A DNA stretch of 64,000 bases, taken from contig NZ_PYGC01000011.1 in NCBI RefSeq assembly GCF_003014495.1, positions 62,001 through 126,000 of the forward strand. The letters are read 5' to 3'. Shown here in pieces: positions 1-64,000 of this stretch; position 1 is the stretch's first letter; every line of letters begins with the position of its first letter. The position numbers were made by a program, and so were the translations under genes. The notes under the pieces were generated by a model, which was not told the DNA's origin, searched no databases, and saw only the letters and a list, made by a program, of their open reading frames with translations. The stretch comes from Prolixibacter denitrificans. Lineage in GTDB: Bacteria; Bacteroidota; Bacteroidia; Bacteroidales; Prolixibacteraceae.

Positions 1-195
1 CATCACATAGTGGGGAATCTGAAGGTTCTTGGCTAATGCTTTTGCTTCCGCAACGAATTCCGGTTCCTGGTCATCATTGTCAAACATCCGGAAGGTTACG
101 CCCGTCACTACATATCCTTGCTCTTTCAATAGCATGGCTGCTACCGAACTGTCCGCCCCGCCGCTCATCCCCAGAAGTACGCTCTTGCTATTCAT
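1..195 (-). CDS. mnmA: tRNA-specific 2-thiouridylase MnmA, N-terminal fragment
   Basis: Only the first 65 codons lie in the window; the gene runs off the left edge. The start is ATG at 195. Residues 8-17 carry the PP-loop ATP-binding motif LGMSGGADSS, followed by VAAMLLKEQGY and VTGVTFRMF, which is the usual beginning of MnmA. The family adenylates and thiolates U34 of Lys, Glu and Gln tRNAs in the cytoplasm. The usual V of GGVDSS is A here. Another PP-loop ATPase is possible, but the spacing and downstream residues fit MnmA best. Confidence 0.85.
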   Translation of the reverse strand, partial: MNSKSVLLGMSGGADSSVAAMLLKEQGYVVTGVTFRMFDNDDQEPEFVAEAKALAKNLQIPHYVM

Positions 196-224
196 CTTTG
201 CAAAAGTAAGAGTTGACGGGAAAA

Positions 225-1442
225 TCAGGAAGAAGTGGTTGTCGGTTTTCTTTTCGGCATGTTTACTTTCGGAGCCCGCTTGAATTCCTTTGTCCGGTCG
301 AAGAGGTAGCGGTAGGTGATGTGCGTTTTATAAATTTTGCCACCGATGAATTCAGCGACCTTCATCATCACCGGGTTGAAATCGCCAATCCAGTTTAACT
401 CCAGGGTTTTGTATGGAAATGATGGTTTCATGGCTTCTTTCTCAAAGGCAATTACCATCGCACCTTCCACGCCTTTTCCCTGAAATTCGGGAACGACACC
501 AAAGATACGTCCGATGACACGGTCAATTGATCTGGCCATTTTTAAATGATAGAGGAATCTCAGTTTATTCCACCGATTCCATTTGCCTTTGAAGCGACGA
601 ATAATCTGCCCAATATCCGGCATCATGACGAAAAAGCCGATGGGCTGCTCGTTGTGATAGGCGAAATAAACCAACCGTTCGTCCATGATGGGGGCCATGG
701 ATTTCAATAACTCCATGGCTTCCTTATCCGTTAATCCTTTGATTCCATTGAACTCCGCCCAGGCTTTGTTATATATTTCCTTGAAGTCATAGGCAAATTG
801 TTTGTCGCCTTTTTCTATCATTTTTACATGATATTCGGGTTGACTAAGCAGGTAATCGGCACGTCTTCTGATGGCCGGGTGCAATCCTCCCGGCTCAAAT
901 TTCCGCCAATAGGTATGTTGCTGGAAATAGTCCTGAAAGCCGTATGCTTCAAATAATTCACGGTAGTAGGGGAAATTATAAGGCATGTTATACACAGGCT
1001 CATGAAATCCATCAACTAAACAGCCCCAGAAGGAATCGCGCATGCCCAAACTTACCGGGCCGTCCATCGCTTCCATTCCCCGCTCTTTTAGCCACTCTTT
1101 TCCGGTGTCGAACAACATGAAAGCAGCATCTTTATCATTGATGCATTCGAAAAAACCCACACCGCCGGTTGGTTGCTCATTCTGGTCGGACGATTCTTTT
1201 TCATAAAAGGCAGCAATGCGACCAACCGTTTCTCCGGTGTCATCCTTCAAAATCCAGCATTGACTTTCGCCATGAGCTAACAACTTGTTCCGGTTCGGGT
1301 CCAATATTTCCCTTATGTCGTTATCAAGCGGGTGCGACCAGTTTTTGTCTTGCGCATAAAGCTTCACCGGAAGTGTTAGAAATTCTTTGCGGGTTGGTGC
1401 GTCGGTAACTTCAGTTAAATGGAAGGTTTGTGCCTTTTTCAT
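225..1442 (-). CDS. GNAT-like N-acetyltransferase family protein, 405 aa
   Basis: A cytoplasmic protein of unknown substrate. ATG at 1442 (MKKAQTF) is preferred to the upstream in-frame ATG at 1535, because the extra 31 residues are low-complexity and Phe/Tyr-rich. The C-terminal half has a GNAT-like core: IGFFVMM (beta strand), then GRIFGVVPEFQGKGVEGAM, resembling the acetyl-CoA loop Q/RxxGxG/A, then ELNWIGDFNPVMMKVAEFIGG. The N-terminal half (about residues 1-190) has the WSHPLDND, VGRIAAFYE and GFFECINDKDAA segments typical of a conserved Bacteroidota double-GNAT hypothetical family. It sits 29 bp from mnmA on the same strand. Confidence 0.65.
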   Translation of the reverse strand: MKKAQTFHLTEVTDAPTRKEFLTLPVKLYAQDKNWSHPLDNDIREILDPNRNKLLAHGESQCWILKDDTGETVGRIAAFYEKESSDQNEQPTGGVGFFECINDKDAAFMLFDTGKEWLKERGMEAMDGPVSLGMRDSFWGCLVDGFHEPVYNMPYNFPYYRELFEAYGFQDYFQQHTYWRKFEPGGLHPAIRRRADYLLSQPEYHVKMIEKGDKQFAYDFKEIYNKAWAEFNGIKGLTDKEAMELLKSMAPIMDERLVYFAYHNEQPIGFFVMMPDIGQIIRRFKGKWNRWNKLRFLYHLKMARSIDRVIGRIFGVVPEFQGKGVEGAMVIAFEKEAMKPSFPYKTLELNWIGDFNPVMMKVAEFIGGKIYKTHITYRYLFDRTKEFKRAPKVNMPKRKPTTTSS

Positions 1443-1557
1443 GTAATCTTTGGTTTGCCTGGCAATTTGAAATTCAAAATTAAAAAAAAATCGATAGTAA
1501 GAATATTGGGATGCATTTGTTGTTTGATGGCTCACTAAGCGGTCACGGATTTATCAT

Positions 1558-1565
1558 TATCTTTG
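1558..1565 (+). promoter_or_regulatory. Candidate Bacteroidota -7 promoter element (TATCTTTG)
   Basis: TATCTTTG matches the Bacteroidota sigma-A -7 consensus TAnnTTTG and ends 24 nt before the ATG of the serine hydrolase at 1590. A TTTG at 1523-1526 lies further upstream than the ideal -33 spacing, so only the -7 box is well supported. Confidence 0.5.
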
Positions 1566-1589
1566 GTTTGAAACATAAAATTTTGGCAT

Positions 1590-2954
1590 ATGAAGTTGAA
1601 ACGGATTGTTCCTGTTGTGATTGTTCTTGCCCTGGTGGCACTGGTTGCCTGGCAGTATCCACGATTTTATATCGCGACAGGATACGGAGCTAAATGTTTG
1701 GCATCCGGAGTTTTTGTAGCCCACAGAAATGCAGATCAGGTGATTGCACAGGATCTGGATTACTCTATCGTGAAATATACACACAGCAAGATTGATTTTA
1801 AGAAGAAGACTGTTACGACTTCCTTCCTGGGAATGGCTCACCAAACTGCCGTTTATCGTGAAGGACTGGGCTGTACTCTGGTTGGTGACATGCCGGAAAG
1901 CAAAGTAAGAGCAGAATCGCATAAACAATTGGCACCGCAACCAGCCGATCCGTTTGAAGTAGCCTGGCCAACGGGAGATCAACTAAAAGACACCATATTT
2001 CCTGAAATCAATTACTCCAGGCTGAAGAAAGCAATGGATGATGCTTTCGATCACGGTGATGAAGATTTGAAAAGGACTGCCGCTGTGGTGGTGGTTTATA
2101 AAAATCAGCTGGTCGGTGAGGAATATTGGACCAAAGAAGGTATTACGCCGGAAACCCGGATGTGGGGCTGGTCGATGGATAAAAGTGTCATTAATGCGAT
2201 GTTGGGAGTGTTAACTCGCGAAGGTAAACTGGATGTGAACGAACCGGCTCCAATACCCGAATGGCAGAATGACCAGCGAAAAAATATCACCGTCAACAAC
2301 CTGATGCACATGAGCAGCGGGTTGAAATGGGATGAAGATTATGGGAATGTATCGGACGTAACGGTCATGCTGTATCGAAAAGGTGATGTGTACAAAGCCG
2401 CAGTAAAAGCACCTTACGGTGTGAAACCGGGAACGCAGTGGTATTATTCTTCCGGCACGACTAATATCCTTTCGGGAATGATTCGTCACATCATTGGTAA
2501 CGACGATGAGTACCTGAACTTTCCCCGCAAGGAAATATTCAATAAAATTGGGATGCGTAGTATGCTGATGGAAACCGATGCGGCCGGAAACTTTGTCGGG
2601 TCGTCGTATGGTTATGCTACTGCACGCGATTGGGCTCGGTTCGGGCTGTTATACCTGAATAACGGAATCTGGCAGGGCGATACCATTGTTTCTCCGGAGT
2701 GGGTGAAATATACCCGGACACCGGCTCCTGCTTCCACTGGGAACTACGGCGCTCAGTTCTGGCTTAATCGTGATAAGTCAATTCCAGACGCGCCGGAGGA
2801 CATGTTTTATTGCGATGGTCACCGGGGACAACGTATCTTCATTATGCCATCGAAAAAGCTGGTGGTGGTCCGCTTGGGATTTTCGTTGGAACATTTCAGT
2901 GATAATACGTTCCTGAAAGAAGTATTATCCGCTTTTCATAGCGATAAGCAATAA
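1590..2954 (+). CDS. Membrane-anchored serine hydrolase, beta-lactamase class C family
   Basis: A 454-aa protein with an N-terminal hydrophobic anchor (residues 5-21) followed by an extracytoplasmic domain. The beta-lactamase/PBP-like motifs are visible: SxxK as S195-M-D-K198, YSS at about 287-289 (QWYYSSGTTN), and a C-terminal HRGQR in the place of the KTG box. The family includes esterases, D-aminopeptidases and 6-aminohexanoate-dimer hydrolase-like enzymes; the GWSMDKS and DGHRGQR surroundings resemble the latter group. The substrate cannot be told. It stands upstream of aguA, separated by 23 bp containing a separate promoter-like box, so co-transcription is uncertain. Confidence 0.85.
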   Translation: MKLKRIVPVVIVLALVALVAWQYPRFYIATGYGAKCLASGVFVAHRNADQVIAQDLDYSIVKYTHSKIDFKKKTVTTSFLGMAHQTAVYREGLGCTLVGDMPESKVRAESHKQLAPQPADPFEVAWPTGDQLKDTIFPEINYSRLKKAMDDAFDHGDEDLKRTAAVVVVYKNQLVGEEYWTKEGITPETRMWGWSMDKSVINAMLGVLTREGKLDVNEPAPIPEWQNDQRKNITVNNLMHMSSGLKWDEDYGNVSDVTVMLYRKGDVYKAAVKAPYGVKPGTQWYYSSGTTNILSGMIRHIIGNDDEYLNFPRKEIFNKIGMRSMLMETDAAGNFVGSSYGYATARDWARFGLLYLNNGIWQGDTIVSPEWVKYTRTPAPASTGNYGAQFWLNRDKSIPDAPEDMFYCDGHRGQRIFIMPSKKLVVVRLGFSLEHFSDNTFLKEVLSAFHSDKQ

Positions 2955-2965
2955 CCGAAAAATTC

Positions 2966-2973
2966 TACATTTG
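2966..2973 (+). promoter_or_regulatory. Candidate -7 element (TACATTTG) directly before aguA
   Basis: TACATTTG matches TAnnTTTG perfectly but ends only 4 nt before the aguA ATG at 2978. If used, the transcript would be leaderless or nearly so, or translation would start further in. It may equally be chance. Confidence 0.3.
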
Positions 2974-2977
2974 AGCC

Positions 2978-4012
2978 ATGATGAAAGCAAGTGCAAATAC
3001 CTTCTTACCGGCCGAGTGGTATCCACAGAGTGGGGTGATGCTAACGTGGCCTCACGCCGGAACAGATTGGTCGGAAATGCTGGACGAAGTAGAGGAGAGT
3101 TTCATCGCGATAGCGAATGAAATTGCCCGGCGCGAACAGTTGGTGATTGTTTGCCAGAACGGAACTAAGTTAAAAGAAAAGCTGGCGGGCATCAATCTTG
3201 GCAACGTGCATTTTTATGAAGTGCCGTCGAATGATACGTGGGCACGAGATCATGGTCCCATTACGGTTTTTCGTGATGGTGCCCCAATATTATATGATTT
3301 CCGTTTCAACGGCTGGGGCCAGAAGTTTCCGTCGAATCATGACAATCAGATTACACGTCGTTTATTCAGTAAAGAAGCTTTTTCGGCGAATGCCGGATAC
3401 GCGAACTTTCTGGAGTTTGTGCTGGAAGGCGGAGCGATTGAATCAGATAGCGAAGGAAACGTATTAACAACGGCTGAATGTTTGTTGTCGCCCAACCGGA
3501 ACGAACACATGAACAAAAAGGAAATTGAGCACTTGCTGAAAGAGATTTTCGGTTTGAAACGGGTTTTGTGGCTGAACAATGGTTATCTGGCCGGCGACGA
3601 CACCGACAGTCATGTGGACACGCTGGCCCGTTTTTGTGATGCCGAAACCATTGCCTACGTGAAATGTACCGATCCGGAAGATGAGCATTTTGATGCTTTG
3701 CAGCGAATGGAGGATGAATTGAAAGCGTTCACAACGTTGGATGGAAAACCATATCGTTTGCTGGCATTGCCTATGGCTGATGCGGTATACGATGATGGAG
3801 ACCGGTTGCCTGCTACGTATGCCAATTTTCTGATCATGAACAATGCTGTTCTCCTTCCGTTTTACGGGACAGAGAAGGATGAAGAAGCCCAAAAGATACT
3901 GCAGGACGCTTTCCCCGCAAGGGAGATTATCGGCATCAATTGTTTACCGCTAATCAAACAGCATGGTTCGCTGCACTGCGTGACGATGCAATTCCCGGAA
4001 GGAGTGCTGTAA
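2978..4012 (+). CDS. aguA: Agmatine deiminase
   Basis: A 344-aa protein of the peptidyl-arginine deiminase/agmatine iminohydrolase family, converting agmatine to N-carbamoylputrescine plus ammonia. Visible motifs are NDTWARDHGPI, FRFNGWGQKF, LEGGAIE, GDDTDSHVDTLARF and the catalytic cysteine segment HGSLHCVTMQ (Cys334 from ATG 2978). Length is close to the family norm. ATG at 2978 or the adjacent ATG at 2981 are both possible. The next gene begins 20 bp later and encodes the following enzyme of the route, so the pair makes putrescine from agmatine. Arginine decarboxylase must be elsewhere. Confidence 0.93.
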   Translation: MMKASANTFLPAEWYPQSGVMLTWPHAGTDWSEMLDEVEESFIAIANEIARREQLVIVCQNGTKLKEKLAGINLGNVHFYEVPSNDTWARDHGPITVFRDGAPILYDFRFNGWGQKFPSNHDNQITRRLFSKEAFSANAGYANFLEFVLEGGAIESDSEGNVLTTAECLLSPNRNEHMNKKEIEHLLKEIFGLKRVLWLNNGYLAGDDTDSHVDTLARFCDAETIAYVKCTDPEDEHFDALQRMEDELKAFTTLDGKPYRLLALPMADAVYDDGDRLPATYANFLIMNNAVLLPFYGTEKDEEAQKILQDAFPAREIIGINCLPLIKQHGSLHCVTMQFPEGVL

Positions 4013-4032
4013 GAATTCGAAAATCAAGAGTT

Positions 4033-4920
4033 ATGAGTAAGACAATAAAAGCCGGACTGATTCAGCAGAAGAATTCTGAAAACATTCAGAGCAACATCGA
4101 TAAATTGACGGAAAATATTGCCATTTGCGCGAAAGAAGGTGCCGAATTGGTAGTATTACAGGAGTTACACAACAGCCTCTATTTCTGTCAGACCGAAGAG
4201 ACCTGTCAGTTTGATTTGGCGGAGCCGATTCCGGGTCCGTCGACGGAACATTACAGTAAATTGGCGAAAAAGCATGGCATTGTGCTCGTCACTTCGTTGT
4301 TCGAAAAGCGGGCCCCTGGTTTGTATCATAACACGGCGGTGGTTTTTGAGAAAGATGGTTCCGTTGCCGGGAAATACCGGAAAATGCATATTCCCGATGA
4401 CCCGGCTTACTACGAAAAGTTTTATTTCACGCCGGGCGATATGGGCTTTGAGCCGATTGACACATCAGTTGGAAAGCTGGGGGTACTGGTTTGCTGGGAT
4501 CAATGGTATCCTGAAGCGGCCCGTTTAATGGCTTTGGCTGGTGCCGAAGTGCTGATTTATCCTACGGCCATTGGATGGGAATCATCCGACCCGAAAGATG
4601 AACAGCAACGTCAGCTCGATGCCTGGATGATTTCGCAGCGCGGGCATGCTGTGGCGAATGGACTTCCGGTGATTTCGGTGAACCGGGTAGGGCATGAGCC
4701 TGATCATTCCGGTCAAACCAAGGGAATTCAGTTCTGGGGAAACAGCTTTGTGGCTGGTCCACAGGGCGAACTGTTGACAACCGCTCCAAACGAATCGGAA
4801 GCCAATTTGTTGGTTGATATTGACCTGGAACGTTCGGAAAAAGTACGCCGTTGGTGGCCGTTCCTGCGCGATCGCCGCATTGACGCCTATGACGATTTGC
4901 TGAAACGTTTTCGCGATTAA
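4033..4920 (+). CDS. aguB: N-carbamoylputrescine amidase
   Basis: A 295-aa nitrilase-superfamily amidase that hydrolyses N-carbamoylputrescine to putrescine, CO2 and ammonia. The catalytic triad is visible: Glu44 (VVLQELHN), Lys117 (GKYRKMHIPDD) and Cys154 (VLVCWDQWYPE). The CWDQWYPE and KMHIPDDP segments are typical of AguB rather than of beta-ureidopropionase. ATG at 4033 is chosen because the upstream in-frame extension lies inside aguA. It follows aguA by 20 bp in an evident two-gene polyamine operon closed by a strong hairpin. Confidence 0.93.
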   Translation: MSKTIKAGLIQQKNSENIQSNIDKLTENIAICAKEGAELVVLQELHNSLYFCQTEETCQFDLAEPIPGPSTEHYSKLAKKHGIVLVTSLFEKRAPGLYHNTAVVFEKDGSVAGKYRKMHIPDDPAYYEKFYFTPGDMGFEPIDTSVGKLGVLVCWDQWYPEAARLMALAGAEVLIYPTAIGWESSDPKDEQQRQLDAWMISQRGHAVANGLPVISVNRVGHEPDHSGQTKGIQFWGNSFVAGPQGELLTTAPNESEANLLVDIDLERSEKVRRWWPFLRDRRIDAYDDLLKRFRD

Positions 4921-4945
4921 TCCGAAGGAAATCTGATAAAACATA

Positions 4946-4990
4946 AAAACGGATGCTCTTGCTGTAAAATTTGCAAGGCATCCGTTTTCT
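4946..4990. terminator. Intrinsic terminator, probably bidirectional
   Basis: An 11-bp stem (4946-4956 with 4978-4988, core AAAACGGATGC) is extended by a 5-bp inner stem CTTGC/GCAAG after a single bulged T. T-rich tracts lie on both sides. It separates aguB (+) from the convergent mscS gene (-). Confidence 0.85.
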
Positions 4991-5044
4991 ATTTTATGCT
5001 TAGAAAAATATTTTTTCTGCTTACAAAATAAATTTTTGTAGCGT

Positions 5045-5989
5045 TCAATTTTGAGCAGCTTCCCCTGAAAGATTTTCGGCCTGATTAAGCTGTAATTGCA
5101 ATGGATTGATTTCCTCGCCCCAATAGATGGTGGTATGTGGGAACGGGATTTCGATGTTGACCTTATCGAAAGCTATTTTCAGTCTTCGACGGTATTCCCG
5201 GCCAACGGCCCACTGCTGAATCGGTTGTGTTTTCAGCCGGGCTTTAATTACCAGCGCGCTGTCGCCAAACTGGTCGAGCCCGACAACCTCAATCGGTTCC
5301 AGAATTTTGTCCTTGAATTCATCGTCTTGCTGCATATCGGCACCTACTTCCTTCATAATGTTCATCACCTGATCCACATCTTCTTTATAAGCAACGCCAA
5401 TATCAAAAACCATGGCCGACCACTCTTTGGTCATGTTCGAAAGCGAGTTGATCTTGCCGTTCTGAAAAATGTGCACCACGCCCGAAAAGTCTCGTAGGGT
5501 AATGGTGCGCAGCTCTATCTTTTCGACGACACCGCCGGTTCCGTTGATAATGGCTACGTCGCCGATACGGATTTGATCTTCCAGCAAAATAAAAAAACCG
5601 GAAATGAAATCCCGAACCAGTTCCTGGGCACCAAAACCAACAGCCAGTCCGACAATTCCGGCACTAGCTAAAATGGGACCAATGTCGACACCAAATTTGC
5701 CTAGTAGAATCATCAGGAAGATGATCCATATGATAATTTTTCCGGCACCGCGAACAATCCCCATCAGGGTGTTGGTCCGTTTTTCGGCTTCTAAATTACT
5801 TTGATTATCACCTTTCATGGCTCTTTTCAGGATAAGCCCGTGTAGCTTGCTGACCAGAAAATGCAGTAATCGCATGCTTATCAAAAAAAGTAGGATAATG
5901 ATGATGATGGACGGAACATTATTAATCGCCCAGTCGACAAGAGTGGTGGCGGCTTTGGTCCAAAAGTCACCGCTGAATATTTCCTGCAT
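5045..5989 (-). CDS. Small-conductance mechanosensitive channel, MscS family
   Basis: A 314-aa inner-membrane channel. Three hydrophobic segments (about 27-48, 83-105, 108-130) precede the MscS middle beta domain. The pore-lining helix reads ASAGIVGLAVGFGAQELVRDFISGFFILLEDQIRIGD in segments, with the Gly/Ala packing typical of MscS TM3, followed by GGVVEKIELRTITLRD. The C-terminal alpha/beta domain ends with FPHTTIYW. The role is release of solutes on hypo-osmotic shock. It is monocistronic between a terminator and a divergent gene. Confidence 0.92.
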   Translation of the reverse strand: MQEIFSGDFWTKAATTLVDWAINNVPSIIIIILLFLISMRLLHFLVSKLHGLILKRAMKGDNQSNLEAEKRTNTLMGIVRGAGKIIIWIIFLMILLGKFGVDIGPILASAGIVGLAVGFGAQELVRDFISGFFILLEDQIRIGDVAIINGTGGVVEKIELRTITLRDFSGVVHIFQNGKINSLSNMTKEWSAMVFDIGVAYKEDVDQVMNIMKEVGADMQQDDEFKDKILEPIEVVGLDQFGDSALVIKARLKTQPIQQWAVGREYRRRLKIAFDKVNIEIPFPHTTIYWGEEINPLQLQLNQAENLSGEAAQN

Positions 5990-6159
5990 AAGCTAATGTT
6001 TTTAATGTTTAGGATTGAATTGGTTGGCATGGACTATAAAATCCATTTATAAAAACAGGATGAGGAGAATTTGTGTTCAATTAAGGGTATAAATAATTTC
6101 CCTAGTGAATGGTAACCGCGACCAATCAACAAGATGATGTTCGTTTGTCTCAACCGAGC

Positions 6160-6167
6160 TAACTTTG
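6160..6167 (+). promoter_or_regulatory. Candidate -7 element (TAACTTTG)
   Basis: TAACTTTG matches the Bacteroidota TAnnTTTG -7 box, 46 nt before the oxidoreductase start at 6214, in an AT-rich divergent promoter region of about 220 bp. Confidence 0.5.
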
Positions 6168-6213
6168 GTGATTCATCACTGATTTTTTAATTTTATGCAA
6201 AACAAAATTAGCC

Positions 6214-7203
6214 ATGAAGAAAACCTGGAAATGGGGAATTTTTGCTCCCGGAAGGATTGCCCGAAAATTTGCTACGGAGTTACAAACCCTCGATAATGCA
6301 GAAATAGTTGCGGTCGGTTCACGTAATCAAGCCCGTTCGGACCTATTTGCAGCCGATTTTAATGTGAAGAAAGCCTATGGAAGCTACGAAGAGCTCGCTG
6401 CCGATCCGGATGTGGAGGTCGTGTACGTGGCTTCTCCGCACTCGCATCACGCTGAGCATGCCATTATGTGTATGAATCAGGGAAAGCATGTGCTGTGCGA
6501 GAAAGCACTATCGCTGAACCTGAAGGAGGTGATTGAAATGTTTGAGGTGGCCCGGAAGAACAATGTATTACTGATGGAAGCCTTTGTTACTCCGTTTCAG
6601 CCTTCATATCGCAAAGCGAAAGAGATTATCGAATCGGGAGAGATGGGTAAGATTCAGTACATGCATGGCTGGTTCGGATTTAATACTGCTCCTTACGATC
6701 CGCAGGGACGACTTTTTAATCCGGAATTGGGTGGCGGTTCATTGTTGGACATCGGCCTGTATGCCGTGTTCGATGCACTTTGGTTTTTAGGTTCTCCGAA
6801 GGATATATCTGCGTCAGCTGCATTGACGGACCGTGGCATTGATACCAGCCTCACTATGCGGTTTGACTATCCGGAAGGTGTGTTTGCATCGCTGTATTCC
6901 TCATTCTATACAGCGTCCGGACCGGGTTGCGATATCTTTTGTGAAAAAGGCATATTGCGTATTACCCGAAGAGGAATCTTACATCAACAGTTGGAAACCC
7001 GTTCGCGGGGAACTGATCCGATTCGTTATACCTGGGAAGATGCCGAGTGCGGTATGAAGCTGGAGGCGGTAGAAGTGATGAAGTGTTTGGATGAAGGGAA
7101 AAAGGAAAGTGAAGTGATGCCCTACAGCCGAAGTTTTGAGCTGATGAAAACACTGGATAGTATTCGGGAACACGCCGGAATTCATTATTCAGGTAGGGGA
7201 TAA
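6214..7203 (+). CDS. Gfo/Idh/MocA family NAD(P)-dependent oxidoreductase
   Basis: A 329-aa protein with an N-terminal Rossmann fold (GIFAPGRIARKFATEL, residues 8-23; the usual GxGxxG is modified to GxxxPGRIA) and the family signature VYVASPHSHHAEHA followed by GKHVLCEKALSLN, where the Lys is the conserved catalytic residue of EKP/EKA. The C-terminal domain LGGGSLLDIGLYAVF matches the substrate-binding sheet, with D and Y/H-like residues. It is closest by eye to the dihydrodiol dehydrogenase/glucose-fructose oxidoreductase-like branch. The substrate is unknown. It is single, with its own promoter and terminator. Confidence 0.88.
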   Translation: MKKTWKWGIFAPGRIARKFATELQTLDNAEIVAVGSRNQARSDLFAADFNVKKAYGSYEELAADPDVEVVYVASPHSHHAEHAIMCMNQGKHVLCEKALSLNLKEVIEMFEVARKNNVLLMEAFVTPFQPSYRKAKEIIESGEMGKIQYMHGWFGFNTAPYDPQGRLFNPELGGGSLLDIGLYAVFDALWFLGSPKDISASAALTDRGIDTSLTMRFDYPEGVFASLYSSFYTASGPGCDIFCEKGILRITRRGILHQQLETRSRGTDPIRYTWEDAECGMKLEAVEVMKCLDEGKKESEVMPYSRSFELMKTLDSIREHAGIHYSGRG

Positions 7204-7220
7204 ACAATAAAGACAAAATA

Positions 7221-7256
7221 AAACAGGGCACCTTCATCAGCGGAGATGCCCTGTTT
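7221..7256. terminator. Bidirectional intrinsic terminator
   Basis: A perfect 10-bp stem AAACAGGGCA (7221-7230) with TGCCCTGTTT (7247-7256), followed by a T tract on the + strand and also T-rich on the - strand. It lies between the convergent genes ending at 7203 (+) and 7274 (-). Confidence 0.88.
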
Positions 7257-7273
7257 TTGTTAGGAAAAGCAGG

Positions 7274-9313
7274 CTATTTAATGGCTTTCAGCGCTTCGTC
7301 CACTGCATTCAAAACAGGTTGCGCTGAAATTTTTTGTCCAACGGCTTCTTCCATCCACTGCTGTGGTGTCAGACGGCCTTGTTCATAAATGCGATCGATC
7401 TCGTCTGAGAAGTTCTTTCCTTTCAGGTATTCTTCCAGCTGGAATTCGATGAGTTGACCATACGAATAAGCTGGCAGATACAACGGATAGGAAATCATAT
7501 GAGAATAGATGGCCAGAATCGGTTCGTCTTTCGTCCCAAAAACCGGCGAGAAGTATGTATTCCAAACGTCTTTCGAGATATTGATGACAGCCGTTTTCAA
7601 TTCAGCAGAATCAGCATTGGGGTGCGCGTACAGCCACTTCCACACTTTCATATCCACCATTCCAACACCCATAATTTCCATCAGCGACCAACCATTATCG
7701 AGTGCATTCAGGTATTTGGCCTGCGGATTATCGTCGGTAATACCTAACAGTTTTAAGTCACGACTCTGGAATATAAAAGCCAGTGCTTCGGTAAATGCGG
7801 TGTTCGGAACGCCGTGCATCATGTAGTAGTCCATGTTGTAGAGCGAGATAGTCTGCTCGACGTTATGACCGAATTCGTGAACGGCAATGTTGTATCCTTT
7901 ATAATTCATTCCGGTAGAAGGAATGCGTGTACGCAGATGCGATTTCTCGCCAATCATCTGTGCGCCCCAGGCATGTCCGGAACCACGGGCCGGATCAACG
8001 GCAATTTTCGAAGCAATAAAGTTAGCTCGCTCATCCGACCAGCCCAGCTGTTTCAGTAGGTTCGGCATGTCTTCCTTGAAGGCTTTTGGGTCGGGATAAT
8101 ACGCTTCGGTCTTTTCGTTGAGTGTTTGCTCAGGTATGGAACTACGTGCTTTGAAACCATCGTACCAAATGTCGTACGGACGTAGTGGACGTCCCAGTCG
8201 TTCAGCAATTAGCTCACCGATTTGCTTCAGCTCCGGAGAACGAAGATAAGTATCGAACAACGCTTCCACTTCCGGCTGCGGAATTTCCATCTCGCCCGAA
8301 AATTTCCGTTTGATGTACGTGTCCATGTCCGGGTAATATGCATCGATGGCGCGCAACGCATGAAAGTTATTCAGGATTTGCTGATAACGGGTATTGGGCT
8401 CCGGTTTGAAAGCAATTTCTTTACCGTTGCTGTAAAGCTTGTTGGTAAAAGGTTTCCACTCGTAAGCCGGGTTGTTGATTACCTTCTCGGGAATATCCTG
8501 GTCGATGATTCGTTTCATCACCTCGTAAATCATATCCTGCTTTTTCGGACCTTGTTCTTTATCAGCGTAATCTGCCTTAATCTCATCGCGAAGGTTCCAG
8601 TGCGACAGCAGTACCATATCGTCCGGGAACAGTTGCTGGCCGTCGTCGGTGCGCAAATGCCCCATCTCGATGTTGTATTCCGAAATGTACAGGTCGGCAT
8701 TACTGTTGGCTTCGGCATAAGCCTGCTCCAGTTCAGCAGGAACACGTGCAGAGAAAACATCACCCAATCGGGCGTAAGCCCATTCTTCGCGACTCCACAT
8801 CGGTGCAAATTTCTCCTTATCTGCTAACGGATAGTAGGGAAAGTTGAGCGCAACGGCAAAAGCAATTTTGTTCCGATAGAGGTCTGACAGCATATGCGAG
8901 CCGACCGAGTAGCCGGCAAACATTTTGTCGATGGGAAGCATTGGGCCGGTAGCCAACTGCACATTCTTCTGCAAGGCTAGCGTTATCTCATCAAAATGGC
9001 CATACATTGCCTCGAAATATTGGCTGACACGTTTGAAGAAAGCTTCACGCTGAGTCGCATCGTTGATGTAATTATCGAGGCAAAATGAGGTAAACTCTTT
9101 TGCAGAACCGTCATCTTTTCGCCACAGCGATGCTGCATGCTTCACACCGCGTTCCATTCGTTCGGCAGTGCTGTCACCATATTTTTCGGTTAGTTTCTGA
9201 AGGACGTCATTTACGGTTGTTGCCGGAATTGGACTACCGGCCTGTGCCTGACTCATAGCAGGAGCAAACAGTAGAATGATCATAGTCAAGAGGAAAAGCG
9301 ATTGTTTTTTCAC
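7274..9313 (-). CDS. Secreted zinc metallopeptidase (HEFGH gluzincin, M3-like)
   Basis: About 679 aa if started at the GTG at 9313, which gives a clean signal peptide (KKQSLFLLTMIILLFAPAMSQAQ region). An ATG at 9460 in the same frame would add 49 residues ahead of it. The zinc site is HEFGH at residues 479-483, with the presumed third ligand Glu509 in NTAFTEALAF, a gluzincin arrangement. Further C-terminal YPLYLPAYSYGQLIEF resembles the substrate-binding end of M3 oligopeptidases. It probably cleaves peptides in the periplasm or outside the cell. Exact family assignment is uncertain because overall similarity to classical M3 enzymes looks low. Confidence 0.72.
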   Translation of the reverse strand: MKKQSLFLLTMIILLFAPAMSQAQAGSPIPATTVNDVLQKLTEKYGDSTAERMERGVKHAASLWRKDDGSAKEFTSFCLDNYINDATQREAFFKRVSQYFEAMYGHFDEITLALQKNVQLATGPMLPIDKMFAGYSVGSHMLSDLYRNKIAFAVALNFPYYPLADKEKFAPMWSREEWAYARLGDVFSARVPAELEQAYAEANSNADLYISEYNIEMGHLRTDDGQQLFPDDMVLLSHWNLRDEIKADYADKEQGPKKQDMIYEVMKRIIDQDIPEKVINNPAYEWKPFTNKLYSNGKEIAFKPEPNTRYQQILNNFHALRAIDAYYPDMDTYIKRKFSGEMEIPQPEVEALFDTYLRSPELKQIGELIAERLGRPLRPYDIWYDGFKARSSIPEQTLNEKTEAYYPDPKAFKEDMPNLLKQLGWSDERANFIASKIAVDPARGSGHAWGAQMIGEKSHLRTRIPSTGMNYKGYNIAVHEFGHNVEQTISLYNMDYYMMHGVPNTAFTEALAFIFQSRDLKLLGITDDNPQAKYLNALDNGWSLMEIMGVGMVDMKVWKWLYAHPNADSAELKTAVINISKDVWNTYFSPVFGTKDEPILAIYSHMISYPLYLPAYSYGQLIEFQLEEYLKGKNFSDEIDRIYEQGRLTPQQWMEEAVGQKISAQPVLNAVDEALKAIK

Positions 9314-9504
9314 GGGTTCACTTTTTTGTCGGTTAATGAATCGTGTTAATGCCGGAAAGCCTTGTGAGGCAGCCAGCGATGTTAAAAATAGTGAAATGAA
9401 CCGGAAAGCATTCAACATAAAGGATGCCCGAAAACAGGTATTCAGATAACATGTTTTCAATCAGATTTTTTGGATAGGAAAAAATGAAAATACCCATTTG
9501 ACAA

Positions 9505-9536
9505 ATAAAAAACGCATCGAAAAAAATCGATGCGTT
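9505..9536 (-). terminator. Intrinsic terminator of the chitinase gene
   Basis: A perfect 10-bp stem AACGCATCGA (9511-9520)/TCGATGCGTT (9527-9536) followed, on the - strand, by a run of Ts. It lies 26 bp beyond the stop of the GH18 gene. Confidence 0.85.
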
Positions 9537-9561
9537 GCGAAGCTCAATATATTGAAGCATT

Positions 9562-10689
9562 TTATTTTTCTGCTGTTTCTTTGGCGTTATAGATAGCATC
9601 CAGCAACCCATCTTTTTTCTTGTCGTTGGCCAGCTGCCAGAACATGATACCTCCTAGATGTTGATCAATGGCGTATTTTGTTTTTAGCGCTACCGATTTG
9701 GGGTCATCATACGTAGCAAACAAACTGTCTTTTTCATTATACATGTACGGAGCCTGTGCTACACTGTCCCAATGAGCTTTAAAGCCTTGTTGTGGCGACA
9801 GAATCGAATCAAACCGGTTGTAGCCCACTCCTTGTTTGAAAACACCAGCCTGGTACAAGCCGTTGTCTACATTCTTCACGCCTTTCCAAACGCGGGCATA
9901 AAAGGCTGCACCAATCACAATTTTATTGGAAGGAACTCCTGCTTTCTCAAGATATTTGACAGCATTGTCCGTCGATTCGGTTTGCGATGCATTTGAGTAC
10001 AACGGCGTATGGTGGCCGGTTACTTTACTGTAGCCGTTGACCAAATCGTAGGACATGATGTTAACGTAGTTGACTTCCGGCATCACTGCTTTCCAATCGA
10101 TGGAGTTTTCGAGGAATTTTTGGAAACCACCAGCTGCAAAACTAATGATGGCTTTTTTCCCAAGCGTTTCTCGCAGAGTTGTTACCAGGGCAGTAAAGTT
10201 GTCCTTGTCTTCCGGAAGAAATTGATGTCCCGGGAAACCTTCGATGGAGGGATATTCCCAGTCCAGGTCGAGTCCATCGGCGCCTGAGTTGTCGAGTATT
10301 CTTTTCACCGAAAGGGCAAATGCTTCACGTCCTTCTTGCGTCGAGAACACTTCAGAGCAGGTTTTACAACCGCCCCAGCCACCAAGTGAAACCATAACTT
10401 TCAAATCCGGATATTTTTCTTTTAGTGCGACCAGATGAGCCACGCCCAGACTATCTTCCGGGGAGTCGTAAGCCAGTTCGTCTCCTTTCAGATGAAGAAA
10501 ACTATAAATGACATGTGTGACCTCGCCAAGGTTATACTGGTCAATTTTATTGGCATCGCCGGCATAGTAGGCCATCACTGCAATTTGACCGGATTTGTCG
10601 TTGGATACCGCCGGTTTGTTTTTACAGGAAGAGAGACCAAGTAGCAAAAAGGCAATCAGATACAAAGTAGAAAGGTGCTTCAGTTTCAT
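9562..10689 (-). CDS. GH18 chitinase-like lipoprotein
   Basis: A 375-aa protein starting at ATG 10689 (an ATG two codons upstream at 10695 is also possible). The lipoprotein signal has a lipobox LLGLSSC with Cys22. The GH18 catalytic motif DxxDxDxE is complete as D138-G-L-D141-L-D143-W-E145, and SLGGWGG (101-107) is the second signature strand. The C-terminal GGIMFWQLANDK is the last barrel strand with the conserved Trp. It should hydrolyse beta-1,4-GlcNAc linkages (chitin or chito-oligosaccharides, or possibly N-glycan cores as in endo-GlcNAcases) at the cell surface. Confidence 0.92.
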   Translation of the reverse strand: MKLKHLSTLYLIAFLLLGLSSCKNKPAVSNDKSGQIAVMAYYAGDANKIDQYNLGEVTHVIYSFLHLKGDELAYDSPEDSLGVAHLVALKEKYPDLKVMVSLGGWGGCKTCSEVFSTQEGREAFALSVKRILDNSGADGLDLDWEYPSIEGFPGHQFLPEDKDNFTALVTTLRETLGKKAIISFAAGGFQKFLENSIDWKAVMPEVNYVNIMSYDLVNGYSKVTGHHTPLYSNASQTESTDNAVKYLEKAGVPSNKIVIGAAFYARVWKGVKNVDNGLYQAGVFKQGVGYNRFDSILSPQQGFKAHWDSVAQAPYMYNEKDSLFATYDDPKSVALKTKYAIDQHLGGIMFWQLANDKKKDGLLDAIYNAKETAEK

Positions 10690-10765
10690 ATGCATATAGG
10701 TTAAATTCGTACATCCAGGTCTAAATCTAAACAATTTCGGATCTTTGGAGACAACTTTTAAAAAG

Positions 10766-11140
10766 TTATGTAAGATCGGTTCTTTCATTTTCCTGATGAA
10801 GGTAAAAATAAAGAACATCCATGGCAAAGCGGGCCGAAACGGTGCCGGGTCCACCGCTCATCTCGATTCCTACCTCGAAGGCTTCGATAATTTCCTCCTG
10901 TGAAGCACCGGAATCAATAGCTTGTTTGATATGCCATTCCATGCACGATTCACAATTAATAACCACAGAAATTCCGGTTGCAATCAGTTCTTTATGCTTT
11001 TTAGCAAGTGCTCCGTCCTGGTAGGTACGTTGTTCCATTTCCACAAAAGCCTGGTAGACTTTTGAGTTCTTGCGGTAAAACTCGTGTGCTTTTTTTCGTT
11101 GGGTGACGATGTTTTGGATGGCTTCGTTATTCGTATTCAT
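10766..11140 (-). CDS. Carboxymuconolactone decarboxylase/AhpD-like protein
   Basis: A 124-aa cytoplasmic protein with the AhpD-type active site CESCMEWH (Cys63, Cys66, His70) followed by the helix IKQAIDSGASQEEIIEAFEVGIEMSG in segments. The family uses the CxxC pair in peroxide or alkylhydroperoxide-related thiol chemistry. No peroxiredoxin partner is adjacent. The start ATG at 11140 gives a normal family length. Confidence 0.88.
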   Translation of the reverse strand: MNTNNEAIQNIVTQRKKAHEFYRKNSKVYQAFVEMEQRTYQDGALAKKHKELIATGISVVINCESCMEWHIKQAIDSGASQEEIIEAFEVGIEMSGGPGTVSARFAMDVLYFYLHQENERTDLT

Positions 11141-11213
11141 AAGTCTGTTTTTCAGGTTGCTGTATTAAAATTACGAAAGAGAACTGAAAACAGGCAATGA
11201 AAAACTAATGAAG

Positions 11214-11885
11214 TTAATCCCAGTTTCGGGTGGCCATAATGCTGTCGACCATGCCTTCGCGGTAAATACCAACGCGTAGAAGGGAATCGAGAATCATGGT
11301 GCGGTGCGCTTCATGAATGGCTTTTTCCCTGCGGATGTCATCGGGTGTTTTTTTCTTTTGAAAAAGGGTTACCACATCGGCCAGACTGAAATTAATACCG
11401 ACTCCGCCACCTAGCGCGGGATTGGTAGACATGTTGACGGGGCCACCGGTTCCGGCGGGGCTAAGACTGTGTATCATTTTCTTAATCTGCTTATTCATCA
11501 GGTCGATGTTTTTGGCAAAGTATTTCATGTTGTTCGGATTCTGCTGAATAATCAGGGGACTCATTTCGTGAGCGGCAAAATGCATGTAATAAAAATGAGG
11601 TGAGGCAATTAGATCGTATTTTTTTATTTTGATGATTTTTCTTTCGTAAGAAATGTGCGAAACCATTAGTGAGTCGCCGGGTTCACAGGTTACAGAAAAG
11701 TGACCGTCCTTATTCGTTACCATTCCCAGCATCGTTCGGTAGTTGATGACGTACGCACCTTCTACGGGAATGGAGTCCTTGTCGAAGATAAAACCGGAGA
11801 ACTTGAAGGTCGAATCGGGCCTGTTTTGGGCAAACAATCCTGTGTTTAAGATAAGTAAAATAGCAACGAGTAGCAATACTCTCAT
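11214..11885 (-). CDS. Secreted carboxypeptidase-regulatory-like domain protein
   Basis: A 223-aa protein with a signal peptide (residues 1-19, ending GLFAQ) and one CarboxypepD_reg-like beta-sandwich at about 27-100 (FSGFIFDKDSIPVEGAYVINYR, GMVTNKDGHFSV, GDSLMVSHISYE in segments). The rest is unrecognised, with a Gly-rich stretch GTGGPVNMSTNPALGGGVGINF near 150-170 and a basic helix after it. Such domains occur at the start of TonB receptors and in free-standing surface proteins. No partner is evident. Confidence 0.75.
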   Translation of the reverse strand: MRVLLLVAILLILNTGLFAQNRPDSTFKFSGFIFDKDSIPVEGAYVINYRTMLGMVTNKDGHFSVTCEPGDSLMVSHISYERKIIKIKKYDLIASPHFYYMHFAAHEMSPLIIQQNPNNMKYFAKNIDLMNKQIKKMIHSLSPAGTGGPVNMSTNPALGGGVGINFSLADVVTLFQKKKTPDDIRREKAIHEAHRTMILDSLLRVGIYREGMVDSIMATRNWD

Positions 11886-12311
11886 AAATAATAGAAGTTC
11901 GGTTTTTAATGAAAGAATTCTACTGCGAAGATGTTCTAATTCGTTGATTTGGTTGCTTTAATATTCCTGAAGAAAAGCTAAAAGATGTTATGGTTAAGAA
12001 CGGGTTTAAATAGAAAACGCCTTTCAGTTCTTGCTGAAGTGTATCTGGATAGATAAGAACAGGACGAAATTAACTGCGAAAATTATCCGCATACCTTATT
12101 GTTAAAAATGCGTGCGCGATAATCTTATTTCGGATATATTATATGTTCTTCGACAATCTTCTGCATGCTGTTTAACATGGGCTTACCCCTGATAACTATC
12201 AGGATTTTCAGGAATTTAATTGGGTAACTTTTCAGTCGATTTTAGCACCCATTAGACGGAAAGTAGCAGTAGGAGGGTACTGAATAATTATTTAGTCAAT
12301 CATTAACCCAA
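11886..12311. other. Divergent 426-bp promoter region before the citrate-lyase/lysine operon
   Basis: No coding sequence was found in either strand. It is AT-rich and contains the perfect palindrome described at 12188-12203. A TAACTTTT sequence near 12225 resembles a -7 box only loosely. Confidence 0.6.
12188..12203. promoter_or_regulatory. Candidate CRP/FNR-family operator (CCTGATA-AC-TATCAGG)
   Basis: A perfect 7-bp inverted repeat separated by AC. Its core reads TGAT-N4-ATCA, the core of the FNR box TTGAT-N4-ATCAA with only the outermost base of each half-site changed. It ends 108 bp before the start of the citDE fusion gene, the first gene of an operon rich in oxygen-sensitive Fe-S enzymes. 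Its use by an FNR-type regulator is inference. Confidence 0.4.
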
Positions 12312-13517
12312 ATGCCCATGACTGCAACAGCCGGAAACCGTGGAGACAGCGTACGCTCGGACTGTTTTGTTCAGATAACCAAAACTGAGCATCAGGCAAC
12401 TGAAATCCGGTTACAAAGCAAAGTTGAAAGCCTGTATGGTGATTCCATCCGGGAGCTTTGTCACGAAGTGTTGGTTCACTACAATTTACGGAATGTGTTT
12501 GTCGAAATTGAAGACAAAGGAGCCTTGCCGTTTGTCACTGCAGCACGCCTGGAATCAGCCATTCGCCAACTCACAGGAACGGAAGAGTCTTTTTCATTAC
12601 CTATTGAAACAAGAAGTCTTCACCGGACCCGTCGCGATCGAACGAGGCGAACCCGTTTGTACCTACCGGGAAATAATCCCAAACTCATGCTCAATGCCGG
12701 TATCTACGGAAGTGACGGTATTATTCTCGATTTGGAAGATTCGGTAGCTCCGGACAAAAAGGTAGAAGCCCGTTTGCTGGTTCGCAATGCTTTGCGAGCG
12801 GTCGATTTTGGAGATGCCGAACGGATGGTTCGTATCAATCAACTGCCTGCCGGGCTCGAAGATTTGGATTATATCATTCCCGAGCAGGTGAACCTGATTT
12901 TGATTCCCAAGTGCGAAAATGCCCAACAGATTGTACAAGTCGAAGAGCGCATCGAAAAGATCCTCGGACAGGAAAACACCGATATCTACCTGATGCCGAT
13001 TATCGAAAACGCCTTGGGCGTGGTGAACGCTTATGAGATTGCATCGGCTTCGCCGAATGTAGCAGCTTTAGCTATTGGTTTGGAAGATTATACAGCCGAT
13101 TTGGGAGCTCAACGAACGGCTGAAGGACGAGAGTCCTTTTATGCCCGCAGCGCAGTGGTGAATGCTGCTCGTGCTGCTGGTGTTCAGCCCATCGATTCGG
13201 TTTTCTCCGAAATTGATGACATGGACGCATTGCGCAACAATGTACTCGAATCGAAAGCACTTGGTTTTGCCGGAATGGGATGTATTCATCCACGTCAGGT
13301 TCCGGTTATCAACGAAGGTTTTAGCCCGGATGAACAGGAAATTGAGAAGGCTAAACGCATTGTGGAGGCTTTTGAGCAGGCGAGAGAAAAGGGACTGGGC
13401 GTTGTTGCCCTTGGTTCGAAAATGATTGATGCCCCTGTGGTGAAACGTGCTGTTCACACCATCGAACTGGCGATTCAATCGGGTAAACTGTCAACCAATT
13501 GGAGAGAAAAATCATGA
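12312..13517 (+). CDS. Citrate-lyase-type acyl carrier (CitD)/beta subunit (CitE) fusion
   Basis: A 401-aa protein joining two citrate lyase subunits that are normally separate. Residues 1-95 resemble CitD (AGNRGDSVRSD for the prosthetic-group region, then VESLYGDSIRELCHEVL and VEIEDKGALPFVTAARLESAI in segments); a serine at 13 or 16 is the likely attachment site. Residues about 112-400 are CitE-like, HpcH/HpaI fold, with TRLYLPGNNPKLM, DGIILDLEDSV (metal-binding acidic residues) and KCENAQQI. CitE cleaves the citryl thioester to oxaloacetate plus acetyl-carrier. In this context homocitrate is a possible substrate. Translation is coupled to the next gene by a 4-bp ATGA overlap. Confidence 0.87.
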   Translation: MPMTATAGNRGDSVRSDCFVQITKTEHQATEIRLQSKVESLYGDSIRELCHEVLVHYNLRNVFVEIEDKGALPFVTAARLESAIRQLTGTEESFSLPIETRSLHRTRRDRTRRTRLYLPGNNPKLMLNAGIYGSDGIILDLEDSVAPDKKVEARLLVRNALRAVDFGDAERMVRINQLPAGLEDLDYIIPEQVNLILIPKCENAQQIVQVEERIEKILGQENTDIYLMPIIENALGVVNAYEIASASPNVAALAIGLEDYTADLGAQRTAEGRESFYARSAVVNAARAAGVQPIDSVFSEIDDMDALRNNVLESKALGFAGMGCIHPRQVPVINEGFSPDEQEIEKAKRIVEAFEQAREKGLGVVALGSKMIDAPVVKRAVHTIELAIQSGKLSTNWREKS

Positions 13518-15085
13518 ATGAAGATCTGATATATAACGCAGTCGGACGGCTTGTTCCGTCGGAAATAAACGGCGAACTGGTAGTGCCGTTTATGGGCGTA
13601 GGGAAATATCGTCCGGAAGGAACAAAACATGCATCTGTAATTCCCACCAATGCCGATTATCCGGCTGATGGAAACAAACAGGTTGCTTCGTTGAAAGAAG
13701 CACTAGTAAAAGCGGGACTCAAGGATGGTATGACCATTTCGACTCATCACCACTTTCGTGATGGTGACCTGGTTGCCAATATGGTTTTTGATGTGGTGAA
13801 AGAGCTGGGCGTAAAAGATATTCGTTGGTATCCGTCAGCGTCTTTCCCTTGCCATGCGCATTTGATTCCATACCTGGAAGATGGTACTATCAGCCACATC
13901 GAAGGAAGCATGAACGGGCCGCTTGGACGCTTCTGTTCGGAAGGGAAGATGAAGAAAACAGCTGTTCTGCGCTCGCATGGCGGACGCTACCAGGCGGTGC
14001 AGGACGGTGAAGTGAAAATCGATATTGCCGTGATTGGTGCAGCTTGTGCTGATCCGTTTGGTAATGCCAATGGCCTGAATGGTCCATCAGCCAGCGGTTT
14101 GTTGGGCTTTGCTCTGGCCGATTCGCAATATGCCGACAAAGTCGTCGTGGTAACTGATAACATGGTGCCATTCCCATGTGTGCCCTGGCAAATTCAGGGA
14201 AACTATGTGGATTATACGGTTGAAGTGGAGAAAATCGGTATCCCGGAAAAAATTGTTTCCGGAACAACGCAGATTACCAAAAGCCCCGACCGCTTGCTGA
14301 TTGCTGAGATGACGGCTAAATTCTGTGAAGCAACCGGCATTATCCGCGATGGCTTTTCGTTTCAGGCAGGAGCCGGAGGAACCGCTCTTTCCATCGGCAT
14401 TTACTTTGGCGAAATCATGCGCCGGAAAGGTATTAAAGCGCGGTTTGCCCGTGGTGGGAGCAACAAATACCTGGTGGAGATGCTGGAAGAAGGGTTGGTG
14501 GAGTACATACTCGACGGACAGACGTTCGATTTGGAAGGTGTTCGTTCCATGCGCGATAATCCTAATCATACCTGGACCAGTCCATTTACCAGTTACAACT
14601 ACCACAGCAAAGGAAACTTTGCCGGTCTGGTGGATGTGGTGATTTTAGGTGCTACCGAAGTGGATGTGAATTTCAATGCTAATGTGGTAACACACTCCGA
14701 CGGGAGGTTATTACACGGACTTGGGGGATGGCAAAATTGCCTCTTCTCCAAAACGGTCATTTTACCGGTGCCGCTTTTCCGTGACCGCATTCCGGTGATT
14801 GTGGATGAAGTAACCACGCTTTGTGGACCGGGTGAACTTATCGATGTTATTGCGACTGAAAGGGGCATAGCTATTAATCCTTTGCGGAAGGATTTAATCG
14901 AAAAAGCGAAAGATTCCGGTCTTCCTATTCGAACCATTGAAGAGTTGAAGGAGGAAGCGGAACGGATTTGCGGAAAACCGAAAAAACCTGTGTTCACAGA
15001 TAAGATTATCGCCGCCATCAAGTGGGTGGACGGAACTGTGATTGACGTGGTGCGGCAGGTCGAAGAAAAGAAAACAGAAAATTGA
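13514..15085 (+). CDS. Citrate-lyase-type alpha subunit (CitF-like)
   Basis: A 523-aa protein matching citrate lyase alpha, the acyl-transferase that swaps acetyl for citryl on the carrier. Visible CitF features are STHHHFRDGDLVANMVFD, SSGTTQITKSPDRLLIAE-like TTQITKSPDRLLIAE, GFSFQAGAGGTALS, and the C-terminal TLCGPGELIDVIATERGIAINP. Start ATG 13514 overlaps the CitDE stop by 4 bp. Genes for the ligase and prosthetic-group enzymes (citC, citX, citG) do not follow. In their place the operon continues with a dehydrogenase and two hydro-lyases, so the acid cleaved may be homocitrate. Confidence 0.9.
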   Translation: MNEDLIYNAVGRLVPSEINGELVVPFMGVGKYRPEGTKHASVIPTNADYPADGNKQVASLKEALVKAGLKDGMTISTHHHFRDGDLVANMVFDVVKELGVKDIRWYPSASFPCHAHLIPYLEDGTISHIEGSMNGPLGRFCSEGKMKKTAVLRSHGGRYQAVQDGEVKIDIAVIGAACADPFGNANGLNGPSASGLLGFALADSQYADKVVVVTDNMVPFPCVPWQIQGNYVDYTVEVEKIGIPEKIVSGTTQITKSPDRLLIAEMTAKFCEATGIIRDGFSFQAGAGGTALSIGIYFGEIMRRKGIKARFARGGSNKYLVEMLEEGLVEYILDGQTFDLEGVRSMRDNPNHTWTSPFTSYNYHSKGNFAGLVDVVILGATEVDVNFNANVVTHSDGRLLHGLGGWQNCLFSKTVILPVPLFRDRIPVIVDEVTTLCGPGELIDVIATERGIAINPLRKDLIEKAKDSGLPIRTIEELKEEAERICGKPKKPVFTDKIIAAIKWVDGTVIDVVRQVEEKKTEN

Positions 15086-15177
15086 ACCAATATTAGCGAC
15101 CAAGCCGATTTAAAAACAAACGAGCGCAACGCCTCTGAGTGCCAAAAATCAGTGGCGTGCTAAAAAATCAATTGACT

Positions 15178-16368
15178 ATGGCAAAAAGAACCATCGTAGC
15201 GATGCCGGGCGACGGCATTGGAAAGACAGTCCTTCCCGAAGCCATCAGGGTACTGGAAGCAGCCGGATTTGAAGCCGATTACGTAGAAGGTGACATTGGC
15301 TGGGAGTTTTGGTGTAAAGAGGGAAATCCGCTGCCAGAACGTACTATCAAACTTCTGGAAGAACACAAAGTGGGATTGTTTGGAGCGATTACTTCGAAAC
15401 CGAAGGAAGAAGCGTTCAACGAACTTTCGCCCGAGTTGAAAGAGAAAGGTCTGGTATACTCAAGCCCGATTGTCGGTCTTCGTCAGCATTTCAATCTCGA
15501 TATCTGCATGCGTCCGTGCCATACGTATAAGGGAAATCCGCTCAACTTCATTCGTCGCGGAAAAGGCGACAGCATTGAAGAGCCTGAAGTGGATGTGGTC
15601 ATTTTCCGTCAGAATACCGAAGGGCTCTACGGCGGTGTGGAATGGAGCAATCCGGACGACAAAGTTTACGACGCTTTGATGACGCATCCCAAGTTCGTGA
15701 AAAACTTCGGTTCGGTTCCCCGGAATGAGTTATCGGTTTCGACCCGAATCTTTACGAAAAAAGCTACTGAACGCATTCTTCGCGCCGCCTTTGCCCATGC
15801 TGCGAAATACGGTTATAAGTCGGTAACACTCTGTGAAAAGCCCAACGTGATTCACGAAACTTCGGGAATGATGTACAAAATGGCGAAAGAGATTCAACAG
15901 GAATATTCTGATATCGCTCTCTGGAATACCAACATCGACGCACAAATGATGTGGTTGACCAAGAATCCGGAAGATTACGGAGTGATTGTAGCCGGAAACA
16001 TGTTCGGTGATATTGTCTCCGACGGTTTTGCCGGATTGATTGGCGGTTTAGGATTTGCCTGCAGTGCCAATATGGGGGATGAAGTGGCCGTTTTTGAGCC
16101 GACTCATGGTTCTGCACCGAAGTATGCCGATTACGATGTGTCGATTGTCAATCCGATTGCCATGATTGAATCAGCCTGCATGATGTTGGATCATATTGGT
16201 GAAAACGATAAAGCCAGCAAAATCCGGAAAGCTATCGCGGAAGTGGTGGCTGAGGGCAAAGTCCGTACATACGATATGATGAAGATGTCGGGACGGCCCG
16301 ATGTAGTTGAAAAAGGCGCTGCTTCGACGCAACAGATGGCGGATGCTATCATTGAAAAACTGAAGTGA
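15178..16368 (+). CDS. Isocitrate/homoisocitrate dehydrogenase-family enzyme
   Basis: A 396-aa beta-decarboxylating dehydrogenase. MPGDGIGK (9-16) opens the fold; NTEGLYGG, GNMFGDIVSDGFAGLIGGLG and FEPTHGSAPKYAD supply the acid- and NAD-binding sites. The specificity segment YSSPIVGLR (94-102) differs from the S-x-N of E. coli isocitrate dehydrogenase (Ile where Asn115 should be) and matches, from memory, the fungal homoisocitrate dehydrogenase Lys12 segment YSSPIVALR. The following NLDICMRP resembles isocitrate dehydrogenase. So the substrate may be homoisocitrate, with isocitrate the alternative. The HGSAPKYAD region suggests NAD rather than NADP. The stop overlaps the next start (TGATG). 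Confidence 0.83.
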   Translation: MAKRTIVAMPGDGIGKTVLPEAIRVLEAAGFEADYVEGDIGWEFWCKEGNPLPERTIKLLEEHKVGLFGAITSKPKEEAFNELSPELKEKGLVYSSPIVGLRQHFNLDICMRPCHTYKGNPLNFIRRGKGDSIEEPEVDVVIFRQNTEGLYGGVEWSNPDDKVYDALMTHPKFVKNFGSVPRNELSVSTRIFTKKATERILRAAFAHAAKYGYKSVTLCEKPNVIHETSGMMYKMAKEIQQEYSDIALWNTNIDAQMMWLTKNPEDYGVIVAGNMFGDIVSDGFAGLIGGLGFACSANMGDEVAVFEPTHGSAPKYADYDVSIVNPIAMIESACMMLDHIGENDKASKIRKAIAEVVAEGKVRTYDMMKMSGRPDVVEKGAASTQQMADAIIEKLK

Positions 16369-16919
16369 TGAGCAATCTGGAACAAGTATATGATCTTTGG
16401 CCGGAGTTGCTTTGGATTAAAGATGAAGAACTTCGCGACAAGACTGCAGAAACCTGGCGTCTGGCTCTGGAGAGAAGTGTGCTGAAGTCGGAAGATCTAC
16501 ACCGTATTCCGTTCACGCTTCTTTGTGGACCGGATCTGAAAGTCAGTTTCATGGACCACAAACGGGCGGTAGTTCACATTGCCCGCGAAAGTGGCATGAA
16601 GATGAACGAGTTCTTCAAGAGTGAGCTGCCGGTGAACATGGATGTACTTATTGCCGGCGCTATCCTGGCTGATGTGGGCAAACTACTGGAATATGAGTTG
16701 GACGAAAACGGGAATTCCTTTCAGGGAAAATATGGCAAACTGCTGAGGCATCCGTTCTCCGGAGTTTCACTAGCCGAATCCTGTGGTGTGCCGCCGGAAG
16801 TATGCCACATAATTGCTGCTCATGCAGGTGAAGGTGACATGGTGAAGCGCACTACTGAGGCGTATGTCGTGCACCATGCCGATTTTATGACATTTCTTCC
16901 TTTTAAAAACAGAAGTTGA
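16368..16919 (+). CDS. HD-domain protein embedded in the operon
   Basis: A 183-aa protein with an HD-superfamily pattern: DHKRAVVHIA, AGAILADVGK, LRHPFSGVSLAESCGVP, AAHAGEGD and VVHHADF. The His of the HD doublet (normally HD in LLHDIGK) is replaced by Ala (ADVGK) while the Asp and other His residues remain, so metal binding may be altered. Start and stop codons overlap both neighbours (TGATG on each side), so it is translated with them and is probably functionally linked. HD proteins hydrolyse phosphate esters or nucleotides; its role in this pathway is not known. Confidence 0.75.
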   Translation: MSNLEQVYDLWPELLWIKDEELRDKTAETWRLALERSVLKSEDLHRIPFTLLCGPDLKVSFMDHKRAVVHIARESGMKMNEFFKSELPVNMDVLIAGAILADVGKLLEYELDENGNSFQGKYGKLLRHPFSGVSLAESCGVPPEVCHIIAAHAGEGDMVKRTTEAYVVHHADFMTFLPFKNRS

Positions 16920-18742
16920 TGGAACGTAAATCGCACACAATAATTGAGAAAATAATTGCTAACCATTCCGGAAAAGAGTTGGTGAAACCGGGTGAGATTG
17001 TCGATATCAGTATCGATGTTCGTCTGGCCCGCGATTTTGGTGGAGCAAATGTGGTGAAGAATCTGGTGGACAACCAGCTGGTCATTGAGAACAGCGACAA
17101 GACTTTCTTTACTTTCGACTGCAATCCAACGGGATCGGATCAGAAATATGCTGCCAATCAGCAAAAGTGCCGACTTTTTGCCCGCGATTTCAATATCCGT
17201 GTGTACGATATCAATTCCGGTATTGGAACGCATCTGGCAATTGATAAGGGGCTTGCAGTTCCTGGTTCAACAGTAGTTTCCACCGATTCGCATGCCAATA
17301 TTCTGGGAGCGATTGGTGCTTTCGGACAGGGAATGGGCGACCGCGATATCGCTGCTGCATGGGCACGTGGGGCTGTCTGGTTTAAAGTGCCGGAGTCGGT
17401 AAAGATTACTCTCAACGGAAAATGTCCGGAAGGTGTTTATGCCAAAGATATTGTCCTGAATTTGCTGAAGCATTTCGGTGCCAGTAGTTTGCTGGGCAAA
17501 TCAGTTGAGCTTTACGGCGAAGAAGTTGATAAGCTTACGCTGGACGAACGCATCACCATCTCTTCCATGGGAACGGAAATGGGAGCTATTGCGGTCTTCT
17601 TTCCGCCATCGGATGAGGTAATTCAATATGCAAAAGAACGCTCCGGTGAAGATTTCGAGCCGGTATTTGCTGATGGCGACGCAAATTATGCGGAAACCTT
17701 CGAACTGGATATGGCAACCTTCATTCCGGCTATTTCCCTTCCGGGAAAACCACATGACGTGGTTCCGGTGGAGCAGGTGAAAGGCACCAAAATCGATTCA
17801 TCGTTCATCGGAAGTTGTACAAACGGGCGCATGGAAGACATGCGTGCTGCTGCCCGGATTCTGAAAGGTCGGAAAGTAGCTCCCGGAGTGGTCTTGAAAA
17901 TCGTTCCTTCTACAGATGAGGTGTGGAATGCCTGCATGGAAGAAGGTTTGATTCGTATTTTCAAAGATGCCGGCGCTATGCTAAGCAATGCCGGATGTGC
18001 CGGATGTGCTGCGGGTCAGGTGGGACAAAACGGACCTGGCGAGAAAACCGTTAGTACCGGAAACAGGAACTTTGCCGGTAAGCAGGGCAAAGGCGACGTC
18101 TATCTGGCTTCGCCGGCTACGGCTGCAGCTTCTGCGGTAGCAGGTCATATTACCACTGAAGATGATTTGCCGGAACGACCTTCACTATTCGAGGAAGGAC
18201 ATGGCAAGCAGGAAGCTGTGCTGGTAACACATCATGATAATGAAAAAGAAAAGCCGTCAGTAATTGAAGGAAGGGTTTGGTTGATCATCGAAGACAACAT
18301 CGATACCGACATGATTTTCCATAACCAGCATTTGGCGATTACTGAATTGTCGGAAATGGGGAAATACACCTTTGGCAACCTGAAAGGCTGGGAAGATTTT
18401 GCCACCAAAGCGAAACCGGGTGATATCGTCATCACCGGGAAAAACTTTGGTGCAGGAAGTTCTCGTCAACAAGCAGTCGATTGTTTCAAGTCGTTGGGCG
18501 TGCAGGCTGTTTTGGCTGAATCGTTCGGAGCTATTTACGAGCGAAATGCCATCAATGCCGGTTTCCCGATTATGACTTATGAGTCGGTTGAAGAGCTGGA
18601 TCTGCAGAATGGTAATGTGATTACTGTTGAATTTGAAACCGGTAAGATAACCAACCGGGAAAACGGTAAAAACGTTATGGTTCAGCCGTTCTCTGATGTT
18701 CAAATGGAAATCTACCGAAAGGGAGATTTGCTTCATGTATAA
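16919..18742 (+). CDS. Aconitase-superfamily hydro-lyase 1, fused LeuC-LeuD type
   Basis: A 607-aa protein in which the large (1-415) and small (about 450-607) subunits of a homoaconitase/isopropylmalate isomerase are fused. The 4Fe-4S ligands are present: Cys300 (GSCTNGR), Cys360 and Cys363 (GCAGC). The small domain has NIDTD (460-464) and GAGSSRQQA (511-519). The substrate loop, YLRT in archaeal homoaconitase and YLVV/YLVY in LeuD, reads HLAI here, so specificity is not that of a standard enzyme. SSRQQ in place of SSREH/Q is also unusual. It probably interconverts a tricarboxylic acid, homocitrate or homoisocitrate with homoaconitate, or citrate. Confidence 0.85.
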   Translation: MERKSHTIIEKIIANHSGKELVKPGEIVDISIDVRLARDFGGANVVKNLVDNQLVIENSDKTFFTFDCNPTGSDQKYAANQQKCRLFARDFNIRVYDINSGIGTHLAIDKGLAVPGSTVVSTDSHANILGAIGAFGQGMGDRDIAAAWARGAVWFKVPESVKITLNGKCPEGVYAKDIVLNLLKHFGASSLLGKSVELYGEEVDKLTLDERITISSMGTEMGAIAVFFPPSDEVIQYAKERSGEDFEPVFADGDANYAETFELDMATFIPAISLPGKPHDVVPVEQVKGTKIDSSFIGSCTNGRMEDMRAAARILKGRKVAPGVVLKIVPSTDEVWNACMEEGLIRIFKDAGAMLSNAGCAGCAAGQVGQNGPGEKTVSTGNRNFAGKQGKGDVYLASPATAAASAVAGHITTEDDLPERPSLFEEGHGKQEAVLVTHHDNEKEKPSVIEGRVWLIIEDNIDTDMIFHNQHLAITELSEMGKYTFGNLKGWEDFATKAKPGDIVITGKNFGAGSSRQQAVDCFKSLGVQAVLAESFGAIYERNAINAGFPIMTYESVEELDLQNGNVITVEFETGKITNRENGKNVMVQPFSDVQMEIYRKGDLLHV

Positions 18743-18759
18743 CGTTAAAAATTTGGCGT

Positions 18760-20547
18760 ATGTCAGGAAAAACGTTTGCTGAAAAGATTTTGGGTGCACC
18801 GGTGGGAAGCATTGTGTTTGCCAAACCGGATATCATCCTGTCGCACGATAATTCATCGAGTATCGAAAAGATATTCCGTAAGATGGGCGGTGACCGTGTC
18901 GCCGATCCCAATAAATTACTTCTGGTGCTCGATCACAACGCACCGCCTACCAATGCCAAGTTGGCGAATGACTACCAGCAAATTCGCGATTTCGCAAAAG
19001 ACCAACACGTATCAAGTTTTCACGATGCAGGGCAGGGTATCTGTCATCAATTGATGGCTGGTCATGCACGGCCTGGAATGCTGGTTGTCGGGAGCGATAG
19101 TCATACTTGTACCGCCGGAGCTTTTAACGCTTTTGCTGCCGGTATCGACCGGACCGAAACAGCCGGACTATGGAAACAGGGAGAAACCTGGTTTCGCGTT
19201 CCTGAAACCATTAAAATTACCCTGACGGGGAAATTGCCGGAGCATGTGTATGCGAAGGATTTGGCTTTGTATATCATCGGCATGATTGGTTCTTCAGGGG
19301 CTGATTACATGTCCATAGAGTACCATGGCGAAGGTGTGAAAACACTCACGGTTGCCGACCGGATGACCATTGCGAACCTGGCCTCGGAAATGGGGGCCAA
19401 GAACGCTGTTTTCCCGGCAGATGAAAGGCTGGAAGAATATTTCGGAGCCAAATTCAAAGCCATTTGGGCCGATGATGATGCTGTGTATGCGAAAGAGTAC
19501 ACCATCAATCTGTCGGAATTGTATCCGGTAACGGCTTGTCCGCACCATGTTGACAACGTAAAGAGCGTGGATGAAGTAGCCGGAACGCCGGTTGCTCAGG
19601 CTTTAATCGGAACGTGTACCAACGGTCGTATCGAAGACTTGCGGGCAGCGGCAGCTATCCTGAAAGGGCATAAAATACCGGAAGGATTCCAGTTGCTGAT
19701 AACTCCGGCTTCGCGTGAAATATACCTACAGGCCATGAAGGAAGGTTTGGTAGAAATCTTCCTGGAAGCAGGTGGAAATGTTCTTTCCCCTTCCTGTGGT
19801 CCGTGTTTGGGAACAGGACAGGGGATCCCCGCTGATGGCATCAATGTGATTTCGACGGCCAATCGCAATTTCCTGGGAAGGATGGGCAACAAGAATGCTT
19901 CTATCTACCTGGCATCGCCGGCAACGGTGGCCGCTTCCGCTTTGCGTGGTGAAATTACGTCGCCCGAAAAGGCTACTTCTGCACATAAGTTTCCGTACCA
20001 CAAGCAGCAGACGGCAACCGTGGTGATTGAGCCCGTAGATGACCGTCGGCAGAGTGGTGTGTGGAACTACGCGGATGTGGATAACCTGAATACCGACCAG
20101 ATGTTTGCCGGTAGTTTGACCTACGAGGTTAATAGCTCGGAACCTGAGAAGATTGTCCCACATTTATTTAAAGGCTTTGATGACCGCTTTGCTGAAAATG
20201 TGAAGTTGGGCGATATCATTGTGTGTGGTGAGAACTTCGGTTGCGGAAGCTCGCGCGAACATCCATCGGTGGGATTGGTGAAAGCCGGCGTACGTGCGGT
20301 TATCGTAAAATCGGTTTCCCGAATTTTCTTCCGTTCTGCCATCAACCAGGGGCTTCCGATTATTGTATTGCCCGAAGCGGTCAACGCTTACCAAAAAGGC
20401 GAAAGTGTGGAAGTGGATATGGCTTCCGGTGTGATTTATATCGGAACGAAGATTTTCCATTTCAATCCGCTTCCCGATAAACTGATGCAGGTTTTGGATA
20501 AAGGCGGTCTGGTGAATTGGATCCGCGAAAGCGAAACAACCATTTAA
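18760..20547 (+). CDS. Aconitase-superfamily hydro-lyase 2, fused LeuC-LeuD type
   Basis: A 595-aa second fused hydro-lyase, clearly diverged from the upstream paralog. Fe-S ligands are Cys286 (GTCTNGR), Cys346 and Cys349 (SCGPC). HDAGQGICHQL and GSDSHTCTAGAFNAFA are LeuC/homoaconitase signatures. The small domain (about 425-595) carries NLNTDQMF, the loop GSLTY (451-455) at the specificity position, and a canonical GCGSSREH (494-501). Two isomerases in one operon would fit the two half-reactions, dehydration and rehydration, which are known to be split between enzymes in the Thermus lysine pathway. Its stop overlaps an ATG at 20547 (TAATG). Confidence 0.86.
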   Translation: MSGKTFAEKILGAPVGSIVFAKPDIILSHDNSSSIEKIFRKMGGDRVADPNKLLLVLDHNAPPTNAKLANDYQQIRDFAKDQHVSSFHDAGQGICHQLMAGHARPGMLVVGSDSHTCTAGAFNAFAAGIDRTETAGLWKQGETWFRVPETIKITLTGKLPEHVYAKDLALYIIGMIGSSGADYMSIEYHGEGVKTLTVADRMTIANLASEMGAKNAVFPADERLEEYFGAKFKAIWADDDAVYAKEYTINLSELYPVTACPHHVDNVKSVDEVAGTPVAQALIGTCTNGRIEDLRAAAAILKGHKIPEGFQLLITPASREIYLQAMKEGLVEIFLEAGGNVLSPSCGPCLGTGQGIPADGINVISTANRNFLGRMGNKNASIYLASPATVAASALRGEITSPEKATSAHKFPYHKQQTATVVIEPVDDRRQSGVWNYADVDNLNTDQMFAGSLTYEVNSSEPEKIVPHLFKGFDDRFAENVKLGDIIVCGENFGCGSSREHPSVGLVKAGVRAVIVKSVSRIFFRSAINQGLPIIVLPEAVNAYQKGESVEVDMASGVIYIGTKIFHFNPLPDKLMQVLDKGGLVNWIRESETTI

Positions 20548-20585
20548 TGGAATTGAGAATATACAACAACATAAAAGTAGATACT

Positions 20586-22124
20586 ATGCAAGAAATGAAA
20601 GATGTACTGAAAACATTAGGCATCAAAGATGTGAATCCGGGGGTGTGCACCGGTACCAAATGGATTGATACCACCGGTGATAAAATTACTTCGTACTCAC
20701 CCGCTGATGGGACGGCGATTGCTGACATCAAACAGGCAACGCTGGAAGATTACCGTAAAGTGATTGATACCGCCAAGGATGCATTCAAGGTATGGAAGAA
20801 GGTGCCTGCCCCGAAACGTGGTGAAATTGTTCGCCAGATTGGTTTGGAACTGCGTAAGTACAAAGAGCCACTGGGCCGTTTGGTTTCCTATGAGATGGGA
20901 AAAATTTACCAGGAAGGTCTGGGTGAAGTACAGGAGATGATTGACATCTGTGATTTCGCCGTTGGTCAGTCTCGTCAATTGTATGGCTTTACCATGCACT
21001 CTGAGCGTTCCGAGCACCGGATGTACGATCAGTATCATCCGCTGGGAATTGTTGGCGTGGTTTCGGCTTTTAACTTCCCGGTAGCAGTTTGGTCGTGGAA
21101 TGCAATGATTGCTCTGGTAGCCGGTGATGTGATCGTTTGGAAACCATCGTCGAAAGTTTTGCTTTGTGCGGTTGCCGTTCACAACATTGTGGCCGATGTA
21201 CTGAAGCGTAACGATATCCCGGAAGGTGTACTGAACCTGGTGGCTACCAGCTCGAAATACCTGGGTGATGACATGTTCAGCGATAAGAACATCCCGCTGA
21301 TCTCCTTTACCGGTTCTACCCGCGTAGGTAAGAAAGTTGGCCGTTTAGTTGGCGAACGTTTGGGTAAATCGATTCTGGAACTGGGAGGTAACAATGCCGT
21401 AATTGTGACTCCGACTTCCAGCCAGGATATGGCACTGCGAGCCATCGTGTTTGGTGCAGTTGGAACAACCGGCCAGCGCTGTACTTCAACCCGCCGCATC
21501 ATACTTCACGAGAGTATTTACGAAGAGTTCAAGAACAAACTCATCAATGTGTATAAAGGATTGAAGATTGGTAATCCGCTGGACGAGAAGAATCATGTAG
21601 GTCCGCTGATTGACAAAGGGGCTTCGGATACTTACTTCAAAGCCATTGATAAGGTGAAGGCTGAAGGTGGTAAAATTCTTTTTGGTGGTGAGGTTTACAA
21701 GGATCCTAATTGCGAATCGGGATGTTACGTGGTTCCATGTATCGCCGAAGTGGAAAATCATTATGAAATCGTTCAGGAAGAAACGTTTGCTCCGTTGCTT
21801 TACCTGATTAAATATAGCACGCTGGATGAGGCCATCGAACTGCACAATGCCGTTCCGCAAGGTCTGTCATCAGCCATGTTTTCAACCAACCTGCTGGAAA
21901 CCGAAAGGTTCCTGTCTCATGAAGGTTCCGATTGCGGAATTGCCAATATAAACATTGGTACTTCCGGCGCTGAAATTGGTGGTGCTTTTGGTGGGGAAAA
22001 GGATACCGGTGGCGGCCGGGAGTCCGGGTCTGACGCTTGGAAAGCTTATATGCGCAGACAAACCAATACCATCAACTATGGTTCGGAATTGCCGTTGGCT
22101 CAGGGAATCGAGTTCAACGTGTAG
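20586..22124 (+). CDS. amaB: L-aminoadipate-semialdehyde dehydrogenase (ALDH7/antiquitin type)
   Basis: A 512-aa aldehyde dehydrogenase. Catalytic Cys299 lies in GQRCTSTRR, the general base Glu265 in ELGGNN, and the NAD motif is FTGSTRVGK (241-249). The N-terminal half resembles ALDH7 (PGVCTGTKW, EVQEMIDICDFAVGQSRQLYG, SERSEHRMYDQYHPLG in segments), and the end matches GAEIGGAFGGEKDTGGGRESGSDAWK, also ALDH7-like. The family oxidises aminoadipate semialdehyde to 2-aminoadipate. ATG 20586 gives the family N-terminus; ATG 20547, overlapping the previous stop, would add 13 residues. The two saccharopine dehydrogenases downstream support a role in lysine breakdown. Confidence 0.9.
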   Translation: MQEMKDVLKTLGIKDVNPGVCTGTKWIDTTGDKITSYSPADGTAIADIKQATLEDYRKVIDTAKDAFKVWKKVPAPKRGEIVRQIGLELRKYKEPLGRLVSYEMGKIYQEGLGEVQEMIDICDFAVGQSRQLYGFTMHSERSEHRMYDQYHPLGIVGVVSAFNFPVAVWSWNAMIALVAGDVIVWKPSSKVLLCAVAVHNIVADVLKRNDIPEGVLNLVATSSKYLGDDMFSDKNIPLISFTGSTRVGKKVGRLVGERLGKSILELGGNNAVIVTPTSSQDMALRAIVFGAVGTTGQRCTSTRRIILHESIYEEFKNKLINVYKGLKIGNPLDEKNHVGPLIDKGASDTYFKAIDKVKAEGGKILFGGEVYKDPNCESGCYVVPCIAEVENHYEIVQEETFAPLLYLIKYSTLDEAIELHNAVPQGLSSAMFSTNLLETERFLSHEGSDCGIANINIGTSGAEIGGAFGGEKDTGGGRESGSDAWKAYMRRQTNTINYGSELPLAQGIEFNV

Positions 22125-22165
22125 CATTTTGACAGGTTCATACATTTGACAAGCTCGTTGGTGTC

Positions 22166-22232
22166 GCAACCGGACGGCAGGCAGAAAGTACGATGAATGG
22201 TTTAGTTGACTTTCTGTACTGCCTCCGGTTTT
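22166..22232 (+). other. Long imperfect hairpin between amaB and the saccharopine dehydrogenase gene
   Basis: Arms AACCGGA (22168-22174)/TCCGGTT (22224-22230), GGCAG/CTGCC and CAGAAAG/CTTTCTG stack with small bulges around a roughly 20-nt loop. No long T tract follows, so it may be a processing or attenuation structure or an inserted inverted repeat. The rest of the 266-bp spacer has no coding sequence. Confidence 0.5.
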
Positions 22233-22390
22233 GCTAACGTGTGTAGTTGTATCGAAAGTTGCTTTCAATATGATAAGCAACGCATATTTTCTTATCTTGA
22301 TGGGGATTTCCCAAAAATCTATTGTTAGAGCCTGTTTATTTCATCCAATTCCGGTTCAAACTTTTTATTAACTGAATAAAATTTCTGCGA

Positions 22391-23596
22391 ATGAAGCTAG
22401 GTATCCTGAAAGAAGGTAAAGTACCGCCGGATCGGCGTGTGCCTTTTTCGCCCGAACAGTGTCTCGAAATCGCCCAACGTTTTCCGCAAGTGGAACTGAC
22501 AGTTCAATCCAGTCCGATCCGTTGTTTTCCGGATGATGACTATTTGAACGCTGGCATTTCCATGAATAACGATTTGAGTGATTGCGATATTCTAATGGGA
22601 GTGAAAGAGGTCCCGATCCCCGACTTGATGGAGGATAAAACGTATCTGTTCTTTTCTCACACCATCAAAAAGCAACCGTACAACAAAAAACTTCTTCAGG
22701 AAATCCTGCGAAAGCGAATTCGTTTGATCGATTATGAGGTTTTGACCGAACCGAATGGAATGCGCGTGATTGGTTTTGGCCGGTTTGCCGGACTGGTTGG
22801 CAGTTACAAAGGTTTGCGTGCACTAACCATCCGTCATGAGTTGCCCGAACCGAAGCCGGCTTACGAGTGCCACGATTTGGCTGAGATGAAATCCGAAGCC
22901 CGAAGGTTGGAACTTCCGCCGTTGAAAATTGCTATCACTGGTGGTGGCCGGGTTACTCACGGCGTCATGGAGATGTTGGATGAGATGAAGATTCGGAAAG
23001 TGAGTATTGAAGAATATCTCGCTATAGACCACTTCGATGAACCGGTGTATGTGCAGCTTGAGCCGGACGCCTACAACAAACGTAAGGATGGCAGCGCTTT
23101 TGATTTCAATCACTTTGTGAAAAATCCACAGGATTACGAAGGAAATTTCCTCCGGTTTGCCCGGACGAGTGATTTGCTTATTTCGGCAGCTTACTGGGAC
23201 CCAAATGCTCCGGTTTTGTTTACTCCGGACGATATGCGCAGTCCGGAATTCCGCATCAAAGTGATATCCGACATTACCTGCGACATCAAAGGTTCTATTC
23301 CTTCTACGTTGCGAGCTACTACCATCGATGAGCCGTTTTACGGATACAATCCGGTAACTGAACAGGAAGAAGTTGCTTTTACCAATCCGAAGAACATTAC
23401 CGTCATGTCGGTGGATAATCTGCCAACTGAATTACCGCGTGATGCTTCGGTTGATTTTGGCGAAAACCTTATTAATAGGGTATTACCGTCTTTGCTGGGC
23501 GATGATTCTGAAGGGATTGTTCAACGGGCTACAATTACGGAAAACGGTAAGCTGACGGAGCGATATAAATACCTGGAAGATTGGGTTAATTCATGA
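22391..23596 (+). CDS. Saccharopine dehydrogenase, lysine-forming type (LYS1-like)
   Basis: A 401-aa protein with the alanine-dehydrogenase-like N-terminus of the family (LGILKEGKVPPDRRVPFSP), GRFAGLVGSYKGLRAL, and a Rossmann motif ITGGGRVTHGVMEML. LYS1-type enzymes interconvert lysine plus 2-oxoglutarate and saccharopine with NAD(P)H. With an aldehyde dehydrogenase of the oxidising type next to it, the likely direction is lysine to saccharopine. It is slightly longer than fungal LYS1 (about 370 aa). It lies in the cytoplasm and is separated from amaB by 266 bp, so it may have its own promoter. Confidence 0.85.
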   Translation: MKLGILKEGKVPPDRRVPFSPEQCLEIAQRFPQVELTVQSSPIRCFPDDDYLNAGISMNNDLSDCDILMGVKEVPIPDLMEDKTYLFFSHTIKKQPYNKKLLQEILRKRIRLIDYEVLTEPNGMRVIGFGRFAGLVGSYKGLRALTIRHELPEPKPAYECHDLAEMKSEARRLELPPLKIAITGGGRVTHGVMEMLDEMKIRKVSIEEYLAIDHFDEPVYVQLEPDAYNKRKDGSAFDFNHFVKNPQDYEGNFLRFARTSDLLISAAYWDPNAPVLFTPDDMRSPEFRIKVISDITCDIKGSIPSTLRATTIDEPFYGYNPVTEQEEVAFTNPKNITVMSVDNLPTELPRDASVDFGENLINRVLPSLLGDDSEGIVQRATITENGKLTERYKYLEDWVNS

Positions 23597-23748
23597 ATTG
23601 AAAAAAGTGTGTGATTGTGTGAAGACGAGCGTGTGAGATGGGGGAGATTAGGAGAAGATGAGAAAGGGTGAAAGGGAGAGTGGGAGAATTTTATATCAGG
23701 CAAGGCCGTGGTCTAAAGTCTTTAATCTAATATCTATTGTCTTTTAGT

Positions 23749-25077
23749 ATGAAAAAAATATTCATCATCGGTGCCGGGCGTTCCTCTGCTACGCTGATCC
23801 GGTATCTGGAAGAGCAGGCATCTACCTATGGCTGGGAAATCACGGTAGGTGATCAGGATATTAACCTGGTGAAGGAAAAAATAACGCCACCCACCCGGGC
23901 GCTCGTCTTCGACGTGTTCGATGAACAGCAGCGAAATCTGGAAATTGAGCAGGCCGATATTGTCGTATCGATGTTGCCGGCCCGGTTGCACCAGGTGGTG
24001 GCGTTGGCTTGTCTCAAATTTGGTAAGTCGTTGCTAACGGCTTCTTATGTATCCGACGAATTAAACGGTCTGGATGCCGAGGTAAAGGCGAAAGGCTTAC
24101 TTTTTCTGAACGAAATGGGCGTTGATCCGGGTATCGATCACATGTCGGCCATGCGGTTGATTGATCGTGTAAAGAACGAGGGGCATGCTATCACCGATTT
24201 TGAATCGTTTACCGGAGGACTGGTAGCACCTGAATCGGACAACAATCCGTGGAATTACAAATTCACCTGGAACCCGCGAAACGTTGTTGTGGCGGGGCAG
24301 GGCGGACCCGCCAAATTTCTTCAGGAAGGAAAATACAAGTACATTCCGTACAATCGTCTTTTCCGGCGCACCGAAGTAATCGATATCGAGGGATTTGGAA
24401 AGTTTGAAGGCTACGCCAATCGCGATTCGTTGAAGTACATCGACAAGTACAACCTGCAGGGAGTGCCTACCGTTTACCGGGGCACGTTACGGCGACCGGG
24501 ATACTGCCGGGCATGGGACATTTTCGTGCAGCTGGGCGCTACAGACGATACGTACTTCATGGAGAATACCGAGAACATGACCTACAAGGAGTTCATCAAT
24601 TCATTTCTCTATTACGCCGAAGCATCGGTGCGGTTGAAGCTGTATCACTACATGCACATCGATCAGGATTCGGATATTATCGACAAACTGGAATTTCTGG
24701 AGTTATTCAGCGACAAGAAGATTGGCCTGAAAAGAGCTACTCCCGCACAAATTCTGGAGCATATCCTTTCGGAGAAATGGAAGATGGAGCCCGAGGACAA
24801 GGACATGGTGGTAATGTGGCATAAGCTGCTTTACAATCGAAACGGTGATGCTCATCCGGTGAAAATGACTTCTTCGATGGTTGTTTTGGGCGAGGATAGT
24901 GTGCATACAGCGATGTCAAAGACGGTGGGATTGCCTTTAGCCATTGCCACTAAGATGGTCATGACCGGACAAATAGCTTTGACAGGTGTGCATATTCCCA
25001 ACCGGAAGGAGATTTACGAGCCGGTGCTGAATGAACTGGAAGATTACGGTATCACTTTCGTGGAAAAGGAAGAATAA
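23749..25077 (+). CDS. Saccharopine dehydrogenase, glutamate-forming type (LYS9-like)
   Basis: A 442-aa protein beginning MKKIFIIGAGRSSATLIRYL, a Rossmann GxGxSS motif. Later segments DIVVSMLPARLH, LNEMGVDPGIDHMSAM, SFTGGLVAPESDNNPWNYKFTW and GTLRRPGYCRAWD are characteristic of LYS9/AASS-type saccharopine reductases. It splits saccharopine into glutamate and aminoadipate semialdehyde (or the reverse). ATG 23749 is chosen over the upstream in-frame start at 23737 because it opens directly on the Rossmann strand. It follows the LYS1-like gene by 152 bp and precedes a strong terminator. Confidence 0.9.
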   Translation: MKKIFIIGAGRSSATLIRYLEEQASTYGWEITVGDQDINLVKEKITPPTRALVFDVFDEQQRNLEIEQADIVVSMLPARLHQVVALACLKFGKSLLTASYVSDELNGLDAEVKAKGLLFLNEMGVDPGIDHMSAMRLIDRVKNEGHAITDFESFTGGLVAPESDNNPWNYKFTWNPRNVVVAGQGGPAKFLQEGKYKYIPYNRLFRRTEVIDIEGFGKFEGYANRDSLKYIDKYNLQGVPTVYRGTLRRPGYCRAWDIFVQLGATDDTYFMENTENMTYKEFINSFLYYAEASVRLKLYHYMHIDQDSDIIDKLEFLELFSDKKIGLKRATPAQILEHILSEKWKMEPEDKDMVVMWHKLLYNRNGDAHPVKMTSSMVVLGEDSVHTAMSKTVGLPLAIATKMVMTGQIALTGVHIPNRKEIYEPVLNELEDYGITFVEKEE

Positions 25078-25095
25078 AGAAGTTCTAGCATAAAG

Positions 25096-25158
25096 AAAGC
25101 TCAGGTTCTGATCGCTTACGTTGAGTGAAACGAGCGGTCAAAGTCTGAGCTTTTATTT
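25096..25158 (+). terminator. Intrinsic terminator closing the lysine operon
   Basis: Outer stem AAAGCTCAG (25096-25104)/CTGAGCTTT (25145-25153) and an inner 7-bp stem GATCGCT/AGCGGTC with one G-T pair, followed by TTTTATTTTT. It may also serve the convergent gene ending at 25164. Confidence 0.82.
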
Positions 25159-25163
25159 TTCGA

Positions 25164-25745
25164 CTATTCGTCAACCGACCAACTCCAAACAATGCGCGCA
25201 TCACCGGTGGAGAAGTTGTTCATGCGGTCGAGTTCCGTTTGTGTTTCAAATTCCTCGTCAAACTCTTCGTCCATCGACACAAAGCCGAAGTCGCGGTCCT
25301 TAATGCTTCGTAGAATGCCACCAATTAATGGCAATGCTTCTTTTGAAATCACCAGCCAGGGGAGCGCTCCGGCACCCAACATATCGCCGACAATGTCGAA
25401 GGCGTGCTTTCCTAATTGACCTTTTACCTGTTGAAGCATTTCGCCGGCACTGCGGGTATGCTTCCGGCAATGACGTAGGTACACCCGTACTTTAATGCGA
25501 CGATCTTCGGGCATATCCCGTTCGAGTACAAACAAACCGTCAGCGCCATCATCGCTAGCCTCCGGAACAAAGTTCAACACATTTTTCTGGCGGGGAGTAA
25601 GCCGGATGTATGGTTCAGGCGTCGTCGTAAGCACCATCTTATCGTGGTCTTCGGGATGTTCCGCTACAATAACGAAGTAGAGCTGCCAGCGCTCTTTGGG
25701 CCGGAGAATGGTGAGCTTTTCGAATTCTAATTTGATTTTAGCCAT
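25164..25745 (-). CDS. Hypothetical protein, 193 aa
   Basis: No recognised family. The start at ATG 25745 (MAKIKLEFEKLTILRP) is preferred to 25790 because the extra N-terminus is unstructured. The first 95 residues look like a beta-rich domain (WQLYFVIVAEHPED, YIRLTPRQKN, DGLFVLERDMPEDRRIKVRVYLRH), followed by a helical, partly hydrophobic stretch (LGKHAFDIVGDMLGAGALPWLVISKEALPLIGGIL) and an acidic tail (MDEEFDEEFET). It resembles surface or effector-type proteins in layout only. No signal peptide. Confidence 0.65.
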   Translation of the reverse strand: MAKIKLEFEKLTILRPKERWQLYFVIVAEHPEDHDKMVLTTTPEPYIRLTPRQKNVLNFVPEASDDGADGLFVLERDMPEDRRIKVRVYLRHCRKHTRSAGEMLQQVKGQLGKHAFDIVGDMLGAGALPWLVISKEALPLIGGILRSIKDRDFGFVSMDEEFDEEFETQTELDRMNNFSTGDARIVWSWSVDE

Positions 25746-25876
25746 GGTCAGATAATATTTATTGGTCAGTTTTTCAGTATGGATAACCATCTTGGGTAAA
25801 TGGGTTCCAAGCTGTTGAAATTAACAAAATATTATCATAATCAATAAAACTCCTCTTAAATCTTCGGAAACAAAGC

Positions 25877-26359
25877 TTATAAATCCTTTAGCATCCATAC
25901 GGTGCAGGCGTAATGTCCCGTATCACCAACCGGTTGCTGAAGACGATGGAACCCGGCCTTTTCGTACATACCTACCGCCTTTTCCAGCTCAGGAAGCGAT
26001 TCGAGATAGAGTTGCTGATAGCCTTGTTCGCGTGCTGAATCGATGCATTGCGCCATCAACTGTTTGCCGATGCCGGTTCCACGCACCGATGCTGCTACAT
26101 AGAACTTCACCAACTCGACGCATCCTTCCGGCAGACCGTTGGATGGATAGATGCCACATCCGCCCACGATTTTGCCACTGGCTTCAGCAATCCAGTATTC
26201 CGCTTTCGGTACCTGGAAAAGCTCGTACAGGTGGTCGGTGGTGGGATCGGTGTAAACGGTTCCGGGGCGGTCGATTTTGAATTCCCGGAACACTTTCCGA
26301 ATCATCTCCGCCAGGGGAGCATTATCATCAGGTGCAATTTGTCGGTAGGTAACCTCCAT
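25877..26359 (-). CDS. GNAT family N-acetyltransferase
   Basis: A 160-aa single-domain acetyltransferase. Motif A reads VELVKFYVAASVRGTGIGKQLM, with the acetyl-CoA loop RGTGIGK; the beta-4 strand is VGGCGIYP and the C-terminal helix AVGMYEKAGFHRL is classical. The acceptor is unknown (amino acid, peptide N-terminus or small amine). Confidence 0.9.
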   Translation of the reverse strand: MEVTYRQIAPDDNAPLAEMIRKVFREFKIDRPGTVYTDPTTDHLYELFQVPKAEYWIAEASGKIVGGCGIYPSNGLPEGCVELVKFYVAASVRGTGIGKQLMAQCIDSAREQGYQQLYLESLPELEKAVGMYEKAGFHRLQQPVGDTGHYACTVWMLKDL

Positions 26360-26437
26360 GCTTATTCTTTTCTGTTTCCGAAATCCGGTGTTGAATTCCG
26401 GCGGACGGTAAAATTAGAAAATGTGACGAGGAATAAA

Positions 26438-26473
26438 AAAGCCGGCCCGTTGTGGAGTTGCCGGGCCGGCTTT
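26438..26473 (-). terminator. Terminator, copy 1 of a near-identical hairpin pair
   Basis: The stem GCCGGCCCG (26441-26449)/CGGGCCGGC (26462-26470) has an A tract upstream, which forms the T tract on the - strand, so it terminates the outer-membrane protein gene. The same 30-nt hairpin recurs at 27879-27908 with only two changed bases. Confidence 0.85.
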
Positions 26474-26503
26474 GTTTTGCTGTTAGTTAAGAACTATCGG
26501 GTT

Positions 26504-27727
26504 TTATTTAATTCGGAATGAATAGCCTAGACTGATATCAATTGAACTGGTTTGCTGTTTGTCCAGCAGATGTTGGGCGTTGGATGATGGTATTCTGAAG
26601 CTAAAGTTACCGTTAAGAAGGAGGAACGAGTTTTCATTAAGGCGGTACCGGATGCCGGTGCCGGCCAAAAATCCGATCTGGTAATTTAGGAAGTTCGTAC
26701 TCTGGCTCGAAAGCATATCCCGGGGGAATGCTGAGTTGTCAAAAATGAGCAGATCGCCTACTGAATATTCTGAATAGTTGACAAAAACGTTGTTGTAACC
26801 TAAACGGATGGAAGGCTGGAGTTTGTGGTTGCCAAAGGTATATTCAACGATTAACGGGATACTGAATGCAGAGTAGGATAGTTTGATATAGTTGTTTTCA
26901 TTTGGGCCATTAACAGAATGTCTGATTATATCTTCGAACTTATAAGATGAGTAGTTCAGTCCCGTGATGTAGGTCCAGTTCGGATTGCGAGAAGAGGAAA
27001 AGCGGAAGTTGATGCCTGCGAAGGGGGATAAGTCCGTTATATGGTCATCTGAAGTCTGAAAGGTTAGCGAGGCGTAGCTAATGCCTGCCTGAGGTTCGAA
27101 GTACACCGAATGTTTGATGTTTTGTGTGTAATCAGTGAAGGGACATCCGGGGCAGGCCAGTTCACTGAATTTTTTCGATATTTTGATCAGTGATCGGGAA
27201 GTGAAGGACGTGTTCCGGATTTGGCGCTTCAACTGTGGTTCATCCCGGAATGCATTGGCTAGTAATCCAATGTATCTCTTGGAATAGGCTGTGTAGGTTG
27301 AGCCATCGCCCTTAACGTATTTTCGTTCACTGTTGGTGAGGTGATACATTTTATCGCCTTTCTCGATGTAGTAATTCTCTTTGTCAAGGCGGTAAGTACT
27401 TACTGCTCCTGTCGAGAGAACTTCCAGAAATCGCAACTCTTTCTTGTCATCGTACGAAATTTTTTTCGGGACAAAGTACTGAATCCCGGTGCTAATGACC
27501 CTGATATTTTGTGGAGATATAGCTTTGAATTCACCATCGTCATTTTTCCGAAAGCTAAAATTTGTTTTGTCGACAAATTTTAAAGGCAAACGGATGTCAC
27601 CCCGGAGAGTGTCATTTGGATTGGTGATGATATAACTTTTACGGAAAACTTTTTGTGCTTGTGATGTGGTTGTCGTTAGGAAAAAAGCAGTACTTAACAG
27701 GAGTAGGGAAAGAATTTGTGTTTTCAT
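26504..27727 (-). CDS. Outer-membrane beta-barrel-like protein, 407 aa
   Basis: A signal peptide (residues 1-24, ending TSQAQ) is followed by a beta-rich N-terminal domain (about 25-160) and a C-terminal half with alternating strands typical of the OmpA/PorT-like small barrel: YFEPQAGISYASLTF, FAGINFRFSSS, YITGLNYSSYKF, IPLIVEYTFG, IRLGYNNVFVNYS, IGFLAGTGIRYRLN and IDISLGYSFRIK, the last ending in an aromatic/charged residue pattern. Four cysteine-free strands precede a CPGCPF motif near 195. Function unknown. It is flanked by two copies of one terminator. Confidence 0.72.
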   Translation of the reverse strand: MKTQILSLLLLSTAFFLTTTTSQAQKVFRKSYIITNPNDTLRGDIRLPLKFVDKTNFSFRKNDDGEFKAISPQNIRVISTGIQYFVPKKISYDDKKELRFLEVLSTGAVSTYRLDKENYYIEKGDKMYHLTNSERKYVKGDGSTYTAYSKRYIGLLANAFRDEPQLKRQIRNTSFTSRSLIKISKKFSELACPGCPFTDYTQNIKHSVYFEPQAGISYASLTFQTSDDHITDLSPFAGINFRFSSSRNPNWTYITGLNYSSYKFEDIIRHSVNGPNENNYIKLSYSAFSIPLIVEYTFGNHKLQPSIRLGYNNVFVNYSEYSVGDLLIFDNSAFPRDMLSSQSTNFLNYQIGFLAGTGIRYRLNENSFLLLNGNFSFRIPSSNAQHLLDKQQTSSIDISLGYSFRIK

Positions 27728-28122
27728 TTGGATTTTAGGTTAGTATGGTGAATAATTAGTTGGTTTTCTTTCATCATTCGTTTTTCAAGGTTAGGCTTTT
27801 CCATTAGATTCACCCGAGCTGATTTTGGTTGCGTAGTGTGGAAAATTGAAATGTTATCCATAATTGAGGCACAAAAAAGCCGGCCCGATGTGGAGTTACC
27901 GGGCCGGCCTGAAAAAGGTGTGCTAAGAGGTGAAATGAGAAAGCTAACTACTTACAAGCACACCCAATGCTTCCAACTGATGAGGTATTCTCTCTTCTAC
28001 CACATTATATCATCTTTCCTGTCCCGTGTTTTTGGATTTCCTCTCTCTGTCTGATACCAACGATAACTAAGATAGGGAATTTGGATTGAAAATAAAAGTC
28101 GATAACTTAGTCTGCATTTAGT
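27728..28122. other. 395-bp intergenic region with a terminator and no gene
   Basis: It holds the second hairpin copy (27879-27908). A 72-codon open frame on the + strand (27836-28054) runs straight through this hairpin and has no family features, so it is not accepted as a gene. Confidence 0.6.
27875..27912 (-). terminator. Terminator, copy 2 of the near-identical hairpin pair
   Basis: The stem GCCGGCCCG (27879-27887)/CGGGCCGGC (27900-27908) with the same loop as copy 1 except two bases, and a T tract on the - strand. It lies about 210 bp beyond the stop of the gene at 28123, so a long 3' UTR would be needed. Confidence 0.75.
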
Positions 28123-28641
28123 TTATCGTTCAATTTTTATTCTTCTGATTTTATCTTTGTTGTCTCTGTACTCAATAAACCATTCGCTTTCTATAAAATT
28201 TTCAAAATCTTTATGAATGGTAAAATATAATGAATGATTGAGTAATTCATTTGGTGCTAGGTTTATGGTGGTTAGTTCATCAGCTTTTATTACGCCATGA
28301 TTTCCTTTGCGGGAATCTTGGCTTAATAAATCAAAATAGTTATTGCGACCCTTTGACTTTGTTAGGAATTTTAATCTTCTCACAATCTTATTTAATCCTG
28401 GAGAAGTATTATAGAAGTCTAGTTCTATTGTAATTATTATAGAATGTGTAATTTTTGTCAATTGGTTTTTCTCGTTTAAATTTCCAGTGTCACTTTTCTC
28501 ATAAAACTTAATGTTTACTGAATTTTGATATATTTTAACTTTACCCATTTGCGTTAAATGACCTAACAAAGCTCCTAGTATGACTAACATTGTTCCCATA
28601 ACACTTATCAGGGCCGGAAGATTGAAATTAAGAATAGTCAT
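28123..28641 (-). CDS. Membrane-anchored hypothetical protein, 172 aa
   Basis: An N-terminal transmembrane helix (about residues 9-30, ALISVMGTMLVILGALLGHL) precedes a beta-rich domain with an apparent immunoglobulin-like strand order (HSIIITIELDFYNTS, LTTINLAPNELLNHSLYFTI, WFIEYRDNKDKIRRIKI). The gene is clearly more AT-rich than its neighbours, as is the next one upstream, which has the same layout. Function unknown. Confidence 0.65.
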   Translation of the reverse strand: MTILNFNLPALISVMGTMLVILGALLGHLTQMGKVKIYQNSVNIKFYEKSDTGNLNEKNQLTKITHSIIITIELDFYNTSPGLNKIVRRLKFLTKSKGRNNYFDLLSQDSRKGNHGVIKADELTTINLAPNELLNHSLYFTIHKDFENFIESEWFIEYRDNKDKIRRIKIER

Positions 28642-28714
28642 CTTTGATTTTTTTAGGGGATGAAAGTCTATTTTACGATCTATTATTCTTATCGATGGTC
28701 ATATTTTTTATATG

Positions 28715-29275
28715 CTATATTAAATGTGGTACCTCGAAATACATTCTGTCACTCCATGTTTTAATTGGAACATCATTATCTGATGCGCTAAAATATTTTT
28801 TCATATTTATATCAACTGAAAACTCGATGAAATAGAGACCTTGTTTATTCAATTCAAATATATATGGAAGTCTTACGCTTGTGTTAGATCTTAGTCGACC
28901 TGTGTAATGAGGTTCAGAACTTGTCAATCCTATTTTCTTTGATACAAAAGTTAGTTCTTCGTTTTCTCCAACTTTATATATGGCCATCTGCGCCCTATAG
29001 TGTTTATTTTCTTTTTCATTTTTTGCTGGATGATCTCCTGTTTGGTAATTATAATAAAGGTTGACCTCTCTGTTACCATTATTTTCAATTAATGCTTCTA
29101 AATGAATGAGCTTTCTACTTTCCTCATTATAAATTTCAGCTTTTTGAAGTTTTACGCTAATAGAAGCTATTTCATTTCTCCTTCTGAATTTGAAGTAGGC
29201 CCATATTCCTCCAGCGATTATTGAGGCCGAATTAAATAAAGTGGAATAATCGGCTAAATTAAAATGGTGACTCAT
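28715..29275 (-). CDS. Membrane-anchored hypothetical protein, 186 aa
   Basis: One N-terminal hydrophobic segment (about residues 12-28, LFNSASIIAGGIWAYFKF) is followed by basic RRR and a beta-rich domain (LEALIENNGNREVNLYYNY, SVRLPYIFELNKQGLYFIEFSVDI). LEALIENNGNRE resembles Ig-like or CARDB-type beta folds. It lies 73 bp upstream of a second AT-rich protein of similar architecture, suggesting a pair. Origin by transfer is possible from base composition. No recognised family. Confidence 0.65.
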   Translation of the reverse strand: MSHHFNLADYSTLFNSASIIAGGIWAYFKFRRRNEIASISVKLQKAEIYNEESRKLIHLEALIENNGNREVNLYYNYQTGDHPAKNEKENKHYRAQMAIYKVGENEELTFVSKKIGLTSSEPHYTGRLRSNTSVRLPYIFELNKQGLYFIEFSVDINMKKYFSASDNDVPIKTWSDRMYFEVPHLI

Positions 29276-29491
29276 CTTAATGTCTTAGTTATTGGTTTTT
29301 CTAAGTTAGTCAGTTTTATGTTATTGAAAAATCGGTAAGGGGAGAATCCTCCTCCGGCCGTTGGCCACCTCCTCCAGCGGAGGATATTTGTTGTTGGCGT
29401 GGTTTAATAGCCCCACCCGGCCTCCCCAAACGGGGAGGATAACGGTCGCGAATGGCGGTGCTTATAATCGGCAGGGGCGTTTATTGGGCAA

Positions 29492-29522
29492 ATCCTGACA
29501 GGTTTCGAAAACCTGTCAGGAT
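29492..29522. repeat. REP-like palindrome (CCTGACAGGTTT core)
   Basis: A perfect 14-bp stem (29492-29505 with 29509-29522) around a 3-nt loop. The CCTGACAGGTTT sequence is a dispersed intergenic palindrome that recurs in many Bacteroidota genomes, as far as I recall. It has no poly-T tract and is not a terminator. Confidence 0.6.
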
Positions 29523-29860
29523 AGGGAGTAAGAGTGTTACTTATTGGTTGATTTGAGAAAAAGTTTGAGAATGATTCTTTGAGGAAATTCTCTGTTGATC
29601 TTTCGGCCATTGCCATTTCTGCAGTTATTAATTTTACTGTGCGCTGCGTGGCTACGATGTATCATGGCCCTGCGTGGCAATAGTGGAAATGAACAACGAA
29701 GTTTGGGACTTCGAAATTTCTTGCTGCCTTTCCATTTCAATATTTACTCACCCCAAACCCCTCTCTAAATTAAAGAGAGGCAATTCGCAGGCAGTGCGAA
29801 TGGGAAGAACAATTTGGGCAAACTTAAATTGGATTAATAAATTGAACAGTAGAGGCACGG

Positions 29861-29902
29861 CGCAACAATAGTAACTACAGGAACGAGAGAAACAACAGAA
29901 AC
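29861..29902 (-). repeat. Left copy of a ~42-bp inverted repeat flanking the ABC exporter
   Basis: Its reverse complement aligns with 32050-32091 at roughly 85% by manual count (GTTTCTGT, GTTCCTGT, GTTACT and TTGTT blocks shared). The two copies point toward each other around the two ABC genes. Confidence 0.5.
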
Positions 29903-29969
29903 GAATTCTTTATTTCCCATTTTTCATTGTTAATTTTCGACTAGCTTTATACTCCGAAACGCTTTGCTT

Positions 29970-30908
29970 ATGGAAAACATGCATACACCGGTGATTGAGG
30001 TGAAGCAGGTGCACAAGTCCTTCAAGACGGTTCATGCGGTGCAGGGACTTAACCTGACCATCGGGAAGGGGGAGTTTGTGGCGCTGCTGGGACCGAACGG
30101 TGCCGGGAAAACCACGTTGGTGGAGATGATTGAGGGTATCCGTCATCCCGACAAGGGCGAAATCCGCATCATGGGGAAGACGTGGAAGCACCACGAGGAT
30201 GAGTTGCGACATCTGATTGGTTTGTCGTTGCAGGAGACCCGTTTTACGGATAAGCTGCGGGTGTATGAAACGCTTCGGTTGTTTGCCAGCTTTTTCGGAT
30301 TGGGGAAGGAGCGGGTAGAGGAGATTATCGAGTTGGTGGCGCTGGAAGAGAAGCGTAAAGCATTTGTGGGAAACCTATCCGGCGGTCAAAGGCAACGACT
30401 GGCACTAGGCATCTCGCTATTGAATAAACCGAAGGTGTTGTTGCTGGATGAGCCGACCACCGGCCTCGACCCGAATGCCCGGCGGGAAATCTGGGCTATT
30501 CTGCGCAAGCTGAAAGAACAGGCCGAAACGTCGATGATTTTGACCACGCATTACATGGAAGAGGCGGAGCAGTTGTGCGACTATATTATCATTGTCGACC
30601 ACGGAAAAGTGTTGCGGGAAGGAACGCTGGAGCAGTTGCTGAAGGGCGAAGAAGGGGAGAAGGTGATTGAGTTTTCGCTGAAAGATGGTCCGGAGACCTT
30701 GCCTCCAACGAATGGCAAAATTGGTGAGATGCAATGGAACGGAATGCAGCGGAGTGGAAAGGTGACCGTGCAGGATATGAATACGCAGCTGCCGGAGTTC
30801 ATGGAATATTTGCAACAGAACCGGCTTCATTTGCAGGATATGGAGTGCCGCCGTACCACCCTCGACGATTTATTTACCACGTTAACCGGAAGACATTTAC
30901 ATGAATAA
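29970..30908 (+). CDS. ABC-2 type exporter, ATP-binding protein
   Basis: A 312-aa ATPase with Walker A GPNGAGKTT (41-49), signature LSGGQRQRLALG, Walker B VLLLDEPTTGLDP and switch His TTHYMEEAEQL. The C-terminal 80 residues form the extension common in CcmA/NodI/DrrA-like exporters. ATG 29970 is chosen; a TTG two codons earlier is less likely. It overlaps the permease gene by 8 bp. The substrate is unknown; this class exports drugs, polysaccharides or lipids. Confidence 0.93.
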   Translation: MENMHTPVIEVKQVHKSFKTVHAVQGLNLTIGKGEFVALLGPNGAGKTTLVEMIEGIRHPDKGEIRIMGKTWKHHEDELRHLIGLSLQETRFTDKLRVYETLRLFASFFGLGKERVEEIIELVALEEKRKAFVGNLSGGQRQRLALGISLLNKPKVLLLDEPTTGLDPNARREIWAILRKLKEQAETSMILTTHYMEEAEQLCDYIIIVDHGKVLREGTLEQLLKGEEGEKVIEFSLKDGPETLPPTNGKIGEMQWNGMQRSGKVTVQDMNTQLPEFMEYLQQNRLHLQDMECRRTTLDDLFTTLTGRHLHE

Positions 30909-32025
30909 CCGACTATCTAACCATCAGCTTTGGCAACTAACGCTTTCGTATTCGCGGGAGTTACTTCGTGAACCGGGCGTGCTATTCTGGGGCATTGTGT
31001 TTCCTATCCTGATGTCGTTGGGACTGGGCATTGCTTTTACGCAGAAAACGGATGTCGTGCGCAAAGTCGCGGTCATTGACGCATCGGTCGACAGTACGTC
31101 TATTCAACATTTTTTGCTAACGGAGGCACAGGCTAATCCGGAAGTGGCAGCGGATTCGTTTCGTTACAGCTACACGATTCCTGATAAGCAGATGGGAAAT
31201 ACCACCTTCCTTTTCCGGGAAACGGATTGGAAGGAGGCGATGGTTTTGCTGAAACGCGGCCAGATAAATGTGATTTTGACCGAGCAAAACGGAAAGCCGG
31301 AATATCATTTCGATCCGCGTAATCCGGATGCTCAGCTGACTTATATCAAGCTGTCGGGCATGTTGAACGGGAAAGTGGTGAATACCCCACAAGACAACGG
31401 CGAAATCAAACCGCTGACGTTGGCGGGAACACGTTATATCGATTTCCTGGTTCCTGGTTTGATTGCTATGAATGCGATGATGTCGTGTATGTGGGGTATC
31501 AGTTACGGTATTATCGACCGACGCTCGAAGAAGTTGCTGCGACGCATGGTGGCTACCCCGATGAAAAAGACCAACTTCCTGATTGCCTTTATTACGGTGC
31601 GCTTTGTGATGAATTTCATCGAATCGGCGCTGCTGGTGTTGGTTACCTGGCTGGTTTTCGGAATTACCATTCAGGGAAGTATTCCCGGATTACTGGCGAT
31701 TTTTATGGCAGGTAACTTGGCTTTTGCCGGAATCGCCATTTTTGTTTCGTCGCATACGGCCAATACCGAAGTGGGCAACGGCTTGATTAACCTGGTGGTG
31801 ATGCCGATGATGGTTCTGTCGGGCATCTTCTTCAGCTACCACAACTTCCCGGACTGGAGCATTCCGGTGATTCAGAAACTGCCGCTAACAATGCTGGCGG
31901 ATGGTATTCGGGGAATCTTTAATGAAGGTTTGGGTATGACGGATATTGCTTTGCCGTTTGTGATTCTATCGGCCATTGGGGTTTTCTTCTTCTCGCTGGG
32001 ACTGCGGTTTTTTAAATGGCATTGA
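30901..32025 (+). CDS. ABC-2 type exporter, permease protein
   Basis: A 374-aa membrane protein of the YhfI/YadH-like ABC-2 group. There is a first TM at about 27-45, a large extracytoplasmic domain (about 55-175), then five TM segments from about 180 (FLVPGLIAMNAMMSCMWGISYGI, FITVRFVMNFIESALLVLVTWLVFG and following, ending FFFSLGLRFFKW). The gene overlaps its ATPase by 8 bp, so the two form one transporter. Confidence 0.9.
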   Translation: MNNRLSNHQLWQLTLSYSRELLREPGVLFWGIVFPILMSLGLGIAFTQKTDVVRKVAVIDASVDSTSIQHFLLTEAQANPEVAADSFRYSYTIPDKQMGNTTFLFRETDWKEAMVLLKRGQINVILTEQNGKPEYHFDPRNPDAQLTYIKLSGMLNGKVVNTPQDNGEIKPLTLAGTRYIDFLVPGLIAMNAMMSCMWGISYGIIDRRSKKLLRRMVATPMKKTNFLIAFITVRFVMNFIESALLVLVTWLVFGITIQGSIPGLLAIFMAGNLAFAGIAIFVSSHTANTEVGNGLINLVVMPMMVLSGIFFSYHNFPDWSIPVIQKLPLTMLADGIRGIFNEGLGMTDIALPFVILSAIGVFFFSLGLRFFKWH

Positions 32026-32049
32026 CGGGGCGGGTTTCAGGTTGAAAGG

Positions 32050-32091
32050 GTTTCTGTGGTTACTATTGTTCCTGTGGTTACTGTTGTTAGA
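32050..32091 (+). repeat. Right copy of the ~42-bp inverted repeat, containing a 17-bp tandem repeat
   Basis: It matches the reverse complement of 29861-29902. Inside it, CTGTGGTTACTATTGTT (32054-32070) is repeated at 32072-32088 with one base change. It lies 24 bp after the permease stop. Confidence 0.5.
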
Positions 32092-32194
32092 AGGGGTTCA
32101 GGTTACAAGTTGCGCCAGAGGTTGCTGTAACTGACGTTGTCTCTGTTGGTGAGGAAAGTTTTTGAGTTACACTCCCTATCAGAACATCGTAAAA

Positions 32195-32224
32195 AAAGGC
32201 TGCCCGGGATAGCAGACAGCCTTT
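32195..32224 (-). terminator. Intrinsic terminator of the sulfide:quinone oxidoreductase operon
   Basis: The stem AAAGGCTG/CAGCCTTT (32195-32202 with 32217-32224) is followed on the - strand by a run of eight Ts. It lies 11 bp beyond the stop of the 54-residue protein. Confidence 0.82.
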
Positions 32225-32234
32225 CGAATCCAAC

Positions 32235-32399
32235 CTATGAGTGTCCTCCGGCGACGATGCGGAGGATTTTGATGTTCAGCACTACCCAGCGGTACAGTTG
32301 CCAGGGAATGAATGCTCTCCAGAAACGGGTTGCCCGTGTGGGAACCGGTGGATACGATTCCTCGGAGTATGCAATGGTTTGGTTACTTTGTTCTTCCAT
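32235..32399 (-). CDS. Small protein, 54 aa, partner of the SQR gene
   Basis: An open frame of 55 codons, ATG at 32399, TAG ending at 32235. The first 20 residues are acidic and Pro-rich (MEEQSNQTIAYSEESYPPVP), followed by a basic/aromatic amphipathic stretch TRFWRAFIPWQLYRWVVL and NIKILRIVAGGHS. The gene begins 21 bp after the SQR stop and ends just before a terminator, so it is co-transcribed. The Trp/Arg-rich C-terminal half suggests a membrane-surface helix. Unknown function; probably a subunit or membrane anchor of the oxidoreductase (inference). Confidence 0.6.
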   Translation of the reverse strand: MEEQSNQTIAYSEESYPPVPTRATRFWRAFIPWQLYRWVVLNIKILRIVAGGHS

Positions 32400-32420
32400 A
32401 TCTTTTGTTTTTAATTGTTC

Positions 32421-33878
32421 TTATTCGGGTAACAGCCACCAGAAAGGATAGCCTTTGGCTTTGTGCAGAAACATGTAATGCATGAACCATTTCAGCCAGT
32501 GTCCGGCTAATCCGGCCTCGCCGATGGTATAGGAAATATCGCGACCGTATTCCGGGTATTTTTTCCAGTCCTGCACAATGGGGAAAATAGTCATGGTGGC
32601 AGCGGCTCCGTTCATCATTCCGTAACCGGCTGAGACGATACAGGCAGCTCCCATTTTGGACATGGAAGCTTTGTGCTTCAATTGTGGTTTGCCGGTTTTA
32701 ATCCAATCGGCAATATTCTGGGCAACCACTTTTCCGGTTACGCCCGAAGGCATTCCGGTACGCGGTGGTGCCGGGAATATTTTTGTGCCTGACGGACTGG
32801 TCATCGGTTTGGAAATAGCATGTGGTGGTGCAAAAGCGATTCCCGCAGCGAAGATGTTTTCGTAGCTTGGATTTTGATAGGTTGAAGGCCAGTCATCGGC
32901 CGACCATTGCTCGAACGGTTTGGGTGTATAGTCAGCATCCACTTTCATGAAGCCGTTTGGTGCGAACAGGGTATCGGTCATGTCGCTGCCGTCTTTGGCG
33001 AAGGCTTTTATTCCCGGTCCGGTGAAGGAAGGAATCAGCATGGCAAAATCGAAAGTTTCTTCACCCATCGTTCCGTCGAGGGATTCGTAGTGTACTTTGC
33101 CTTTTTCGATTTTCTTCACCCCGGCACGTTTAATCCAGCTAATGTTGCGTTCGCGGAAGAACGATTCAGCCAGCGTGCGTGTTTGCGTAATATAACCTCC
33201 ACGTTTGATGTAGGCACCGCCCATACCGAAATCGCCCAACTCGAATTCATTGGTAATCCATTTGATTTCGGCCATGTGCGACAGTTTCCGCTTCTTGATT
33301 TCGAAGGCTACGTTGAGAATGTACTCGAAGGCCGCTCCCTGGCAGGTGGACATCGGGTGCCCGACTCCAATGAGAATCTTTTGCTTTTCGCCATTTTCCA
33401 TCTTTTGGATGCAGCCCTGTAGTTTCTCCCAAGCCTGGGCAGCATGGCCATAGGTACAAACCGATTCAGTGAATTTATCAGGTCCCAGACCTTCAGTACC
33501 GGCAAAGTTGAGCTTCGGACCGGTAGCATTTATCAGAAAGTCGTAGTCTACCTTTTCCGTTTCGCCAACGCGGTCCTGACCGGTGTATTCAACGGTTACA
33601 AATCCTTTGCTGATTTCACTGTCTCCTTCCGGGTGAATGGAAACAGCTTTGGCTTGTTTGAAAATGATCCCAGCCTTTTTGTAGCGTTTATCCAGCCGGA
33701 AACGAATCTGGTCGACCGTCATCCGCCCAACGCCAACCCAGATATTTGAAGGAATCCAGTGGTAGTAGGTGTTTGGAGCAATCACCACCACTTCATGTTT
33801 TTTCCCCAATTTCTTTTTCAGGATGGTTGACGCTGTATGTCCAGAGATACCGGCACCCAGCACGACAATTTTTGCCAT
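32421..33878 (-). CDS. Sulfide:quinone oxidoreductase-like flavoprotein
   Basis: A 485-aa FAD protein. VVLGAGISGHTA (5-16) is the dinucleotide-binding motif. Three Cys positions match SQR: Cys141 (SVCTYGHA), Cys179 (STCQGAAFEYI, the characteristic CxGAAxE) and Cys413 (GAACIVSAGYG). The C-terminal 30 residues (HWLKWFMHYMFLHKAKGYPFWWLL in part) are aromatic and amphipathic, fitting membrane association. It would oxidise sulfide or a persulfide and reduce the quinone pool. Start ATG 33878 opens the Rossmann strand. Confidence 0.87.
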   Translation of the reverse strand: MAKIVVLGAGISGHTASTILKKKLGKKHEVVVIAPNTYYHWIPSNIWVGVGRMTVDQIRFRLDKRYKKAGIIFKQAKAVSIHPEGDSEISKGFVTVEYTGQDRVGETEKVDYDFLINATGPKLNFAGTEGLGPDKFTESVCTYGHAAQAWEKLQGCIQKMENGEKQKILIGVGHPMSTCQGAAFEYILNVAFEIKKRKLSHMAEIKWITNEFELGDFGMGGAYIKRGGYITQTRTLAESFFRERNISWIKRAGVKKIEKGKVHYESLDGTMGEETFDFAMLIPSFTGPGIKAFAKDGSDMTDTLFAPNGFMKVDADYTPKPFEQWSADDWPSTYQNPSYENIFAAGIAFAPPHAISKPMTSPSGTKIFPAPPRTGMPSGVTGKVVAQNIADWIKTGKPQLKHKASMSKMGAACIVSAGYGMMNGAAATMTIFPIVQDWKKYPEYGRDISYTIGEAGLAGHWLKWFMHYMFLHKAKGYPFWWLLPE

Positions 33879-34203
33879 AATCAATTGGTTTTATTGGTTA
33901 ATTGTTTTCTCTGAAGAAGTGTATTGGCGTGCCCTCTCCTCAGCCGTGCCTGCGAAAGCCAAAACCTTATTAAATCTACAATAAAAATCTGTGATTTGCC
34001 TGCTTAACAGTTGATTAATTTGGTGAAGAACAAGCCGTTTTATTGACAAAAGAGATTTTGGTAACTATTGAAGAATTCAAATTAAATGCGATAAATAATA
34101 GCCGGAATACATCTTTTTCAATGGGTAGGTCTGGAAAACATCCGAAAAGTGGATTACAGATTAAGGTTATTTTTTCATCTTTAGAAAGTTTCAACAACCG
34201 ACT
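33879..34203. other. 325-bp divergent intergenic region
   Basis: It lies between the divergent SQR (-) and desulfurase-like (+) genes. No open frame with protein features and no clear palindrome was seen. CATCTTTAG at about 34178-34186 resembles a weak -7 box for the + gene. Confidence 0.5.
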
Positions 34204-35700
34204 ATGACGACGACATTGACACAACCGAAGACTAAACTTGAAGAATACTTCGATTCATTTCGCAAGAATATACTGGGTATCGACCAGACTTTTGAATCTC
34301 CTTACGGTGAACAGCCTTTGGTGTATGCCGACTGGATTGCCAGTGGCCGGCTTTACCGACCCATCGAGGAAAAGCTGTTGGATCAGTTCGGTCCGATGGT
34401 GGGTAACACGCATTCCGAAGCATCGGAAACGGGTTGCACGATGACGCAGGCCTATCATTTGGCCCATGCGATTATCAAGAAACATGTGCATGCCAATGCC
34501 GATGATGTAATTCTTACGACCGGATTTGGAATGACGTCGGGGCTCGCTAAACTGCAGCGTATTCTGGGTTTGAAGATTCCGGAAAAGCTGATGAAGTTTT
34601 GTGATATTCCGCGGGAAGATCGCCCTGTGGTTTTCCTGACGCATATGGAACATCATTCCAACCAGACTCCCTGGCTGGAATCGCTGGCCGATGTGGTGGT
34701 GCTGGAGCCGGATGAGAATCTGATGGTCAATCCGCAGTACCTTCGTACCGAACTACAGAAATATGCCGACCGGAAAGTGAAGATTGGTTCTTTCTCGGCT
34801 TGTTCCAACGTAAGTGGTGTGATTACCCCTTTTTACGAACTGGCGCAAATAATGCATGAGCACGATGGTTACTGCTTCGTCGATTTTGCTGCGTCGGCAC
34901 CGTATGTTGATATTGACATGCATCCTAAGAATGAGATGCAACGGTTGGATGCCATTTTCTTTTCTCCGCACAAATTCCTGGGAGGGCCCGGAAGTTCTGG
35001 TGTCCTCATCTTTAATAAGAAGCTCTACAAAAACCGCATTCCTGATCATCCCGGAGGTGGTACGGTTAAGTGGACGAATCCCTGGGGAGAGCACACATAC
35101 GTGGACGATATCGAAATTCGCGAAGATGGTGGTACGCCTGGTTTTATGCAGGCTATTCGTGCCGCCATGTGTGTCCGGTTGAAAGAACAAATGGGTGTCG
35201 ATAAAATCAAGGCGAGAGAGACCGAACTGCTGAAGCGGGCTTTCAAAGGCTTTAGCAAGATCGACGGGGTATTCATTTTAGCACAGGAAGCCCGGGAACG
35301 TTTGGGGGTAATCTCTTTCTACGTGGAGGGAATTCATCATAACATGGTGGTTCGTTTACTGAATGACCGGTTTGGTATACAAGTACGCGGAGGTTGCTCC
35401 TGTGCCGGAACCTACGGACACTATTTACTGCACGTGGATCGCGAAATGTCGCACCGGATTACTGAGAAAATTAATAGCGGCGATTTATCAGAGAAACCCG
35501 GATGGGTGCGACTATCACTGCATCCTACCATGACCAATGCTGAGCTGGACTACATTATGGACTCGCTTGAAAAAGTGGTTGCCAATGCGCATGCCTGGAA
35601 GGAAGATTACATATACAACCGGCACACCGGCGAATTTGATCACAAAGACGGGAATGGAAAATGTGATATGATTTCGCGCTGGTTTGATTTGGAAATCTGA
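34204..35700 (+). CDS. Class V aminotransferase, cysteine-desulfurase-like
   Basis: A 498-aa PLP enzyme. Lys257 in SPHKFLGG is the Schiff-base lysine, Asp227 (FVDFAAS) the PLP-nitrogen ligand, and THMEHHSN the phosphate/ring-stacking region. RGGCSCAGTYGHYLL (396-410) contains Cys398 and Cys400 at the position of the sulfur-carrying loop cysteine. It is about 90 residues longer than SufS/CsdA, mostly at the C-terminus and in YADWIASGRLYRPIEE. It may mobilise sulfur or act as a related lyase. It is divergent from the SQR gene. Confidence 0.82.
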   Translation: MTTTLTQPKTKLEEYFDSFRKNILGIDQTFESPYGEQPLVYADWIASGRLYRPIEEKLLDQFGPMVGNTHSEASETGCTMTQAYHLAHAIIKKHVHANADDVILTTGFGMTSGLAKLQRILGLKIPEKLMKFCDIPREDRPVVFLTHMEHHSNQTPWLESLADVVVLEPDENLMVNPQYLRTELQKYADRKVKIGSFSACSNVSGVITPFYELAQIMHEHDGYCFVDFAASAPYVDIDMHPKNEMQRLDAIFFSPHKFLGGPGSSGVLIFNKKLYKNRIPDHPGGGTVKWTNPWGEHTYVDDIEIREDGGTPGFMQAIRAAMCVRLKEQMGVDKIKARETELLKRAFKGFSKIDGVFILAQEARERLGVISFYVEGIHHNMVVRLLNDRFGIQVRGGCSCAGTYGHYLLHVDREMSHRITEKINSGDLSEKPGWVRLSLHPTMTNAELDYIMDSLEKVVANAHAWKEDYIYNRHTGEFDHKDGNGKCDMISRWFDLEI

Positions 35701-35852
35701 CTCCATTTGTCTGATTATAATATCTCCCGGAACTCAATAAGCTTTCGTTGCCTGATATTTGATATTAAATCTTATTTGAAATTTTGCAATAATTGTTAAG
35801 TTTACTCGCCATGATTTAACGTCATCGGATAACTGGACTTATTAACCGGGAA

Positions 35853-36422
35853 ATGGCGGGGGAACTAAAAAACATTAGCAACGAAGAGTTTCGGTCAATT
35901 TTTGACCAGTACTATCCTATGCTTTTTCACCTGGGGAAAGAATATCTTCAGGATGAAGATGAAGCTAAGGAGGTTGCTCAAAATGCCTTTGTGAAACTCT
36001 GGGAGATTCGTGAGTCCCTTTCGAATGAATCGAATATTCGTAATTTCCTCTACACCATTGCCAAGAATAACTGCCTGAACTGTTTAAAGCGGAGAGAAGT
36101 GCTGGCTGTGCATCATGACCGGATGAAATATTTGGAGATGCATTTCAATTATGAGGCACTCAACCGGATGGATCATCAATACCTGGAATTTTCCGAATTA
36201 AAGGAAAAGATTGAAGAGGCAATTTCCGGCCTTTCGGAAAATTGTCGCCGCGTATTTTACATGAGCCGGTTTGAGGATAAATCGAATAAAGAAATCGCTG
36301 CCAGTCTTAATGTTACAGTGAAAACCGTGGAGGCGCACATGACAAAAGCGTTGAAACATCTCCGAAAAGAACTGAAAGATTACCTTCCTGTTTTATTGGT
36401 GATTACCAATTTCCTGAATTAA
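35853..36422 (+). CDS. ECF-type RNA polymerase sigma factor (FecI-like)
   Basis: A 189-aa sigma factor. Region 2 (FDQYYPMLFHLGKEYLQDEDEAKEVAQNAFVKLWE in segments) and region 4 (GLSENCRRVFYMSRFEDKSNKEIAASLNVTVKTVEAHMTKAL) are clear. A FecR-type anti-sigma gene follows 163 bp downstream, then a SusC protein with an STN domain, the classic trans-envelope signalling trio. It should direct transcription of the mannan locus. Confidence 0.92.
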   Translation: MAGELKNISNEEFRSIFDQYYPMLFHLGKEYLQDEDEAKEVAQNAFVKLWEIRESLSNESNIRNFLYTIAKNNCLNCLKRREVLAVHHDRMKYLEMHFNYEALNRMDHQYLEFSELKEKIEEAISGLSENCRRVFYMSRFEDKSNKEIAASLNVTVKTVEAHMTKALKHLRKELKDYLPVLLVITNFLN

Positions 36423-36585
36423 ATCTGAGAAAAAAATTGAAATCGCGGTTAGGGTTGTCCTTTGCTTGATTGTTTAATAGTTAAAGAATGTGAAAATATT
36501 TGCTTTCGCATAAGGATTCATCAGAAGCAGTGCGAGAATAGAGGCTCAGAAAAGTTGTTGTATTGAAAGAAAATAGAAGGAATTG

Positions 36586-37584
36586 ATGTCAGACGAATTA
36601 TTATCAAAAATTTTGTCGGGAACGGCAAGCGAGGAGGAGAAAAGAGCCTATTACGAAGAGGTGGCCACTGATGAATCCTTTCAGGAGGAATTTTATCAGA
36701 CCAAAAGTTTGTGGGTGAGAGCAACTGCCGGCAGAAAAGAGACAAAGCTAAACCTGGATGAGGAATACAGAAATCTGAAGGAGAAGGTTAGCGGAATGAA
36801 AAAAACCGGAATCCGGAGTCTGACCCGCATTTGGATTGGACGCGCAGCGATGATTGCGGTGCTGCTCTCCGTTGGATGGTTGGCTCACCAGTTGTGGTCG
36901 CCTGGAAAGCAGCCGGTGGATTTTACCCAGCAGTTTGCTTCGTCGATTGGCAGCATTTCGCAGATGACTTTGCCGGATGGAACACAAATCTGGCTGAATT
37001 CGGGCAGTAAAGTTGTTTATCACGAGACTTCGAAAGAGAGAAATGTTCAACTTGTGGGGGAGGCCTGTTTTGACGTAGCGCATGACGAAGAGCATCCGTT
37101 TTCGGTTCAGACAGAAAACATGGTAGTCCGTGACTTAGGTACGCGTTTTAACGTTCGGGCCTATCCGAGTGATGAGGTTACCGAAACAACGCTTATCGAA
37201 GGAAGTGCTGAGATTCTTTCAGGTAATAATTTGAAGCGAATCTGTGAGTTGAAGCCAGGAGAACTGGCTGTATATGACAAGGCAAAGAAGCGGATGTCAA
37301 TACAGGAGATTGACCCGTCGACCATCGTTGCCTGGATGGACGGTAAGTTTGTCTTCCGGAATGAAAAGCTGGCAGATATCTGCGACGAGCTGGAGAAATG
37401 GTACGGTGTCCGTTTCCGCTTTGCTGACGATGTGATTAAAGATTACCGGTATACGGCGAACATCAAGCGAACGACTTCAATTTCGTATGTTCTGAAAATG
37501 CTAAATATCACAACTCATTTGCATTACAGTATTCAGGAGAATAAAATGGAACCTGACATTATTACGATATCAACAGAAAAGTAA
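36586..37584 (+). CDS. FecR-family anti-sigma factor
   Basis: A 332-aa inner-membrane protein. The N-terminal cytoplasmic part has LSKILSGTASEEEKRAYYEEV, typical of FecR; one TM lies at about 82-100 (AMIAVLLSVGWLAHQLW). The periplasmic FecR domain shows LPDGTQIWLNSGSKVVY, LVGEACFDVAHDEEHPFSV, VRDLGTRFNVRAY and TTLIEGSAEI, followed by a C-terminal DUF4974-like domain (FVFRNEKLADICDELEKWYGVRFRF). It relays the SusC/STN signal to the adjacent sigma factor. ATG 36586. Confidence 0.92.
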   Translation: MSDELLSKILSGTASEEEKRAYYEEVATDESFQEEFYQTKSLWVRATAGRKETKLNLDEEYRNLKEKVSGMKKTGIRSLTRIWIGRAAMIAVLLSVGWLAHQLWSPGKQPVDFTQQFASSIGSISQMTLPDGTQIWLNSGSKVVYHETSKERNVQLVGEACFDVAHDEEHPFSVQTENMVVRDLGTRFNVRAYPSDEVTETTLIEGSAEILSGNNLKRICELKPGELAVYDKAKKRMSIQEIDPSTIVAWMDGKFVFRNEKLADICDELEKWYGVRFRFADDVIKDYRYTANIKRTTSISYVLKMLNITTHLHYSIQENKMEPDIITISTEK

Positions 37585-37640
37585 CTAAACAAGAATATTA
37601 AACGATTGCCTATGCACTAACTATCAACTAAATCAACAAA

Positions 37641-37669
37641 AAACCGGGAGGGTGGCGCCCTTCCCGGTT
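37641..37669 (+). other. GC-rich hairpin between fecR and susC
   Basis: The stem AACCGGGA/TCCCGGTT plus GGG/CCC with a short loop (37642-37669). No T tract follows on the + strand, so it could be a weak terminator, an mRNA-stability element or an attenuator setting the large difference in expression between regulator and receptor. Confidence 0.55.
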
Positions 37670-37754
37670 CATGTGAATTTAATATCCCGAGCAGTCTCTA
37701 TATCAGAGAATCGCAAATAAGACTGCTCTATTGTAAACCAAACAGTTCAAATCT

Positions 37755-40700
37755 ATGAAGAATTTTCGAAGATTCCCGGGCAATTTATGCCCCGGGCTAA
37801 AAAAATTGTACCTAACCATGAAACTAACTGGATTCCTGTTGCTTCTTTCCGCTATGACCTTGTCGGCAAAGACCTACTCACAGGCAGTGCGCTTAAATCT
37901 CCAGGTTGAAAATGCCAACATCGTTCAGGTTTTCGACCAAATAGAGAAGATTTCTGAATTTGGCTTTTTCTTTAAGTCCGATCAGATGGACTTGACGAAG
38001 CGGTATAGTCTTTCGATAGAAGATGCCAGCATTGACCAGATTCTTTCCCAGGTACTGGATTTGTCGAAATACAAATATCAAATCGTTGACCGGAATATTG
38101 TGATTTCCAAAAGAGCTATAGAAACAGCACAGAGCGGACAACAAGATAAACACAATGTTAATGGTACGGTAACGGATGAAGATGGAGTCCCGCTTCCGGG
38201 AGTAACCATTGTCGTTAAAGGAACGACTTCCGGTACGATTACCGATACGAACGGACACTATACGATATCTAATGTTGGTGATTCTGATGTGCTGGTATTC
38301 TCTTTTATCGGAATGGTGGCGCAGGACGTTGCAGTGCAATCGCGTGAAACCATCGACGTTACCATGATGCGCGAGACTTATGGAATTCAGGAAGTGGTAG
38401 CCATTGGATATGGTACCATGCGTAAGCAGGATGTAACCGGTTCCATTTCCCAGGCAAAAGGCGAGGAGTTGGTGCAAGACCAAAGTTTTAGTGCACTGGA
38501 TAATTTGAGAGGAAAAGTTTCCGGTGTTAATATTTTCTCGAACTCAGGACAGCCCGGAGCTTATCAGAGCCGTGTTGTTATCAGGGGACTGTCTACCATC
38601 GATGCTTCGTCGGCTCCTTTGTATGTGGTTGATGGCGTTGTGATGGAGGATTTTGGATTGATCAACCCGAATGATATCGAGAGTATTGAAGTGTTGAAAG
38701 ATGCTTCCTCAGCGGCTATTTACGGAGCCCGTGGTGCCAACGGTGTTATTCTCGTGACAACGAAACGTGGAAAAGAGCATGGCAAGGGTACCACTGTAAG
38801 CTATCAGGGATCTGCCAGCGTTAGTACCATGGCTCGTTATATGGATGTGCTGAATGCTCAGGAGTGGACCGACGCTTTCATGATTGGTCTTGAAAATGAG
38901 AACAAATACATGGATTACAATTGGTCGTTGGACAGAACTGATTGGTTTACCGACCCGAATTACTTCGATGCCCAGGGAAATCCTTTGTATGATACCAACT
39001 GGCAGAAAGAAGCCACCCGGACCGCTTTTTCTCAAAATCATCAGTTGAATATTCAGCAAGCCGGAGAAAATTCTTCAGCAGGAGCTTTCCTGAATTATAC
39101 TGATCAACAAGGTATCGTTAACAATACCTTTAGTAAACGTATCAATGCGAAACTGGCATTCGACGGTGATCCGACGAAATGGTTGTCTACTTCCCTTAAT
39201 CTTTCAGTCAATCACACTTGGGGACGCTATACTCCGGAAACAGGTGGTGGACAGGAAGCCCGTCGTACGATGATTGAAATGTTGCCCTGGTTACCTCTGC
39301 GCGATGCAAACGGTAATTATACTACATCTGCCAGCTCATCGATGTCCGATACATTTGGATTCGAAGGAATGTCGAATCCTGTGATGATCCTGGATTTACA
39401 GAAGCGGATGAGGTACAATACGCAGATTTTCGGAAATACGGCCTTAACCTTCCATTTGCTGGACGGTCTTGATCTGAAAACTCAGTTTGGTATCGACAGC
39501 CACAATATAACCAGCAAAGGATATTCTTCTGTATCGCTGAACAACATATCTATGCCGAATGGTTGGGCTTATATTGACCATGGAAATATATTTTACTGGC
39601 AGGAAGAAACGTATTTGACCTACCAGAAAGTATTGGGCGTGCACCGTCTGAATGCGATGGCCGGCCTTTCCTGGCAAGAGCGTACTTATAACTATAATAA
39701 TTCGTACACCGAAGGATTTAGTGATGACTTCTTTGAGTGGTACAATATGGGGGCCGGTACGACGCCTTCAGCTCCTACATCCGGCTACGATAAGTGGGCA
39801 ATGAACTCCTACTTTCTGCGCTTTGCTTATACCTATAACGATAAGTATTCGGCTACGGTGACCGGTCGTTATGATGGTTCTTCCAAATTCGGAAAGAACA
39901 ACAAATACGCGTTCTTTCCATCGGCAGGTTTAGCATGGATTGTATCGCAGGAAGACTTTCTGAAGGACAATGCAACCATCAGTACCCTGAAGCTCCATAC
40001 CAGCTATGGATTGACGGGTAACTCTGAAATTTCTCCGTATCGTTCGCTGGCATCGGTCAGTTCGGGAACAAATTTGCTGGATGGTTCAAGAGCTCCTTAT
40101 TCCTATATCAGTTCGATGGCGAACCCGGATTTGAAATGGGAAAAAACAGCACAATGGGACATGGGCTTCAATTTAGGCTTGTTCCGGAATAAGCTGAATT
40201 TCGATATTTCTTACTATCACAAGAAGACTACCGATTTGTTGCTGAATACTCCGTTGCCAACGTCTTCGGGTTTTGGTTCGATATACAAAAATATCGGGTC
40301 GGTACAAAACCAGGGACTTGATATCATGGTCGATGCAACGCCAGTTCGTACCAACGATTTCCAATGGAATGCTACACTAAACCTGAACTACAATAAAAAC
40401 AAGATTCTTCACCTGGGAGAAAATGATGAAGATATCGAGATGAACTATTGGGTTGGTGGTTCCGAAAGTATTTTGCGGGTTGGTGAGAACCTGAGTAGCT
40501 TCTACGGGTATCGTCGCTTAGGTGTTTACACCATTGAAGATTACGAAGCAGGCAACTGCGAAAAGAGCCAGATCGGTCGCGCCAAGCGGACGAATGAGAA
40601 GGAAATCATCGGTAAAGGAATGCCAGATTGGGCCGGTAGTTTCATTAATACTTTCCGGTACAAGAATATTGATTTGACTGTAGACCTGCAATTTGTATGG

Positions 40701-41141
40701 GGAGTAGAAACATTGCAGCAATTCTACCACTCTACATACGACCGTTTTGGTATCACCAACGGTTTGTCGAATATCTTGTACGATGCGTATGACGGAACCA
40801 ATCCCAATACCATGGAACAAGCGATTTACCTGACGAATTCCGGTCACGCCGGACAGAATACAACGGTAGATTCCGGTTGGATTGCCGATGGTTCCTATTT
40901 GAGAGGAAACCTGATTCAGCTGGGTTATACCTTCTCTGACAAGCAATGCAAGGCCATTGGTATTTCGAAACTACGTTTATATGCGAATGTGAATAACGCA
41001 TTCCTGATCTGCTCCAGTAAGTACAATGGGTACGATCCGGAGTCGACTTCTCAGGGCAGTGCCAAGTTCGGTCAGAACATGACCTTCTTTGCCTATCCGA
41101 GGGCCAGAACATGGACACTGGGACTAAACGTAACATTCTAA
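37755..41141 (+). CDS. SusC/RagA-family TonB-dependent outer-membrane receptor with STN domain
   Basis: A 1128-aa receptor. Signal region 1-43, STN signalling domain about 45-118 (LNLQVENANIVQVFDQI), CarboxypepD_reg domain about 136-204 (GTVTDEDGVPLPGVTIVVKG), TonB-box-like VVAIGYG (214-220), plug with SGVNIFSNSGQPG, RVVIRGLSTI and the IYGARGANGVILVTTKRG signature, then a large barrel ending WTLGLNVTF with terminal Phe. It imports oligosaccharides with the SusD protein encoded 13 bp downstream; the STN domain should contact FecR. The GH92 genes suggest alpha-mannan or N-glycan ligands. Confidence 0.95.
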   Translation: MKNFRRFPGNLCPGLKKLYLTMKLTGFLLLLSAMTLSAKTYSQAVRLNLQVENANIVQVFDQIEKISEFGFFFKSDQMDLTKRYSLSIEDASIDQILSQVLDLSKYKYQIVDRNIVISKRAIETAQSGQQDKHNVNGTVTDEDGVPLPGVTIVVKGTTSGTITDTNGHYTISNVGDSDVLVFSFIGMVAQDVAVQSRETIDVTMMRETYGIQEVVAIGYGTMRKQDVTGSISQAKGEELVQDQSFSALDNLRGKVSGVNIFSNSGQPGAYQSRVVIRGLSTIDASSAPLYVVDGVVMEDFGLINPNDIESIEVLKDASSAAIYGARGANGVILVTTKRGKEHGKGTTVSYQGSASVSTMARYMDVLNAQEWTDAFMIGLENENKYMDYNWSLDRTDWFTDPNYFDAQGNPLYDTNWQKEATRTAFSQNHQLNIQQAGENSSAGAFLNYTDQQGIVNNTFSKRINAKLAFDGDPTKWLSTSLNLSVNHTWGRYTPETGGGQEARRTMIEMLPWLPLRDANGNYTTSASSSMSDTFGFEGMSNPVMILDLQKRMRYNTQIFGNTALTFHLLDGLDLKTQFGIDSHNITSKGYSSVSLNNISMPNGWAYIDHGNIFYWQEETYLTYQKVLGVHRLNAMAGLSWQERTYNYNNSYTEGFSDDFFEWYNMGAGTTPSAPTSGYDKWAMNSYFLRFAYTYNDKYSATVTGRYDGSSKFGKNNKYAFFPSAGLAWIVSQEDFLKDNATISTLKLHTSYGLTGNSEISPYRSLASVSSGTNLLDGSRAPYSYISSMANPDLKWEKTAQWDMGFNLGLFRNKLNFDISYYHKKTTDLLLNTPLPTSSGFGSIYKNIGSVQNQGLDIMVDATPVRTNDFQWNATLNLNYNKNKILHLGENDEDIEMNYWVGGSESILRVGENLSSFYGYRRLGVYTIEDYEAGNCEKSQIGRAKRTNEKEIIGKGMPDWAGSFINTFRYKNIDLTVDLQFVWGVETLQQFYHSTYDRFGITNGLSNILYDAYDGTNPNTMEQAIYLTNSGHAGQNTTVDSGWIADGSYLRGNLIQLGYTFSDKQCKAIGISKLRLYANVNNAFLICSSKYNGYDPESTSQGSAKFGQNMTFFAYPRARTWTLGLNVTF

Positions 41142-41153
41142 TTTAAATCCAAA

Positions 41154-42731
41154 ATGAAGACTACTATGAAAAAGATATTAATATGTTTATCAGTGAGCCT
41201 TCTGTTTATGACCTCGTGTAATGACTTTCTGGATGAAAGTCCCAAGTCAGCGCTGACGGAGGTTGATTACTATAAAACAGAAGCTCAGGCAACGGCAAAC
41301 GTAAATTACTTATACCGAAACGGGGCGCCAAGACGCATATCTTATGCTTCCAGTGCCTATATCGGCCCCAAAGCTTCCATCACCGGAATGTTGACAGGTT
41401 ATTTCAGTAACAGCTACGAAGGACAGGAAGTGGTGTGTAAGTATTCCCGTCTGTTGACCCGTCAGCAACATACGAATGAGATATCCGATACTTCGGATGA
41501 TATTTGGGACAACTGTTATAATGCCATTAACGTGGCGAATAATGCGATAGCGAGTATTCCCAATATTACCATGGATTCAGGAACCGCAGCTCAGTTGACA
41601 GCAGAAGCCATGTTTTTCCGGGCATTTAATTATTTCTACCTGGTGAAAACATTTGGCGACGTTCCGCTGCTGTTAGAACCTTCCAATCTGGAGAATCTTT
41701 ATCCCGAAAGGACAGCATCTGCGCAGGTTTATACGCAGATCGAATCGGATTTGAAAGCTGCTGTTGATGCTCTGCCGGCAAAAACTTTTGCGGCTAACGG
41801 ACATCGGATTACGAAGTATGTCGCTGCCATGGTTCTTGCCGATGTGTATTTCCATCAGGGAGATTATGCTAATGCGAAGACTTATTCGAAAATGGTTATC
41901 GATTCGCCTCATTCGCTTACCGCGAATACTGACATGTCGGGAAGCAGCGCATTCAATCAACTGCGCTCCACCGATGATTTGGATGAGGTGATTTATGCCC
42001 AGGAGTATGATGAAAGTATCAGCAATAGCAGCTGGTGGCCAACTTATGCCTTTTCATCTTCGGCGACCGCTGTATTCGGAACTTATTCGATTTTTGAGCG
42101 GGTTTATGGTCCGATTGATCAGTTCCTGAATGTTTATCCGACCGATGATCTGCGTATTCAACCCAACCAGTTCTTCCATTGGAATTATACCAACCCGAAT
42201 AACGGTAAAACCTGGACAGCTCCCGACGGACAAGCAGGCTGCTGGTATTATTATGATGAAAATGCTGTGTTGAATACTGGAAAAGGAACGAAGGATTGGA
42301 ACTTTTACCGTTTAGCAGAAGCTTATCTCGACTACGCCGAATCAATTGCCCAGACGGACGGTGTAACAGACGAGGCTGCTACCTATCTTGCTAAAATACA
42401 AGTACGCGCTAACATGAACGGTGAAACTGAAGATCAGATCAAAGCCGGTTTACTTGCCTTGTCGAAGCAGGAGTTCATCGAAACTTGCTGGACAGAAAGA
42501 ATCCGTGAATTCCCGTTGGAATTCAAAATATGGGATGACTGTGTCCGTACGATGAAGTTCCCGGTTATCTCAGCAACCAATCCTGGAGAGGTAACTTACG
42601 TTAACCTGATTGGCGCACAGAATGCAGCAGGAGCCACGTTTAAAGAAACCGACCTGGTATTCCCGATTTCCTTGAACGAATTGCAGCGTAATCCGAATTT
42701 GACCCAGAATGCAGGTTATGCAAGTAAATAA
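41154..42731 (+). CDS. SusD/RagB-family glycan-binding lipoprotein
   Basis: A 525-aa surface lipoprotein with lipobox LLFMTSC followed by NDFLDESPKSALTEVDYYKTEAQA, the SusD N-terminal signature. TPR-like helices include AEAMFFRAFNYFYLVKTFGDVPLLLEP, and the C-terminal part has YRLAEAYLDYAESIAQ and a terminal IPLNELQRNPNLTQN-like FPISLNELQRNPNLTQN. It caps the SusC barrel and binds glycan at the cell surface. ATG 41154 or the internal ATG at 41166 both give a good signal peptide. Confidence 0.95.
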   Translation: MKTTMKKILICLSVSLLFMTSCNDFLDESPKSALTEVDYYKTEAQATANVNYLYRNGAPRRISYASSAYIGPKASITGMLTGYFSNSYEGQEVVCKYSRLLTRQQHTNEISDTSDDIWDNCYNAINVANNAIASIPNITMDSGTAAQLTAEAMFFRAFNYFYLVKTFGDVPLLLEPSNLENLYPERTASAQVYTQIESDLKAAVDALPAKTFAANGHRITKYVAAMVLADVYFHQGDYANAKTYSKMVIDSPHSLTANTDMSGSSAFNQLRSTDDLDEVIYAQEYDESISNSSWWPTYAFSSSATAVFGTYSIFERVYGPIDQFLNVYPTDDLRIQPNQFFHWNYTNPNNGKTWTAPDGQAGCWYYYDENAVLNTGKGTKDWNFYRLAEAYLDYAESIAQTDGVTDEAATYLAKIQVRANMNGETEDQIKAGLLALSKQEFIETCWTERIREFPLEFKIWDDCVRTMKFPVISATNPGEVTYVNLIGAQNAAGATFKETDLVFPISLNELQRNPNLTQNAGYASK

Positions 42732-42749
42732 TTGAATACAGTAAGTAGA

Positions 42750-42786
42750 AAGAGGATCATACCCCGTTTTAGGGGATGGTCCTCTT
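42750..42786 (+). terminator. Probable terminator or attenuator after susD
   Basis: The stem AGAGGA/TCCTCT with an inner CCCC/GGGG and mismatches between them (42751-42785), followed by a modest TATAC stretch. It may reduce read-through into the mannosidase genes, which start 234 bp after susD. Confidence 0.6.
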
Positions 42787-42965
42787 ATACTGAAGTTGTG
42801 TGCGTTATTATTTCTTTTCTACCCATTCTTTGATATCCTTGCCGGGAACAGTGAGGAATAAAAGCTGTATCTCATCTGAAGTATTTACGTATCAGGAGAC
42901 AGGCGACTTGAAACATGCAGTTTCAGTGGATTGCCGGGAATAATCTGCATACCTAAAACCTCTCT

Positions 42966-45323
42966 ATGATTAATAAACAGTTCATGAAACACTCTCCTAT
43001 GTACATGAGAAAAATCCATTTATTTCTATCGATTGGAATTTTGCTTTTTATCGGGCAGGGATTGAGCTTTGCATCCGTTCCACCAACATCAACAAAAAAA
43101 TATACGCAGTATGTCAATCCATTTATTGGAACTGGCTCTGTTGATAGCTTAAGCCTATCGGGAAGTAATTTTCCGGGCGCCTGCGCTCCTTTCGGATTGG
43201 TGCAGCTTAGTCCCGATACCCGCGAATATCCCGACGACCCTTGCAGCGGCTACGATTATAACGACAAAACCATTGTTGGTTTTAGCCATACGCATTTGAG
43301 TGGAACTGGTTGTCCCGATCTTTACGACTTTTTGTTCATGCCATACCAGGGGGACATTCAATGGCAATGCGGGAGCGATGACGGTAAGACAAAAGGATTT
43401 CGTTCGGCCTTCCGGCACGAAACCGAAAAAGCATATCCCGGTTATTACAGCGTCGTATTGGACGATTACAATATTAAGGCAGAACTCGCGGCTACCGAGC
43501 ATTGCGGAATGCACCGCTACACTTTCTCGAATACCGATCCGGTTCACCTGATGATTGACCTCGATCATTCGTTGGTTCGGAATAGTCCGTATCGCTATTG
43601 CAAAATTATCGAAGCCCAGGCCCGCGTGGTCGATTCGAAAACCATCGAAGGATACCGTATTATTTCAGGCTGGGCTCCGCTTCGGAAAGTGTATTTCCGG
43701 GCTGAATTTTCCCGTCCGTTCGATTCGCACGCTTTTAAAGCCGGAAGGAATATCTTTGAGAATATTCCGGTAGCCAATAATTCCAACTTGAAGTTGGTTT
43801 TGAATTTTGATAAAGACAATTCGCAACCGTTATCGGTCAAGGTGGGACTTTCGTCGGTATCAGCCGAAGGAGCCCGCGAGAATCTGAAGGCAGAGATAAA
43901 AGATTTCAATTTTGATGGGATTGTTGAGCAAACCAACGAAACCTGGAATAAGGAACTTTCCTGCGTTGATGTGGAAGGAACTCCCAAACAGAAACGTATT
44001 TTCTATACAGGGTTGTACCATTTGTTCATTCAGCCCAACAACATTGCCGACGTTTCGGGTGATTACCTGGCAACAGACAATAGTATCCGGCATGCGCCTG
44101 ATGGCAAACACTACAGCACCTTTTCGCTGTGGGATACCTATCGGGCCGCGCATCCGTTTTATACCATCGTTCAGCAGAAACGGACTGCAGCTTTTATTAA
44201 TTCGATGCTGCGCCAGTACGAAACGTATGGCTATTTGCCCATCTGGCAATTATGGGGGCAAGAGAATTACTGCATGATTGGTAACCACGCTATTCCGGTT
44301 ATCGTCGATGCCTTCTTCAAGGAAATTCCGGGAGTTGATTACCAGAAAGCTTATGAAGCTGTGAAGGCATCGTCGACGACCTCGCACAGGAATTCGCCGT
44401 TCAACATACTGGATAAGTATGGTTATTTCCCTGAAGATTTGCAGACCCAATCCGTTTCGCTGACACTCGAAATCGCTTACGATGACTGGTGCGTGGCGCA
44501 GATGGCAAAGAAACTCGGACATGAAAAAGACTATCAGTTTTTCCTGAATCGCTCCCATGATTATAAAAACCTGTTCGATAAATCCATCGGATTCTTCCGG
44601 GCAAAAGACAGCAAAGGCAACTGGATTGAACCATTTAATCCGCTGAAATATGGAGGCAATGGAGGTTTCCCATTCACCGAAGGAAATGCCTGGCAGTATT
44701 TGTGGTATGTTCCCCAGGATGTCTATTCGTTTATCGATATGATGGGAGGTGATAAGAAGTTTGTTGACAAGCTCGATACCTTCTTTACCCTCAATGCCAA
44801 GCCTGGAGATGTTAACGGAAATGCGTCAGGTTTTATTGGCCAGTATGCACACGGAAATGAACCAAGTCACCACATTGTCTACTTATACGACTTTGCCGGT
44901 GAACCATGGAAAGCTCAATTTTACAGCGCCAAAATTCAGAACGAATTGTACACCGACCGGCAATCGGGTTATTCTGGTAACGAGGATTGTGGTCAGATGT
45001 CGGCCTGGTACCTGTTTAGTTCGATGGGTTTTTATCCGGTCAATCCGGCCAACAGCGTTTTCTGTTTCGGTTCGCCACAACTGGCTAAAGCCACTATCAA
45101 TCTGGCTAGCGGGAAGCAATTTACGGTGACTACAAAAAATGCAGGAGGACAGAACATTTATATCCAGTCTGTCCGGTTGAACGGAAAACCGTATACGCAT
45201 TCCTATATTACTTATCAGGATATCATCTCCGGTGGTCAACTCGAATTTGTGATGGGGAAACGGCCGAATAAAAAATTTGGAACGGCCCCGAAAGACCGCC
45301 CTGTTTCTGTTTTAAGCTACTAA
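42966..45323 (+). CDS. GH92 family alpha-mannosidase, secreted
   Basis: A 785-aa enzyme. GH92 features run from the N-terminal beta-sandwich (YVNPFIGTGS, NFPGACAPFGLVQLSPDT, GFSHTHLSGTGC) to the (alpha/alpha)6 barrel (YHLFIQPN, FSLWDTYRAAHPFY, GNEPSHHIVYLYDF, GNEDCGQMSAWYLFSSMGFYPV). The GNEPSHH Glu and the NEDCGQ acidic pair correspond to the catalytic region of calcium-dependent inverting exo-alpha-mannosidases. The signal peptide starts best at the internal ATG 43005 (MRKIHLFLSIG); ATG 42966 would add 13 residues. It trims alpha-linked mannose from glycans taken up by the locus. Confidence 0.93.
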   Translation: MINKQFMKHSPMYMRKIHLFLSIGILLFIGQGLSFASVPPTSTKKYTQYVNPFIGTGSVDSLSLSGSNFPGACAPFGLVQLSPDTREYPDDPCSGYDYNDKTIVGFSHTHLSGTGCPDLYDFLFMPYQGDIQWQCGSDDGKTKGFRSAFRHETEKAYPGYYSVVLDDYNIKAELAATEHCGMHRYTFSNTDPVHLMIDLDHSLVRNSPYRYCKIIEAQARVVDSKTIEGYRIISGWAPLRKVYFRAEFSRPFDSHAFKAGRNIFENIPVANNSNLKLVLNFDKDNSQPLSVKVGLSSVSAEGARENLKAEIKDFNFDGIVEQTNETWNKELSCVDVEGTPKQKRIFYTGLYHLFIQPNNIADVSGDYLATDNSIRHAPDGKHYSTFSLWDTYRAAHPFYTIVQQKRTAAFINSMLRQYETYGYLPIWQLWGQENYCMIGNHAIPVIVDAFFKEIPGVDYQKAYEAVKASSTTSHRNSPFNILDKYGYFPEDLQTQSVSLTLEIAYDDWCVAQMAKKLGHEKDYQFFLNRSHDYKNLFDKSIGFFRAKDSKGNWIEPFNPLKYGGNGGFPFTEGNAWQYLWYVPQDVYSFIDMMGGDKKFVDKLDTFFTLNAKPGDVNGNASGFIGQYAHGNEPSHHIVYLYDFAGEPWKAQFYSAKIQNELYTDRQSGYSGNEDCGQMSAWYLFSSMGFYPVNPANSVFCFGSPQLAKATINLASGKQFTVTTKNAGGQNIYIQSVRLNGKPYTHSYITYQDIISGGQLEFVMGKRPNKKFGTAPKDRPVSVLSY

Positions 45324-45324
45324 A

Positions 45325-47577
45325 ATGAGTGTGATGAAAATATTGAAAGGCTGGCTTATTGGAATTTTTGTTTTAATGGCTGGATGTGTTGCTCAGGTTC
45401 AGGAACAGGGATCTGCAGTCAAATCGCCGGTTGATTATGTCAATCCGTACATGGGAAACATCAGTCATTTGCTGGTACCCACATATCCTACCATACACTT
45501 GCCCAATAGCTTGTTGCGTGTTTATCCTGAGAGGGCCGATTATACGAGTGTCCGGCTCCACGGTTTGCCACTCGAAGTAACGAGTCATCGTGGTGTTTCG
45601 GCGTTTAATCTGAGCCCTTTTCAGGAAAACCCGAAGGATGTAAAGCCGGTTATTTCCTTTTCATACGATCAGGAGAAGATTACACCTTATTCCTATTCGG
45701 TTTATCTCGATGAAGCACAAATCGATGTTGATTTTGCTGTGTCGCATCAATCGGCCATGTATGCTTTGAAGTTTGAACAACAGGAAGCGCCTGGAATAAT
45801 TTTGAATTCGCTCAACGGCGGAATGAAATGGGACGGGAAAGCCATTTCCGGCTGGCAGCTGATTGGAAACGATACGCGCGTTTTTCTGTATCTCGTTCCG
45901 AATGAAAAGCCGGAAAACGTTTCGGTTCTGAAGGATGGCAAAATGCTTACTGCTTCCGACGCCTTGGGGAAAAATGCCTGTTTGGTATTGAACTTCCCGA
46001 AAGGCAAAACAGAATTGCAGGTGCACTATGGTATTTCGTTTATCAGTGCCGAACAGGCCGAGAAGAACTTGAAGCGCGAGGTCGCCGGGAAAACTGTAGC
46101 CGAAATTCAGGCGGAAGGACGAAAAATTTGGAATGAAGCGCTTGGCAAAATTGAAGTTCAGGGTGGAACGGAAAATGAGAGGACTGTTTTCTACACATCG
46201 CTCTACCGTTGTTACGAACGTCCCGTTTGTATTTCGGAAGACGGACGTTATTACAGCGCGTTCGATCACCGGGTGCATTCGGATAACGGACGGCCGTTTT
46301 ATACTGATGACTGGATTTGGGATTCGTACCGGGCGTTGCACCCATTGCGGATTCTGGTCAATCCCGAAAGGGAAAATGATATTCTGCATTCATTTGTATT
46401 GATGGCCGAACAAATGCCACACATGTGGATGCCGACTTTCCCCGAAATTACCGGTGATAGCCGCCGCATGAATTCCAATCATGGTGTTGCATCAGTTTTG
46501 GACGCTTACCGGAAAGGGCTGCATGGTTTTGATTTGGAAAAGGCCTTCGAAGCGTGTAAAAAAGGAATTACAGAGAAAACGTTGGCGCCGTGGTCCGGGA
46601 AGCCGGCGGGTGCATTATCGGCTTTTTATCAGAAGCATGGTTACATTCCCGCGCTGAAGCCGGGCGAAAAAGAGATGATTCCGGAAGTAAATTCGTTCGA
46701 GCGCCGGCAAGCTGTAGCAGTTACGTTGGGGACGGCTTATGACGAATGGTGTTTGTCGCAACTGGCCGATACGCTGGGGAAGGAAGCTGACGCTACTCGC
46801 TTTCTGAAAGCTTCGTTCAACTACAGGAATCTGTACAATCCTGAAACGCAGTTTTTCCATCCGAAAGATGCTGAAGGGAAGTTCATCGAACCATTTGATT
46901 ATCGCTTTTCAGGCGGTGTTGGAGTTCGCGATTATTATGACGAAAACAACGGCTGGACGTATCGTTGGGATGTTCAACATAATATTCCTGATTTGATTCA
47001 CCTGATGGGCGGGAAAAAGGCGTTTGCTCAAAACCTTGACGCTTTGTTTACCACGCCTATGGGCAGAGGAAAACGGGAATTCTATACGCAGCTGCCCGAC
47101 CAAACCGGAAATGTGGGACAGTTTACCATGGCCAACGAGCCATCGCTCCATATTCCCTACCTGTACAATTATGCCGGACAGCCCTGGAAAACGCAAAAAT
47201 TGGTTCGTGCTCTTTTGCATGAGTGGTTTCGAAACGATTTGATGGGCGTTCCCGGCGATGAAGACGGCGGTGGTTTATCCTCGTTTGTTGTGTTCTCTTC
47301 GATGGGCTTTTATCCGGTTACGCCGGGAAAACCTGTCTACAGCATCGGAAGTCCGCTGTTTACCAATGTGAAAATTCATCTGGCGAACGGAAAAACATTT
47401 GAGCTGGAAGCGAAAAATACTTCCGATGAAAACAAATATATCCAGTCGGCAACGCTCAATGGAAAACCATTGGACGAACCCGTTCTAAATCATTCGGATT
47501 TAATGAACGGCGCCAAACTGGTACTAGTCATGGGCAACCGGGCTAACCGTAATTGGGGTGCTCACCAAAAGCCATAA
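45325..47577 (+). CDS. GH92-related glycosidase lipoprotein
   Basis: A 750-aa protein starting 1 bp after the first GH92 gene. The lipobox MAGC (about residue 19-22) predicts a lipoprotein. The catalytic half matches GH92 (WDSYRALHPL, ANEPSLHIPYLYNYAG, GDEDGGGLSSFVVFSSMGFYPV). The N-terminal sandwich is diverged, with no GTG/FPGA motif: NPYMGNISHLLVPTYPTIHLPN replaces it. In the last motif the usual Q of NEDxGQ is G. It may act on a different mannoside linkage from its neighbour. The operon ends in a clear terminator. Confidence 0.87.
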   Translation: MSVMKILKGWLIGIFVLMAGCVAQVQEQGSAVKSPVDYVNPYMGNISHLLVPTYPTIHLPNSLLRVYPERADYTSVRLHGLPLEVTSHRGVSAFNLSPFQENPKDVKPVISFSYDQEKITPYSYSVYLDEAQIDVDFAVSHQSAMYALKFEQQEAPGIILNSLNGGMKWDGKAISGWQLIGNDTRVFLYLVPNEKPENVSVLKDGKMLTASDALGKNACLVLNFPKGKTELQVHYGISFISAEQAEKNLKREVAGKTVAEIQAEGRKIWNEALGKIEVQGGTENERTVFYTSLYRCYERPVCISEDGRYYSAFDHRVHSDNGRPFYTDDWIWDSYRALHPLRILVNPERENDILHSFVLMAEQMPHMWMPTFPEITGDSRRMNSNHGVASVLDAYRKGLHGFDLEKAFEACKKGITEKTLAPWSGKPAGALSAFYQKHGYIPALKPGEKEMIPEVNSFERRQAVAVTLGTAYDEWCLSQLADTLGKEADATRFLKASFNYRNLYNPETQFFHPKDAEGKFIEPFDYRFSGGVGVRDYYDENNGWTYRWDVQHNIPDLIHLMGGKKAFAQNLDALFTTPMGRGKREFYTQLPDQTGNVGQFTMANEPSLHIPYLYNYAGQPWKTQKLVRALLHEWFRNDLMGVPGDEDGGGLSSFVVFSSMGFYPVTPGKPVYSIGSPLFTNVKIHLANGKTFELEAKNTSDENKYIQSATLNGKPLDEPVLNHSDLMNGAKLVLVMGNRANRNWGAHQKP

Positions 47578-47620
47578 TTATTTTTCAAGCGAAAGCTTGT
47601 CCTAATCACCAAAGCTTGAT

Positions 47621-47655
47621 AAAGGACTGTCTTGACAGGGACAGTCCTTTTCTTT
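47621..47655 (+). terminator. Intrinsic terminator of the mannosidase genes
   Basis: A perfect 10-bp stem AAAGGACTGT (47621-47630)/ACAGTCCTTT (47641-47650) with a 10-nt loop and a following T-rich tract, 44 bp after the GH92 stop. Confidence 0.88.
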
Positions 47656-47784
47656 TGAATGTCGAGGGAGTGGCTAGTAACCTGCATTTTTTTTTTTCAA
47701 CAGTAAGTAATTTCATCCTTATTCAGACTGAATAGAAGCCGGACAAATTCGTTACCTTTAGACGAAATTTTAAATGCTGAATCC

Positions 47785-48933
47785 ATGAAGAAAAATATCT
47801 TTCTCTTGTTACTGGCCGGTGTGGCTGCGTTGGCCGGACCAGCAAAGGGCGTGGCTCAGGAAAACTCTAAATCAGGTATGATGTTTTATATCGGAACTTA
47901 CACTGACGGGAGCGATAGTAAAGGAATTTATCGCTGCGAGCTTGACCCGAAAACGGGACAACTGGAGAACTACGCATTGGCCGGAGTTTCAGTTAATCCA
48001 TCTTTCGTTACGTTAACACCTGATGGTAATTACCTGCTGGCTGTTCAGGAAAAAAATACGGCAGTCGGAAATACCCAGGGTTATATCGAATCTTTTGCGG
48101 TAGATGAAACTACCGGCAATCTGGAAGCTATCAATAAAGAACCCAGCGGCGGTGCGGATCCCTGTTTTGTGAGCGTGAACCCGGAAGGTTTTGCGTTAAC
48201 AGCTAATTATTCCAGCGGAAGCGTGGGGCTTTTTCAATTGGATGGAGACGGAACGATAAGCAAGGCGCTGGATGTTAGTCAGCACGAAGGGCACGGTCCC
48301 AATGTAAACCGTCAGAAAGGACCCCATGCGCACAGTTCGTATTTCGGGCCCGGTGGAAAACGAATCTTCGCTGCCGATTTGGGAACTGACGACGTGTATG
48401 TTTACCGCCTCGATGCCGATAAAGGGAAACTGGTGCCATGCAAAACGCCAAAAATTCCGATGGCTCCGGGGGCGGGGCCACGTCACATTGCTTTTGGTCC
48501 TAATGGACAAAATATGTACGTGATTAGCGAAATGGGCTGTACGGTTACCCGCGTGGCAATGAAACCGGATGGCACCTTTGCTGTAAAAGAATCGGTTTCT
48601 ACACTTCCTAAAGGATACGACGGAGAAAATACCTGTGCCGAAATAGCTATTTCGCCTGACGGAAAATACCTTTATGCTTCCAATCGCGGATTAGACAACA
48701 TCGTTATTTATTCAATTAATCCGGAAAACGGGAAATTGACGGAAAAAGGAACCGAATCGGTGAGAGGAAAGACACCGCGGAATTTTACATTGTCTCCCGA
48801 TGGTAAATTCCTGTTGGTTGCCAATCAGAACAGCGATAACATTGTGGCATTCCGCCGTAATCCGGAAACAGGAATGCTCACCTATACCAGCGAAACTAAT
48901 GCGCCAAAACCGGTTTGCCTTCTATTCCGGTAA
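47785..48933 (+). CDS. Lactonase family beta-propeller protein (6-phosphogluconolactonase-like), secreted
   Basis: A 382-aa protein with a signal peptide (1-25, ending GVAQ) and the YbhE/lactonase seven-blade propeller: FYIGTYTDGSDSKGIYRCELD, PSFVTLTPDGNYLLAVQE, GPHAHSSYFGPGGKRIFAADLGTDDVYVY, GPRHIAFGPNGQNMYVISE and SPDGKFLLVANQNSDNIVAF as segments. The known relative hydrolyses 6-phosphogluconolactone in the cytoplasm, but the export signal argues for another sugar lactone in the periplasm. It is separate from the mannan genes by a terminator. Confidence 0.88.
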   Translation: MKKNIFLLLLAGVAALAGPAKGVAQENSKSGMMFYIGTYTDGSDSKGIYRCELDPKTGQLENYALAGVSVNPSFVTLTPDGNYLLAVQEKNTAVGNTQGYIESFAVDETTGNLEAINKEPSGGADPCFVSVNPEGFALTANYSSGSVGLFQLDGDGTISKALDVSQHEGHGPNVNRQKGPHAHSSYFGPGGKRIFAADLGTDDVYVYRLDADKGKLVPCKTPKIPMAPGAGPRHIAFGPNGQNMYVISEMGCTVTRVAMKPDGTFAVKESVSTLPKGYDGENTCAEIAISPDGKYLYASNRGLDNIVIYSINPENGKLTEKGTESVRGKTPRNFTLSPDGKFLLVANQNSDNIVAFRRNPETGMLTYTSETNAPKPVCLLFR

Positions 48934-48954
48934 ACCGAAGATAAATAAGATCAC

Positions 48955-48990
48955 AAAAGGCTGAACAATTGAATGTTCAGCCTTTTTGTT
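48955..48990. terminator. Intrinsic terminator, convergent region
   Basis: A perfect 13-bp stem AAAAGGCTGAACA (48955-48967)/TGTTCAGCCTTTT (48974-48986) with a 6-nt loop and flanking T tracts. It follows the lactonase gene and lies 116 bp from the end of the convergent RRM gene. Confidence 0.9.
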
Positions 48991-49105
48991 TTCTAACCTG
49001 TCGTTTTGTTATTAATCAATAAATTTGAATGCGTTCAACGGAAAGTCCATAATGCCCGCATTCGGCGCCAATATAAGGAAAATTGTACTGAATCCAAGCG
49101 AAACC

Positions 49106-49408
49106 TCAGTGACGCGGACGGAAATTACCCCTTTGTTCATAACCTCCGGAACGGCGGGGACGGGCCTTTTTCTCGGTAGCCAGGTTGACAATCACTTTTC
49201 GCCCGTTAATCTCAGAGCCATTCAATGATTGGACGGCCTGTTCACCTTCCTCGTCATTAGGCATTTCAATAAAACCAAAGCCTTTGCTACGACCGGAAAA
49301 CTTGTCCATAATAATCTTCACGGAGTCAACCGCACCATAAGCTTCAAAAACACTTCGTAATTCATCTTCTGTTACATCGTACTGAAGACTGCCAACATAA
49401 ATATTCAT
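49106..49408 (-). CDS. RNA-binding protein with one RRM domain
   Basis: A 100-aa protein. RNP2 is IYVGSL (3-8) and RNP1 is SKGFGFIEM (about 41-49), both intact, giving a canonical RRM at residues 2-78. The tail KKARPRRSGGYEQRGNFRPRH is basic and Arg/Gly-rich. Such proteins are abundant in Bacteroidota and bind RNA, probably affecting mRNA translation or stability. Confidence 0.93.
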   Translation of the reverse strand: MNIYVGSLQYDVTEDELRSVFEAYGAVDSVKIIMDKFSGRSKGFGFIEMPNDEEGEQAVQSLNGSEINGRKVIVNLATEKKARPRRSGGYEQRGNFRPRH

Positions 49409-49721
49409 TTCATGGTAGTTTTAGTTAGACGATGTATAAGTTACGGAGTTTTATGCTTCGTATGCCATATTATTAAAAGTTTATGTATAGAATGCAGGAA
49501 GATAGAATCAGACGCGATAAAAATCATGCTCATTGCAGAATGAATCAACTAGTTTTAAAACGAGCTGATTGATGGCGTTTTTGTGGGCATTCCGGGTTGC
49601 AGGTGGTTTTGAGATCCTGAATTGGGGGGAGAACGAACTCAATGGAGGCTACATCTGTTGTAGATTACAAATGCCGAAGAGCACAAATGAGAGATTGTCG
49701 TATTAAAAAAATAGATACCAA
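49409..49721. other. 313-bp divergent intergenic region, nothing recognised
   Basis: Promoters for the RRM gene (-) and transaldolase (+) must lie here, but no convincing TAnnTTTG box, hairpin or open frame was found. Confidence 0.5.
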
Positions 49722-50678
49722 ATGAATTTACTGGAACAATTAAAAAAAGTAACAACCGTAGTAGCCGATACCGGAGACTTTGAGTCGATGAAGGAATTTA
49801 AGCCGCAGGATACAACGACCAATCCGTCGTTGATACTGGCAGCTACCGAAGATTCGAAGTACGATTCACTCATAGAGGATGCCGTGAAATATGCAAAAGA
49901 GCATGGCGGTAGCAAGGAAGAACAGTTGACCACCTGCATGGATAAGCTGTCGGTAAATTTTGGCCGGGAAATCCTGAAGATTGTTCCCGGTCGTGTTTCC
50001 ACGGAAGTGGATGCCCGCTTATCCTTTGACACGGCGGCGACGATTGAGAAAGCCCGCACACTGATTCGTTTGTACGACGAGGTGGGTATTAGCAAAGAAA
50101 AGGTGCTGATTAAAATTGCATCGACGTGGGAAGGAATTGAAGCAGCCCGCATATTGGAGCAGGAAGGAATTCATTGTAACCTGACCCTGCTGTTCAGTAT
50201 GCCGCAGGCCATTGCCTGTGCCGATGCAGGTGTTACGCTGGTTTCTCCTTTTGTGGGAAGGATTTACGACTGGTATAAAAAGGACCGGGGTGTGGATGAT
50301 ATTCCGGTAGAGGAAGATCCCGGTGTAGAGAGTGTGACCGACATTTTTACGTATTTCAAGAAATTTGGGTATCCGACTGAAATCATGGGAGCCAGTTTTC
50401 GCAAAGCGGAACAGATTATCGAGTTGGCGGGTTGTGATTTGCTGACTATTTCTCCTAAGTTACTGAAGGAACTGGGAAGCAAAGAAGGAACCCTCGAACG
50501 GAAACTTCGACCGGAAGATGCGAAAGATGCCGATATTGAAAAGATAACGCTGGACGAGAAATCTTTCCGCTGGATGCTGAACGAAGATGCGATGGGAACA
50601 GAAAAGCTGGCTGAAGGCATCCGGAAGTTTAGTGCCGATATCGTTAAGTTGGAGAAGAAAGTATCTGCCTTACTGTAA
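49722..50678 (+). CDS. tal: Transaldolase
   Basis: A 318-aa enzyme of the classical TalB class. Lys131 in [11 protein letters not shown] is the Schiff-base lysine; [27 protein letters not shown] in segments is the family start, and ISPKLLKEL and [22 protein letters not shown] the family end. It moves dihydroxyacetone units between sugar phosphates in the non-oxidative pentose phosphate pathway, in the cytoplasm. It is monocistronic with a terminator. Confidence 0.96.
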
Positions 50679-50703
50679 AATGTTTCATCAGAAAATATAA
50701 ATC

Positions 50704-50734
50704 AACCGGGTGGAAATAACCATCCGGTTTTTTT
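50704..50734 (+). terminator. Intrinsic terminator of the transaldolase gene
   Basis: A 10-bp stem AACCGGGTGG (50704-50713)/CCATCCGGTT (50720-50729) including one G-T pair, loop AAATAA, followed by a T run. Confidence 0.9.
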
Positions 50735-50796
50735 AGGTGAAAAATCCCTCGCCAAGCCGGTAGGAGAATTTCCATCGATAGACGCGCACTATCATA

Positions 50797-50830
50797 GAAA
50801 AGCCGGAATGAGCTTGGCTACATTCCGGCT
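50797..50830 (-). terminator. Intrinsic terminator of the coiled-coil lipoprotein gene
   Basis: A perfect 10-bp stem AGCCGGAATG (50801-50810)/CATTCCGGCT (50821-50830), with T-rich sequence following on the - strand. Confidence 0.85.
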
Positions 50831-50866
50831 AACTGATCGCTTTTTTCGCTGTTTGCGTTTTCTGAA

Positions 50867-51295
50867 TTACTTGTCGTTATCGAAAAATTCCTTGACGCTT
50901 TGGTTCAGATTATTCATATCCTGGTTAAACTGTGTCTTGAACTCTTCCCATTGTTCTTTGGTTTGATCGTTCAATTGATCTAAATCCGACTGCAGTTTAT
51001 CGCGTTGTGTTTCCAGTTTCTTCAAAGCTTCCTCTTTATCTTCGGATAGTTTATCTGATTGGTTGTCCATCTTGGCTTTAAGTTGGTCGATCTTCTGATT
51101 GGTCTGATCGAGCAATTCCTGGGCTTTGCTTTTCAAGTCAGCTTTCTTTTGTTCCAGGGTTTGATTCATCGATTGTGTAACATCTTTCATCTCCTGTTTC
51201 ACATCGTTGTTATCGTCTTTTTTCGGCTTTTGCTTGCAGGCCGATACCGAGCCAATCATCAGGATCAGCAATGCATAAATGGTAATACGTTTCAT
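50867..51295 (-). CDS. Coiled-coil lipoprotein, 142 aa
   Basis: Lipobox IGSVSAC with Cys20, then a highly charged, Leu-heptad helix over residues 30-135 (repeats such as LDQTNQKIDQLKAK and QRDKLQSDLDQLNDQTKEQ). It resembles the sll1863-like/apolipoprotein-type stress proteins. Unusually for this genome the start is preceded by a perfect AGGAGG at 51303-51308, 7 bases from the ATG, suggesting high translation. Probably an envelope protein; function unknown. Confidence 0.75.
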   Translation of the reverse strand: MKRITIYALLILMIGSVSACKQKPKKDDNNDVKQEMKDVTQSMNQTLEQKKADLKSKAQELLDQTNQKIDQLKAKMDNQSDKLSEDKEEALKKLETQRDKLQSDLDQLNDQTKEQWEEFKTQFNQDMNNLNQSVKEFFDNDK

Positions 51296-51542
51296 GTTTT
51301 ATCCTCCTGTTTTTGATCTTAATCTTAAAAATGGTTGGTAACCTTGCCGGATTAATCAATCACCAGCTACTCCCGTGAGGGAAGTTTCCGGTATAGGTTT
51401 CATCACTTATATATACAAGGGGAAATATCAGCCAGAATACGGCTAATTTACCAGGCAGGACGTAGGTGGGATTCCTGCTGTTCCGGTGAGCAAATATAAA
51501 AATTTGTATGAAAAACTCCGGATGGGAACCGGAGAAAATGCA

Positions 51543-51737
51543 CTATAAGCCTTCGATCTCTTTCCTGATTTCGGCTGCTATTTCTTCTTTCGTTTTGTTT
51601 AATTTCCTTTGCAGGCGACCCAATAGTTCATCTTCTTTGCCTTCCACAAAGGTCAAATCGTCTTCGGTCAAATCGCCATACTTCTGTTTCAGTCTTCCTT
51701 TCAATTCGTTCCAGTTTCCTTTAATCTTTAAATCCAT
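51543..51737 (-). CDS. CsbD-family stress-response protein
   Basis: A 64-aa protein with the CsbD signature [25 protein letters not shown] and a C-terminal [18 protein letters not shown] helix. CsbD proteins are small, hydrophilic and induced under general stress in many bacteria; the molecular role is unknown. The adjacent coiled-coil lipoprotein is probably part of the same stress response, although a 247-bp spacer separates them. Confidence 0.9.
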
Positions 51738-51879
51738 AATTTTTATTTTTTGTTGTTATTCGTATATCTTGCTTCTTCTCACTAGGTAGACAAATAACAC
51801 GGCGAATTGTTTGGTTATTTACCGCTTTTTTGCGGCTAACACCTTCAAAATAAATCAAATCATTAGCTATCCTGGAATT

Positions 51880-52494
51880 CTAGCCCACCTTTTCGGCAGT
51901 CAACGAGAAAAGCGGAAACTTCTGTGAATGACCGTCCCGTTTTCTCTCCAGCTCGTAAAAGATTTCGTAATGCACCGGGTTCATTCCGTGTTCCTTTAAC
52001 AGCCCCGACAGTTTATCTTTGTCAAAGCCCTTATGTCCGGTAAATCCACTACCGTGAAAACTGCCGTCTTCTTTTACCAAATCACCAATGCACAATTTTC
52101 CGCCCGGTTTCAGCAACCGATGGAACACCTGCAAAATATCCGGCAGCGAATCGATGTGGTGCATGGTCATCAAGGTATAAATGGCGTCGAACGGGCCAAT
52201 ATCCGGTGATGTTTCCAGTAAATCGACGTTCAGCGGAAAGAAGTGGGAGAGTTTTTCTTTCGCTATCTTCTCTTTCAACACGTCAATCATGCCTTCCGAA
52301 CTATCGACCAATACAATGGTGTCGAATGCTTCCTTTAGCTGGTAGCTGAGCAAGCCGGTTCCGGCTCCGAATTCCAGGGCACTCATTTTCGGTTTTGGGT
52401 GTATCTGTTCGATGATTGTTTTTGCGAAAGCGGCAGCTCTTTCTGTTTTTATCGGGTCGTCGTCCCAGGTGCGGGCGCGTTCATCAAATGACAT
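51880..52494 (-). CDS. Class I SAM-dependent methyltransferase
   Basis: A 204-aa protein. Motif I is ALEFGAGTGLLSYQL, motif II VLVDSSEGMIDVLKEK, motif III FDAIYTLMTMHHID and LKPGGKLCIGDLV. The short start MSFDERARTWDDDPIKTERA is typical of a Bacteroidota UbiE/tellurite-resistance-like subgroup. The acceptor is unknown. ATG 52494 is chosen over the upstream in-frame start at 52524. Confidence 0.9.
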   Translation of the reverse strand: MSFDERARTWDDDPIKTERAAAFAKTIIEQIHPKPKMSALEFGAGTGLLSYQLKEAFDTIVLVDSSEGMIDVLKEKIAKEKLSHFFPLNVDLLETSPDIGPFDAIYTLMTMHHIDSLPDILQVFHRLLKPGGKLCIGDLVKEDGSFHGSGFTGHKGFDKDKLSGLLKEHGMNPVHYEIFYELERKRDGHSQKFPLFSLTAEKVG

Positions 52495-52626
52495 GATTCT
52501 ATTCTTTTTAAATGTTTTTGACAACTGGTTTATTCAACGATTGCCATTCCGGTTTGTTCAGTAAATACAAGTTCATATCTACGAAATTTGCCGGAAAACA
52601 AAAGTCCGGTGCAAAATATACAGAAA

Positions 52627-54024
52627 ATGGAAAAGTTCAGAACAGAAACCGATTCAATGGGCGAAATTCAGGTTCCCGCCGAACATTACTGGGGAGCGCA
52701 AACCCAACGTTCATTTCAAAATTTTCAAATCGGAACCCAACGTTTTCAGTGGCCTTCACCGATTATCCGGGCGTTGGGGATTGTGAAAAAGGCTGCAGCA
52801 CAGGCAAATGAGGAACTCGGTGAGTTGCCGTCTGACATTGCCGGTAATATTATGGCTGCCGCCGAAGAGGTGATCACCGGCCGGATGGACAGTGAGTTTC
52901 CGTTGGTGGTCTTTCAAACAGGTTCGGGAACGCAATCGAACATGAATGCCAACGAGGTGATTTCCAATCGCGCTATCGAAATGATGGGCGGCGAAAGGGG
53001 AAGCAAGAAACCGGTTCATCCCAACGACCATGTCAACCGCAGTCAGTCGTCGAACGACACGTTTCCTACGGCCATGCACATTGCGTTGGTTGAAGAGTTG
53101 CACAAGCGTCTTTTTACTTCGGTTGAGTTGCTGCGAAAAACACTGGCTGATAAATCGGACCTGTATCAATCGATTGTGAAAACCGGACGCACGCACTTGC
53201 AGGATGCCACGCCGTTAACGGTAGGACAGGAGATGAGCGGCTGGGTAGCCCAGCTCGATTTCGCGATGGAAGGCATTCGCGCTTCGCTTCCCGGATTGTA
53301 TGATCTGGCTATTGGAGGAACGGCAGTGGGTACCGGATTGAACACCCATCCGCAGTTTGCCATGCGGGCGGTGCATTTTATCTCCGAAATTACGGGGCAT
53401 CCTTTCCGTAATGCACCCAATAAGTTCTTCGCACTCTCGGCACACGACGCGCTGGTGCAGACTTCGGCAGCACTGCGTACGCTGGCCGGGGCGTTGATGA
53501 AAATTGCCAATGATGTGCGCTGGCTGGCTTCCGGCCCCCGTTGTGGTATTGGCGAATACAATATTCCGGCTAACGAGCCCGGTTCATCTATCATGCCCGG
53601 TAAGGTGAACCCTACCCAAAGCGAAGCATTGACCATGGTTTGTGCCCAGGTGTTTGGTAACGATGCCACCGTCGCTTTCGCGGGAAGCCAGGGAAACTTC
53701 CAGCTCAATGTGTACAAGCCGGTGATGGCGCATAACGTATTGGAGAGTATCACGCTGCTCGCGGATGCCTGTCGGTCGTTCAATGAACATTGCGCGGTGG
53801 GAATCGAGCCGAACTTGCCAAGGATTAACGAGAATATCCAAAAGAACCTGATGCTGGTTACGGCACTAAACCGCCACATTGGATACGATAAGGCGGCCCG
53901 GATTGCTAAGAAAGCCCACGCGGAAGGGAAGACCTTACGGGAAGCCGCACTGGAATTGAAATACGTATCGGAAGAGGAATTCGACCAGTGGGTCATTCCA
54001 CTGGAGATGACCCACCCGCATTAA
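52627..54024 (+). CDS. fumC: Fumarate hydratase, class II
   Basis: A 465-aa iron-independent fumarase. [45 protein letters not shown] and [15 protein letters not shown] are all present, the last with the catalytic Ser of the SS loop. It converts fumarate and malate in the TCA or reductive succinate branch. ATG 52627 gives the family N-terminus ([14 protein letters not shown]). The oxygen-stable class contrasts with the Fe-S hydro-lyases at 16.9-20.5 kb. Confidence 0.96.
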
Positions 54025-54035
54025 TAAGAAAAAAA

Positions 54036-54070
54036 AGCCTCGTCAGGAAATTCTCCCGGCGAGGCTATTT
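54036..54070. terminator. Intrinsic terminator, probably bidirectional
   Basis: The stem AGCCTCG (54036-54042)/CGAGGCT (54060-54066), with an A tract upstream and TATTTTAT downstream. It sits between the convergent fumC (+) and SDR (-) genes. Confidence 0.78.
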
Positions 54071-54117
54071 TATAATATCAGTGTAGGGTCAGGCCATGTC
54101 CTGACTTTTCAAAATCA

Positions 54118-54717
54118 TTAATACAACCGGATAACTTCTCCCGTAACGTATCCTTCTACACTACGAAGATAACCACTCACGGTCCGTTTCATGGTAACGG
54201 GCAGATGGCCGGGGAAGAGGTGTCCCTGTCGTTCGGCGGCATCTTCCACCAAACCCGGAGCGACGACATTGATGCGCAGGCCGCGTTTCAGTTCCCGTGC
54301 AGTGGCTATTACAAAGCTGTGAATACCTCCGTTCACCATCGAAGCACCTACCGAACCTTTCACCGGGTCTTCGCCCAGAATACCGGTTGTGAGGGTAAAC
54401 GAGCCGTTATCTTTCAGGTAGCGCTGTCCAATGCGCACCAGGTTGACCTGTCCCATCAGTTTATTGCGGATGCTGATGTAAAAGTCTTCTTCCGTCAGGT
54501 CCTCGAAATTGCCCCACTTGGTGGCGCCGGCAATGGAAATAACGGCATCCAGGTTGGGAACATCCTGAAACATCTTCTCGATAGAGCCTTCCGAGGCTAA
54601 ATCCACGTTGACATCACCGCTTTTCCGTCCGGCCACAACTACTTCGTGTCGTTTCTTCAATTCCGTTGTTACCTTGTTGCCAATGGTGCCGTTTCCACCG
54701 ATAATCAATATTTTCAT
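54118..54717 (-). CDS. Short-chain dehydrogenase/reductase
   Basis: A 199-aa SDR. GGNGTIGNKV (7-16) is the dinucleotide motif; AGRKSGDVNVDL suggests NADP preference. The usual catalytic YxxxK is not evident: the region reads SVGASMVNGGIHSFVIATA, so Tyr and Lys are replaced. This matches a family of small atypical SDRs in Bacteroidota and Proteobacteria. Substrate unknown. Confidence 0.85.
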   Translation of the reverse strand: MKILIIGGNGTIGNKVTTELKKRHEVVVAGRKSGDVNVDLASEGSIEKMFQDVPNLDAVISIAGATKWGNFEDLTEEDFYISIRNKLMGQVNLVRIGQRYLKDNGSFTLTTGILGEDPVKGSVGASMVNGGIHSFVIATARELKRGLRINVVAPGLVEDAAERQGHLFPGHLPVTMKRTVSGYLRSVEGYVTGEVIRLY

Positions 54718-54752
54718 CTTGCTGTATTCTTTTTATGTCCGACTGTTTGTTT

Positions 54753-54790
54753 GCAAAAGGTAAACGGTTGATTCGGTATTTGGTTTGATG
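54753..54790 (+). repeat. 38-bp direct repeat, copy 1
   Basis: It matches 55277-55314 at 33 of 38 bases (shared GCAAAAGGTAAACGG and TTTGGTTTGATG blocks). Copy 1 lies upstream of the small lipoprotein gene. Confidence 0.6.
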
Positions 54791-54887
54791 CTTGTTGAAA
54801 AAGAAAAAATCGATGGCCGATTATAAAGCAACCTTTTTATTTATCGGCTCATCCTATTACCACTATGAGAACCTAATTTGTCAGACT

Positions 54888-55184
54888 ATGAGAAAAGTAA
54901 TGATTCTACTATTTGTGTTAATTCCTGTTTTTTCCAATTGCACAAAAGATGATTCCGAATTGATTGCCCAAATCAGGGAGATAGCCTGGAATTCACTGGA
55001 TGACCAGGAAAAATCGACGGTGATAATTGACTGGACACAGGCGAAAGTTGAAATGACAACTTACAACGATAAAAGTGCTTACTCTGTGATATTTAATACA
55101 GATGCTGATGCTCTGTTAGGCCCTATTACTGTATATGTTGATCCAGTTACTAAGAAAGTACTGGGATATGCCGGAAGGTTTTAG
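54888..55184 (+). CDS. Small lipoprotein, 98 aa
   Basis: A start at ATG 54888 gives a clean signal (MRKVMILLFVLIPVFSNC) with lipobox FSNC. A longer reading from 54792 adds a non-conserved stretch. The mature part is about 80 residues: a helix with DSELIAQIREIAWNSLDDQEKSTVI followed by a beta-rich half (AKVEMTT, AYSVIFNTDADALLGPITVYVDPVTKKVLGYAGRF). The end PITVYVDPVTKKVLGYAGR is a common closing pattern of NTF2/PepSY-like small domains. Function unknown. Confidence 0.65.
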   Translation: MRKVMILLFVLIPVFSNCTKDDSELIAQIREIAWNSLDDQEKSTVIIDWTQAKVEMTTYNDKSAYSVIFNTDADALLGPITVYVDPVTKKVLGYAGRF

Positions 55185-55276
55185 TATAGTCGTTCAGGCA
55201 ATTTCCGGTAAAAAAGCTATAATTGCAGACCTTGTTTAGAGCCTGTTAACCGGGTAATATGTTCCGGCGTGTGTTA

Positions 55277-55314
55277 GCAAAAGGTAAACGGTCTATCCGG
55301 ATTTTGGTTTGATG
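55277..55314 (+). repeat. 38-bp direct repeat, copy 2
   Basis: A copy of the sequence at 54753-54790, without a gene behind it. Similarity continues weakly into a GGAAAAGAAAAGG stretch. Confidence 0.6.
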
Positions 55315-55384
55315 AGGCATGGAAAAGAAAAGGAATTGCTCCTCAGATATTACATTCTCTCAGAATAAAATATTCCTGAAATGT

Positions 55385-55407
55385 ATATGACTCCGGGGGA
55401 GTCATAT
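55385..55407. repeat. Palindrome, GACTCC-type
   Basis: 10-bp arms ATATGACTCC/GGAGTCATAT around GGG. First of three adjacent palindromes of similar design. Confidence 0.7.
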
Positions 55408-55438
55408 ATTGTTAGGCAACAGAAGGCCAGCGTTTATT

Positions 55439-55456
55439 CGACCCCGGCCGGGGTCG
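55439..55456. repeat. Perfect palindrome CGACCCCGGCCGGGGTCG
   Basis: An 18-nt perfect palindrome; second of the cluster. Confidence 0.75.
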
Positions 55457-55490
55457 TACGGAAAAGAGCCAGGGGTTTTATTCTAACAAC

Positions 55491-55513
55491 ATACCATCCC
55501 GCCGGGATGGTAT
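55491..55513. repeat. Palindrome, ACCATCCCG-type
   Basis: 11-bp arms ATACCATCCCG/CGGGATGGTAT around one C; third of the cluster. The design (AT-rich flank, GC-rich centre) is shared by all three. Confidence 0.75.
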
Positions 55514-55600
55514 TACGGTGCGAGCAAATTCATCTGCTGTAATAGAGGCATGACTCCGCAATGGTATACTATTACGCTGCATACAGATGAGCTCAAATCT

Positions 55601-55679
55601 TTCTACTGTTCTTTTTTTGTCTTTCTACTTAGAAAGGTGGATCACTTATAGGTAGGATTTTTTAAAAAGAACAGTAGAA
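55601..55679. repeat. 79-bp element with 16-bp perfect terminal inverted repeats
   Basis: TTCTACTGTTCTTTTT (55601-55616) is exactly reverse-complemented at 55664-55679. Between them is a smaller palindrome CTTTCT/AGAAAG (55621-55636). It has no coding capacity. It could be a MITE-like remnant or a large RNA hairpin. Confidence 0.6.
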
Positions 55680-55903
55680 GTTTCTGAACTTATACGTAGA
55701 AGTTTTTACCAACACAGAAACAATGGTATTTGTCGGGAATTTTCCTTTGGAATATCATGCATTGAAATACTCCAATTTCTTGTTCTCGCTGGGGCTGTTC
55801 ATAAATAGGTAAGGGGCTAAAACACTTGGAAGCTAAAATTTTGCTATTTTCAGAAGTAGAAAACCTGACTGATGAAACAATAGACTTCACTGGTTTTAGT
55901 AAA

Positions 55904-56797
55904 ATGATAAAACAAAGGAGAAATATAATATTCGTTTTTTTATTGTTGTCTATCAACCTATCAGCGCAAGTTCGGTATGATACCATTCCTCGAGATGATG
56001 AGGCTGAAATTGGTGGGTGGTCAGAAAAATTGCCTGTTTTTAAAGATTTTTTGGGTCAGATGTCAACTTATTTTTCAAAAGTAGATTGGGAAGATCTTGA
56101 TTGTTACGGCAAGAAGGTTTATGTGTCGACGACTTTTGGGAAAGACGGAAAGCTGAAAGACACAAGAGTCCTGAGAGCAGTGAATCCGGCTTGTGATTCA
56201 ATGGCATTTTATTTTGTTAAAGGACTAAAAGAATGGCTGCCGGGGTTACACCGAGGAAGGTTTGTTGATATTTCTTTCGTTTTTCCTATTAGGTTCGATA
56301 GCACGTTTAATGACAGAAAGTCGGGTTCCTCATTCTTTCTTGATGAAACGGAAGAAGAATATGCAAAGAGGAAAGCTTATTTTGACTTTGTTTATTCGAA
56401 CGAATATGGACAAGAGATTATCGGTGACTTTGAGCTTTTCAGGAATTACTTGGCCGAAGTTTTGAGCGATAGTCAGCACGTGTACATTTTTACTGATTAT
56501 GAGTTCCCAAGAAAAGAAGGAATCGAGCTACGGTTTAAACCTCCTGAAAATAAGGATTTGCATCTATTAGTACGAGCTCCTAAACAGAACCGGGTACTCT
56601 ATGACTATCGTATACGGAGGGGAAAAGTGCGTATTCCCAGAGAAAAGAAATTATTTCTTCTGTTCTATCAAGAGGGCACTCCTCCATTGCTTCAAACCGG
56701 GATAATGTATGCAAAAGATGATACAACCATCAATTTGACACTAGAGCATTATACAAAAGGACAATTATTGGATGAAATAAAGGAAATTCAGCAATGA
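55904..56797 (+). CDS. Secreted TonB-C-like domain protein, 297 aa
   Basis: ATG 55904 gives a signal peptide (MIKQRRNIIFVFLLLSINLSAQ region). An upstream in-frame start at 55826 adds a non-signal leader. Residues about 60-125 resemble the TonB C-terminal domain seen in Bacteroidota (FGKDGKLKDTRVLRAVNPACDSMAFYFVKGL in segments, then VDISFVFPIRF), but the protein lacks a TonB N-terminal anchor and proline linker. The C-terminal 100 residues are a beta-rich domain with ELRFKPPENKDLHLLV. Unknown role. Confidence 0.65.
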   Translation: MIKQRRNIIFVFLLLSINLSAQVRYDTIPRDDEAEIGGWSEKLPVFKDFLGQMSTYFSKVDWEDLDCYGKKVYVSTTFGKDGKLKDTRVLRAVNPACDSMAFYFVKGLKEWLPGLHRGRFVDISFVFPIRFDSTFNDRKSGSSFFLDETEEEYAKRKAYFDFVYSNEYGQEIIGDFELFRNYLAEVLSDSQHVYIFTDYEFPRKEGIELRFKPPENKDLHLLVRAPKQNRVLYDYRIRRGKVRIPREKKLFLLFYQEGTPPLLQTGIMYAKDDTTINLTLEHYTKGQLLDEIKEIQQ

Positions 56798-56942
56798 TAT
56801 ATAGCCGCATATCATAACTAGGGATTACTATTGATTTTACCAATTTATGTTAATGTATTACTGAATAATTTTCTAACTTGTCAATACTTATAGTTGTCAT
56901 ATTAATAAATATAAACTTGTATCAACACTAAAAAGAATAACC

Positions 56943-57128
56943 ATGAGCAAGAAAAGTCGAAGCAATAATTCTGCCGGGGGCGCCGTGTATGGACTGGGTT
57001 TCATCGGAGCAGCCATCTACTTCATATCCGTTGCCACCAGCTTTTGGATGGGCGTACTGGGATTCTTGAAAGCCATTGTTTGGCCGGCTTTTCTTGTTTA
57101 TGAGGCGTTTAAGTTTTTTGCCAAGTAA
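56943..57128 (+). CDS. Small conserved membrane protein, 61 aa
   Basis: Two hydrophobic segments (about 15-32 GLGFIGAAIYFISVATSF and 36-52 GVLGFLKAIVWPAFLVY) follow a Ser/Lys/Asn-rich start MSKKSRSNNSAGG. The Gly-rich AVYGLGFIGA and the VWPAF segment recur in small proteins of many bacterial phyla, in my memory of such sequences. It is probably an inner-membrane protein of unknown function. Confidence 0.7.
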   Translation: MSKKSRSNNSAGGAVYGLGFIGAAIYFISVATSFWMGVLGFLKAIVWPAFLVYEAFKFFAK

Positions 57129-57235
57129 AGTCGCCTGTTGCTGGGAACCGATAGTTAAAACCTCATTTTTTTCTCTGTTGCTGTTTGTAAAAGCGAATTG
57201 CATTTATCCTGTTTGTTAGCAACAATTCTGACCCA

Positions 57236-57802
57236 TTGCCAACTAACACACTTTTCAACGATATTCGTCTGGGCGATAAAAAAGCTTTCGATAAGCTGTT
57301 CCTGGTTTATTACGGGGAACTATGTCGTTTTGCCTATACGTTTGCTAAAGATTTCGATCATTCGGAAGAGATTGTTCAACGCATGTTTGTCAGAATCTGG
57401 GAGAATCGCAAGAAGTTGATTGAACCGGAGAACGGGAAATCCTATCTCTACAAAGCAGTTTATAACGAATATTTGAAGCACCGGAGAAGCGAGGACGTTC
57501 GAAAACAATACCACCTCAGTTATATTTTAAATAAAAATGATGATGAGGAGGAAACAGAGTCATACCAACAGGTACTTCCATTACTGAATAAAGCGATAGA
57601 TATGCTGCCGGAGAAATGCCGGCAAATTTTTGTATTGAACAAACTGGAAGGCCTTACCCAGAAAGAGATTGCTGAGTATTTGAATATCTCAGTAAAAACC
57701 GTCGAGAATCAGGTCGCCATAGCCGTTTCCAAACTACGGGAAGAGTTGAAACCATACCTTCATTTATTGCCGGCTACATTACTGTTGATTGTTTTTCATT
57801 AA
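57236..57802 (+). CDS. ECF-type RNA polymerase sigma factor, TTG start
   Basis: A 188-aa sigma factor of the same FecI group as the one at 35.9 kb, with FDKLFLVYYGELCRFAYTFAKDFDHSEEIVQRMFVRIWE and MLPEKCRQIFVLNKLEGLTQKEIAEYLNISVKTVENQVAIAVSKL visible as regions 2 and 4. No ATG or GTG exists in frame before the conserved start. TTG at 57236 is the only good choice, since the frame closes upstream at 57188-57190. Sigma factor, FecR and the STN protein form one operon. Confidence 0.88.
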   Translation: MPTNTLFNDIRLGDKKAFDKLFLVYYGELCRFAYTFAKDFDHSEEIVQRMFVRIWENRKKLIEPENGKSYLYKAVYNEYLKHRRSEDVRKQYHLSYILNKNDDEEETESYQQVLPLLNKAIDMLPEKCRQIFVLNKLEGLTQKEIAEYLNISVKTVENQVAIAVSKLREELKPYLHLLPATLLLIVFH

Positions 57803-57861
57803 AATTTTCACTCGTTCTTTGGGGGATTCATTTTCGGGAAGGTTCATTCTTAAAAAAAGCA

Positions 57862-58815
57862 ATGGAACCCATTCCGATGCATCTTATTATTCAGTCATTC
57901 GAAAGCGGGTTGTCAGAAAAAGAGCAGCAGGAGCTTGATACGTGGTTGGCGGCATCAGACGAAAACCGGCAGCAATACGAAGAATTGCGAAAAACGTATG
58001 TTGCCGGCGGAAAACTGAACATCGACTTCGAACCGGATGCCCGGAAGGCATTAGCGAAAGTACACCGGCGGATTCATTCGAAGAAAGTCATTCGTTTCAC
58101 CTGGCGGGTAACTGCTGCCGTCATTTTCCTGGCGCTGGTTACCCAGGTTGTTTTACAAACACAATCAACTGCCAACTGGAATGAGGTTATCGCTCAGCAA
58201 CGGCAAACTGTTTATCTGCCCGACAGCTCCAAAGTCATTCTGGCGAAAAACGCGTATTTGAGCTACCCATCTACCTTTACGAAAAATGAGCGCGATGTTC
58301 GGTTGAGCGGAACAGCCTATTTTGAAGTGACTCACCATCCCGAACGACCATTTCGAATAAAGACAGCCGATGCTCAAATAAAAGTATTGGGTACCAAATT
58401 CCTGGTGAAATCCGGGTTGAAGAATACGGAGAGCGTTTCGGTAGACGAAGGACGGGTAGCATTCCGGACTGGTTCGTTATTCGCACGACATAAGGTGATT
58501 TTGACCAAAAATGAAATTGGAATTTGGAATGCCAAAGATCATCAGTTAACCGAACAAGACAACCCTAATCCGAACAGCAACGCATGGATTTCGGGGCGAC
58601 TTTCGTTTACGAGCGCACCGTTGTCGGACGTTTTAAAAACATTGGAAGACCACTTTAAAATATCTGTAGAATTAGCTGATGAGAATTTCGCCGACCTGAA
58701 ATATTCCGGGCAATTTAACGACCTGGAAGGCGCTCAGAAGATTATACAAACCATTTGCCTTACCCTTAATCTTTCATACCAACAACAAACTAACCACTTT
58801 ATCCTTACACCATGA
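57862..58815 (+). CDS. FecR-family anti-sigma factor
   Basis: A 317-aa protein with one TM at about 75-92 (VTAAVIFLALVTQVVLQ). Its periplasmic FecR domain reads TVYLPDSSKVILAKNAYLSYPSTF, VRLSGTAYFEVTHHPERPFRI and IKVLGTKFLVKS; a C-terminal DUF4974-like domain follows (LSFTSAPLSDVLKTLEDHFKISVEL). Its stop overlaps the next start (ATGA), so it is coupled to the STN-domain protein. Confidence 0.92.
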   Translation: MEPIPMHLIIQSFESGLSEKEQQELDTWLAASDENRQQYEELRKTYVAGGKLNIDFEPDARKALAKVHRRIHSKKVIRFTWRVTAAVIFLALVTQVVLQTQSTANWNEVIAQQRQTVYLPDSSKVILAKNAYLSYPSTFTKNERDVRLSGTAYFEVTHHPERPFRIKTADAQIKVLGTKFLVKSGLKNTESVSVDEGRVAFRTGSLFARHKVILTKNEIGIWNAKDHQLTEQDNPNPNSNAWISGRLSFTSAPLSDVLKTLEDHFKISVELADENFADLKYSGQFNDLEGAQKIIQTICLTLNLSYQQQTNHFILTP

Positions 58816-60386
58816 AAAAATTATTGCATCTACTCATCCTGTTTACATTGATGTCGGGAACCGCGTTGGGACAAATGCATTCCCCGACGACCTATCTGGA
58901 CATCCTGAAAGGGCTTTCCGGAAAGCTAAAACTCGAACTCAGCTACAGTCCCGATTTGGTAGCGCTGAACGAAAACACGACTACTCAATTCAGCGCTAAT
59001 GCTGATAGTTGTATTACTGAATTGGAAAAAACAGCCAATTTGAGAATTACACAAACGGATACGCATTTAATTGTTGCATCGAAAGCACCGGCTTACATTC
59101 GCTTACAGGGAAAAGTAGTCGACGCAAAAACTGGTGAGTTGTTGCCCTATGCCAATATTTTGATTGGAAAAGCCGGGGCAGGTACAATTACCAATACCGA
59201 AGGCGCATTCGATTTTAAAATACAAGGGCGCTTTGCCGGAAGTCTGATTCGGTTCTCGTTCCTGGGCTATAAAAGTCAGCAGCTCTTCATTCCTTATGCC
59301 AGTGATAGCAGCATCGTTGTAAAAATGATACCTAAACCTTATCTGTTAAGTGATGTGTATGTGTTACCCAATGGTACCGCGGCAGTTGATATTGTCAAAC
59401 GAGCGGTTAAAAATATCAAGCGAAACTATGCACGAACGACCACTCAGATGGAAGCTTTCTACCGCAACACCAACTACCGTGATACGATAGCCTCTCAGAT
59501 TATTGAAGCGGCTTTGCTGATCCAGGATCGGGGAATTAATACCCAGCCGTCAACCACACGAATTCAGGTTGAGGAACTAAGGAAAAGTAATAGCTACCTG
59601 GTTCCTCAAAGTAAAAAGGAAAAATTGGCTTTTGCATTGATGGATAAAATGTTCGGCGGGCATCGAAATATTTTATATCGGGCCTATGCAAATAGCGTAA
59701 GATATTACCGTATGAGTTGGTGGTACAAGCCCTTGACAGACTATGAAACCTTTAAGTACGAATTTGCCGGTTTTGAGTGGCTCGATTCGGTTAAAGTATA
59801 CAAGATTAAGTTCATTTACGATAAGCTCCAACCTGACGGAAAGAGAGCTTCAGAAAATAAAAATTCGGAAGACGGCGGGTATATCTATGTCAGCTCGAAA
59901 GACTGGGGAGTCTTGAAAATGGAAAGATGGTGGAAGGTATTGAATGATAGATTTCTTACGAATATGGTTATCAAAGACAACTATATCTGGAGAACGGAAA
60001 CAGGCTACCCGAAAATTAGCGGGAAGTACTATTTAAAATACAAAACCGGTTTTGCCACGCCCAATGGTACATCTGCCGTTTATGAAAATCCGGACGCGCC
60101 TAAGAAAGAGAGAAAGATAAAGGAAAGACAATGGGCCGAATATGTACTTCTGGTCACCAAGGTAATCACGGATAAAAAAGAGATGGATAAAATCAGGTAT
60201 CGTGAAAAACTGGCCCGCGACGAACATACTTACGAAGCAAAATATCCTTATCATCCCACGTTCTGGGAAACCTACAACATTCTAAAAGAAAATCCGGTAC
60301 AGGAGAAATTCATCAAAGAGATGGAATGGGAAAAATCGCTGGATATTCAGTTTAAAGAAAACTCATCCAACTATGCTAACAACTAA
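58812..60386 (+). CDS. STN-domain plus carboxypeptidase-regulatory-domain protein without TonB barrel
   Basis: A 524-aa secreted protein. Signal peptide 1-20; STN-like domain about 22-97 (LDILKGLSGKLKLELSYSPDLVAL ... TQTDTHLIVASK); CarboxypepD_reg-like domain about 102-178 (RLQGKVVDAKTGELLPYANILIGKA, ITNTEGAFDF). The remaining 340 residues are a mixed alpha/beta domain (AFYRNTNYRDT, YRMSWWYKPLTDYETFKYEF, GYIYVSSKDWGVLKMERWW) shared with DUF5686-like proteins. It has the sensor domains of a SusC/FecA receptor but no plug or 22-strand barrel, so the usual transport signal must come from elsewhere. It overlaps the next gene by 14 bp. Confidence 0.8.
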   Translation: MKKLLHLLILFTLMSGTALGQMHSPTTYLDILKGLSGKLKLELSYSPDLVALNENTTTQFSANADSCITELEKTANLRITQTDTHLIVASKAPAYIRLQGKVVDAKTGELLPYANILIGKAGAGTITNTEGAFDFKIQGRFAGSLIRFSFLGYKSQQLFIPYASDSSIVVKMIPKPYLLSDVYVLPNGTAAVDIVKRAVKNIKRNYARTTTQMEAFYRNTNYRDTIASQIIEAALLIQDRGINTQPSTTRIQVEELRKSNSYLVPQSKKEKLAFALMDKMFGGHRNILYRAYANSVRYYRMSWWYKPLTDYETFKYEFAGFEWLDSVKVYKIKFIYDKLQPDGKRASENKNSEDGGYIYVSSKDWGVLKMERWWKVLNDRFLTNMVIKDNYIWRTETGYPKISGKYYLKYKTGFATPNGTSAVYENPDAPKKERKIKERQWAEYVLLVTKVITDKKEMDKIRYREKLARDEHTYEAKYPYHPTFWETYNILKENPVQEKFIKEMEWEKSLDIQFKENSSNYANN

Positions 60387-61050
60387 TAATATCACAAAGA
60401 AATTCGGGAGCTTTGTAGCCGTCGACCAACTTAGCTTCGAAATCAAAGAGCCCGGACTTTACTTGTTTGTAGGAGACAACGGTTCCGGAAAAACCACCTT
60501 GTTTAACCTGATAGCCGGCCTGATCAATCCCAATAAGGGTGAAATCAGTCTCGACGACCAGACGGATGCCGATTTGCGCCGGAAACAAATGGGGATTGCC
60601 ACCGAACCGTTCACCACAGAACCATCAATAACGGTAAGTGAAATTGCGGAAATCGTCCGAAAAGTAAAGCATGTTTCTCAGGAAGAAATGAAAGAACTGT
60701 TGAAGCAGTGGGAGATATGGACGGCCCGTGAGAAACCGTTTAAAGCCCTTTCAACGGGAATGAAGAAGAGGCTGAGTATTGCTTTGTCGATGGCCGGAAA
60801 TCCGGAGTTTTTCCTTTGGGATGAACCGTACAATGGACTTGATCCGCTTGGCATCAGCTTACTGAACCAGGTTATCGGGGAACTTGCCGAAGAAGAGAAA
60901 ACCATTCTTCTTTCAACACACCTGCTGAATGAAATAACTGTGCCCGCCAAAACCGGATTTGTTATGAAAGAAGGACGTTTAGCCGGCCTTGTTCATCGTG
61001 ATTCTTCTGCCAACTTCAACGAATCGATTATGGACCTTTTAAAAAACTAG
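60373..61050 (+). CDS. ABC transporter ATP-binding protein
   Basis: A 225-aa ATPase with Walker A GDNGSGKTT (34-42), signature LSTGMKKRLS (non-canonical LSTGM for LSGGQ, as in many ABC-2 exporters) and Walker B FFLWDEPYNGLDP. It is encoded in one chain with a 240-aa permease 2 bp downstream. Confidence 0.93.
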   Translation: MLTTNNITKKFGSFVAVDQLSFEIKEPGLYLFVGDNGSGKTTLFNLIAGLINPNKGEISLDDQTDADLRRKQMGIATEPFTTEPSITVSEIAEIVRKVKHVSQEEMKELLKQWEIWTAREKPFKALSTGMKKRLSIALSMAGNPEFFLWDEPYNGLDPLGISLLNQVIGELAEEEKTILLSTHLLNEITVPAKTGFVMKEGRLAGLVHRDSSANFNESIMDLLKN

Positions 61051-61052
61051 CA

Positions 61053-61775
61053 ATGATTAGCATCGAGATAAAACTATTCAAAAATAAAAAGCAGATTCTT
61101 CCGGCAGCTGTTTTGTTGCTGGCACTACTTTTCCTGGCTTTTTTTGAGTATTGGTTTGGAGCCGGAGACAAGCAACTAAATGGTGCTGCATTGGCCGAAT
61201 TCGTTTCGATACGGGCCAGTCAGTCAACCTTGCCAGCCTTGTTCTTTCTGTTTTGGGTGTTACAACGTACTGTTCACCTGATTAACACGGGCTACTACAA
61301 AATGCTTCTGGTAAATGGCTGGCCGCGCCACCAACTGTTTTTGTACAGTATTCTGCAAGTTAGTTTGTATGCTCTCTCGTTTCTGCTGCCGAATTTTATT
61401 TGTTACGCTGTTCTCAGCTTCTTCTATAGCACTAACCCACTGCAATTACTTTTGAATACCGATTATAACGCGTTAATATCGCAGTTCTTATATCTCACAG
61501 CAACTGGTTTTATTGCACTAACCATTGCTTTTTGGCGTCCTTCGCCGGTCATGGCTTTACCCCTTCTGGTATACTGGCTGCTCGAAGGTTGGGTGGTTAA
61601 TATTATCCACCGTAAGCTGGAGTCCGACGCCGGTAACTTCTTGCCGCTTCAGGCCATTAAACAAACGATCTCCGAGAACCTGCTGGGTACGCCACAAATA
61701 GCGATGATAGCTGCTTATTCGCTGTTGTTTTTACTGATTCTCCATCTTTCCATCCAAAAAAGAATGTTCGTATGA
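61053..61775 (+). CDS. ABC transporter permease-like membrane protein, 240 aa
   Basis: Six hydrophobic segments (about 15-32, 50-70, 95-118, 133-152, 158-175, 210-230); no hydrophilic periplasmic domain. Similar in layout to the ABC-2 permeases of bacteriocin self-protection and antibiotic export systems. It lies between the ATPase and a thioredoxin-like gene, whose start overlaps this stop. Confidence 0.8.
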   Translation: MISIEIKLFKNKKQILPAAVLLLALLFLAFFEYWFGAGDKQLNGAALAEFVSIRASQSTLPALFFLFWVLQRTVHLINTGYYKMLLVNGWPRHQLFLYSILQVSLYALSFLLPNFICYAVLSFFYSTNPLQLLLNTDYNALISQFLYLTATGFIALTIAFWRPSPVMALPLLVYWLLEGWVVNIIHRKLESDAGNFLPLQAIKQTISENLLGTPQIAMIAAYSLLFLLILHLSIQKRMFV

Positions 61776-62344
61776 AGTTGAAATATCCCATCATTATTGT
61801 TCTTGTTTTTGTTACGGCATTGGTATTGAATAACAAGGTAACCGAATGGAAAACCTACCGCTTCTATAGTCAATTGAAAAGTATTGATGATCCCATTCGG
61901 GAGGAACTTAAAAAAGATGAATTTCTCAGCGACGAAGCCGATGACTCAACCCTGGTGATTAATCTGTGGGCGACCTGGTGTGGCCCCTGCCAGAAGGAAA
62001 TTCCTTTATTGAATGGGCTCGTGGATAAATACGAAGATGGACATACGCTTTTTCTTTCGGTCACCGATGAGAGTGAGAAAGAAGTCTCGGAATGGGTGGA
62101 ACTGCAAAAAAACGAGCCGGAATATTTCCCGATGTATGAAAACAAACGGCTGATGAACTACCTGTTTCAACTGAACCCGAAAGCTGGCTTGAAAAAAGGA
62201 CGATTCCCGGAATTGTAGCCTACCAACATCATTATCCACAATGGAAAATTGAGGCTTTTTGAACAGGGCTTCTCGAAAGGAAATGTCGCAAAGATGGATT
62301 CTGTTTTGGCAAAAATAAAAGGTGAAAAAGATAGAAGATTATAG
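61772..62344 (+). pseudogene. TlpA-like thioredoxin gene interrupted by an in-frame amber codon
   Basis: Membrane-anchored (TM 5-20) thioredoxin-fold protein with WCGPC at residues 69-73 (Cys70, Cys73). The frame closes at TAG 62216-62218 after RFPEL. The same frame then continues for another 41 sense codons, PTNIIIHNGKLRLFEQGF and a helix ending KDRRL, to a stop at 62344. That segment is the missing cis-Pro strand and C-terminal helix of the thioredoxin fold. A single Tyr (TAC/TAT) to TAG change would explain it. Either a recent loss, a sequencing error, or amber read-through. Confidence 0.75.
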
Positions 62345-62412
62345 TTGACATTTTTTGGTTTTAAAGAGAATTGACGTTGAGAACTGCAGGTCTCTCGCTA
62401 AATAAATGATTG

Positions 62413-62911
62413 ATGAGAACAGCATTAACCACTGTCATATTATTCTGTTTTTTGGGCACTTGCTTTGCGCAAAAATCAAATAAGGGTATTTATAAGGAAT
62501 TATATCAGTTCGCGGCAAACACTGGCCGATTGGATACGAAAATGAAAATTCCAAATGATGGTTATTCTGCTCTGTGTGAGAGAGTTGATAAGTTCAGATG
62601 GTACTTTTAGTCAACAATATGGTATATATCAATTTGAAACAAACACTGAAGATTCGGGAATAAACATTCTTTTCAAAAAGAAAGAGAATTATGAAATCTA
62701 TGATATATCGAATTTTGGATTTTTTATGTCACGATTATTAAGCATTTTAAATGACACTTCATTTAATCTAACCGATTCGATCAAATTGAAATATATACGA
62801 GAGGTAGTTAATATCTATAAAGAGAATTCAGAACTACAAGTAAATATCACTCTTAAAGTAGATCACGGTCGATTTAAGATGTTTATTGATAATAGCAATT
62901 TTGTTAAGTAG
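62413..62911 (+). pseudogene. Frameshifted secreted protein gene
   Basis: A signal-peptide reading frame from ATG 62413 (TVILFCFLGTCFAQKSNKG) closes at 62610. The adjacent frame, from about 62555, continues with IYQFETNTEDSGINILFKKKENYEIYDISNFGFF and a beta/alpha pattern to 62911. The two parts overlap over 62555-62610, so one insertion or deletion there would restore a single protein of about 165 residues. It follows the interrupted thioredoxin gene. No recognised family. Confidence 0.6.
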
Positions 62912-63026
62912 ATTTCCTTTGAGTATTTGATGTTGAGGTAAGCTGTTGATATAGTTTTGCTTATTTCTGACTTGTGTTTTGAATGACTTGGTCCTCAATT
63001 TCTACATGGCGAAACTATGGAAATGT

Positions 63027-63383
63027 CTATCGTCCCAACGCCTCCTTAATCGCTTCCACCGTCTTTTTCGCGTTCCCGACAAACAGTTGACCGTCGATTT
63101 CGAAGATGGGGCGTTTCAGGAAAGTGTAATCTATCAGCAGCAGTTTTTTGTAGTCAGCATCGCTGGTCACCGGATGTTCGGTCAGGGCATCCTTCAGTTT
63201 GCGGGCCCGTTTGTTGATCAATTCCTCATAACTGCCAGTTTGCTGGTAGAAACGCTCTACCTGTTCTTCGGTTACAGGATGGAACTTGATATCCTGCTGT
63301 TCAAAGCTGTCGTCAACACCCACTTCTTTCATGATTCGCTTGCTGGTGTCGCAGGTTGAGAGGTAATATACTTTTCGTTGCAT
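63027..63383 (-). CDS. ArsC/Spx-family protein
   Basis: A 118-aa thioredoxin-fold protein. The active-site-like segment VYYLSTCDTSKRIM has Cys11 at the ArsC position; the second half has RARKLKDALTEHP and LLIDYTFLKRPIFEIDGQLFVGN, matching the family's RP-x-cis-Pro strand. It is YffB/ArsC-like; whether it reduces arsenate, or is a regulatory or thiol-handling relative, cannot be told. ATG 63383 is chosen over 63467. Confidence 0.85.
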   Translation of the reverse strand: MQRKVYYLSTCDTSKRIMKEVGVDDSFEQQDIKFHPVTEEQVERFYQQTGSYEELINKRARKLKDALTEHPVTSDADYKKLLLIDYTFLKRPIFEIDGQLFVGNAKKTVEAIKEALGR

Positions 63384-63433
63384 GATTATTCTTGTTTTGG
63401 GCAGGAAGATAGGGAAAAATGGAAACAAAACAG

Positions 63434-63470
63434 GCGCAGCAGGCTTCCACAAAAGCCTGCTGTGCACTTT
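63434..63470 (-). terminator. Intrinsic terminator of the DsrE-like gene
   Basis: A 13-bp stem GCGCAGCAGGCTT (63434-63446) with 63453-63465, one G-T pair, loop of 6, followed on the - strand by CTGTTTTGTTT. Confidence 0.85.
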
Positions 63471-63488
63471 TTATATAAACTGTGGTGT

Positions 63489-63911
63489 TTACAGTTCGAT
63501 ACTCATGTATCCTTCTTTCTGTAATTGAAAGTCATAAAGGAGCCCGTTTTTTGTTACATGAATTTGTTTGGGCAAGCTTTGGGGAGCGATCTTAAATTTC
63601 TTTAAAGACAATCCGCAAGCATACAATTCAACGTGATTTTTTTCTGCCATTTCCAGGTACGGGGCCATCTTGTCCATTTGAGTGACATTGGTAATTGTTT
63701 TACCGCAAATTATCACCTTAAACTTACCAAATTGACTTCCGTCTTCAGCGGCCAAATCTTTCGCTGCCAGAATAATTGGCTTCAATTGTTTTATGTTCCG
63801 GGTGAGAACGATGTAGTTTTTAACGTTTGAATTTTCCGGAACCCTGGCCTCACTTTTACCTGCCGTCAGGAGCGTGAAAATGGCGGCGATCATAACGATG
63901 TATGTTTTCAT
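63489..63911 (-). CDS. Periplasmic DsrE/DsrF-like protein
   Basis: A 140-aa protein with a signal peptide (1-22, ending SEAR). The DsrE-type fold is visible: YIVLTRNIKQLKPIILAAKDL, GKFKVIICGKTI, MAEKNHVELYACGLSLKKFKI (Cys conserved in DsrE) and VTKNGLLYDFQLQKEGYMSIEL. Members of this superfamily carry sulfur, but an exported version suggests a stress or thiol role. Its ATG overlaps the TGA of the upstream membrane-protein gene (ATGA), so the two are co-translated. Confidence 0.83.
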   Translation of the reverse strand: MKTYIVMIAAIFTLLTAGKSEARVPENSNVKNYIVLTRNIKQLKPIILAAKDLAAEDGSQFGKFKVIICGKTITNVTQMDKMAPYLEMAEKNHVELYACGLSLKKFKIAPQSLPKQIHVTKNGLLYDFQLQKEGYMSIEL

Positions 63912-64000
63912 GCTTTCGTGTTTTTGAAGATGTTAAAATTGTTATTCAAAGCGAAGAACATCAATCCTCCAAATATGGCGATGTTCTTAAACAACGGTCC
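63908..64000 (-). CDS. DoxX-like membrane protein, C-terminal fragment
   Basis: The final 30 codons of a gene entering from the right edge. The hydrophobic end PLFKNIAIFGGLMFFALNN resembles the last TM of DoxX family proteins (LKNxAIxGGLL). It is in operon with the DsrE-like gene. DoxX and sulfur-carrier pairings are known, but the fragment is too short to be certain. Confidence 0.45.
   Translation of the reverse strand, partial: GPLFKNIAIFGGLMFFALNNNFNIFKNTKA

Follow-up and report, generated by a model that had tools for sequence, protein, structure and literature searches.

What does a FecR relay respond to when its third protein carries an STN domain but no receptor barrel? In relays of the FecI/FecR type FecR retains the sigma factor at the inner membrane and usually partners with barrel-type STN receptors, and the systems are usually described as nutrient-reporting receptors. 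A cassette of six genes within the 64,000-nucleotide stretch of Prolixibacter denitrificans DNA analysed here (the window) departs from this arrangement, and a preliminary description had seen in it a relay reused for export or envelope stress. Our preferred though tentative reading, to which we would give slightly less than an even chance, is a FecI/FecR-type trans-envelope relay in which the outer-membrane receptor has been replaced by a periplasmic sensor. The wiring of the cassette looks new, and its function is predicted from the genes.

Gene content of the cassette

The sigma factor, FecR, STN protein, ABC ATPase and permease all lie where the preliminary description had placed them (Table 1), and its remark that the genes overlap or nearly touch also holds, since spacing runs from -14 to +59 bp across the cassette (+59, -4, -14, +2 and -4 bp from the sigma gene to the thioredoxin gene), the STN gene sharing 4 bp with fecR and 14 bp with the ABC gene. 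The sigma factor is of the FecI-type ECF class (TIGR02985, 148.7 bits vs. a cut-off of 126.4), and its orthologues in four other loci share 57-62% identity. FecR matches PF04773 and PF16344 over their cut-offs and has a single membrane span at about residues 76-94. A sigma-70 promoter scan returned 9 candidates against 11.4 expected. Near the sigma start, five loci align over a short stretch that ends in TTTG, from which nothing is drawn because two of the loci hardly differ in this part and the assignment of start codons is uncertain. No Rfam family matched at the gathering threshold between positions 54000 and 64000. Defence-system models yielded nothing beyond weak or generic matches of ATPase and sigma/HTH type.

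Table 1. Features of the cassette, with positions counted from the first nucleotide of the window
Feature	Position	Strand	Description
Six-gene cassette	57236-62218	+	ECF sigma, FecR, STN-CPDreg-X, ABC ATPase, permease, anchored thioredoxin
ECF sigma factor	57236..57802	+	188 aa, TTG start, TIGR02985 (Bacteroidota sigma-70 family 1)
FecR anti-sigma factor	57862..58815	+	317 aa, FecR domain and STN-like FecR_C domain
STN-CPDreg-X protein	58812..60386	+	524 aa, signal-peptide-like N-terminal segment, no barrel
STN domain, residues 24-93	58881..59090	+	hhalign and predicted model
CPDreg/NTE (carboxypeptidase-regulatory-like) domain, residues 94-177	59091..59342	+	PF13715
Domain X, residues 180-524	59349..60383	+	predicted LolA/LolB/RseB-like fold; without Pfam family
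ABC transporter ATPase	60373..61050	+	225 aa, PF00005
ABC permease partner	61053..61775	+	240 aa, at least 5 hydrophobic spans, no Pfam family over cut-off
TlpA/ResA-like thioredoxin, membrane-anchored, CGPC	61772..62218	+	truncated at 148 aa by TAG
Remainder of thioredoxin frame	62219..62344	+	open, homologous; begins with conserved Pro-Thr
Block missing whole in a congener (G113)	57129..63027	+	empty-site comparison

Among NCBIfam models the ATPase comes nearest to TIGR03740, a lantibiotic-protection family (144.6 bits, under the cut-off of 309.75), CcmA scoring 91.4 bits (cut-off 131.6), and in the PDB its nearest relatives are ABCA-type, that is lipid-type, ATPases and then those of NosF (87.5 bits) and LptB. 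The permease is harder to name: five members gave no ABC-2 family at E<=5, the sole match being DUF2705 in one member (0.064), and neither a LolC/E-type Pfam family nor any PDB sequence was matched. Of the "ABC-2 exporter" proposed earlier, the ABC ATPase with a hydrophobic partner stands and the ABC-2 assignment finds no Pfam match; the label draws on the position of the permease next to the ATPase and on its hydrophobic segments. The membrane thioredoxin also needs qualification. An anchored CGPC gene does adjoin the permease, but it starts at 61772, almost wholly beyond the 61775 limit given for the operon, and is truncated by an in-frame TAG (62216-62218) before the conserved Pro, leaving 148 aa with anchor and CGPC present, vs. 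182-185 aa in the five other copies, all complete.

An STN protein without a barrel

The claim that the third protein has an STN domain but no TonB receptor barrel is borne out, although Pfam is silent on the former: PF07660 gave no match at E<=1. The STN domain is nonetheless real, as seen by profile-profile comparison with the STN domains of eight SusC proteins of the window genome (hhalign 93.8%; three control segments scored 0.1-0.3% when compared with this profile) and in the predicted model, where it matches the secretin N0 domain of InvG (7ah9_5B; Z 7.7, rmsd 2.4, 68 aligned). The adjoining CPDreg domain is the sole one in the protein to exceed a family cut-off (PF13715, 49.8 bits vs. 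32.2), and its model matches the NTE of SusCdex (9hfj; Z 12.6, rmsd 1.8, 80 aligned). No Plug or receptor family of Pfam or NCBIfam was matched over cut-off, TIGR04056 (SusC/RagA) reaching 49 of 368.25 bits over residues 97-205 only; the predicted model contains no barrel, and no membrane span was found besides the signal-peptide-like start.

Domain X, which the preliminary description had proposed for structure prediction as a non-barrel domain, folds with a pTM of 0.87 when modelled alone and is predicted to resemble the open half-barrel of LolA and RseB. The best 18 rows from VIA-align, whose lists do not exclude the families absent from them, all belong to LolA/LolB, DUF1329, RseB/MucB and LppX/LprG. 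The best match was LolA3 (9tp6), with Z 8.8, near the level that the tool calls common (rmsd 4.8, 186 aligned), and RseB (2p4b) follows within 1 Z (Z 8.2, rmsd 3.6, 130 aligned), so that X is as close to carriers as to sensors. The best 18 rows from Foldseek gave TM-scores of 0.2-0.4 with rmsd of 10-21 A. By sequence, X of the window protein matches no Pfam family at E<=1, and PF17131 appears in 3 of 28 X members (best E 0.016), the window protein not among them. A LolA assignment by sequence profile was likewise rejected, the X profile finding nothing among PDB sequences at E<=10 and scoring 0.1% against a three-row LolA profile. Meanwhile X is homologous along its full length to relatives that lack the STN domain (hhalign 100%). 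With this predicted fold, the earlier suggestion of envelope stress takes a concrete form.

Linkage of the STN protein to FecR and exporter genes

The STN orthologue and the permease profile are found in the same six of 140 genomes of the family. Among the five other than the window genome, four keep the six-gene order, one of them with frameshifts, and the fifth (G124) has all but the sigma gene, which was not found beside its FecR. The gene-order search thus recovered linkage to the exporter genes in 6/6 genomes with an STN orthologue, as the earlier account required, and the gene overlaps are conserved as well; conserved order and overlaps together rule out a chance operon. In a congener (G113, locus L101) the sequences corresponding to window positions 55250-57128 and 63028-63432 stand 37 bp apart, and because this site is empty, 57129-63027 behaves as one unit. 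Mobile-element ends were considered and rejected, as the junction stretches show no direct repeat of at least 9 bases and the window contains no tRNA gene. Beyond the window thioredoxin, breakage is seen in the Maribellus cassette, with frameshifts in the STN gene and permease, and no gene of the four other cassettes was seen broken; with one or more genes broken in two of six genomes, a dispensable or decaying unit would also fit. Left out of alignments A2 and A6 were L016/L045, where the Maribellus gene is broken, L026, which contains unread residues, and L031, L037, L042 and L044.

The searches were also widened beyond the family. At order level, the ABC ATPase (E<=1e-45) was found in one of 344 genomes, its own, and the STN-protein profile (1e-40) in two of 295, its own and G305, where the protein lacks STN. 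At class level, the permease profile (1e-6) was found in two of 395 genomes, its own and G551, where no relay was seen and a PadR gene lies close by, and a second type of STN-CPDreg-X profile (1e-35) in seven of 198, the STN part being matched in four (own included). Across loci that were chosen rather than drawn at random, FecR lies in the cluster of every STN-bearing X gene (17/17, the window and 16 regions) and of no STN-less one (0/12). Sigma is also present in 15 of the 16 STN-bearing regions, the window not counted, and the 12 STN-less regions have neither FecR nor sigma. Three STN-bearing loci from other families consist of the bare sigma-FecR-STN/CPDreg/X set with no pump beside it. 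Given this association, and the existence of the bare three-gene loci, a barrel-less FecR relay is well supported. In a FecR tree of 27 rows, from which L091 was left out with its FecR split in two frames, the FecRs of the six cassettes group in a single clade (99/99), separate from the ten SusC-type FecRs of the window genome. The preliminary description had also named signalling by a TonB receptor from elsewhere through this FecR as something that would speak against it; nine STN-bearing receptors were detected in the window genome, and each of the nine adjoins its own FecR, so that none of those detected is an orphan that could drive the FecR of the cassette.

A putative envelope sensor and the alternatives

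In the periplasmic-sensor reading, the sigma factor would be kept at the inner membrane by FecR, and the 524-aa protein would dock through its STN domain onto the STN-like C-terminus of FecR, as domain identity and strict gene linkage suggest. Domain X, judging from its predicted fold, may bind a ligand of lipidic or amphipathic nature, for example lipid A, a lipoprotein in the wrong place or a peptide that acts on membranes. By analogy with FoxA/FoxR, binding would alter the STN-FecR contact, leading to cleavage of FecR and release of sigma, which would then transcribe the cassette, including its exporter; the operon structure suggests that pump and thioredoxin would handle the offending molecule or the damage. 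More speculatively, and we think it clearly more doubtful than not, an RseB-like sensor of lipids or amphiphiles, coupled to FecR via a borrowed STN domain, might form a separate branch of Bacteroidales envelope signalling that combines FecIR with sigmaE-RseAB, occurs beyond the family in the bare three-gene form, and has exchangeable outputs as downstream modules (exporter and thioredoxin here, an aspartyl-protease/PDZ protein or a macroglobulin-like protein elsewhere).

X could instead be a carrier of the LolA/LolB type whose cargo is a lipidated or hydrophobic product that the ABC pair moves, with the thioredoxin aiding folding and the relay reporting flux and adjusting supply. Its equal closeness to carriers and sensors would suit such a role, as would the packing of ABC pair and thioredoxin into one operon and the STN-less CPDreg-X genes that stand beside a small hydrophobic protein with no relay (L077, L079, L081, L082); we nevertheless consider it unlikely, as no lipoprotein or precursor gene is evident among the six genes, the permease has no LolC/E-type match, and the three bare loci have no adjoining pump. 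The resemblance of the ATPase to NosF and CcmA, together with the CGPC thioredoxin, would also be compatible with a redox- or metal-linked assembly unit built on a NosDFY- or Ccm-type exporter, the relay sensing a cofactor or thiol state. This seems improbable given that the best ATPase matches are to lantibiotic-protection and ABCA proteins, none over a naming cut-off, and that no cytochrome or copper-enzyme gene was seen in 54000-64000.

Two further alternatives deny the 524-aa protein a sensing role of its own. The relay might answer a TonB receptor encoded elsewhere, with this protein an accessory or a decoy competing for FecR, which would agree with barrel-type STN receptors being the usual FecR partners and with nine of them being detectable in the genome; the adjacency of each to its own FecR, the separate clade of the cassette FecRs, and the barrel-less gene being the only third gene in other families leave this little credence. 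That the protein is a SusC-like receptor shorn of its barrel in a decaying cassette is very improbable: the weak TIGR04056 match and the broken genes in two of six genomes could be so explained, but X is conserved as a domain in its own right, with full-length homology to the STN-less relatives, whole-protein identity between genomes is 42-65%, and four other cassettes appear unbroken.

Compared with known systems, the cassette shares with FecI-FecR-FecA and SusC-type STN relays the ECF sigma, the FecR with STN-like C-terminus, the STN domain in the third gene and the gene order, differing in a third protein without plug or barrel and in the joined ABC pair and thioredoxin. The FoxA study describes an STN domain that protects the anti-sigma factor FoxR until the signal comes, and which can hold it even when freed; there it was cut from a TonB receptor (PMC11637429), whereas the cassette encodes its STN domain fused to X, with no such receptor. 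In RseB/MucB-RseA/MucA, a LolA-like fold, in X a predicted one, likewise accompanies an ECF sigma/anti-sigma pair, and lipid A bound in the MucB cavity is reported to lead to release of MucA (PMC7400510). RseB, however, grips its anti-sigma directly, where here STN would be the link and the anti-sigma is FecR rather than RseA, and the resemblance of X is structural and not by sequence; the X-bearing protein may work like RseB despite this. Bacteroidales envelope-stress ECF relays without a nutrient receptor are described from Phocaeicola and Bacteroides, with a single large periplasm-spanning anti-sigma factor ending in an outer-membrane barrel in place of FecR and a separate soluble protein (PMC9308784, PMC13088901). 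LolA/LolB of Bacteroidota (PMC11885536), with structures 9tp6 and 9tpm from Porphyromonas gingivalis, belong to the solved folds closest to X; X differs in forming one protein with STN and CPDreg and in lacking a match to LolA by sequence profile.

Searches of the open-licence literature turned up no description of an STN/FecR relay that lacks a barrel. If a barrel-less, lipid-binder-like STN protein does drive FecR, receptor-less FecR/sigma pairs of Bacteroidota could be read as envelope-stress systems, and STN-FecR communication would become open to study with soluble proteins, for which STN-bearing and STN-less X proteins, with their 17/17 vs. 0/12 association with FecR, provide ready test pairs.

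Gene order and distribution of the cassette

The window spans positions 62001-126000 of contig 11 in the Prolixibacter denitrificans genome (4.73 Mb, 36 contigs), and within it the six genes of the cassette follow one another at distances of +59, -4, -14, +2, and -4 bp from the sigma factor through the thioredoxin. Its third gene encodes a 524-aa protein with an STN segment, a carboxypeptidase-regulatory-like (CPDreg) domain, and a C-terminal domain X (residues 180-524). The Pfam search gave no family over cut-off for the permease.

Coordinates of the cassette genes and of related or neighboring features (positions without a locus name are those of the window)
Feature	Location	Strand	Family or character
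ECF sigma	57236-57802	+	TIGR02985
FecR	57862-58815	+	PF04773, PF16344
STN-CPDreg-X protein	58812-60386	+	PF13715
ABC ATPase	60373-61050	+	PF00005
Permease	61053-61775	+	at least 5 hydrophobic spans
Anchored thioredoxin	61772-62218	+	thioredoxin families
Possible small secreted-protein gene	62413-62911		apparently in two frames
323-aa protein	55826-56797		sub-threshold TonB_C match
Maribellus STN and permease genes	L009 8001-10962		each in more than one frame
Second-type set	L041 4647-11992
Further regions with second-type sets	L084, L085, L086, L087, L089, L091
Bare sigma-FecR-STN/CPDreg/X operon and upstream STN-less X copy	L116 1456-5835
Same	L117 5861-10192
Same	L118 6931-11148
Protein of ~210 aa after STN-less CPDreg-X gene	L079 7882-8520		hydrophobic
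Same	L081 7217-7903		hydrophobic
Same	L082 8136-8774		hydrophobic
Same	L077 8578-9204		hydrophobic
Relative of last 200 residues	L010 3-605		51% identical

The nearest named relative found was Maribellus maritimus of the Prolixibacteraceae (Marinilabiliales in NCBI taxonomy); GTDB places the wider group in Bacteroidales. A relative of the STN protein (at least 42% identity) occurs in six of 140 family genomes (P. denitrificans, G068, G036, G013, G124, and G040, the last yielding the same matches as the Maribellus locus), and the permease profile finds the same six and none besides. The linkage of relay and exporter genes proposed in the preliminary description is thus upheld, as the same gene order is complete in P. 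denitrificans, G068, G036, and G013 and recurs, with frameshifts, in Maribellus; G124 keeps FecR through thioredoxin with no sigma gene adjoining. The overlaps between genes described there are conserved too, fecR/STN and permease/thioredoxin overlapping by 4 bp each in five of six loci, and STN/ABC by 14 bp in five and by 17 bp in G013. Flanks, as read by eye from translations, differ mutually among P. denitrificans, the G036/Maribellus/G068 group, G013, and G124.

The permease was not found in three congeners, and in congener G113 flanks matching window 55250-57128 and 63028-63432 lie 37 bp apart. The intervening block has a G+C content of 41.4% vs. 45.5% for the remaining window. This distribution among congeners may reflect gain by transfer or loss in the congeners. 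The possible small secreted-protein gene also lies within the block absent from G113.

The window thioredoxin frame (61772-62344) stops at a TAG (62216-62218) immediately before a conserved Pro, a position at which four of five orthologues carry Leu and one Tyr, followed by Pro; past the TAG, 41 more codons are open and homologous up to the stop at 62342-62344. The TAG may be a nonsense change or a sequencing error. With the Maribellus STN and permease genes also broken, the cassette may be impaired in both genomes, or the sequences may be erroneous.

STN domain and linkage to FecR

The STN-CPDreg-X protein gave no STN match in the Pfam search and no hydrophobic span above the threshold used. 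When STN domains from eight SusC-type proteins encoded in this genome served as the reference in profile comparison, a query from five orthologues (residues 22-93) reached 93.8% (E 1.7e-7) and three control segments of the protein 0.1-0.3%; with twelve FecR_C domains as the reference, the STN segment scored 58.9%. In the AlphaFold2 model (mean pLDDT 83.2), residues 24-93 resemble the N0 domain of the secretin InvG (Z 7.7, rmsd 2.4, 68 aligned) and residues 94-179 the NTE domain of SusCdex (Z 12.6, rmsd 1.8, 80 aligned).

Among 28 regions around X-type proteins, the 16 with STN (five cassettes, eight regions from the family belonging to a second type, and three in families f60 and f105) contain FecR in every case (17/17 including the window) and sigma in 15, and the 12 without STN contain neither (0/12 each), counts whose Fisher value is not to be taken literally because the regions were chosen rather than random and relatives of one type are not independent. 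In the three loci from f60 and f105, two other families of the order, which are bare sigma-FecR-STN/CPDreg/X operons, an additional STN-less copy immediately precedes sigma (3/3), so that, if these are counted, 3 of 15 STN-less copies lie near FecR. Some STN-less genes are followed by a hydrophobic protein, without Pfam match in the two examined.

The second type is represented on contig C2 (L041) of P. denitrificans by sigma, FecR, a 519-aa protein with aspartyl protease and PDZ domains whose N-terminus looks STN-like by eye, a 496-aa STN-CPDreg-X protein, and an 859-aa MG2-domain protein. Such sets recur in L043 and in all six regions fetched for STN-bearing matches; some place an aspartyl-protease gene between those for FecR and STN-CPDreg-X, and an MG2-domain protein is often included. 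Of 13 FecR loci in this genome, ten are followed by SusC-type proteins (about 1100-1200 aa), one by an 843-aa Plug-domain protein, and two by barrel-less STN proteins. In the FecR tree, cassette FecRs form one clade (support 99/99) and SusC-type FecRs a separate group (84/57, under the tool's mark for firm support).

From gene content and profiles, the cassette probably encodes a barrel-less relay in which STN would dock to FecR. No report of a barrel-less STN/FecR system was found by full-text search of the open-licence literature, nor a receptor-less case in excerpts of a review of FecR signalling (PMC9249621).

Predicted fold and putative role of domain X

Modelled separately (28-row alignment; pLDDT 86.7, pTM 0.87), X retrieves only LolA, LolB, LolA-like, DUF1329, RseB/MucB, LppX, and LprG chains among the best 18 matches of both Foldseek (E 5.2e-7 to 3.4e-4) and VIA-align; vitellogenin-type lipid carriers and porins appear further down. 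The alignments to Porphyromonas gingivalis LolA3 (Z 8.8, rmsd 4.8, 186 aligned), RseB (Z 8.2, rmsd 3.6, 130 aligned), and MucB 6in8 (Z 7.2, rmsd 3.6, 150 aligned) have Z values near 8, at which the tool warns of a possible common arrangement, and Foldseek TM-scores are low (0.2-0.4). Since a single superfamily occupies the top of the list, a LolA/RseB-like fold is favored despite these scores and is likely on the model, though unconfirmed by sequence profiles: the X profile found nothing among PDB sequences at E<=10 and scored 0.1% against a LolA-like profile (three related loci, called LolA from our reading), the window X matched no Pfam family at E<=1, and PF17131 reached at best E 0.016, in 3 of 28 X members. 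Residues invariant across the 28 include R218, E232, A233, R257, W485, and N489.

Passages of PMC7400510 compare RseB/MucB to LolA, LolB, and LppX and describe lipid A bound in the MucB cavity leading to MucA release; an excerpt of PMC9308784 reports that Phocaeicola responds protectively to toxins through a barrel-ended anti-sigma factor. There is about an even chance, going by the predicted fold, that X senses a ligand that is lipidic or amphipathic, and it is somewhat probable from the operon structure that the sigma factor drives the putative exporter. The best explanation, an X-driven barrel-less FecR relay controlling pump and thioredoxin, is put forward tentatively, in its main lines; the likelihoods worded here for relay, fold, sensor, exporter control, and this explanation are judgements, not computed values.

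Stretches similar to the 323-aa protein with the sub-threshold TonB_C match occur in two regions with STN-less CPDreg-X genes (L042 and L044). The contig carrying the relative of the last 200 residues is titled Sulfurimonas sp. MAG and is perhaps Bacteroidota sequence in a mixed bin.
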